Assembly: GCA_027012135.1 (NCBI GenBank)
Contig: JALUZF010000075.1
Coordinates: forward strand, 1-35,330
Source of the DNA: Gammaproteobacteria bacterium
GTDB taxonomy: Bacteria > Pseudomonadota > Gammaproteobacteria > GRL18
DNA length: 35,330 nucleotides
Direction: 5' to 3'
Position 1 is the first letter of the stretch, and each line of letters begins with the position of its first letter. Under the pieces are notes generated by a model. The model was given only the letters and a program-made list of their open reading frames with translations, did no database searches and was not told the DNA's origin. Below, piece by piece: positions 1 to 35,330 of this stretch. The position numbers were made by a program, and so were the translations under genes.

Positions 1-160
1 CTACAAAACTAAAGTTTTACTCAGTTCTTTTAGTAAGAATATTAATCAGTTCTAATAATAGACTCTATTGGGGAATACCCTAGATTTAATATTTATCCAT
101 ATCTGGATTTTTCTGTTTCAGAATGATATTTTGCCTGCAATCAATACAGGTACTCACAAC

Positions 161-166
161 AAGGAG
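161..166 (+). promoter_or_regulatory. Shine-Dalgarno of the tautomerase gene
   Basis: AAGGAG lies 8 nt before the ATG at 175 and fixes that start. The upstream 160 bases are AT-rich and show no gene I can support. Confidence 0.6.
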
Positions 167-174
167 AAATAATC

Positions 175-519
175 ATGCCCTGCCTGATACTCAATACCAG
201 TCAACCCATGGATGAACAACAGAAAAAAAATGTCTGCCTGGCCGTTTCAGCCAAAACAGCTGACCTTCTGGGTAAGCCGGAAAGCTATGTAATGGTACTG
301 ATTAAAGATCAACAGACTATGAGTTTTGCCGGCAGCACAGAACCCTCTGCTTATATTGAATTAAAGAGTCTTGGTTTACCGGAGAGCCAGACTGCGGAAC
401 TATCCCTGCAATTATGTGAACAGATAACTAAACTGATAAATGTACCACAAAACCGTATTTATATTGAGTTCAGCAGTCCTGAACGACATATGTGGGGATG
501 GGATGGGCGTACTTTTTAG
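175..519 (+). CDS. MIF/phenylpyruvate tautomerase-like protein
   Basis: This 114-residue protein belongs to the macrophage migration inhibitory factor branch of the tautomerase superfamily. Members use the N-terminal proline, exposed after Met removal, as the catalytic base for keto-enol tautomerisation and work as trimers. The sequence starts Met-Pro-Cys-Leu, so the catalytic Pro is present. It continues with the family pattern of an ESYVMV strand, an FAGSTEPSAY segment and a C-terminal region ending GWDGRTF. The length is typical. It stands alone upstream of proS, separated by 126 bases, and a good ribosome binding site precedes it. The physiological substrate cannot be read from the sequence. 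Confidence 0.88.
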   Translation: MPCLILNTSQPMDEQQKKNVCLAVSAKTADLLGKPESYVMVLIKDQQTMSFAGSTEPSAYIELKSLGLPESQTAELSLQLCEQITKLINVPQNRIYIEFSSPERHMWGWDGRTF

Positions 520-645
520 TATTCTGAATGCTTTAAATACGTTAATATACGGCTTTTAATGTAATAGACCAGTAGCTGCAGACAGTTATAGTCAGGCACA
601 CCGGATAATTACATAATTAGTCACATAACCTGAAGAAGTTTATTA

Positions 646-2370
646 ATGCGTACATCACAATTTTTATTGCCCACACTTAAAGAATCTCCCACAGATGCAG
701 TTATTGTTAGTCACCAGTTAATGCTGCGCGCCGGTATGATCCGCAAACTGGCTTCCGGCCTGTATTCCTGGCTGCCTCTGGGTCTGCGAGTCCTGAGAAA
801 AGTGGAGCAGATTATACGCGAGGAAATGAACCATGCCGGTGCTCAGGAATTATTAATGCCTGCAGTACAGCCAGCAGAACTGTGGCAGGAAACCGGACGC
901 TGGCAGCAGTACGGTCCTGAATTACTGAGGGTTACCGACCGCCACAACCGGGAATTCTGTATCGGCCCCACTCACGAAGAAGTCATTACTGATCTGGTAC
1001 GTTATGAACTTAAAAGTTACAAACAGTTACCAGCAACCTTTTATCAGATTCAGACCAAGTTTCGTGATGAGATTCGGCCCCGTTTTGGCGTTATGCGAGC
1101 CAGGGAATTTATTATGAAGGATGCCTATTCCTTCCACACATCCCAGCAATGCCTGCAGCAGACTTACGATATTATGTACGACTGTTATTCCCGTATCTTT
1201 TCCCGCCTGGGGCTGGATTTTCGTGCTGTACAGGCCGATACCGGTTCTATTGGCGGCAATGCTTCCCATGAGTTCCATGTCCTGGCAGAGTCCGGAGAAG
1301 ATGCCATTGCCTTCAGTACTGAAAGTGACTATGCCGCCAATATTGAAATGGCCGAAGCCATATGTACTGATGAGCGTCAGGCACCCACTCAGGAAATGAC
1401 CACTGTAGATACGCCCAAACAGCATAGTATTAACGAAGTCAGCCAGTTTCTTAAAGTGGATAAAAAACAGATCCTTAAAACCCTGCTGGTTAAAGCCGGT
1501 GAAGACAGCGAAGCCGATATTATTGCCCTGGTGTTACGCGGAGATCATGATCTGAATGAAATCAAGGCCGAAAAACTGGCCGATGTTCAGGCCCCCTTAT
1601 GCTTTGCCAGTGATGAAGAAATCAGGGCAGTAGCCGGTTGTGATGCCGGATCTATCGGCCCCGTCGGTTTAAGCATTCCGATTATTGTGGATCGCAGTGC
1701 CGCCGCCTGCAGTGATTTTGTCTGCGGTGCTAACAGCAACGGCCAGCACCTGACAGGCGTTAACTGGGAACGGGATGTGCCTTTAGGTACCATTAAAGAT
1801 ATCCGCAATGTGGTGGACGGTGATCCTAGTCCGGACGGCAAAGGTGTCCTGAATATCAAGCGCGGCATTGAAGTGGGCCATATTTTTCAACTGGGCACCA
1901 AATATTCCCAGGCCATGAATGCCACAGTATTATCAGAAAACGGTAAGGCTGAGATAATGACAATGGGCTGTTACGGTATCGGGGTTTCCCGCGTAGTAGC
2001 TTCTGCCATTGAACAGAACCATGATGATAACGGCATTATCTGGCCTGACAGCATTGCCCCTTTTAAAATTGCTATTGTGCCTATGAATATGCATAAGAGC
2101 GACAGGGTTAAACAGGCTGCAGAAAAACTTTATGCCGATCTGAATAGTGCCGGTATTGAGGTATTATTTGATGATCGCAAGGAACGTCCGGGCGTGATGT
2201 TTGCTAATATGGAACTGGTCGGAATCCCTTATCGAATTGTTATTGGTGAACGCAGTCTGGATAAGGGTGTGCTGGAATTTAAAGGTCGTACTGACAGTGA
2301 AGCCAGAGAAATTGCAATAGACGATATTGTCAGTTATGTTCAGAACCTCCAGGCAAACATTCTTGGCTAG
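646..2370 (+). CDS. proS: prolyl-tRNA synthetase
   Basis: This class II aminoacyl-tRNA synthetase charges tRNA-Pro in the cytosol. Its 574 residues match the bacterial-type ProS that carries an editing insertion. The N-terminal catalytic part (about residues 1-200) contains class II features such as [10 protein letters not shown] and the [17 protein letters not shown] block (motif 2). The middle, roughly 230-390, is the YbaK-like INS editing domain that hydrolyses Ala-tRNA-Pro. The remaining catalytic half includes GCYGIGVSR (motif 3), followed by the C-terminal anticodon-binding domain with the [10 protein letters not shown] strand. The start matches the family start MRTSQF. The next gene begins inside the end of this one. 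Confidence 0.97.
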
Positions 2371-3046
2371 TGTCCATTCGGAAATTGCCTTCCTGGCAAT
2401 TTGCCGGAATGCTAATTACAGCCGCTGGCTGGTTCAGTTGTTTTCCTGTTTAGTCCTTGTGCTTTTTACCGGCCTGTTTACCACATCAGTTCTGGCCGCT
2501 GAACCCGCTTCAAAAACCGTTATGCAGAAAAACGGTTACCGAACCCCGGTAGATGAGAAACTAAAAGAATTACTGATTGAAGCCATTGAAGATACATCCG
2601 GTTTTACCGATCGTTTTGATGCCGAAGTCTGGCTGCTGGATATGTCCACCCGCATGGCACAGCAGGTACCGGATCCGCAGGAACGTATGGATATATTAAA
2701 GCATGTCCACCAGGAAGCTACCCGTGCCGAACTGGATCCGGAGCTGGTATTATCAGTTATAGAAGTAGAAAGTAATTTTGACCGTTATGCTATTTCCTGG
2801 GTCGGTGCCCGGGGGCTGATGCAGATCATGCCCTTCTGGTTAAAGGAAATCGGCCATCCCAAAGACAACCTGTTTGATATTCAGACCAACCTGCGCTTTG
2901 GCTGTACTATATTGAGTTACTACCTGAAAATTGAAAAAGGCAATCTGTCCCGGGCTCTGGCACGTTATAACGGCAGCCTGGGAAAAACCCATTACCCTGA
3001 AAAAGTATTCAGGGCAATGAATAATAAATGGTTTAAGGCAGATTAA
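2336..3046 (+). CDS. secreted lytic transglycosylase (SLT domain)
   Basis: This is a murein lytic transglycosylase of the Slt/MltE type, which cleaves the MurNAc-GlcNAc bond in the periplasm. A hydrophobic signal segment ([14 protein letters not shown]) ends near an Ala-rich cleavage site before AEPASK. The SLT fold follows: [13 protein letters not shown] contains the catalytic Glu, then [12 protein letters not shown] and, near the end, ALARYNGS. The start is uncertain. The ATG at 2336 overlaps proS by 35 bases without a clear ribosome binding site. A TTG at 2327 and another at 2363 are alternatives in the same frame. The stretch before the signal peptide contains a perfect 8-bp hairpin, so the true start may lie further in. 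Confidence 0.85.
2382..2402 (+). other. hairpin at the proS / transglycosylase junction
   Basis: AAATTGCC at 2382-2389 and GGCAATTT at 2395-2402 pair perfectly across a 5-base loop. The hairpin begins 12 bases after the proS stop and sits before the transglycosylase signal peptide. There is no U-tract, so it is not a normal terminator. It may stabilise the proS message end or shape translation of the downstream gene. Confidence 0.4.
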
Positions 3047-3087
3047 AGCTATAAATTTATATAGCCTCTTTCCAAATGAACACTACA

Positions 3088-3699
3088 CTATTTAGGTTTC
3101 ACATCCTTTTCTGTCATACAGGCATCCAGATCTTTTAGAATGCCGTTTTCCACACTATAGATCCAGCCATGCACTGACAACTCTTTACCGGCATTCCAGG
3201 CATCCTGAATAATGGTGGTATTACAGATATTGGTGACCTGTTCCCGCACATTCAGCTCACACAACAGATCCATTTTCTGTTCATGTTCCAGACCTTTAAA
3301 TTTTTCTTCATTAAAACGAATAACGTCCTTAATATGACGCAGCCAGTTATCAATCAGGCCATGCTCATGGTTCTCCAGAGCCGCCCGGACACCGCCGCAG
3401 CCATAATGACCGCAGACGATAATGTGCTTCACATTTAATACCTCAACCGCATACTGCAGTACAGACAGACAGTTCAGATCCGTATGTACTACAACATTGG
3501 CAATGTTACGGTGTACAAAAACTTCACCGGGTTCCAGGCGGGTGATCTGATTCGCCGGAACCCGGCTGTCTGAACAGCCTATCCACAGATATTCGGGGGA
3601 TTGCTGGTTAGACAGGCGGGAAAAAAATTCCGGGTCTCTCTGTTTAACAGAATCGGCCCAGGCACGGTTATTATCAAAAAGATGTTGTAAGCGCTTCAA
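3088..3699 (-). CDS. can: beta-carbonic anhydrase
   Basis: This beta-class carbonic anhydrase interconverts CO2 and bicarbonate in the cytosol. The zinc ligands are Cys42, His98 and Cys101 (WIGCSDSR and CGHYGCGG), with the Asp44-Arg46 dyad present. These positions equal those of E. coli Can when the protein starts at the TTG codon at 3699. The family N-terminus (LFDNNRAWADSVKQRDPEFF) follows directly from that codon. AGGA lies about 8 bases upstream, so TTG is the likely start. At 203 residues it is slightly shorter than E. coli Can. A mobile palindromic element ends 39 bases upstream of the start and may influence its expression. Confidence 0.95.
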   Translation of the reverse strand: MKRLQHLFDNNRAWADSVKQRDPEFFSRLSNQQSPEYLWIGCSDSRVPANQITRLEPGEVFVHRNIANVVVHTDLNCLSVLQYAVEVLNVKHIIVCGHYGCGGVRAALENHEHGLIDNWLRHIKDVIRFNEEKFKGLEHEQKMDLLCELNVREQVTNICNTTIIQDAWNAGKELSVHGWIYSVENGILKDLDACMTEKDVKPK

Positions 3700-3738
3700 T
3701 TTACTATTCCTGTATTATATAAACGTTTTATCAATTAT

Positions 3739-3915
3739 CCTAAATAAATCAGTTGAATCGTAGCGAGAATGATCAGAGTACTGGAGATACAAGGATTTAC
3801 AGGTTATTTTGGCTTTATTCGTAGCCACCCCTACGGGTGAAGTCAAAATGTTCTGGAAAGCCTTGTAGATTCAGTGCTATGGACATTCGCAGTAGGTTCA
3901 AATGATTTATTTAGG
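3739..3915. mobile_element. MITE-like palindromic insertion, copy 1
   Basis: This 177-bp non-coding element begins CCTAAATAAATCAGTTGAA and ends with its inverted repeat carrying one mismatch. It is flanked by the direct repeat ATTAT (3734-3738 and 3916-3920). The inner sequence is itself an imperfect palindrome, with ACAAGG...CCTTGT arms and an apex stem CGTAG/CTACG. A second copy lies at 26121-26296 and is nearly identical. There is no transposase, so mobilisation would be in trans. The CCTA-type ends and 5-bp AT-rich duplications resemble the IS1380 family (compare ISEcp1); that family link is inference. The element lies between the ygiQ stop and the carbonic anhydrase gene. Confidence 0.9.
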
Positions 3916-3929
3916 ATTATGGAGTTCTG

Positions 3930-6098
3930 TTATTTTCTACCAGATTTTCCAGTTCTTTTACCACCCTTTGTCCGCAATCTTTTTCCAGTCTTATATCTGG
4001 ACCGGCCGCTGCTTTTAAAGTTCACTGAATCGGGCATTTTGTTTTTTTCTGAGGGTACTAACTGATACTCACCATTGCCGATTAAATCATGCCGGCCCAT
4101 GGCTCTGAGCGCTGCTCTGATCAGCGGCCAGTTTTCTGGATCATGATAACGCAGCAATGCCTTATGCAGACGCCGGCTGCGCTCGCCTTTGGCTGTCAGA
4201 ACTTTTTCTGATTTATAGCTCAGTCTTTTTAAGGGATTACGCTCACTATGATACATAGCCGTTGCCGTTGCCATGGGTGAAGGATAGAAATTCTGTACCT
4301 GATCCAGACGAAACTTATTGGCTTTCAGCCACAGGGCCAGGTTGACCATATCCTCAATGGTTGAGCCGGGGTGTGCGGCAATAAAATACGGGATCAGATA
4401 CTGCTCTTTACCCGCTTCTTTAGAGAATTTTTCAAACATCTGCCTGAATTCATAATAGGAACTGATTTCCGGCTTCATCATTTTACTTAAAGTATTCTGC
4501 TCCGTATGTTCCGGCGCTATTTTAAGGTAACCGCCTACATGGTGGGTAACCAGTTCCTTAACATATTCCGGTGAGCGCACAGCCAGGTCATAACGCAGAC
4601 CGGAAGCAATAAAGACCTTCTTGATGCCGGGCAGTTTTCTGGCCCGCCGGTACAGATGCACCAACGGCTCATGATCCGTACTCATATGTTTACAGATGGT
4701 AGGATAGACACAGGACAGGCGGCGGCAGGCCGCTTCAATCTGTTTATCATCACAGGCCAGACGCCACATATTGGCAGTCGGACCACCTAAATCAGAGATA
4801 TAACCCTTAAATTCTGGCACATGATCGCGAATTTCTTCGATTTCCCGAATAATGGAATCTTCTGAACGGTTCTGGATCACCCGGCCTTCGTGTTCAGTAA
4901 TAGAGCAGAAAGTACAGCCGCCAAAACAGCCGCGCATTATGTTAATGGAAAAGCGGATCATCTCATAGGCGGGCATTTTTTTACCGGCATAATCCTTATG
5001 CGGCAGACGGGTATAGGGCAGCTCAAACAGCTGATCCAGTTCTTCTGTGGTTAACGGATACGGCGGTGGGTTTAACCAGATGTCTTTATTATCATGCCGC
5101 TGCACTAATGCCCGGGCATTACCGGGATTGGTTTCCAGATGCAGAACCCGGGACGCATGGGCATAGAGCACCGGATCGGCTTTAACTTTTTCATAGGACG
5201 GCAGGCGGATCACACAGCGTCCCCGATCCAGCGTTTTTACGATACTTTTTAAAGGTACAGTAATTTCTTCCTTAGCGGGAACTGAACCGTCTGTGCTGCA
5301 GGGTGTTTCATCAGTACGCTCATAAGGGCTGACCACAGCATCAACTTTACCTGGCCGGTCAACCCGGCTGGAGTCAATCTCCATCCAGCCTTTTCTCTCA
5401 TGCTTAACAATAAAAGCGGTACCGCGGATATTATCCAGCTTGTCTATGGCTTCTCCCCGGGACAGGCGGTGCGCAATTTCAGTGATCTGCCGTTCACCAT
5501 TGCCAAATACCAGTAAATCCGCTTTGGAATCAAATAATACTGAACGGCGTACCTTGTCTGACCAGTAATCATAATGGGCAATACGCCGCAAACTGGCTTC
5601 TATACCACCCACGATAACCGGTACATCTGACCAGGCTTCCCTGCAGCGCTGGGTATATACCGTTACTGCCCGATCAGGCCGTTTACCGCCAATATCATCA
5701 GGGGTGTAAGCATCATCATGGCGTAATTTACGATCTGCCGTATAACGGTTGATCATGGAGTCCATATTACCCGCAGTGACCCCGTAAAACAGGTTAGGCC
5801 TGCCCAGCTTTTTAAAATCCTCACAGCTGTTCCAGTCCGGCTGATCAATAATACCGACACGAAAGCCCTGAGACTCCAGCAGACGGCCGATTAAGGCCAT
5901 GCCGAAACTGGGGTGATCCACATAAGCATCCCCCGTCACCAGAATAATATCGCAGGAGTCCCAGCCCAGGGCCTGCATTTCTTCCGGAGTATGGGGCAGA
6001 TATTCCGACACGCCATAACATTCCGCCCAGTATTTGTCATAGGAGAAAATATTCTGTAACGGGGAACGCTTATTAGCTTTGCGGGCAACTTTGGACAT
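3930..6098 (-). CDS. ygiQ: YgiQ family radical SAM protein
   Basis: This 722-residue radical S-adenosylmethionine protein of the UPF0313/YgiQ family has no settled function. The [4Fe-4S]-binding CxxxCxxC motif is visible as CFGGCTFC at about residue 392, within the radical SAM barrel. The N-terminal region ([31 protein letters not shown]) is the B12-binding-like part characteristic of YgiQ, with [22 protein letters not shown] further on. The C-terminus is a basic Lys/Arg/Gly-rich tail, possibly for nucleic acid contact. It ends an apparent operon read from hemF. Its stop is 14 bases from the edge of the insertion element. Confidence 0.93.
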
Positions 6099-6119
6099 CA
6101 GGATAATACTTCATCGAAA

Positions 6120-6791
6120 TTATAAAGGGACATTGGCACAATGATTATTTGCCTGCTGTCGATTAATTTTTCTGACAATTAAACCACTTTGAGACAGGTG
6201 AACTTCATACCACTGATCCACTGCCATGGTCATAAATATAGACTGCCCGTATTGTGCATCCAGCAGGGGCAGCCACTGAAACTGTTTTTTTAACGCCCAT
6301 AAATCCGGCTGCGGCTGCTGTTCCAGTTTGAATACCGTGGGCAGATTCTGTCGCTGCTGTTCTATGGAAAGGTAGCGGCCCTGGATGCGATCCAGCTGGT
6401 ACAGGGCATCCAGTCCCAGCAGGTTGGCCCAGCTATGCCATTTAATAATTCTGGCATCAATCTGCCATTCATCCCCTTTCAGGGTAAACTGACTGAGCTG
6501 ACAATCCGGCAAATAAACAACCGATACCTGGTATAACTGCCTGTCCAGTGGTTTTATATATAACCGGGCTATGGGCGTTTCATGGCTCAAACGGTGATAA
6601 ACCAGAACATTACTAACCAGCAAACCACTGGTAATAACCAGAAACAAAGCCAGCAGGCTGTATAGCCCATTACGCAAGCCGGCACTGAACTGTTTGTGTC
6701 TGAGTTTTTTAAACGTACGCAACAAAAACCCGGTAGTCACCAGTACAGCAATCAGCAGCAGGATAATGAACAGGGACTTTAGAGACAGCAT
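6120..6791 (-). CDS. membrane protein of unknown function
   Basis: I do not recognise a function. The 223-residue protein has an N-terminal transmembrane segment (about residues 4-25, LFIILLLIAVLVTTGFLL) and a second at about 44-66 (LYSLLALFLVITSGLLVSNVLV). A soluble domain of about 155 residues without obvious catalytic motifs follows. A Cys in the LPDCQLSQF segment and a Trp-rich stretch stand out. The start is taken as the ATG at 6791; a TTG codon directly before it is possible. It lies 21 bases upstream of ygiQ and 18 bases after the flavin reductase stop, so it is probably co-transcribed with both. Similar proteins are sometimes labelled efflux-related, which the sequence does not support. 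Confidence 0.75.
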   Translation of the reverse strand: MLSLKSLFIILLLIAVLVTTGFLLRTFKKLRHKQFSAGLRNGLYSLLALFLVITSGLLVSNVLVYHRLSHETPIARLYIKPLDRQLYQVSVVYLPDCQLSQFTLKGDEWQIDARIIKWHSWANLLGLDALYQLDRIQGRYLSIEQQRQNLPTVFKLEQQPQPDLWALKKQFQWLPLLDAQYGQSIFMTMAVDQWYEVHLSQSGLIVRKINRQQANNHCANVPL

Positions 6792-6809
6792 CAATCAAAG
6801 GCCGGACAT

Positions 6810-7376
6810 TTATTTATAGGGATCCGCACCGGGCTGAATGTGTTCCTCATCGGGAATAGCCGGGTAATGATATTTGCCCCCGAAAAATAACAGGGGTTCA
6901 GGGGTCTTATGTGGATTTTTATACACTTCCAGAACTTCACCCACAACAATCCAGTGATCACCGCCATCATGCTGCGCAGTGATCTGACAGGCAAACGAAG
7001 CTATACAGTCATTTAATCGTGGTGCCCGGAAAGCATCACTGAAATACCGGTCATAATGTACTTCATTTTCTATGGTTGTCGTTTTGGCCCCGGCAAAATA
7101 ATTAGAGACTTCTTCCTGGTGGATCCCCAGTATATTAACTGTAAAATGGCCACCTTTATACAACAGCTCGGAAAAGGCAGCTTTCTTAGAAGGACAGACC
7201 AGCAGCTGTATCGGTTCCAGCGACAGAGAACTGACTGCATTGGCTGTCATACAGCGTACCTGCCCTTCATATTCGATTATCAGTACCGTAACACCCGTAG
7301 CAAACAGACCTATGGTATTGCGGTACTCCTGCACCAGTTCCGGCTGTTCTTCTGAGCGAGTTGTCGTTTTTGTCAT
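6810..7376 (-). CDS. flavin reductase-like FMN-binding protein
   Basis: This 188-residue protein belongs to the flavin reductase-like (HpaC/DIM6-NTAB) family. Members bind FMN and use NAD(P)H to supply reduced flavin to a partner oxygenase or act on their own. The family N-terminus (YRNTIGLFATGVTVL) is followed by MTANAVSSLSLEPIQLLVCPSKKAAF, the flavin-phosphate contact region. FTVNILG and DHWIVVGEVLEV lie further on. It begins 2 bases after the hemF stop, so the two are translated from one message. No oxygenase partner is seen nearby, and co-expression with an O2-dependent haem enzyme is the only contextual clue. Confidence 0.88.
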   Translation of the reverse strand: MTKTTTRSEEQPELVQEYRNTIGLFATGVTVLIIEYEGQVRCMTANAVSSLSLEPIQLLVCPSKKAAFSELLYKGGHFTVNILGIHQEEVSNYFAGAKTTTIENEVHYDRYFSDAFRAPRLNDCIASFACQITAQHDGGDHWIVVGEVLEVYKNPHKTPEPLLFFGGKYHYPAIPDEEHIQPGADPYK

Positions 7377-7378
7377 TA

Positions 7379-8475
<1,097 letters not shown>

Positions 8476-8545
8476 TTTCGGCAGCAGGGACGCTGCCGAA
8501 AAGCCTCCATGGATGGATTCACGGCGTCTTCAGCAAGGAGTGCGG
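8476..8545. repeat. hairpin-led intergenic repeat-like element
   Basis: TTTCGGCAGC at 8476-8485 and GCTGCCGAAA at 8492-8501 form a perfect 10-bp stem around the loop AGGGAC. The following text reads GCCTCCATGGATGGATTCACGG and continues to a second GC-rich stretch. The order of hairpin with an AGGGAC-like loop, GCCTCCATGGATGGAT and CACGGCGTC matches a non-coding dispersed sequence seen in many gammaproteobacterial intergenic regions. That recognition is from memory. Only one copy occurs in this window, so its repeat status cannot be shown here. Confidence 0.45.
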
Positions 8546-8612
8546 TCAATGGATACGGCATTTGCGTCTAAAAGAGAATTATTAAAAGTATGCTCCCAGC
8601 CTGTGACAGACA

Positions 8613-8655
8613 TAAAAAATGCCAGTTTCAGGTTTCCCCGGAACTGGCATCTTTT
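8613..8655 (-). terminator. rho-independent terminator of the globule-like gene
   Basis: On the minus strand the stem ATGCCAGTT (8650-8642) pairs with AACTGGCAT (8627-8619), with a 14-base loop, followed by a run of T (8619-8614). It lies about 45 bases past the stop of the gene at 8696-9121 and reads in its direction. Confidence 0.85.
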
Positions 8656-8695
8656 AACAAGACTGCTTTTGGTAAGTTATTATACCATTAACAGC

Positions 8696-9121
8696 TTATT
8701 GTGCTGGCGCTGCTGGTGCAGGTGCAACAGGAGCAGGTGCTGGAGCAGCGTATGGGTAACCGCCGCCGTATGGCTGCTGGTAATATGGCTGTGGGTAACC
8801 GCCATAAGCTGGAGCTGGAGCACCATAAGCTGGAGCTGGAGCACCATAACCATAGCCAGGACCACCGTAACCATAAGCTGGTGCACCATAACCGTAACCA
8901 CCGTAACGATAATAGTCATCATCATCGTCATCAAATACGTCTTCCATTTCTTCCATCCAGTATCTTGGATCCCACTCATCGTATGGGTTACATCCAGGGA
9001 TTTTACCGTATGGGCCCCAGCATTCATAATCATCATCGCTTCCCCACCAGGACGCGCTTGCATTGCTGGCAACACCCATGATGAAAGCTGTAAAAACTGA
9101 TACTGCAATTAACTTTTTCAT
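8696..9121 (-). CDS. secreted Gly/Tyr/Pro/Ala-rich protein, probable sulfur globule protein
   Basis: This 141-residue protein has a clear signal peptide (residues 1-23, cleavage after NASA). A Trp/Asp/Pro-containing region follows (WGPYGKIPGCNPYDEWDPR, then WMEEMEDVFDDDDDD). A low-complexity tail of Gly-Tyr-Gly, Ala-Pro-Ala-Tyr-Gly and Pro/Ala units completes it. This composition and the YDEWDPRYWMEEM core are what I associate with sulfur globule family proteins, which form the proteinaceous coat around periplasmic sulfur deposits in sulfur-oxidising gammaproteobacteria. Two Cys residues flank the PYGKIPG turn. The start is the second ATG (9121), because AAGGAG sits 6 bases before it and directly abuts the ATG at 9127. 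It has its own promoter and terminator. An unrelated cell-surface glycine-rich protein remains possible. Confidence 0.65.
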   Translation of the reverse strand: MKKLIAVSVFTAFIMGVASNASASWWGSDDDYECWGPYGKIPGCNPYDEWDPRYWMEEMEDVFDDDDDDYYRYGGYGYGAPAYGYGGPGYGYGAPAPAYGAPAPAYGGYPQPYYQQPYGGGYPYAAPAPAPVAPAPAAPAQ

Positions 9122-9127
9122 ATCCAT

Positions 9128-9133
9128 CTCCTT
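9128..9133 (-). promoter_or_regulatory. Shine-Dalgarno that selects the second ATG
   Basis: AAGGAG occupies 9133-9128 on the minus strand, immediately followed by ATG at 9127 and, two codons on, ATG at 9121. Six bases of spacing favours 9121, giving a standard MKKLIAVSVF signal peptide start. Confidence 0.8.
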
Positions 9134-9176
9134 ACTTTTCGCTTTATTATTTTAAAACAAACTACTCTCTCTAAAC

Positions 9177-9206
9177 AATATACTATGAATAACACTCTGC
9201 AAACAA
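9177..9206 (-). promoter_or_regulatory. putative promoter of the globule-like gene
   Basis: On the minus strand a TATATT hexamer (9182-9177) lies 18 bases after TTGTTT (9206-9201). This would give a leader of roughly 50 bases before the ATG at 9121. The TTGTTT is the end of one of two 14-bp direct repeats. Confidence 0.4.
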
Positions 9207-9231
9207 CTATATATCAAAAACAACTATATAT
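9201..9231. repeat. tandem 14-bp direct repeat upstream of the globule-like gene
   Basis: AAACAACTATATAT occurs at 9201-9214 and again at 9218-9231, a period of 17 bases. It overlaps and lies just upstream of the putative -35 of the gene at 8696-9121. This arrangement suits a direct-repeat activator site. No regulator can be named. Confidence 0.5.
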
Positions 9232-9278
9232 GAATAAGATGCTGGTTAAGCTGTCATTAAATAGTAAATCATAATATA

Positions 9279-9686
9279 TCATATTTCTAATATAGCTTTC
9301 AATTGCTTTTGTATAATATTGATGTTTTTTTGTGCATAGGGCTGTTTCGGTTCCCTGCCCCAGACCACACCCGGCCAGTAGGGATCGGTTTTAAAGCGGC
9401 CTATAATATGAATATGCAGCTGCGCTACGATATTACCGATAGTGGCAATATTTAACTTATCCACCGGATATTCCTGTTTAATATAAGTGGAAATTTGATT
9501 AATCAGACTCATTATCTGCTGCTGTAAGGACTCATCCAGCTCATATAATTCTGTTTTATCCGTTTTAGGCACCAGAATAAACCAGGGAACCAGGGCATTA
9601 TTTAATAACAGCAGAATAAAATTTTCTGATTCATCCAGAATAAAACAGTCATCTTTCAGTCGCTGATCCAGTTTGAATTCAGACAT
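9279..9686 (-). CDS. HIT domain protein
   Basis: This 135-residue histidine-triad family protein belongs to a family of nucleotidyl hydrolases and transferases acting on nucleoside phosphoramidates or dinucleoside polyphosphates. The N-terminal strands (DCFILDESENFILLLLNNALVPWFILVPK) and the C-terminal triad QLHIHIIGRF are visible. The first His of the usual H-x-H-x-H triad is Gln here; the two that remain include the catalytic position. I recall the Q-L-H-x-H form as common in this proteobacterial subgroup, so activity is likely retained. The tail RFKTDPYWPGVVWG is also typical. It stands apart from its neighbours, with about 86 bases to the RND gene upstream. Confidence 0.85.
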   Translation of the reverse strand: MSEFKLDQRLKDDCFILDESENFILLLLNNALVPWFILVPKTDKTELYELDESLQQQIMSLINQISTYIKQEYPVDKLNIATIGNIVAQLHIHIIGRFKTDPYWPGVVWGREPKQPYAQKNINIIQKQLKAILEI

Positions 9687-9772
9687 AGTGTTTCCTTTGC
9701 TGTAATTTCATTGTAATTATTCAACATAATTCGAAGTTCGTTAGAGTGAGTGACTACAGGTACACTGTATAA

Positions 9773-12700
9773 TTACATCGAATAAACAGACTTCAGTTTA
9801 TGGTGAATACTTTCATGTATCGATAAAAACACCGGAATAATAATTAACACCATGACCGTGGCAAAAGCCAGACCAAAAGCAATGGACACCGCCATAGGGA
9901 TCAGGAACTGGGCCTGTAAGGAAGTTTCAAACAATAAGGGTAGCAGTCCGGCAATTGTGGTAAGAGAGGTCAGCAATACGGCTCGAAGGCGCTGCACTGA
10001 TGCCTCTATTAAAGCCTCCTGTACGGCCATCCCTTTCTCCCGCATATGCTTATAAAAAGTCACCAGAATAATCGAGTCATTAACCACAATCCCCGACAGA
10101 CCAAAAATACCAAAAATAGACAGCAGCGTTAGATCAATGCCCTGTATCCAGTGCCCCCAGATAGCGCCCACCAGACCAAAAGGAATAATCGCCATAACCA
10201 CCAGCGGCCAGCCATAGGAAGCAAACACCCAGGCCAGTACGATATAAATCAGGGTCAGCCCCAGCAGGCCGCCCCATTTCATTTTAGTCATGGTTTCTTT
10301 TTGATCCGCTGCCCGACCTTCAAAAGAATAATTAATCCAGTACTTCTGTTTCAGTTCCGGCAGCACCTGCTGCTCCAGCTGATCAAGAATATTATTGACA
10401 TTATTCACACTGGAATTAACTTCCGCAGACACTTCCAGTGCCAGTTCACCTTCGGCATGACGCAGTACTTCAAACCCATGGCGTACTGTCCATTGAGCTA
10501 CACTGGTTAAAGGCACAAACTCTCCCGAAGGTATACGGATATTAATACGCTCCAGGGTATTGATCTGATCCCGCTCCTGTTTGGGCAGCAGTACTCTGAC
10601 TTCCACCTCATTAGCTCCATCCTGAAAAATCTGCACCAGTTTGCCGTCAAATGCCGTACGCAGCTGCTGGCCGATATCGGCTACCGTCAGTCCCAGCACC
10701 TGCCCCGTGGGTTTAAGGGTATAAATTAACTGCTCCTTGCCATAAGGCATATCATCATCAATACCGTAAACCCCCTCAATATTTTGCAGTGCTGAAGATA
10801 ATTCTGTGGCTGCCTGTTTTAACTGTGTGGTGTTATTGCCGCTCAGACGAATGGCCAGATCACTGCCCTGTGGCCCGGTTTTACGGGACACAATGGTCAG
10901 GTTATCCATACCGGGCGGCTGATCCAGCTTACTTTTCCACAGGGCAATAATTTCCGGGTTTCGTACTGAACGTTTGTCCGGTTCTGTCAGCTGTACAAAA
11001 ATTGCCCCCAGCTGGTCCCCTTTTTTCCTGGAACTGCCGCCGCTGAAGGAACTGCCGCTGATAGTCACGGCCATTTCTATCAGCCCGCCGCCAAGCTCCT
11101 TATTGGTTTCATTCAGTTTTTCTTCCATGTGTTTAAGGTAACGTTCAGTGGTTTCACGAGAGGTTCCGGCCACAAAACTGACATTAGCATACACAATGGT
11201 CGATTCGGGAGAAGGGAAAAAAGTAAAATTAATTCGTCCACCGGCCAGCAATCCAAAGGCTGAAATCAGACTGGCAAAGGCCAGAGCGATAATGACAGCA
11301 CGATGGGACAGAGACCAGGTAATGAGGGAGCGGAAACGATTCTGACGGAACTGGTCAAAGGCATCATCCAGTCTGTTTCTAATGGTCAGATGTGCCGGAC
11401 GGTGAGACCTGTCATCCCGTTTAAAATGGCTGAAGGCATGACGTAAATGACCGGGCAATACAAAAAAACTTTCCACCAGAGAAGCCATAATCACACAGAT
11501 AACAATCAGCGGAATATCAAACAGGATATTCCCCATAATGCCCCCTACCATCATCAGTGGTAAAAAGGCGGCAATCGTGGTCATGGAAGAAGCTATAACC
11601 GGCACAAACATCCGCCTTGCACCGCCTTCTGCAGCCAATAGCGGTTCCTCTCCGCCCTGATAGTGAGCCAGGGCATCCTCTCCCACTACAATGGCATCAT
11701 CCACAATGATCCCCAGGGCCATAATCAGACCAAACAGGCTGATCATATTAATAGTACCGCCGACAGCGTATAAAATGGCCAGAGTTGCCATAAAGGACAC
11801 CGGAATGCCAATGGCCACCCAGAACGCCACCCGGGCATTTAAAAAAATATACAGGATCAATACGACCAGCACCAGACCACTGCCGCCGTTTTTAAGCAGC
11901 AGCCAGGTTCGATCGCGGATCATTTTCCAGCTTTCATCAAAAACTTCTATACGGATATTAGGCGGCAGGCTGGCCTGTTTCTCTGCCACCCAGTCCTGCA
12001 GGATCTGAGCAGCTTTCAGAGTATTGCCTTCCTCTGTTCTCTGCAGAGCCATTTCCACTACTGGCTCACCGTCTTTAAAACGCAGTACTCCATCTTTTTC
12101 TGCCTGACGCCGGATACTGGCAATATCACCCAGACGGACAAAGTTGGTACTGGTGCTGATCACCGGGATCTCAGCAAAATCCAGCTCATTGCGGGCCTGT
12201 TCCAGAGAACGTAATTCCTTGGCACTGTGTTCACTGCCCAGGGTACCGGCGGGCATATCCTTACTGAAAGTATTTATGCGCTGACTGATTTCATCCAGGG
12301 TCAGATCCAGGTACTGTAACTGTTCCAGGGGAATTTCAATACTGATCTCTTCATCGGGCAGGCCGTTGATTTCAACTTTATCTATGCCCCGTTTAATCAG
12401 TTCCCGTTCAAACTGATTGGCCAGCATGCGTAACTCATGCATATCCAGTTCCGGCCCGCCATTATGACCGCCAGAGAGAATAAGCTTGGCAACTCCCTCA
12501 TAACGGGTCAGGTTTTCAACCTGGGGTTTTTCTGCATCCAGGGGCAGATTACGAAATTCATCAACTTTCTGTTTGACCTTGTCCAGTGCCAGGATCATAT
12601 CGGTGTTTTCAAAAAACTCCAGCTGGATGGAGGAGACATCCTGCGCTGAGGTTGAGGTCATGTGTTTGACGTTTTCAACGGTTTTCAGCGACTGCTCCAG

Positions 12701-12898
12701 GGGAATGGTGATCCCCTGTTCAATATCTTCGGCGCTGGCGCCGCTCCATATTACCCGGACACTGATACGATCCAGTTCAAAGGTGGGGAAAAACTGCACA
12801 TTCAGACGTGACAGGGCAAATATACCGCTGAGCAGCATAATAAGCATTAACAGGTTAGCTGCAACCTTATGATGGGCAAAAACCGACAGTATTTTCAT
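9773..12898 (-). CDS. RND efflux transporter, inner membrane pump
   Basis: This 1041-residue protein belongs to the AcrB/HAE-type resistance-nodulation-division family, proton-driven trimers that export drugs or other amphiphiles. The N-terminal transmembrane helix is followed by the porter segment GASAEDIEQGITIPLEQSLK. TM4 carries the Asp-Asp pair in GLIMALGIIVDDAIVVGEDAL. The second half repeats the plan and ends with TM10-12. In TM10 the Lys that takes part in the AcrB proton relay is absent: the segment reads FGLSGIVVNDSIILV, a form found in a distinct RND subgroup. The gene overlaps the adaptor gene by 4 bases (ATGA). No TolC-like outer membrane gene lies in the window, and the substrate is unknown. 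Confidence 0.93.
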   Translation of the reverse strand: MKILSVFAHHKVAANLLMLIMLLSGIFALSRLNVQFFPTFELDRISVRVIWSGASAEDIEQGITIPLEQSLKTVENVKHMTSTSAQDVSSIQLEFFENTDMILALDKVKQKVDEFRNLPLDAEKPQVENLTRYEGVAKLILSGGHNGGPELDMHELRMLANQFERELIKRGIDKVEINGLPDEEISIEIPLEQLQYLDLTLDEISQRINTFSKDMPAGTLGSEHSAKELRSLEQARNELDFAEIPVISTSTNFVRLGDIASIRRQAEKDGVLRFKDGEPVVEMALQRTEEGNTLKAAQILQDWVAEKQASLPPNIRIEVFDESWKMIRDRTWLLLKNGGSGLVLVVLILYIFLNARVAFWVAIGIPVSFMATLAILYAVGGTINMISLFGLIMALGIIVDDAIVVGEDALAHYQGGEEPLLAAEGGARRMFVPVIASSMTTIAAFLPLMMVGGIMGNILFDIPLIVICVIMASLVESFFVLPGHLRHAFSHFKRDDRSHRPAHLTIRNRLDDAFDQFRQNRFRSLITWSLSHRAVIIALAFASLISAFGLLAGGRINFTFFPSPESTIVYANVSFVAGTSRETTERYLKHMEEKLNETNKELGGGLIEMAVTISGSSFSGGSSRKKGDQLGAIFVQLTEPDKRSVRNPEIIALWKSKLDQPPGMDNLTIVSRKTGPQGSDLAIRLSGNNTTQLKQAATELSSALQNIEGVYGIDDDMPYGKEQLIYTLKPTGQVLGLTVADIGQQLRTAFDGKLVQIFQDGANEVEVRVLLPKQERDQINTLERINIRIPSGEFVPLTSVAQWTVRHGFEVLRHAEGELALEVSAEVNSSVNNVNNILDQLEQQVLPELKQKYWINYSFEGRAADQKETMTKMKWGGLLGLTLIYIVLAWVFASYGWPLVVMAIIPFGLVGAIWGHWIQGIDLTLLSIFGIFGLSGIVVNDSIILVTFYKHMREKGMAVQEALIEASVQRLRAVLLTSLTTIAGLLPLLFETSLQAQFLIPMAVSIAFGLAFATVMVLIIIPVFLSIHESIHHKLKSVYSM

Positions 12899-14178
12899 TG
12901 AGCCGCCTGATCCTGCCCCGCTTCAACCACCTGTACTTTTAATCCACTGACGGCATTGGGCAAGTGGGTACTGAGGATCATATCGCCGCTGTTTAATTCT
13001 TTACTGCGCACCAGCAACTGCGGTAAAGCCTCATTGTCATCATCTTCCAGCTGAGCTTCACCAATGGTGGTGACTTTAACTTTCTTCAGGCGACCATCAA
13101 CTATTTTGTACAGACGATCCATACCGTACATAGCCTGGTAAGGCACTTTCATTAAACCTTCCTGGGCACTGCGCTGCAGGCGTACCACCACAATAGAGCC
13201 TATACGAAAACTGGCATCGGGTGTTTCTATGGTAAAAATGGCATCAACACCGCTGGCCTGTGCTTCACCGGACAGGCGTACCAGACGAATTTCCACATGG
13301 CGTCCGCCATTGGATGCGGTTCCTTTCAGGATTTCCCCACGTTTTAGAGCTGCCTGAACATCCCCCAGAATATTAATGGGCAGCTTGGCACGGATATCCA
13401 GCTGCTGCATAGAATAAAAACTGAGCAGTTTTTCATTGGCATTCACCCGGTCACCCTGGGAAACATTAACTTTAGCCACAATGCCGGAAAACGGCGCATG
13501 GATCTGACTGCGCTGCATGGCCAGACGGCTTTTCTGCAGGTCAGCTTCAGCCTGCAGCAGACGCGCCTGCAGCTGTTCCATACGGGCCTCATGTTCACTG
13601 ACCTTGAATTTCATACTATTATAGGCCAGCCGCTGTTTTTCAACCTGCTGCATCGCCTGCTCTGTTTCGGATACCGATCCCAGTTTCTGGCGTTTTATTT
13701 TTTCCGCACGCTGCAGAGCTTTCTCACTGAGCTTAAGTAGTTTAAGCTCATTTTTAAGGGAAAGCTGGTTGATCTCATGACGTATTTTTTCACTGCGAAT
13801 CGAGGCCTGCAGCTCATTCACTTTAGCCTGCGCCTGCATGACCAGAGGTTCAAAGTCCTGTGGATCCAGACTGAGCATTAACTGCCCCTGCTCAATAAAC
13901 TCGCCTTCCTTGACCAGCAGCCGTACCACTTCACTGGCTGCCGGAGCCGCCGCATTAAACAGTTCTGTGGTTTCTGTTTTACCGTATAGAGTGATCACCG
14001 GAGCCAGTTTCTGCTTAATTACCCGGCTCTGTTCCACCCGCCAGACATGCTCCTTTATTTCAATATCCGGTGATTTATCACGGGTAGCCACCATCAGTTT
14101 AAAAAAACCAAGACCAAGAATAATGATAATAATGGGGGTAAGTATGGTTGTTATTTTAGATTTAACACTCAAAATCAA
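12895..14178 (-). CDS. RND membrane fusion protein (periplasmic adaptor)
   Basis: This HlyD/AcrA-type adaptor links the RND pump at 9773-12898 to an outer membrane channel. An N-terminal membrane anchor (TPIIIIILGLGFFKLMV) precedes a beta-barrel/lipoyl half-motif with EGEFIEQGQLMLSLDPQDFE. A long alpha-helical hairpin rich in Lys/Glu/Gln follows (about residues 110-220). The second lipoyl half contains IHAPFSGIVAKVNVSQGDRV. No lipobox is seen, so it is anchored by the N-terminal helix. No ATG exists near the N-terminus. TTG at 14178, 4 bases after AGGA, is the best start, with TTG at 14172 an alternative. It overlaps the end of the DUF523 gene by 17 bases. Confidence 0.92.
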   Translation of the reverse strand: MILSVKSKITTILTPIIIIILGLGFFKLMVATRDKSPDIEIKEHVWRVEQSRVIKQKLAPVITLYGKTETTELFNAAAPAASEVVRLLVKEGEFIEQGQLMLSLDPQDFEPLVMQAQAKVNELQASIRSEKIRHEINQLSLKNELKLLKLSEKALQRAEKIKRQKLGSVSETEQAMQQVEKQRLAYNSMKFKVSEHEARMEQLQARLLQAEADLQKSRLAMQRSQIHAPFSGIVAKVNVSQGDRVNANEKLLSFYSMQQLDIRAKLPINILGDVQAALKRGEILKGTASNGGRHVEIRLVRLSGEAQASGVDAIFTIETPDASFRIGSIVVVRLQRSAQEGLMKVPYQAMYGMDRLYKIVDGRLKKVKVTTIGEAQLEDDDNEALPQLLVRSKELNSGDMILSTHLPNAVSGLKVQVVEAGQDQAAQ

Positions 14179-14695
14179 TATTTCCTAAGAACTCAAGACA
14201 GTCCTGTTCAGTTAATAAGTCAGATTCATTAATTATTTTTATATCCGGTTTTATGTGCAGCAGGGACTGCACAAACATACCGGAATCCATAGCCACTTCC
14301 AGCCCATTAACAAAAACCGGTGTGCTGTTATAACCACAGCTGGGCGAACGTGATTTTACTATAAAATACTGTAAATTCGGATATTGCTTTAAAAAAGTAC
14401 CCGCATAAGATTGTAGCGCCTCCGTCACATCCCATGTGTGATTTTCGACACCAAGAACCCGAATTGATTCGTCTTTTTGCCTGACCAGTTCAATTTTGTC
14501 TCTGGGCACGCCCAGACCAATAGCCATTTCAGGACAGAACGGGATAACCTCAAGCTGTTTTTTTAACTGCCGCATAAATATATTACTGATTAAGCTATGC
14601 TGTTTGTTGCGACCATCATAGCGAACAGCTTCTCCCAGCAGACAGGCGCTAATGGCGACTTGTTTTTTTCCGGCTTTGTTATTTTTAACATTCAT
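14162..14695 (-). CDS. DUF523 family protein (TudS/YbbK-like)
   Basis: This 177-residue member of DUF523 belongs to the family that includes the iron-sulfur enzyme TudS, a 2-thiouracil desulfurase. Conserved Cys-containing motifs are visible: ISACLLGEAVRYDG near the N-terminus, PFCPEMAIGLGVPRD in the middle, and KSRSPSCG at about residue 115. These three regions supply the cluster-binding cysteines in characterised members. No DUF1722 C-terminal extension is present. A desulfurase role is known only for a few relatives, so the substrate here is inferred. It is the first gene of the run that continues into the RND adaptor and pump, with overlapping ends. Confidence 0.88.
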   Translation of the reverse strand: MNVKNNKAGKKQVAISACLLGEAVRYDGRNKQHSLISNIFMRQLKKQLEVIPFCPEMAIGLGVPRDKIELVRQKDESIRVLGVENHTWDVTEALQSYAGTFLKQYPNLQYFIVKSRSPSCGYNSTPVFVNGLEVAMDSGMFVQSLLHIKPDIKIINESDLLTEQDCLEFLGNIDFEC

Positions 14696-14728
14696 ATTTA
14701 ATAGAAAAACTGTTTAGTTATAGAACAA

Positions 14729-14747
14729 TAAGGTTAAAATAACCTTA
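14729..14747. promoter_or_regulatory. 8-bp inverted repeat in the purT upstream region
   Basis: TAAGGTTA (14729-14736) and TAACCTTA (14740-14747) are perfect inverted repeats separated by 3 bases. They lie 25 bases before the purT ATG and 34 bases before the divergent DUF523 gene. The symmetry and position suit an operator for a dimeric regulator. It does not match the PurR consensus I know. Confidence 0.4.
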
Positions 14748-14771
14748 AATCAATAAATAACGGATCTTGCT

Positions 14772-15950
14772 ATGAATATCGGTACTCCCCTGTCCCCTTC
14801 CGCTACCCGTGTGCTGTTTTGCGGTGGTGGTGAACTGGCCAAAGAAGTGGTTATTGAATTACAACGCCTTGGTGTGGAGGTCATTGTTGTGGATCGCTAT
14901 GCCAATGCACCGGCCATGCAGGTGGCGCACCGCAGTCATGTCATTAATATGCTCGATGGCAGCAGCTTACGCCAGGTTATTGAAATGGAGCACCCGCAGT
15001 ATATCGTACCTGAAATTGAAGCCATTGCGACCCAGACTCTTGTTGAACTGGAGCATGAAGGTTATAACGTCATCCCATCGGCCCGGGCCGCCAATCTGAC
15101 CATGAACCGTGAAGGTATTCGTCGTCTGGCTGCAGAACAACTGAACCTGAAAACATCACCTTACCGGTTTGCTGAAACCAGACAGGAATATCTGGATGCC
15201 GTCAGAGAAATTGGTATCCCCTGTGTAGTTAAACCGATTATGAGTTCCTCCGGCAAAGGCCAGAGTACCATACAGTCTGAAGCGGATATTGAAAGTACCT
15301 GGCAATATGCCCAGCAGGGTGGCCGTAGCGGGGAAGGCAAAGTGATTATTGAAGGCTTTGTAGACTTTGATTATGAAATTACCCTGCTGACGGTTCGTCA
15401 TATTAACGGCACCGCCTTTTGTGAACCCATTGGCCACCAACAGGTTAATGGCGACTACCGCGAGTCCTGGCAGCCGCAGGCCATGAGCGATACTGCAAAA
15501 GCCAGAGCCATTGATATCGCACAGCGCATTACAGACAATCTCGGCGGTCTGGGTATCTTTGGTGTGGAGCTGTTTATTAAAGGCGATGAGGTCATTTTCA
15601 GTGAAGTGTCGCCCCGTCCCCATGACACCGGTCTGGTGACTCTGATATCCCAGGATCTGTCTGAATTTGCCTTACATGCCCGAGCCATTTTAGGTCTGCC
15701 GGTTCCAGCCATACGCCAGTATGGGCCGGCCGCTTCTTCCGTTATTCTGGTGGATGGGGAGTCGTCTCAGGTTATTTTTAAAAATGTAGACAGGGCTCTG
15801 GCTGAACAGGATACTCAACTGCGCTTATTCGGTAAACCCAAGGTTAAAACCCAACGACGCATGGGCGTTGCTCTGGCTTTAGGCGATACCATAGAACAGG
15901 CGCGGGAAAAAGCCAATGCTGCGGCCCAGAGTATTGATATTGAATATTAA
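14772..15950 (+). CDS. purT: formate-dependent phosphoribosylglycinamide formyltransferase
   Basis: PurT is an ATP-grasp enzyme of purine synthesis that uses formate and ATP to formylate glycinamide ribonucleotide, an alternative to folate-dependent PurN. The 392 residues match the family. The N-terminal PreATP-grasp domain begins with [21 protein letters not shown], and [16 protein letters not shown] follows. The ATP-grasp part has [14 protein letters not shown] at about residue 155 and [17 protein letters not shown] near 275. The C-terminal domain ends with [19 protein letters not shown]. It reads divergently from the DUF523 gene and is monocistronic, ending in a convergent hairpin. Confidence 0.98.
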
Positions 15951-15970
15951 TGTTTTAAAATACCGAAACC

Positions 15971-16005
15971 ATTCAGCCTGTAGTAAAGTTTAAGTCAGGC
16001 TGAAT
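15971..16005. terminator. convergent hairpin between purT and the ABC module
   Basis: ATTCAGCCTG (15971-15980) pairs perfectly with CAGGCTGAAT (15996-16005) across a 15-base loop. It begins 20 bases after the purT stop and ends 10 bases from the stop of the gene on the other strand, so it could serve both. Neither side has a T-run, so it is not a canonical intrinsic terminator. Confidence 0.5.
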
Positions 16006-16015
16006 AGTGACCCAA

Positions 16016-16732
16016 TTACTTTGTTTCTACAGTAAAATTATCAAACAGGACATAAGAGTCTGCCTTTGACCATAAGCCTATTTTACCGTCAATTTTTTTA
16101 TTGAATTTAAAGGCAATATAGCGTTTATTATTCAGATAGGCTTCAACCTGATCATCTTTAATAAGCACTTTAAGATGATGCCATTTTAATGATGGTGTGG
16201 GTACATTGCGTATCCACTGTACCACCGAGCGCTCACCTCGTTCCATTTTAAAAGCAACCAGATTATTTTCCAGAGGGTTTGCTCTTATCACCAGATAATC
16301 ACCATTAGGCTGGATATTAAAGGCAATACCGGCGGCCTGATCAATGCGTCCACTGATGGCCTTAAAATCGACACTTAAAACACCATCGCTTAAGTTCTCA
16401 GTTTCCTGATAAATAGTTAAGGGAAAATATTTGTAGGCATTCAGATTATCCAGAAACTCCGCATAGCGTTCGCCGTACAGGGCTTTTGCCTTATCAGCAA
16501 TACCTGCTGACATAGTCCCCCTCATCCACTGTCTGCCATCCACCGCATAAACCGTATTAGCTCCATCTTTTGCAATATACCAGTTGCCTACAAACGAGCT
16601 GAATAACTTCGCCGGTGCACCGGCAGTTTCATTATCAAAATTAACACTAATCGTTTCAGCCTTACAGGTACTAGATAGTACAACAAAGCTAAAAAACAAA
16701 ATGAACAAGCACTTAAAGTTTTTGCTAATCAT
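16016..16732 (-). CDS. secreted concanavalin/lamin-G fold protein
   Basis: This 238-residue exported protein has a signal peptide (FKCLFILFFSFVVLSS, cleavage before ETISVNF). The body resembles the DUF1080 / laminin-G-like jelly-roll group. A GNWYIAKDGANTVYAVDG opening precedes LSVDFKAISGRIDQAAGIAFNIQPNGDYLVIRANPLENN, a WHHLKVLIKDDQVEAYLNN strand pair and a KIGLWSKADSYVLFDNFTV ending. Such domains bind or act on carbohydrates, or act as adhesive modules. No active-site assignment is possible from sequence. The gene starts 8 bases inside the ABC permease gene, so the product is translated with the transporter and is probably a periplasmic partner of it. Confidence 0.75.
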   Translation of the reverse strand: MISKNFKCLFILFFSFVVLSSTCKAETISVNFDNETAGAPAKLFSSFVGNWYIAKDGANTVYAVDGRQWMRGTMSAGIADKAKALYGERYAEFLDNLNAYKYFPLTIYQETENLSDGVLSVDFKAISGRIDQAAGIAFNIQPNGDYLVIRANPLENNLVAFKMERGERSVVQWIRNVPTPSLKWHHLKVLIKDDQVEAYLNNKRYIAFKFNKKIDGKIGLWSKADSYVLFDNFTVETK

Positions 16733-18050
16733 TGTTATCTCTCCTTATTAATTTAAAATTTTTAAATACAAATATCGATATGAGAGTCAGGGGTATCACT
16801 AAATAAAAAACAGACTGAATAATTGTTAATTGCTCTTTTTTTATAACCAGTGGGTATCCCGGAAAAACCTGCTGCCCATTATCCTGGCCCACACTTACTC
16901 CAGCCAGTTTAAATATTATTGGAAATATTTCCTTTTCACTATTAGAGTATGTTTTACCCTGTTTACCATTAATCCGATAAATAAACAGACCATAGTTTTT
17001 ATTGAGTTCCCTGCCCGTCATCATTCTTATTTTTATATCATTGAGTACCAGCAGCAGTTTATTTAAAAATTTATTCTGATAATCCCTGAATCTCGAATCT
17101 GATTTTTTCATATAAACATCTATTTCAAGATCCGGGATCTCCTGCAATGCTTTTGTAACAGCGGGAGAAAATAAGTGTCTATGACTTTCTGTCATATCAG
17201 TATTAAGTGAACTCTGAAAAGATATAAACAGGGCCAGTAGAAATAAAACAACTGTTGCAAAAAGCCGTTTCAGTTTACTTTTTATTCTTAAATCAAATCT
17301 TAACAGGATATAGGCCAGTATAAAAAAGAAGGAACAGAGCAGAACAAAATACATACTAGCCGTAAATGACAGTATACCCTGTTCAAAATATTTAAGGTTT
17401 CTGGTCACTGTCCATTCTGACAATGATGTCAGGAAAGTGGATACATCCATATTTTTTCCAAAATCTATCACCCAGGATAAGACAATCAGTAATATGGAAA
17501 AAATGGAGGCATTGGCCGTACTTTCAAACAGAGCGGCTGCAAAAAACGACACTGATACAACAAACAGACCATAAAGCAGGTAGCCTGAAATTAACACAAA
17601 TAATTCATTAAAAGGTATATGTCCGCCATATAACTGCCACAGAATAAAACACGGCAGAGTCAGTAGTATGGTCATTAACAGAAAGAAAAAAGCAGCGCTG
17701 ATTTTTGCTATCAGTATATCTTTAAAGCTGTACGGCAGCTGTATTAACACCGCCAGAGTTCCATTTTGTTTTTCAAGACTTAGCAGCGGGATGATTACAA
17801 AAGGCAGAAACAGGGAAAAAAGCACAAATAAGCCGCCATAAGTAGGTACGAAGACACCCGGTACCGGTTCAAAGCCTCTTGCGTATAAAGGGTTATTAAC
17901 CGCAGACAGACTCTGTTCACTATACAGTTCAACAGCAGTCAGAAAACTATATCCGGTAATAAAACTCACCAGCATAAGAAATAACAGGCCTGTTTTGGTA
18001 AAAAATATGTCCCTGATTTCCTTTACCAGCAATATGGACAGGCGGCTCAT
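16725..18050 (-). CDS. ABC-2 type permease with GldG-like auxiliary domain
   Basis: This 441-residue membrane protein starts with six or seven transmembrane segments of the ABC-2/GldF type; IIPLLSLEKQNGTLAVLIQLP is the typical loop after TM2. After the segment ending ISFQSSL, an extracytoplasmic stretch of about 130 residues begins DMTESHRHLFSPAVTKALQEI and DLEIDVYMKK. This resembles the start of GldG-like auxiliary domains (the 'DLTxxKxYSLSPAT' pattern). A last helix (SVFYLVIPLTLISIFVF) anchors the C-terminus. The gene therefore looks like a shortened GldF-GldG fusion. It overlaps the ATPase gene by 4 bases (ATGA) and the secreted protein gene by 8. Substrate is unknown. Confidence 0.8.
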   Translation of the reverse strand: MSRLSILLVKEIRDIFFTKTGLLFLMLVSFITGYSFLTAVELYSEQSLSAVNNPLYARGFEPVPGVFVPTYGGLFVLFSLFLPFVIIPLLSLEKQNGTLAVLIQLPYSFKDILIAKISAAFFFLLMTILLTLPCFILWQLYGGHIPFNELFVLISGYLLYGLFVVSVSFFAAALFESTANASIFSILLIVLSWVIDFGKNMDVSTFLTSLSEWTVTRNLKYFEQGILSFTASMYFVLLCSFFFILAYILLRFDLRIKSKLKRLFATVVLFLLALFISFQSSLNTDMTESHRHLFSPAVTKALQEIPDLEIDVYMKKSDSRFRDYQNKFLNKLLLVLNDIKIRMMTGRELNKNYGLFIYRINGKQGKTYSNSEKEIFPIIFKLAGVSVGQDNGQQVFPGYPLVIKKEQLTIIQSVFYLVIPLTLISIFVFKNFKLIRRDNND

Positions 18051-18742
18051 TGCAGTGCCCTTATAAAAATCTGTTCCAGTGAGGCTTTTTCTACGCCAAA
18101 TTTATGCCGTAATGTTTCTATGCTGCCCGTCGTTACGACACGACCTTCATCAATCAGGGTATAGTAATGACATATCTTTTCTGCATCATAGAGATGATGT
18201 ATGGACAGGATAAAGGTTCGTCCCTGACGATTTTTTTCTTTAATAAGTTCCAGTATCTCAATGAGCTGAACAGGATCAAAACCATTAAAAGGTTCGTCAA
18301 GTACAATAATTTTTTTACGATTGGATAAGGCAAAAAACAGTTTAAGCCTCTGATGATAACCTTTTGAGAGATGACGTATTTTTCTGTTTTTTAGTTTTGC
18401 CAGGTTAAGGGTTTTAATGAGTTCAGGATCTTCATAGCCTGTCGCAAGCTGAATAAAGTCTATAAAAGCTGCAACGGTATAATCCGGATAAATAGTCAGA
18501 TTTTCCGGCATATAGGAAATAAGTTGTTTTTTCTCTTTAAATAAACTGACCGGCTGATCATTATAATAGATCCCACCTTCATCCGGATTCTGAAAACCAC
18601 TAATGATATCGAGCAAAGTAGATTTTCCAGCACCATTTGGACCAATAATCCCCATAATGGAACCTTCTGATACCTCAAAACTGACTTTATCCAGTGCAAC
18701 AGTTTTTAAATATCTTTTGCTGATATTACTGATCTTCAACAT
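18047..18742 (-). CDS. ABC transporter ATP-binding protein (GldA/CcmA-like)
   Basis: This cytoplasmic ATPase energises the permease encoded directly downstream. Walker A is GPNGAGKST (residues 34-42 from the chosen start). The signature is degenerate, HLSKGYHQRL, and Walker B is IIVLDEPFNGFDP. The H-loop lies in ILSIHHLYDAEKIC. The best start is the ATG at 18742, which has GGGA 7 bases upstream and gives the standard MLKISNISKRYLK opening (231 residues). An in-frame ATG at 18790 has no ribosome binding site. The three genes overlap end to start and form one translation unit with the secreted lectin-fold protein last. Confidence 0.92.
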   Translation of the reverse strand: MLKISNISKRYLKTVALDKVSFEVSEGSIMGIIGPNGAGKSTLLDIISGFQNPDEGGIYYNDQPVSLFKEKKQLISYMPENLTIYPDYTVAAFIDFIQLATGYEDPELIKTLNLAKLKNRKIRHLSKGYHQRLKLFFALSNRKKIIVLDEPFNGFDPVQLIEILELIKEKNRQGRTFILSIHHLYDAEKICHYYTLIDEGRVVTTGSIETLRHKFGVEKASLEQIFIRALQ

Positions 18743-18797
18743 TTTAATTCCCTGAGGGGTGTTGATCTTTAAGGTTTTTAAAAAAACCATAATATTA

Positions 18798-18803
18798 ATT
18801 ATA
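18798..18803 (-). promoter_or_regulatory. possible -10 element for the ABC module
   Basis: TATAAT is present on the minus strand at 18803-18798, about 56 bases before the chosen ATPase start at 18742. No convincing -35 is found 16-18 bases upstream, so this is tentative. Confidence 0.3.
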
Positions 18804-18818
18804 CGCTCAGGATAATTG

Positions 18819-18857
18819 CAGGGAAATGATATCCGTTAATTAACCGGATTTTCCCTG
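18819..18857. terminator. hairpin at the end of the transglycosylase gene
   Basis: On the plus strand CAGGGAAA (18819-18826) and ATCCG (18831-18835) pair with CGGAT (18845-18849) and TTTCCCTG (18850-18857), leaving a 4-base bulge and a 9-base loop. The transglycosylase stop codon sits in the loop. There is no T-run after it. It probably limits read-through into the ABC module or protects the 3' end. Confidence 0.45.
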
Positions 18858-19457
18858 GCTCACTTCTACTTGCATCAGGCTGTCAATACGCCGGATATAG
18901 TGGCGGGTTTCCGGGGGTGTGTAGGGGGATATTTTTTCCCACTTTTTGACTTCTTCAGGGGGCAGTTTCTGGGTTTCCCTGGCTTTTTTCAGGGCTTTCA
19001 GTACCCGGGTAAAACCAGCATTATAACTCGCAAAGGTAAATTCCAGCCGATCATCCGAAGGCACCTGCCTTTTCTGCCAGCGTTTATAAAGCTGCCGATT
19101 GTAATAAATAGCGGCAGCAATATTCCAGCGCGGTTCTTCTATACGCCCCAGGTTAGGCTGTTTTTTTATAATTTCCTTATAGGTACGGGGCATGATCTGC
19201 ATAATGCCTATTGCACCCGACTTGCTTTTAGCATTAGGATTTAACCTGGATTCAGCAATACCCTGGGCCTTAAACCAGTGCCAGTCAAACCCCGGACCAA
19301 AGTAATGCCTGGTGTTTTTTTTAAAATAACGATCGTATTTTTTAGTCCAGTGTTTATGCTTAACATGCTTATGGGTTTCCGCAAGCAGGTTAACAGGCAG
19401 GGTAAACACCACCAGCCAGAGGAGACTTCGAAATGACAATCTCTGCTGTACAGGCAT
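18840..19457 (-). CDS. lytic transglycosylase (SLT domain), second in window
   Basis: This 205-residue periplasmic murein transglycosylase has an N-terminal signal segment (LLWLVVFTLPVNLLAE). The SLT fold has FKAQGIAESRLNPNAKS with the catalytic Glu, GAIGIMQIMPRTY, and FASYNAGFTRVLKALK. The C-terminal YTPPETRHYIRRI block is typical of MltC/EmtA/MltF-like relatives. A His/Lys-rich stretch (HKHVKHKHW) follows the signal peptide. Its start overlaps the stop of the preceding DUF350-like gene (TAATG), indicating translational coupling. It is not closely similar to the transglycosylase at 2336-3046. Confidence 0.9.
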   Translation of the reverse strand: MPVQQRLSFRSLLWLVVFTLPVNLLAETHKHVKHKHWTKKYDRYFKKNTRHYFGPGFDWHWFKAQGIAESRLNPNAKSKSGAIGIMQIMPRTYKEIIKKQPNLGRIEEPRWNIAAAIYYNRQLYKRWQKRQVPSDDRLEFTFASYNAGFTRVLKALKKARETQKLPPEEVKKWEKISPYTPPETRHYIRRIDSLMQVEVSQGKSG

Positions 19458-19687
19458 TAGTTCAATCCCAGTCCAATCACCAGTCCCATAGCTGTACCAA
19501 TACCAATAAACATGCCCATCAGCATCAGTCCTACGGCCACATTACCATTGGAAAGTTGCTCCGGGATACTGAAACTGACAATATGACTGAATAATTTACA
19601 GCCGAACCACATAAAAAACAGGGTTAAAACACCACCCATACAGGCATATAGAATATTCAGAATTACCGGATCAATATTGTCAGTCAT
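19457..19687 (-). CDS. small membrane protein, half-length DUF350-like
   Basis: This 76-residue protein has two predicted transmembrane helices (about 10-32 and 50-72) joined by a short loop, SIPEQLSNGNVAVG. The loop and the second helix resemble a single repeat of the DUF350 family, whose usual members carry two such repeats in about 130 residues. This copy may therefore act as a dimer. Function is unknown. DUF350 genes often lie beside genes for envelope-active enzymes. Here it is translationally coupled to a lytic transglycosylase, which suggests a role at the same site. A PilZ gene lies 60 bases upstream. Confidence 0.65.
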   Translation of the reverse strand: MTDNIDPVILNILYACMGGVLTLFFMWFGCKLFSHIVSFSIPEQLSNGNVAVGLMLMGMFIGIGTAMGLVIGLGLN

Positions 19688-19747
19688 GCTACCGCCTTCA
19701 AATTAAATGACTTAAAATTATGGGCTGTTCTAATGTAGATATTATTT

Positions 19748-20017
19748 TTATATATCTATAAAGGCCAGGCCAATACCATTATTCTCCACTCGAACAATAC
19801 GCATGGTCAGTACAGGCGCTTCAAAGGGTGTATCCAGTAATTGCACAGTGACCTCACTGCCCACAGGGGGCAGATTAGTAATAGACGACAGCAGGTAAAT
19901 ACCGCCGTCGGAAATATCCCGGGTTTTAACTTCTACTGAGCCAATATCCGGGTGAGTCAATTGCACACTGGAGGTTAATCTGGTTCTTACGTATTTTCGG
20001 TTATCTTTATTACTCAT
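19748..20017 (-). CDS. PilZ domain protein
   Basis: This stand-alone PilZ domain of 89 residues is a cytoplasmic c-di-GMP receptor. The binding signature is intact: RKYVR at residues 7-11 gives RxxxR, and D34-I-S36-D-G-G39 gives D/NxSxxG. The C-terminal strand VRVENNGIGLAFIDI closes the barrel. Its stop is 60 bases upstream of the DUF350 gene, and its start is 11 bases after the tsaB stop, so it may share a message with both. The diguanylate cyclase at 24203-25348 is a nearby potential source of the ligand. The target process cannot be read from the sequence. Confidence 0.93.
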   Translation of the reverse strand: MSNKDNRKYVRTRLTSSVQLTHPDIGSVEVKTRDISDGGIYLLSSITNLPPVGSEVTVQLLDTPFEAPVLTMRIVRVENNGIGLAFIDI

Positions 20018-20028
20018 AATTAATTAAT

Positions 20029-20754
20029 TTAGGCGGGTTGCGGCTTTTTTGCAACATTATCCCGCAGATAAACCGGCCGTACCTGTTCTGCGTTAACTAA
20101 ACAGCCTGAGCGGGCTTCTTTAAAAGCCAGATAAGCAACATCCTGTGCATGAGGAAACTGAAAATCTTTATTCAGTTGTTTGAATTTATCAATAAAGCCT
20201 GTAACTCCTTCCTGGTATTCCTGCCAGCCGCTGCCAATAGCTGCCCAGTGTTCATCAAAACCGTTATTGTGTAATAACTGTAGTAAGGCTTCCGGTTTAA
20301 TCACCTGTTCTGATGTGTGCAGGGACATAAAGCCCTCTTTAAGTTCATAGGCCGCAAAATACATTTCTCCCATACGGGCATCATTGGCCACCAGGATTTG
20401 CGGGAAAGAGGATTGAGCTGAGTCTGATTGACGTTGAACACCCTGGGCCATAGCAGCCAGTGAAGATATCTGGGCGACCGGTAAATTGGCTCCGTAGGAT
20501 ATAGCCTGAACCACACCTGTGGCTACTCTTACCCCGGTAAAAGCGCCGGGACCACGGCCAAAGGCCAGTACATCCATATTATGGATGCTATATCCAGCCT
20601 CCTCCAGTACCGAGTCAATCATGGGTAAAATCAGTTGAGTATGGTTTCTGGGTGCCAGTTCAAAACGCTCAATACAGGAATAATTATCTGTAGTGCCCTC
20701 TAATAAGGCCGCCGAACAGGCATGGGTGGAAGTTTCAAGGGCAAGGATTTTCAT
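20029..20754 (-). CDS. tsaB: tRNA threonylcarbamoyladenosine biosynthesis protein TsaB
   Basis: TsaB is the scaffold partner of TsaD and TsaE, which form t6A at position 37 of ANN-decoding tRNAs. The protein opens with ILALETSTHACSAALL, the ASKHA phosphate-binding-like strand. ELAPRNHTQLILPMIDSVLEEAG, FGRGPGAFTGVRVATGVVQ and ANDARMGEMYFAAY follow. The ATG at 20754 gives this standard N-terminus (241 residues). A longer frame from a TTG at 20814 would add an atypical 20 residues and overlap the helicase gene. It lies 53 bases downstream of the helicase stop; the same dinG/yoaA-tsaB order is common in gammaproteobacteria. Confidence 0.96.
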   Translation of the reverse strand: MKILALETSTHACSAALLEGTTDNYSCIERFELAPRNHTQLILPMIDSVLEEAGYSIHNMDVLAFGRGPGAFTGVRVATGVVQAISYGANLPVAQISSLAAMAQGVQRQSDSAQSSFPQILVANDARMGEMYFAAYELKEGFMSLHTSEQVIKPEALLQLLHNNGFDEHWAAIGSGWQEYQEGVTGFIDKFKQLNKDFQFPHAQDVAYLAFKEARSGCLVNAEQVRPVYLRDNVAKKPQPA

Positions 20755-20807
20755 TAAATAAGAAGTCGTAATATTGTTGTTTTTATAAAACCTTATTCTA
20801 AACGCTA

Positions 20808-22835
20808 TCAGCAAAAAGTAAACCTTTGCTGCAGCTGTTCAAATTCTGTTGCAAGCGGCATATCCGGTAAACTGGCTCTTAAATAATAGCCGTAGCTTTT
20901 GTTCACCAGGCGCGGATCGGCAATAACCAGTATGCCGGTATCGTTAATATCCCGGATTAAACGCCCGGCGCCCTGTTTTAATGCCATTGCGGCCTGGGGT
21001 AGCTGCAGTTGATAAAAGGCATTGATGCCCTGCTGCTGCAGATAATTAATACGTGCCTGCAGCACCGGATCAGCGGGAGACGCAAAGGGCAGTTTGTCCA
21101 GTACTACACAGGACAGCGCCTCACCTTTCACATCAACCCCCTCCCAGAAACTGCTGGTGCCCAGAAGTAGCGCATTTTGTGTTTGTTTAAAACAGCTGAC
21201 CAGCTGCTGTTTAGGCGCATCTCCCTGTACCAGCAATACCAGGCCGGAATCAGATAACAACTGCCGGGCTTCATGCATGGCTTTATAGGAAGTAAACAGC
21301 AGAAATGTTCTCCCTTTTAATCCATGTATCAGCGGCAGAACATCTTTTATCAATGCCCGGGTATAATTGGGTTCATCCGGCATGGGCATATTGGGGGGCA
21401 GGTATAAAACCGCCTGTTTTGAATAGTTAAAGGGGCTGTCATAGCAGGCGAAACTGGCCTGGTTTAAACCCAGCTCGGTCGCAAAATAATTAAACCGGGC
21501 AGCCAGTCTGTCCTGTTCTGATACCTGCTCTAATGAATCCTCAATAAGTCCGGTAATGTTAATAGTCAGGGTGGCGGAAGTAAATACCCAGGCGGATTTT
21601 TGCTGTGCTATATGGTCTTTGAACTGCTCGCCAATCATTAAGGGAGTCGAATGAATTTCAAAGCCTGTTCTGCTGCATTCAAACCAGTGAATATTTGCCT
21701 GTTCAGTAGCATCCTGGCCATTGGGCTGTTCATTAAGACCAAGTGTATTAAAAGTAGTCAATAACTGCTCGGCTCTATGAGCAAAGTGCTCCAGTATCTC
21801 ATTAACGGGAGCCAGTTTTGCCAGATGATTTCCCAGTTTACTGAATACATAAGTGACTTCATCCAGCATTGGTTTTACAGCATTCTGTACTTCCTGCCAG
21901 CGGCCCCGCTGTTTATAGCGACTCAGTACCAGACTTAAATCATCCAGTAAGCGGTTTATATCCTCACTAAGATGTTTAAAGCTTTCACCAGAGGATGGCT
22001 GGTTTTTAAGTTCCTTACGGACATCATGCAACAGGGCTTTAATTTGCTTTGAAGATATATGTTGAGAAAAAAATCGACCTGCAATATCCGGCAGCTGATG
22101 AGCTTCATCAATAATATAATTCACGGCATCGGGCAGAATATCCCCCAGCGCGTCTTTTTTTAAACTGAGATCAGCCATCAGCAGGTGATGGTTAACAATA
22201 ACAATATCCGCCGATAAGGCCTGTTCTCTGGCTTTGAGCACATAACAGTGTTCATGTTCCGGGCAATGAGTCCCCAGGCAGTTTTCTGTCGTTGAAGTCA
22301 CTATGGGCCAGACGGCTGACTGCTCCTTCAGCATGGTAAATTCTGACCGATCGGCAAAACGGGTCTGCCCGAGGTGTTTTTTCAGCTTGTGCAGATCCGA
22401 CTGGAGCTGTTCATCATACCAGGATTCACTGGCTGATTGTTCCAGACGGTACAGGCAGACATAGTTTGACCGGCCTTTAAGGAGACTAATATTAACCTTA
22501 CGCTGTAATACCGGTTCCAGAGCCTTTACAATTAAGGGTAAATCTTTATAAAACAGCTGATCCTGCAGGTTTCGGGTACCGGTACTGACGATGGTCTGTT
22601 GCGAGGATAATAAAGCCGGCACCAGATAGGCAAAGGTTTTGCCGGTACCTGTTCCTGCTTCACATAGCAGGATTTTTGAGTTTTTCGTGTTGAGTAGAGT
22701 ATTACTGACTGCGGATGCCATTTGCTGCTGGGCCTCACGGGGACGATAACCCGGAATAACATCCGACAGAAGGCCATTCTGAGCAAATATAGCCTGCAGC
22801 TGAGTATTGAACGGTTCGGCAGCCGGAGTGCTTAT
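20808..22835 (-). CDS. yoaA: YoaA/DinG-family ATP-dependent DNA helicase with non-canonical start
   Basis: This XPD-like superfamily 2 helicase with an iron-sulfur cluster is of the YoaA type, involved in DNA repair. Walker A is EAGTGTGKT. Four cluster cysteines lie in the segment CLGTHCPEHEHC plus an upstream Cys (NYVCL). The DEAH-like box is IDEAHQLPD. Helicase motifs V and VI include SSFWEGVDVKGE and LKQGAGRLIRD. The first ATG (22719-22721) is internal, because the sequence directly upstream, open in frame, reads VIPGYRPREAQQQM, the conserved YoaA N-terminus. No ATG, GTG or TTG lies before the next in-frame stop. An ATA at 22835, 8 bases after AGGAG, is the likely start (675 residues); a CTG at 22799 is the alternative. 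Confidence 0.9.
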   Translation of the reverse strand: MSTPAAEPFNTQLQAIFAQNGLLSDVIPGYRPREAQQQMASAVSNTLLNTKNSKILLCEAGTGTGKTFAYLVPALLSSQQTIVSTGTRNLQDQLFYKDLPLIVKALEPVLQRKVNISLLKGRSNYVCLYRLEQSASESWYDEQLQSDLHKLKKHLGQTRFADRSEFTMLKEQSAVWPIVTSTTENCLGTHCPEHEHCYVLKAREQALSADIVIVNHHLLMADLSLKKDALGDILPDAVNYIIDEAHQLPDIAGRFFSQHISSKQIKALLHDVRKELKNQPSSGESFKHLSEDINRLLDDLSLVLSRYKQRGRWQEVQNAVKPMLDEVTYVFSKLGNHLAKLAPVNEILEHFAHRAEQLLTTFNTLGLNEQPNGQDATEQANIHWFECSRTGFEIHSTPLMIGEQFKDHIAQQKSAWVFTSATLTINITGLIEDSLEQVSEQDRLAARFNYFATELGLNQASFACYDSPFNYSKQAVLYLPPNMPMPDEPNYTRALIKDVLPLIHGLKGRTFLLFTSYKAMHEARQLLSDSGLVLLVQGDAPKQQLVSCFKQTQNALLLGTSSFWEGVDVKGEALSCVVLDKLPFASPADPVLQARINYLQQQGINAFYQLQLPQAAMALKQGAGRLIRDINDTGILVIADPRLVNKSYGYYLRASLPDMPLATEFEQLQQRFTFC

Positions 22836-23344
22836 AAACTCAGCTCCTGTTCATTTTTTGCCCAGTCCCGGCTCCAGGCCAGCGTGGCAATTTTTCTAAA
22901 CCGAGCCACGGTCATGGCGCCTTTTCTGGCTTTCTTACTGGTTTTGTCCACCATATTGTCCGTCAGTGTGGCACGGTCAATTTCATAAATTTCAAACGGC
23001 TCGTAATCATCATCCAGCAACACCAGAACCACGCTGTCCCAGTTCTGTTCCAGTTTAAGCTGGCCTATACGCTGAGTATTTTTTGAGTCAGAAAACATGG
23101 TACGCCCCTTGATCTGCACACGGTCACCCTGTAGATCACCGGATTTTTCCGTACCGACCGCCTCATAACCACTCTGATCCGGTGCCGGTGCCAGATGTAA
23201 CAGGCGAATCGCATCATAAACGGATATTTCATTACTGACCCCGGGCATGGTTTTACCGGTGGCACGTCGATAATTAGCTGCCAGCTGTCTGGCCTGCTGC
23301 ATAAGTACATCGACTGAATAGGGATTATCGGTGTTCTGGGTCAT
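22832..23344 (-). CDS. conserved protein, DUF6998-like
   Basis: This 170-residue soluble protein has an N-terminal helical part (SVDVLMQQARQLAANYRRATGK). A middle segment with VSNEISVYDAIRLL follows, then an alpha/beta core (VQIKGRTMFSDSKNTQRIGQLKL and WDSVVLVLLDDDYEPFEIYEID). It ends with a basic helix (KKARKGAMTVARFRKIATLAW). I recall this arrangement from the DUF6998 group; the Glu...Asp...QIKGR pattern suggests a restriction-endonuclease-like fold, but that is inference. The function is unknown. The stop codon overlaps the proposed ATA start of the helicase gene, and AGGAG for the helicase lies within this coding sequence. The pair is therefore translationally coupled, which hints at a nucleic acid role. 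Confidence 0.75.
   Translation of the reverse strand: MTQNTDNPYSVDVLMQQARQLAANYRRATGKTMPGVSNEISVYDAIRLLHLAPAPDQSGYEAVGTEKSGDLQGDRVQIKGRTMFSDSKNTQRIGQLKLEQNWDSVVLVLLDDDYEPFEIYEIDRATLTDNMVDKTSKKARKGAMTVARFRKIATLAWSRDWAKNEQELSL
22844..22848 (-). promoter_or_regulatory. Shine-Dalgarno pointing to an ATA start
   Basis: AGGAG (22848-22844, minus) lies 8 bases before ATA at 22835-22833. It lies far from the internal ATG at 22721 and 44 bases from the CTG at 22799. It supports initiation of the helicase at the DUF6998 stop overlap. Confidence 0.55.
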
Positions 23345-23449
23345 GAATAGTGAATCTGATGATTATTCCGGTGTTTTTATAAGCAATGACGGCTATTCTA
23401 TCAGCAAAACCCGCTTAATTCGCCCTGAAAACCTGGTTTGAGGTGGAAT

Positions 23450-24115
23450 TTAATCAAAAAAACGGGTAAAAGCCGTATAATCTTCCCGCTCAGTCCGGTA
23501 ACTGTTTACAGCCGCAGAAGTATCTTCATATCCCAGGGCCATACCGCAGATAAGTACTGTATCCTGATCATAACCCAGATGTTGTTTAACAATATCCGGA
23601 TATTCGGCCAGGGCCGCCTGAGGACAGGTAGCCAGCCCCTGATCCACAGCCGCCAGCATAACAGACTGCAGGAACATGCCGTAATCCAGAAAAGTACCTT
23701 TTTCTGCCATAGCATCGACAAAAAAGAACAGCGCAACCGGTGCCTCAAAAGCACGGTAATTGGCCGCCCATTGATCTTTCTGGCGTTGTTTGTCCTCACG
23801 GGTAATATTTAAGGCTGAATACATTTTCAGGCCGCAGGCCTTACGGCGGCTTTTATAGGGCTCAGTCCACTGGGTGGGATAATACTGGTAATCCAGTTCG
23901 GTCTTTCGCCCAGTACGAAAGGCCTGTTCCAGTTGTTCATCCAGTAACTGTTTAGTGTTACCCCGAACAACCGCCACCTGCCAGGGCTGAGTATTGACGC
24001 CAGAGGGGGCATGACGGGCCAGATCCAGAATTTTCTGGATTTTTTCAGCTTCAACCGGGATGTCGAGATAAGCTCGGGTGGATTTACGTTGTAAAATGGT
24101 GTCTTTAAATTGCAT
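23450..24115 (-). CDS. nitroreductase family FMN oxidoreductase
   Basis: This 221-residue FMN-dependent enzyme belongs to the nitroreductase superfamily, homodimeric NAD(P)H oxidoreductases of nitro compounds, quinones or flavins. The N-terminal RKSTRAYLDIPVEAEKI and ARHAPSGVNTQPWQVAVVRG supply the FMN-phosphate contacts. FLDYGMFLQSVMLAAVDQGLATCPQ and LICGMALGYED are the later family blocks. The length is standard for the NfsB/PnbA-like group. It is apparently monocistronic, with about 105 bases to the DUF6998 gene downstream. The substrate is not inferable. Confidence 0.94.
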   Translation of the reverse strand: MQFKDTILQRKSTRAYLDIPVEAEKIQKILDLARHAPSGVNTQPWQVAVVRGNTKQLLDEQLEQAFRTGRKTELDYQYYPTQWTEPYKSRRKACGLKMYSALNITREDKQRQKDQWAANYRAFEAPVALFFFVDAMAEKGTFLDYGMFLQSVMLAAVDQGLATCPQAALAEYPDIVKQHLGYDQDTVLICGMALGYEDTSAAVNSYRTEREDYTAFTRFFD

Positions 24116-24202
24116 GTCGGATTCTTATTATTAATTGTAGCTATTCAGCCGATGCCACCGCAACTGAGTGTGGATACAGTTGCTCTAAAGGAATTTTATT
24201 TT

Positions 24203-25348
24203 TTAGTTATGACCAGAAACTGTATCCGGGACATCTATAGAAGAAGTCAGCGCCAGCAGGCCGGCATTAATGGCACGGTTACGCCCCATTTCCTTGGCAT
24301 CATACAAAGCCTGATCCGCACTTGCAAGCAGCTTAAGTCCAAGCTCCCGAATATCCTCAAAACACTGTTTGCTTTCAATAGTAGATACCCCGGCAGAAAT
24401 GGTAATTGTCAGAAACACATTTTTATCAATCACTACCCGACTGCGGTTAACGGCATTAATAATACGCTGAGCCACCATCATAGCTTCTTCATTGCCGGTA
24501 TCTGGTAATAACACGGCAAATTCCTCACCACCGTAACGGGCCAGAACATCATGGGTTCGTAACACACTTTGCACTCGCTGAGCCACCTGGCGCAGCACAT
24601 CATCACCGACGCCATGACCATAGTTATCATTAACGGATTTAAAATGATCAATATCCAGGAATACACAGGAAATAGACGTTCGGGAACGATCTCGCCGGTT
24701 CAGTTCTTCTGGCAGGCGCTGGTCAAAGAAACGGCGGTTGCGTACCCGGGTCAGAGGATCTGTAAAGGTACTTTGTTTTAAACGTTCCAGGTTCAGAGCA
24801 TTTTCCACACACACAGCCATAATAAAGGACAGCCGTTGCAGGAAATCACTGGAAGCATGGGGCTGAAAACGATTAATATTCCGGCTGCCGCAGCAGAACA
24901 CACCGATTTTTTTGCCCCGTCGAATTAAGGGCAGAACTGCAATAGAAGCAATACCGGGTTTATCCATTAACCACTGGTGTTTAGAACTCTGATAGGTATC
25001 TGTGCAGATTTTCGAGGACATGTACTGCAGCTTTTCCAGCTCCACAGGAAAATTCAGCAGGGTCAGAAAATTATATTCAATGGATTCAAGAGTGGTTTCC
25101 GGGATTAAACGGCGCAGTGATAAGTCACTGTCTTCAAGCAGCAATGTGCAGGCATCCAGTTTAAAAAGTTGCATATAATCATGGCCGATAATTCTCAGCA
25201 AATCTTCAATGGATTCTGCAGCCATCAGTTTAAATTCTATGGCTTCAAAACGTTCAAGTTTTTTCTGGTTTTCATGCGCATTAAATAATAACGCTTCCAG
25301 TTGAGCTTTTAGACGCTGTGTTTCGTTCGTTTTATCAACGATTCCCAT
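24203..25348 (-). CDS. diguanylate cyclase with N-terminal GAF/DUF484-like sensor
   Basis: This 381-residue protein makes c-di-GMP from two GTP. The N-terminal 190 residues are a GAF-like sensor resembling DUF484 (ALLFNAHENQKKLERFEAIEFKLMAAESIEDLL, then IASIAVLPLIRRGKKIGVFCCGS). The GGDEF domain follows: DPLTRVRNRRFFD, FLDIDHFKSVNDNYGHGVGDDVL, then the A-site GGEEF at residues 273-277. An allosteric I-site RxxD (RTHD, 264-267) lies five residues before it. Both are intact, so product-inhibited cyclase activity is expected. The ATG at 25348 is chosen; a longer frame begins with TTG at 25420 and lacks support. The PilZ receptor at 19748-20017 is a candidate reader of the signal. Confidence 0.94.
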   Translation of the reverse strand: MGIVDKTNETQRLKAQLEALLFNAHENQKKLERFEAIEFKLMAAESIEDLLRIIGHDYMQLFKLDACTLLLEDSDLSLRRLIPETTLESIEYNFLTLLNFPVELEKLQYMSSKICTDTYQSSKHQWLMDKPGIASIAVLPLIRRGKKIGVFCCGSRNINRFQPHASSDFLQRLSFIMAVCVENALNLERLKQSTFTDPLTRVRNRRFFDQRLPEELNRRDRSRTSISCVFLDIDHFKSVNDNYGHGVGDDVLRQVAQRVQSVLRTHDVLARYGGEEFAVLLPDTGNEEAMMVAQRIINAVNRSRVVIDKNVFLTITISAGVSTIESKQCFEDIRELGLKLLASADQALYDAKEMGRNRAINAGLLALTSSIDVPDTVSGHN

Positions 25349-25567
25349 AACTGAACCTGTTTTATAACTACTACTCCATTCTAGTACAAACAACAGGGAT
25401 TTACACAAATTAGCACACAAAAAATCACATTCAGCCGGTTATTCTGTATTATTTTTCTGACACATATCTCATCCACAATCCTACAGCTCTCTGTAGTAAT
25501 ACCTGTCCTGAAAGTCAGCCATTTTTTATTAATATAATCACCAGGAATAATAAAAAGGATTTTTACT
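25349..25567. promoter_or_regulatory. divergent promoter region, cyclase / pseudopilin
   Basis: These 219 bases separate two divergent genes. TATAAT at 25533-25538 (+) is a candidate -10 for the pseudopilin gene, without a good -35. AAAGGA lies about 8 bases before its ATG. Nothing else is recognisable. Confidence 0.4.
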
Positions 25568-26119
25568 ATGACCCGTAACATATCTTTACCATCCTGTGGT
25601 TTCAGCCTGGTTGAAATGCTTATTGTGGCAGCCATAATTGGTATTTTAAGCAGTTATGCCCTGCCTTCTTTCAACAGGCTGGTAAACAGTAATCGCCAGA
25701 ACACGGTATTACTACAATTGTTTAGTCATCATCAACTGGCTCGCTCAGAAGCCATTAAACAGAACCAGTCCATTATTTTATGCAAATCAGACAACGGCCA
25801 GCAATGTACGCCTTCTGCTCACTGGCATAACGGCTGGATTGTATTTGCCGATAGGGACAACAATAAACAACTAAGTGGTACCGAGCTGCTGATTTACAGT
25901 TTCCAGAACCAAAATCCTTCTTTATCCTTAAGTTACAGAGGATTTGGGTCACATAATTATATCCGTTATTATCCCGATGGACGAAGCAGCACCAATGGCA
26001 GTTTTATTTTATGTACTCCACAGGGCGATATTACAGCCCGCAGCCTGATTATTTCCCGTACAGGAAAAGCCCGCCTGTCATCAAAAAATGCCAGTGGTGG
26101 TGCCCTGAAATGTGGTTAA
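25568..26119 (+). CDS. type IV pseudopilin, FimT/GspH family
   Basis: This 183-residue prepilin-like protein carries the class III leader and N-methylation motif GFSLVEMLIVAAIIGILSSYALPSF. Cleavage falls after Gly11 and the conserved Glu is at +5 of the mature form. The rest is a FimT/GspH-like beta domain with paired cysteines (ILCKSDNGQQC and FILCTPQG) and a C-terminal Cys close to the stop. Such minor pseudopilins prime type IV pilus or type II secretion filaments, and some FimT proteins bind DNA during uptake. No other pil genes lie nearby. Its TAA stop falls inside the target duplication of the inserted element that follows directly. Confidence 0.9.
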   Translation: MTRNISLPSCGFSLVEMLIVAAIIGILSSYALPSFNRLVNSNRQNTVLLQLFSHHQLARSEAIKQNQSIILCKSDNGQQCTPSAHWHNGWIVFADRDNNKQLSGTELLIYSFQNQNPSLSLSYRGFGSHNYIRYYPDGRSSTNGSFILCTPQGDITARSLIISRTGKARLSSKNASGGALKCG

Positions 26120-26120
26120 A

Positions 26121-26296
26121 CCTAAATAAATCAGTTGAATCGTAGCGAGAATGATCAGAGTGCTGAAGATACAAGGATTTACAGGTTATTTTGGCTTTAT
26201 TCGTACTCACAGTACGGGTGAAATCAAAATGTTCTGGAAAGCCTTGTAGATTCAGTGCTATGGACATTCACAGTAGGTTCAACTGATTTATTTAGG
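26121..26296. mobile_element. MITE-like palindromic insertion, copy 2
   Basis: This 176-bp copy has perfect 19-bp terminal inverted repeats (CCTAAATAAATCAGTTGAA and its complement). The flanking direct repeats are TTAAA (26116-26120 and 26297-26301). By eye it matches copy 1 (3739-3915) except for a handful of substitutions and a changed apex, where CGTAG/CTACG becomes CGTACT/AGTACG with pairing kept. No transposase or open frame of note lies inside. It lies one base after the pseudopilin stop codon. Confidence 0.92.
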
Positions 26297-26354
26297 TTAA
26301 AGTAACATGGATTAAATGTAAAATTTAAAAAACTCATATTTTAAAAAATGTTGC

Positions 26355-26382
26355 TTGACATTAAATTTAAAATCAATAGAAT
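26355..26382 (+). promoter_or_regulatory. sigma-70-like promoter of tRNA-Asn
   Basis: TTGACA (26355-26360), a 16-base AT-rich spacer, and TAGAAT (26377-26382) precede the tRNA by about 55 bases. Confidence 0.8.
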
Positions 26383-26437
26383 ATGCATCGTTGTCCAAGA
26401 GCGATGTCTCAATGACTGACTCAAAGACAAAAACTAT

Positions 26438-26512
26438 TCCCCAATAGCTCAGCGGTAGAGTAGGTGACTGTTAATCACTTGGTCGCATGTTCGAATCATG
26501 CTTGGGGAGCCA
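26438..26512 (+). tRNA. tRNA-Asn (GTT anticodon)
   Basis: A full cloverleaf is visible. The acceptor stem is TCCCCAA / TTGGGGA, the D-arm is GCTC/GAGT, and the anticodon stem is GGTGA/TCACT with loop CTGTTAA giving anticodon GTT. The T-arm GCATG/CATGC encloses TTCGAAT. CCA is encoded in the genome. The total is 75 bases. Confidence 0.97.
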
Positions 26513-26518
26513 AACACT

Positions 26519-26557
26519 AAAACCCTTGTATATCCAGTTGATTGCAGGGGTTTTTTA
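26519..26557 (+). terminator. rho-independent terminator after tRNA-Asn
   Basis: AAAACCCTTG (26519-26528) pairs with CAGGGGTTTT (26545-26554) with one wobble or mismatch, across a 16-base loop. A run of six T (26551-26556) follows. Confidence 0.8.
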
Positions 26558-26635
26558 TTGGTTATTTTAAATAAAACTTAAAACAATACTATTTATAAAT
26601 ATTGATATCATCTTTAAGCGGAAAGGATGCAAAGC

Positions 26636-26734
26636 ATGACAACGACATTAAATATTATTAAATTTATTGCTATAACGGGTGCTGCTTTAATTGCACTACT
26701 GGCTATTGGTTTGATTTTTAATATTACAATTTAA
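26636..26734 (+). CDS. 32-residue single-pass membrane microprotein
   Basis: An unrecognised small frame starts at the ATG at 26636 and reads MTTTLNIIKFIAITGAALIA followed by LLAIGLIFNITI, then TAA. It is one continuous hydrophobic helix of about 24 residues with a short N-terminus and almost no charge. AAAGGA lies about 9 bases upstream. It is preceded by the tRNA terminator, so it needs its own promoter; an AT-rich region with TATAAA-like sequence lies there. No partner gene is visible. It may be a real small protein, but low complexity and size keep confidence modest. Confidence 0.4.
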   Translation: MTTTLNIIKFIAITGAALIALLAIGLIFNITI

Positions 26735-26941
26735 TAATATATTTAATCCGCTTTTTATGGGGTTTTAAAAACCATTGTATTAATTACTACAAGCTCCTAC
26801 AGCGTTTTTTATTTTCAGCACCCTTTCCGGGTTATCATTACCCCATTTAAAAACCGGATTACAGGACGATATTTAAAAAATATTGCTAAAGTCATCCCTG
26901 CCCTACAAAATTACCCCAATAAAACAATTGTTCAGTAATAC
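26735..26941. other. AT-rich intergenic stretch
   Basis: No gene is supported in these 207 bases between the two microprotein frames. A CCGCTTTTT at 26748-26756 could pair with AAGCGG at 26626-26631 upstream of the first microprotein. I cannot assign this a role. Confidence 0.3.
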
Positions 26942-26942
26942 A

Positions 26943-26958
26943 CCTGATCTAGATCAGG
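26943..26958. promoter_or_regulatory. FNR/CRP-family-like operator
   Basis: CCTGATCTAGATCAGG is a perfect 16-bp palindrome whose core, TGAT-N4-ATCA, fits the FNR/ANR consensus TTGAT-N4-ATCAA apart from the outermost base on each side. It overlaps a second palindrome, AGGGTTAACCCT (26956-26967). A TAAAAT at 26980-26985 would put the centre at about -41.5, the usual activating position. Confidence 0.55.
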
Positions 26959-26979
26959 GTTAACCCTAGGTTATCATCC

Positions 26980-26990
26980 TAAAATATAAT
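26980..26990 (+). promoter_or_regulatory. candidate -10 of the second microprotein
   Basis: TAAAAT (26980-26985) and the overlapping TATAAT (26985-26990) are both possible -10 hexamers. There is no -35 match at the expected place, which fits an activator-dependent promoter. Confidence 0.4.
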
Positions 26991-27055
26991 CAAATTTAAA
27001 GATTTTAAACGTATTTTAAACATAGCTCCGTTTATATAACGGCAGGAGGAATATG

Positions 27056-27157
27056 ATGATTATCGATTCACTATCATTAATAGCCATTCTAACCACAGTT
27101 TCCATTGTCATGTTACTGATCTGGAACTATTGTCAGGGTGGCTGCAAAAATAAATAA
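27056..27157 (+). CDS. 33-residue membrane microprotein with C-terminal Cys pair
   Basis: The small frame reads MIIDSLSLIAILTTVSIVML then LIWNYCQGGCKNK. It has one transmembrane helix of about 20 residues, followed by a short polar tail with CxxxC and Lys. AGGAGG (27044-27049), an excellent ribosome binding site, lies 6 bases before this ATG (an ATG at 27053 is closer than optimal). An FNR-like operator and promoter precede it. The layout, a lone helix and a basic tail with oxygen-type control, resembles accessory microproteins of terminal oxidases such as CcoM or CydX. I see no sequence match, and no oxidase genes are near. The function is unknown. Confidence 0.55.
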   Translation: MIIDSLSLIAILTTVSIVMLLIWNYCQGGCKNK

Positions 27158-27177
27158 CTAAGCATTGCTGTTAGTTA
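27155..27177 (+). other. hairpin over the stop of the second microprotein
   Basis: TAACTAA (27155-27161) and TTAGTTA (27171-27177) pair with a 9-base loop. The stem is weak and has no T-run, so it is a doubtful terminator. Confidence 0.3.
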
Positions 27178-27193
27178 AACTCTAGGTTTAAGA

Positions 27194-27239
27194 CTCGAAA
27201 CTGAATATAATAAACCGTTCTTATATTCAGTATTTCGAG
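27194..27239 (+). promoter_or_regulatory. long hairpin directly before mutS
   Basis: CTCGAAA and CTGAATATAA (27194-27210) pair with TTATATTCAG (27221-27230) and TTTCGAG (27233-27239). This gives 17 pairs with a 2-base bulge and a 10-base loop. It ends 4 bases before the mutS ATG, so it can hide the only GAG that might serve as ribosome binding site. The left arm also contains TATAAT (27206-27211). It may be a translational switch, an operator around the start site, or the end of the upstream message. Confidence 0.5.
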
Positions 27240-27243
27240 CCTT

Positions 27244-29853
27244 ATGACCACAAACAAGCCTGATAAAGGCAGTTCCACTAAACATACGCCAATGATGGCG
27301 CAATACCTTAAGATTAAGGCTGAGTTTCCCGATATGCTGGTGTTTTACCGCATGGGGGATTTTTATGAACTGTTTTTTGATGATGCAAAGAAAGCCTCGC
27401 AGTTACTCGACTTATCCCTGACCGCCCGCGGTCGCTCCGCCGGGGAACCCATTCCCATGGCCGGTCTGCCCTACCATGCAGTGGACAATTACTTAAGTAA
27501 GCTGGTCAAGCTGAACCAGTCCGTGGCCATCTGTGAACAGATTGGAGATCCGGCCACGTCTAAAGGTCCGGTAGAACGTAAGGTGGTACGCATTATTACC
27601 CCCGGTACCATTACCGAAGACAGTTTACTGGAAGATCGTAAAGATAACCTGCTGGCTGCCATTGGCATTAACGATAAAAGCTCACCGGCCTATGGTCTGG
27701 CCATACTGGATCTGACCAGCGGGCGTTTTAACGTATCTGAACTGGATAGTCTGGAAGCTCTGCAGTCAGAACTGGAACGTCATAAACCCAGTGAACTACT
27801 GCTGGAAGAAAACAGTCCGCATAAAGCCGTACTAAAACAACAGCTGGGTAAACAGACTGCTTTTACCGAACAGCCGCCCTGGTGGTTTGATGAGCAGGCT
27901 TCCCGGCAGTTGCTTAATGAGCAGTTTGGAACACAGGATCTGTCCGGTTTCGGCTGTAATAATTATCATAGCGCCCTGTGTGCCGCAGGCTGTTTACTGC
28001 AGTATGTGCAGAACACCCAGCGCATGGCTTTGCCGCATATCAATAGCCTGAAGCCGGAACAGCATGACTCTGCCGTGGTGCTGGATACCATCAGCCGCAG
28101 AAACCTGGAAATCACCCAGGCATTGAGCGGCCATTCTGAACATACTCTGCTGGCAGTCATGGATCACACCGCTACTGCCATGGGCAGCCGGTTACTCTGC
28201 CGTTGGCTGAATCGTCCTCTGCGTGATCATACTATTTTAAAACAGCGTTATCAGGCCATTGAGCAACTACAGTCAGATGACCGCTATGAGCTTATTCAAC
28301 CCTTATTAAAACAGATCGGCGATATTGAACGTGTGCTGACCCGTATTGCCCTGAAAACTGCCAGACCGCGTGATTTTGAACGGCTTAAACATTCTCTGGC
28401 GGTACTTCCAGTATTACAGAGTGAGCTGGTTGCTATAAAAGATCCGCTGATTCAGCAACTGGCTCAGACCATTGCTGTTTTTCCTCAGCAGCAGCAATTA
28501 CTGGAGCAGGCTATAATAGACAACCCACCCGTTCTAATTCGTGACGGAGGAGTCATTGCTCCGGGCTATGATCAGCAACTGGATGAGCTGCGCAATATCC
28601 AGAAAAACGCCAACCAGTATCTGGTAGATCTGGAAGCCCGGGAAAGAGAACGCAGCGGCATAGCCACCCTGAAGGTCAATTACAACAAGGTGCATGGTTA
28701 TTATATTGAAGTCAGCCGGGCCCATTCTGAACACTTGCCGGAAGATTACCAGCGCCGCCAGACCCTGAAAAATAATGAGCGATTTATTACTCCCGAATTA
28801 AAAGCCTTTGAAGATAAGGTACTCAGTGCTAATGAAAAAGCCCTGAGTCGGGAAAAAGCATTATATGAACAGCTGTTTGACAAACTTTCACCACTATTAC
28901 CGGCCTTGCAGGCCAGTGCCGGGGCATTATGCGAACTGGATGTATTATGCAATCTGACAGAACGGGCGGTCAGTCTTGACTGGTGTAAACCGGAGCTGGA
29001 TAGCGGCACTCATCTGAACATTGAACAGGGACGCCACCCCGTGGTTGAGCAGATCCAGGACAGCCCTTTTGTGGCCAATGATGTCCGGCTGGATGCTCAA
29101 CGCCGGATGTTATTAATTACCGGGCCGAATATGGGGGGTAAATCCACCTATATGAGACAGGTCGCCTTACTGACGGTCATGGCGCATATCGGCAGTTTTG
29201 TTCCGGCCCGTTCAGCCAGTTTTGGTCATATTGACCGGATTTTTACCCGCATTGGTGCTTCTGATGATCTGGCCGGCGGCCGTTCTACCTTTATGGTAGA
29301 AATGACCGAAACCGCCAATATCCTGCACAATGCCACAGAATATTCTCTGGTGCTGATGGATGAAATCGGCCGCGGTACCAGTACCTATGACGGCCTGTCC
29401 CTGGCCTATGCCTCGGCTCATTTCCTGGCTGAAAAAATATCAGCTTTTACCCTGTTTGCCACCCATTATTTTGAACTGACTCATCTGGCTGAACAGTTTC
29501 CACAAATTGTTAATGTCCACCTGGATGCGGTTGAGCATGGAGAAAAAATTGTCTTTATGCACAAGGTGGAAGAAGGCCATGCTTCACAAAGTTATGGTAT
29601 CCAGGTCGCAGCCCTGGCCGGTGTTCCGGCACAGGTCATTAACCTGGCTAAACAGAAACTGGACATGCTTGAGTCCATGGAAGATTCTGATACCCGTACT
29701 GGTAAGGACATGAAAAAACAGCAGGTTGATTTAACACTGGAAACAGAGCCTTGCTATAGTGAGTTAATTACTGAACTGAACAGTATTGAGCCGGATAATT
29801 TAACACCTAAAGAGGCATTGAATGTACTGTATCGACTAAAAGAAAAAGTATAA
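27244..29853 (+). CDS. mutS: DNA mismatch repair protein MutS
   Basis: MutS recognises mismatches and small loops and, with ATP, recruits MutL. The 869 residues match the full-length gammaproteobacterial form. The mismatch-contact motif GDFYELFF places Phe40 and Glu42 in the positions of F36/E38 of E. coli. The connector, lever and clamp domains follow. The ABC-type ATPase begins with [13 protein letters not shown] (Walker A at about residue 627), then [14 protein letters not shown] and [20 protein letters not shown] (Walker B/signature). [10 protein letters not shown] and a C-terminal tail for tetramerisation complete it. The start follows the family (HTPMMAQYL near residue 15). No Shine-Dalgarno is visible; a stable hairpin lies just upstream. 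Confidence 0.98.
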
Positions 29854-29948
29854 GAGCAATCAGGCATTTGAACATTCCTCAGCAGGCAAGCCCGGTCACC
29901 ATGATATTGAGCAAATGGCTAAATAAATGAACAGAACAGGTGACAAGT

Positions 29949-30569
29949 TCAGATGTGTTTTTTCCAGTGCAGGATACGGTTATTGGCGGGCATAGGATAA
30001 TCATCTTTAAGGTACAGATTATGTTGTTCGGCCAGTTTCTGCAGTTCATCCAGATCGCGGATACCGCTTTGAGGATCGCGGTTTTTAAGCCACTGATCAA
30101 ACTGCCGGTTGCTGTCGCTGGTATACTGGCCATTATAATTAAAAGGTCCGTAGATCAGCATATCACCCTGTTCATTAAGCACACTGGGAACTCTGGCAAA
30201 CAATTGCTGTACGGCTTGCCAATGCATTATATGCAGAGTATTGGCAGTAAAAACAGCATCGACTTCAATATTCGGCCAGTGTCCCTGCATAACATCCAGT
30301 TCTATCGGCGGTACAATATTATCCGGTGTCTGCGGATGAGCATAATACTCATCCAGCCACATCTGAATACCGGCAATCGCCTCCTGTCGGTCACTCGGGT
30401 ACCAGAACAGATGCGGCATTGCGGCGGCAAAAAACACGGCATGCTGTCCGGTACCGCTGCCGATTTCAAGAACATGATCAGCATCCATTAATACCGGTTT
30501 TATAACATCCAGGATCACCTGTTTGTTCTGTTCACATGATTCTGCAAAAGGTTTCAAAACTTTCCTCAT
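29949..30569 (-). CDS. DUF938 family SAM-dependent methyltransferase-like protein
   Basis: This 206-residue class I methyltransferase-fold protein belongs to DUF938. Motif I is VLEIGSGTGQHAVFFA at about residue 34, and the family opening KPFAESCEQNKQVILDVI precedes it. YPSDRQEAIAGIQMWL and VDAVFTANTLHIMHW follow. YGPFNYNGQYTSDSNRQFDQWL and a C-terminal NRILHWKK complete the family pattern. It probably uses S-adenosylmethionine in the cytosol, but no substrate is established. It converges on mutS with 95 bases between. The next gene upstream starts after a 26-base gap, so it may be expressed with the DUF482 gene. Confidence 0.93.
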   Translation of the reverse strand: MRKVLKPFAESCEQNKQVILDVIKPVLMDADHVLEIGSGTGQHAVFFAAAMPHLFWYPSDRQEAIAGIQMWLDEYYAHPQTPDNIVPPIELDVMQGHWPNIEVDAVFTANTLHIMHWQAVQQLFARVPSVLNEQGDMLIYGPFNYNGQYTSDSNRQFDQWLKNRDPQSGIRDLDELQKLAEQHNLYLKDDYPMPANNRILHWKKHI

Positions 30570-30595
30570 TATTTATAACATTCAACCTCAAAAAA

Positions 30596-31726
30596 TCAGA
30601 ACTTACGATAAGGTATTCTGTCCTGCATGGCCTGAATATAGTGTATGACATTAGCTTTTTCATGAGCAACAAAATTTTTTATAGCTTCATTAAAATGGTC
30701 CTGCATCATAAAATGAGCAGATAGGGTCATTTCAGGAATAAAACCGCGAGCCACCTTGTGCTCTCCCTGGGCACCCGGTTCAAACACCTGAATGCCTTCC
30801 CTGATACAGTATTCTATACCCTGATAATAGCAGGCTTCAAAGTGCAGTCCCTTAACGTTTTTTTTCGCCCCCCAGAAGCGTCCATATAAGCGGCTGTTAC
30901 TTCGATACATAAGGGCACCGGCAATGGTTTGATTATCCTGTTCCGCCAGTACCAGTAATACCTGGCCGGGCAATTTTTCAGCCACTTCTTTAAAAAAACC
31001 GTAATTTAAAGTGGCTACACCCCATTTTTCTTCAAAGGTATGATTATAAAAATCAGTCATGGCCTGCCAGTCATCAGCACAGGCCTGATATCCGTCCAGA
31101 CATTTTATCGTTACACCTGCCTGAACCACCTGTTTGCGTTCTTTAATAATATTTTTACGCTTACGTGAACTTAGCTGGGCCAGAAAATCATCAAAAGCAG
31201 AATAGTCCTGATTATGCCAGTGAAACTGGCAGTCATGACGCAGCATGGCACCCTGCTGCTGCAGAAAATCAATTTCTTCCGGCTGAGGGAAAAGTACATG
31301 TGCACCACTGGCATCCAGTTGCCGGGCAATATCTTTAAGGGCATGCAGGAGCACAGGATAATATTGTTGTTCCCGGCCTGGCTTTACCAGCATACGCTGA
31401 CCGGATGCCGGTGTGTAGGGTATGGCCGAAACCAGTTTGGGGAAGTAGCGCAGTCCATGCTGCTGCCAGGCCTGAACCAGGGCGTTATCAAATACAAACT
31501 CACCATAACTATTGTACTTTTCATACAGTGGCATGGCTGCCACCAGTTCATTATCCTGAAAAACAGCAATATGCCTGGGCAGCCAGCCAAATTCTTCACC
31601 CACACAGCCGTGAGTTTCCAGGGCAGACAGGAATTCATGTCGCAAAAAGGGATTGTTATCGTGGATTAGAGCATTCCATTGCCCAGCTTTGATGTGTGAT
31701 ATTCGATCAAATACATCTATACGCAA
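30596..31726 (-). CDS. DUF482/GNAT-fold N-acyltransferase-like protein
   Basis: This 376-residue protein belongs to the DUF482 (peptidogalycan biosynthesis/FemAB-like) group, with two GNAT-like halves. Recognisable segments are WNALIHDNNPFLRHEFLSALETHGCVG near residue 18 and PRHIAVFQDNELVAAMPLYEKYNSYGEFVFD. LSSRKRKNIIKERKQV and GALMYRSNSRLYGRFWG follow, then a C-terminal LHFEACYYQGIEYCIREGIQVFEPGAQGEHK, diagnostic for the family. The acyl donor and acceptor are unknown. The start is a TTG at 31726 with AGGCGG about 5 bases upstream, and it aligns with the family N-terminus. No ATG occurs nearby in frame. Confidence 0.92.
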   Translation of the reverse strand: MRIDVFDRISHIKAGQWNALIHDNNPFLRHEFLSALETHGCVGEEFGWLPRHIAVFQDNELVAAMPLYEKYNSYGEFVFDNALVQAWQQHGLRYFPKLVSAIPYTPASGQRMLVKPGREQQYYPVLLHALKDIARQLDASGAHVLFPQPEEIDFLQQQGAMLRHDCQFHWHNQDYSAFDDFLAQLSSRKRKNIIKERKQVVQAGVTIKCLDGYQACADDWQAMTDFYNHTFEEKWGVATLNYGFFKEVAEKLPGQVLLVLAEQDNQTIAGALMYRSNSRLYGRFWGAKKNVKGLHFEACYYQGIEYCIREGIQVFEPGAQGEHKVARGFIPEMTLSAHFMMQDHFNEAIKNFVAHEKANVIHYIQAMQDRIPYRKF

Positions 31727-31758
31727 AATACCGCCTGTATTAATAAGTAAGGTGTCTG

Positions 31759-32587
31759 TTATTTTTGTAACTTACTATAAAGGTTGGTTGCATCATTCAT
31801 ATATTTCAAGAGCTGGCGAACCGTTAGAGACACCAGGAAGGCATTACCGTTTTTATCCAGGGAGTGTTCAAACAGGCGGTAAGACTTGCCGGCTTTTTCC
31901 AGCAGAGCCTTGATTTCAGGGGTGTTACCCTGATACTTATTCAGGTATTCAAGCCCTTCCGTAAACTGTTTGCGGGCTTTGGCCAGTTTATCCAGATAGT
32001 AAAGGCTCTGTAAAGCCCCAGTTACGCAGCAGGTAAAACAGTTCAATACGCTGACTAAGCATCCGCTGACGTCCGGAAACATTGACCACTTTACCCAGTT
32101 CCTTACCGGAAAGATTTTCCAGATCCAGTACGATCTGGTGTGATAAGGACAGTAGTTTTTCATTCATCTTAACCAGTTCAGGTACTTTAGCCCGGGTTGG
32201 CTCACCCAGTATCATTTTTTTGTACAGGGGCCACATGGCATTGATTTTCTGCAGTGAGTCCTTCACACCGGACACCTGTTCAAAGTCTTTTAAATAATTC
32301 AGCCCCTGCTCATAGCGTGTTACGGCATCCTGTAACTTCCTGTCCGGTTCTATATAAAACTGATCCTGTCCCAGTTGAGCATAGGACTTTAACATCCTCT
32401 GAGTAAGCATACGCTGTAAACCGGCACGGTTAATGGCGTTATTAAGCTTTAGTTCACTGATTTGCGCTACTGCCATAGTATCTGGAGAATACACGAACCC
32501 CAGCAGCATAAAACTAAACAGGAAAATACTTAAAAACTGGCCGGTAATATAAGCTCCGAATCGATCTCTTTTCATTTTTATAACCAT
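31759..32587 (-). pseudogene. PilJ-type (PF13675-like) sensor domain protein, frameshifted
   Basis: Two overlapping frames make one protein of about 275 residues. The first (32587-31988) has an N-terminal transmembrane segment. It also carries the first type IV pili chemotaxis transducer N-terminal-like module: NNAINRAGLQRMLTQRMLKSYAQLG and then the second copy's start, NVSGRQRMLSQRIELFYLLRNW. It then runs into a stop after GFTEPLLSG. The second frame (to 31759) carries the natural continuation, YYLDKLAKARKQFTEGLEYLNKY, and a second NAFLVSLTVRQLLKYMNDATNLY helix. Dropping one G from the GGGG near 32017 joins them. The frameshift could be genuine loss, programmed shifting or a sequence error. 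Confidence 0.75.
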
Positions 32588-32716
32588 AAATTAAGAACGT
32601 CTTACAATAGGATGGATAATTGCAGCAAACTTAACATTTAACCAGGTATTATTCCTGATTTAAATCAAACTATATATAAACCTTGTCTTTTCTTGCCAGT
32701 TTATTCAATGTTAATT

Positions 32717-33247
32717 TTATTTATATCGGGATGCTTTTTCAGGCTCTCCTAATTCAATATAGCTCTGTTTTATAACTTTGTAATTATTTGACTTTAATTT
32801 CTGGTTATTTTTTGCAAGGTTATTGGATTTTAATGCCTGTTGAACAGCCTGCTGATAATCCTCACGATAAAACTGCAACACCGCCATATTATGCCAGAGC
32901 CAGGCATTATCCGGTTCTATTCTTAACGCCCTTTTTAGCAGACTTTCCGCTTCATTATAATTACCCTGATCAATAGCCGCCTTAGACTGCTTAAGGAGAT
33001 CAAGCACCGCACTGCGACTGGCTGGCAGCTTAGCAGAGGTTCGGGGAGATACTGTGCCCTGACTGACCGCCGCTGTAGTAATCACTTTTGGTTGGTAAAC
33101 CTCTTCAGAGCCAGCTGCTTCCTGGGGACGGCTTTGTTCAATAACCGGCGGAGCACTGCCGATAACCCTGTCTCGGGAATAATCAACTGAGCTGCAGCCA
33201 TTGATAATGCTGATAAAGAACAGTACTAAAAGATAGATTTTAAACAT
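32717..33247 (-). CDS. TPR-containing lipoprotein
   Basis: This 176-residue exported lipoprotein has signal sequence residues 2-16 and lipobox IINGC, with Cys18 as the lipidation site. A Ser/Pro/Thr-rich linker of about 60 residues precedes two or three tetratricopeptide units (IDQGNYNEAESLLKRALRIEPDN, LWHNMAVLQFYREDYQQAVQQALKSN). TPRs usually scaffold protein assemblies in the envelope. It lies just downstream of the PBP1b gene in the same direction (about 50 bases). In many gammaproteobacteria a TPR lipoprotein accompanies mrcB, so a role in murein synthesis is a reasonable inference. Confidence 0.88.
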   Translation of the reverse strand: MFKIYLLVLFFISIINGCSSVDYSRDRVIGSAPPVIEQSRPQEAAGSEEVYQPKVITTAAVSQGTVSPRTSAKLPASRSAVLDLLKQSKAAIDQGNYNEAESLLKRALRIEPDNAWLWHNMAVLQFYREDYQQAVQQALKSNNLAKNNQKLKSNNYKVIKQSYIELGEPEKASRYK

Positions 33248-33299
33248 TTACGGCCTCAGCGATTGTAACAAACAGGGGGTGAGTAAAAACTATTTTACA

Positions 33300-35330
33300 C
33301 TATTGAAACAAACGTTGTAGCCAGTTGTTTGAAAAACGGCCGGTTTCACATGCCTCAACCCTGGCAGGTTCCGTCCCCTTAATAAAAGGCAGGTATTCGG
33401 CATTCTTGCAGCGTCCGGAAAGCCGCACCTGCTGCAGAGAGTCCACCCAGAACCATTTAATATTCTGCGGCTGATTCTGCTCCAGCACGCCAACATCCAG
33501 TTTCTGCATCATCCTGCCCCAGACCTTCAGAGCACCGGAGGAGCCGGTCAGGCCAGCCGGAGTATTATCATCCCGTCCCAGCCAGACCACGCCCAGCAGA
33601 TTACCGCCGAATCCGGCAAACCAGCTGTCTCTGAGCTCATTGGTGGTACCGGTTTTTCCAGCCAGTTGATAACGGGACGGCAGGTATTGGCTTAATCCTT
33701 TAGCAGTACCCATACTGACCACTTCCTGAAGATTAGCATTAATAAGATAAGTCAGGTCTGCACTGATCCGTTGTTCTACTCGCAAGGGGTATTGCTGCAG
33801 GGTATTATTCTGCTCGTCCTGGACTGACAGGATGGTATGCAGAGGTGAATAAAAGCCCTGATCGGCCAGGGTCTGGTACATCTGTGTAACCTGTAACGGT
33901 GTTAAAGTCAGAGAACCCAGCAGCACCGCTGGATAGGGTAATGCATCAGTCTGCGCACCCAGTGCCCGAACGGTATTAAGAACTTTGTCCACACCAATAT
34001 CCATACCCAGCCGGGCTGTGGATAAATTATAGGACTTAGCCAGAGCTACATGCAAAGGCACTATACCGTGCTCTTTATGATCAAAGTTTTTGGGCTTCCA
34101 TAATTTGCCCTTAACACTTTTGGCCGTAAATGACTGATCTTTTAACAGGGAGGCCAGGGTATAACCCTGCTGCAGTGCAGTCAGATAAACAGCCGGTTTG
34201 ACCAGTGACCCAATAGGACGTTTAGCATGCATAGCCCGGTTAAAATCGCCTTCCTGACTCTTTTTACCGCCGACTATGGCCAGTATCTCTGCTGAATTCC
34301 GGTGACTGACAATAATAGCGCCCTGCAGTTGTTTAGCACGTTTTTTACCCATGCTTTTTACCTGGCTGCTCAGAGCCTGTTCCGCCGCCCATTGTACCTG
34401 CGGATTGAGCGTGGTAAATATTTTCAGGCCTTTATCAGTTAAATCATCCTGGTTATAGCTTTCCTGCAGTTGTGATTTCACACTGTCAAGAAAAGCCGGA
34501 AAAGGTGATGAGCTTAAGGAAACACCCTGGCTGTTCCCCAGGCTTGAGGCAATGGCTTTTTTATACTGCTGTTCGGTAATAAGCTGTTGCTCCAGCATCA
34601 CTTTAAGCACGGTATTTCGGCGTTTTTTCGCCCGTTGCGGGTGCTTGACCGGGTTGTACCAGGACGGCCCCTTAACCAGCCCCACCAGCAGGGATATCTG
34701 CGGCAGACTGAGCTGACTGATAGGCCGTCTGAAATAATATTCACTGGCCAGAGCAAAACCGTGAATAGCCCGACGGCCATCCTGACCCAGGTAAACTTCG
34801 TTAATATAAGCGGTAAGAATTTCATCCTTGCTGTAATGGTATTCCAGCAGCAGAGACATAATGGCTTCATTAAGCTTGCGGATCAGGGTGCGCTCTCTGG
34901 TTAAAAAGAAATTTTTAACCAGCTGCTGAGTCAGCGTACTGCCGCCCTGCACCGTTGCACCGGCTTTAATATTAGCCCACACAGCACGCATAATTCCTTT
35001 GGGATCAATACCGTAATGCTGGTAAAAGTTCCGGTCTTCTACAGCAATGAGGGCTTTTTTTAATTTCTGCGGAATTTCACCCTGGGTCAGCAATACCCGG
35101 TCTTCATGCAAACGCGGGTGGATACTGCCAATCACTGCCGGATCCAGACGAACCAGCGACACTGAACGTTTACGGCTTTTGTTATAAATCCGGCTGACGG
35201 CATTATATTTAAACTGAATGCGCAGCTTATGAGACGGCTCATCACCATCAGGAAAGCGGAACTGGCGGCTGACCAGATCAATCTGATTGCCTTTACGGGA
35301 GAAGCTGCCCTGGGTAGAGGGGGATTTGTC
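33300..35330 (-). CDS. mrcB: penicillin-binding protein 1B, 5' end outside window
   Basis: PBP1b is a bifunctional murein synthase, with GT51 glycosyltransferase and transpeptidase activities, in the inner membrane. The frame is open to the window edge, and its first visible residues (GSFSRKGNQIDLVSRQFRFPDG) belong to the end of the UB2H domain and neck region. The transmembrane helix and start are therefore missing. GT51 motifs are ALIAVEDRNFYQHYGIDP and GGSTLTQQLVKNFFLTRERT. Transpeptidase motifs are SLVK (catalytic Ser), SYN and GKTGTTNELRDSWFAGF. 677 residues are visible of about 780 expected. A GTG at 35162 is internal, not the start. It heads the direction toward the TPR lipoprotein gene. 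Confidence 0.97.
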   Translation of the reverse strand, partial: DKSPSTQGSFSRKGNQIDLVSRQFRFPDGDEPSHKLRIQFKYNAVSRIYNKSRKRSVSLVRLDPAVIGSIHPRLHEDRVLLTQGEIPQKLKKALIAVEDRNFYQHYGIDPKGIMRAVWANIKAGATVQGGSTLTQQLVKNFFLTRERTLIRKLNEAIMSLLLEYHYSKDEILTAYINEVYLGQDGRRAIHGFALASEYYFRRPISQLSLPQISLLVGLVKGPSWYNPVKHPQRAKKRRNTVLKVMLEQQLITEQQYKKAIASSLGNSQGVSLSSSPFPAFLDSVKSQLQESYNQDDLTDKGLKIFTTLNPQVQWAAEQALSSQVKSMGKKRAKQLQGAIIVSHRNSAEILAIVGGKKSQEGDFNRAMHAKRPIGSLVKPAVYLTALQQGYTLASLLKDQSFTAKSVKGKLWKPKNFDHKEHGIVPLHVALAKSYNLSTARLGMDIGVDKVLNTVRALGAQTDALPYPAVLLGSLTLTPLQVTQMYQTLADQGFYSPLHTILSVQDEQNNTLQQYPLRVEQRISADLTYLINANLQEVVSMGTAKGLSQYLPSRYQLAGKTGTTNELRDSWFAGFGGNLLGVVWLGRDDNTPAGLTGSSGALKVWGRMMQKLDVGVLEQNQPQNIKWFWVDSLQQVRLSGRCKNAEYLPFIKGTEPARVEACETGRFSNNWLQRLFQ

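Follow-up and report, generated by a model that had tools for sequence, protein, structure and literature searches.

A palindromic insertion between ygiQ and can

The window, by which we mean the whole stretch of 35,330 nucleotides that was analysed, carries can (3088-3699) and ygiQ (3930-6098), both on the minus strand. The spacer between them holds an element of 177 bp (MITE copy 1, 3739-3915, plus strand, with the GTAGCGAGAATG arm first), which is palindromic over its full length and lies upstream of can, 39 bases from the called can start. The 5-mer ATTAT is found on both sides, at 3734-3738 and at 3916-3920. The terminal inverted repeats (TIRs) comprise 13 perfect bp, CCTAAATAAATCA, at 3739-3751 on the plus strand and at 3903-3915 on the minus strand, and are followed by an extension with mismatches. 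Within 3739-3915, no ORF reaches 80 aa. The fold of the element as single-stranded DNA spans its whole length, with a free energy of -44.8 kcal/mol compared with a mean of -13.5 for shuffled sequences (z -11.6). The original prediction, which described a non-coding 177-bp element with near-perfect TIRs, ATTAT on either side and an inner sequence folding back over its whole length, 39 bases upstream of the can start, is borne out on all of these points, coordinates included.

The assignment of the two ATTAT 5-mers as a target-site duplication (TSD) rests on the sequence itself and on the corresponding site in sister species. In the sister genomes G004, G003 and G001, in which YgiQ is 94-97 percent identical, the ygiQ-can spacer measures 50-51 bp and exhibits a single ATTAA or ATTTT in place of ATTAT-MITE-ATTAT. 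The spacer has grown from about 50 bp to 233 bp in the window. An effect of this lengthening on can expression, through a hairpin in a ygiQ-can transcript or a displaced promoter, would be hypothetical. A scan of the spacer gave one promoter-like site, with 1.1 expected, and no terminator-like sites.

A second copy, which was absent from the original prediction, is located at 26121-26296 (176 bp, plus strand), immediately 3' of a type IV pilin-like ORF (25568-26119). It is inserted at the stop codon of this ORF, which stays whole, as the left TSD (TTAAA, 26116-26120) includes the TAA stop; the right TSD, also TTAAA, is at 26297-26301. At the corresponding site in G004, the MITE is absent and the two flanking sequences meet with an overlap of 5 bp, no more and no less. 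As both sites are empty in sister species and retain one 5-mer there, both insertions in the window are recent and precise, and took place after the split from these species.

Copies, target sites and distribution

A search with the element, which had been proposed together with the original prediction, was carried out on the window's own draft assembly (325 contigs, 3.9 Mb). It yielded 26 complete copies, two further copies cut by contig ends, and a number of shortened derivatives. The complete copies fall into two sizes, 176-177 bp and about 203 bp, and 18 of the 26 exhibit exact 5-bp TSDs of differing sequence. When the right flanks were dealt at random, the mean number of exact TSDs was 4.0 and the maximum 11 in 10,000 trials. 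With the copies of related genomes included, exact TSDs are observed in 82 of 100 copies and follow the pattern xTxAx, with T always in second and A always in fourth position. The shortened derivatives (L030, L032, L033, L034, L037, L038 and L039; 37-79 bp) keep both ends, several of them with exact 5-bp duplications, and seem to have arisen from the palindrome by internal deletion. The shortest, L033, has 37 bp and is flanked by ATTAT on each side.

Insertion is precise and duplicates the target, it has taken place many times independently, and sister species retain empty sites. All of this is directly observed, and the element is a true mobile element, a MITE, on the basis of its copy number, its differing TSDs and its empty sites. 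Some insertions are nevertheless common by descent, since one copy of the window's genome (L002) and one copy of G004 (L053) share the same flank.

Nearly all MITE copies are intergenic. For the 20 copies of the window's genome with both neighbours called, 11 spacers are divergent, 9 tandem and none convergent, as counted with a rough gene caller, which did not detect the pilin-like ORF 5' of copy 2. This distribution, in which spacer length was uncontrolled, is in keeping with insertion favouring AT-rich DNA upstream of genes. With the same rough gene calls, copies in tandem spacers show no orientation bias (4 are sense and 5 antisense to their neighbours).

Among the 57 genomes searched, the MITE is present in all six genomes of its own genus and in 14 of the 16 genomes of a second genus from this family; it is absent from two more genera within the family and from 33 genomes of other families. 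As far as searched, its range is therefore limited to two gammaproteobacterial genera that belong to a single family. The named related contigs belong to uncultured Gammaproteobacteria MAGs and to 'Thiohalomonas sp. L138_T1'. Spread via plasmids, phages or viral contigs was also considered, and no match was found in plasmid, phage or viral-contig records.

An IS1380-like element as the candidate mobiliser

The original prediction proposed that an IS1380-family transposase elsewhere in the genome may mobilise the element. An IS1380-type mobiliser is supported, with a correction as to its location: sister genomes contain an IS1380-like element whose ends and TSDs agree with those of the MITE. 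In the window's own assembly, neither a PF13701 search nor the use of the sister transposase as query revealed PF13701 or any transposase related to it. The locus L085 of a sister genome contains an intact transposase ORF of 522 aa, which matches PF13701 (DDE_Tnp_1_4) with 69 bits (cut-off 34.7). By far its best NCBIfam match is NF033539 (IS1380; E 1.5e-35), with a score of 122.7 bits against an equivalog cut-off of 180 bits. As the score lies under this cut-off, we name the parent group IS1380-like, a divergent branch.

This transposase was found at 59 loci in a scan of the named genomes. Elements with both ends in place measure about 1.69 kb (1685-1716 bp in most), and their ends are of the CCT type, for example CCTAGAAAAATCAGTT / CCTAAAAAAATCAGTT. 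Several of these elements are flanked by exact, AT-rich 5-bp TSDs (ATGAT, TTGAA, TTTAA, TTTAT, ATTAA and TTAAA). The MITE and the IS1380-like elements of sister genomes and beyond have their ends (CCTAAAWAAATCAGTT, or CCTAAAAAAATCAGTT in the sister genomes) in common. In G012, the right end CCTAAAAAAATCAGTTAACCCTGCC is repeated in a multi-copy IS, and the same genome also has many MITEs. The MITE arm of G015 starts with CCTAAAAAAATCAGTTGAACC, and about 16 terminal bases are identical between this MITE and the right end of the IS. No clear match to the IS is seen for the interior of the MITE (about 125 bp), and by eye there is no likeness past about 25 bp, so that an origin of the MITE, which has IS ends, as a simple internal deletion is unsupported.

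With regard to G012 (JAIVER01, Thiohalomonas sp. L138_T1), we also observed 47 fragments of the IS1380-like transposase, many of them at contig ends. The IS1380-like element of this genome is a high-copy IS that was probably active recently.

Based on these observations, we consider that the copies form a family of non-autonomous palindromic MITEs, moved in trans by an IS1380-like transposase with matching ends, with a probability of about 0.9. The palindrome of 176-177 bp (also about 203 bp) inserts at AT-rich 5-bp xTxAx sites, mostly intergenic, and the insertion duplicates the 5-bp target. The PF13701 DDE transposase of the ~1.69-kb IS1380-like element would mobilise it in trans, probably by recognising the CCTAAAWAAATCAGTT ends.

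Another transposase could instead move the MITE, whose ends would then resemble those of the IS1380-like group by chance. Such a coincidence would have to extend to about 16 shared terminal bases, an equal TSD length and the same xTxAx target, and the other DDE_Tnp_1 loci in the window's genome lack these ends. The absence of an IS1380-like transposase from the window's genome speaks for this explanation, as does the young burst of copies in G015, where only broken IS1380-like copies are present. On balance, we regard it as improbable. The DDE_Tnp_1 loci C26, C234, C20 and C104 of the window's genome were each rejected as parent because their ends do not match; single element ends in this genome were likewise rejected as IS ends, none being paired at IS distance.

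Apparent transposase loss and age of the copies

Mobilisation by an IS1380-like transposase leads to the question of where that transposase is in the window's genome, in which it seems to have been lost or to be unassembled. As the draft assembly has no such transposase, the MITE looks stranded in this genome, and its copies are probably decaying. The divergence of the MITE copies to the genome consensus is 2.8 percent in the window's genome, 1.1 percent in G001 and 0.8 percent in G015. In G001, an IS1380-like copy is still present in frameshifted form, and the younger copies of this IS-bearing genome (1.1 versus 2.8 percent) fit a loss of the mobiliser in the window's genome. In G015, a near-complete genome of the same family, a pattern search for the MITE end gave 172 matches, which correspond to some 80 copies of a young burst, and all copies of the IS1380-like transposase found in this genome are broken. 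Such a combination does not fit neatly with the picture of a lost mobiliser.

Covariation and strand bias of the palindrome

Across 23 copies from different genera, compensatory changes keep the pair at 14 pairs of the palindrome. When the consensus was aligned, under symmetric scoring, to its reverse complement, the mismatches on the GTAGCGAG-first strand comprised 11 G.T and 1 A.C (two-sided binomial p about 0.006, on one shared history). In private changes of single copies, the split is nearer balance, with 41 versus 27. A wobble count on the energy-derived structure (727 G.T versus 30 A.C) was discarded as biased and was redone by this symmetric self-alignment. In alignment A1, tandem G.A mismatches between columns 48-49 and 130-131 are also kept across genera.

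As the complementary strand swaps the mismatches, an excess of G.T points either to one strand folding as RNA or single-stranded DNA, or to strand-biased mutation. Given the few positions and the one shared history, we treat the strand bias as a lead only. It is possible, though rather unlikely, that one strand, now or in the source copies, has been selected to fold as RNA or single-stranded DNA and that this aids the spread or tolerance of the MITE. If the bias is real, it provides a means of testing for selection on palindromes of this kind in their folded, single-stranded form.

The strong fold with its covariation between genera, the nearly exclusive intergenic location and the far larger number of G.T than A.C pairs on one strand would also be expected of a vertically inherited structural or regulatory repeat (of the REP, ERIC or RNA type) that is not a transposon product, which is a highly improbable reading, since both window copies have empty sites in sister species, the 5-bp duplications are exact yet differ, the flanks are unrelated and no Rfam match was found, the latter also removing a known RNA family as the identity of the MITE. 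The original prediction had named copies without duplications, or with conserved flanks, as the signs of vertical inheritance, and with the TSDs and flanks as found, this reading is already refuted as an account of the origin of the copies; a secondary function in the host may nevertheless exist.

Comparison with known elements

The Correia/NEMIS, ERIC and RUP elements are intergenic palindromes that are thought to have spread by transposition and may enter transcripts, as might be said of the MITE described here. Their sequences and ends are unlike those of the window MITE, and RUP and NEMIS duplicate TA.

The ISs of the IS1380 family, such as IS1247 and ISEcp1, exhibit a PF13701 transposase, a length of about 1.7 kb, imperfect short TIRs and a 5-bp duplication, and the parent group identified here matches all of these features. 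IS1247 of Paracoccus, for instance, has 1672 bp, inverted repeats of 16/13 and a direct repeat of 5 (PMC3281130). In contrast to these ISs, the element in the window is a 177-bp palindrome without a transposase. In a literature search, we found no paper in which a palindromic MITE was connected with an IS1380-type element.

The MITEs of Anabaena sp. 90 (PMC3542288) and of Thiomargarita nelsonii (PMC4853749), for both of which the parent IS was not identified, are alike by description: they are short, non-coding and multi-copy, with TIRs, a mostly intergenic location and a hairpin over the whole length. The elements described here constitute a MITE family that is new but of a known type, an ordinary genomic parasite for which the trail of evidence is unusually complete. 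Young copies are available in several MAGs and in one near-complete genome. Unlike these two published cases, the family described here has a likely parent family with matching ends and duplications, so that the likely parent IS, the ends and the target pattern have been identified together for a bacterial MITE family, where published MITE reports often come without a parent.
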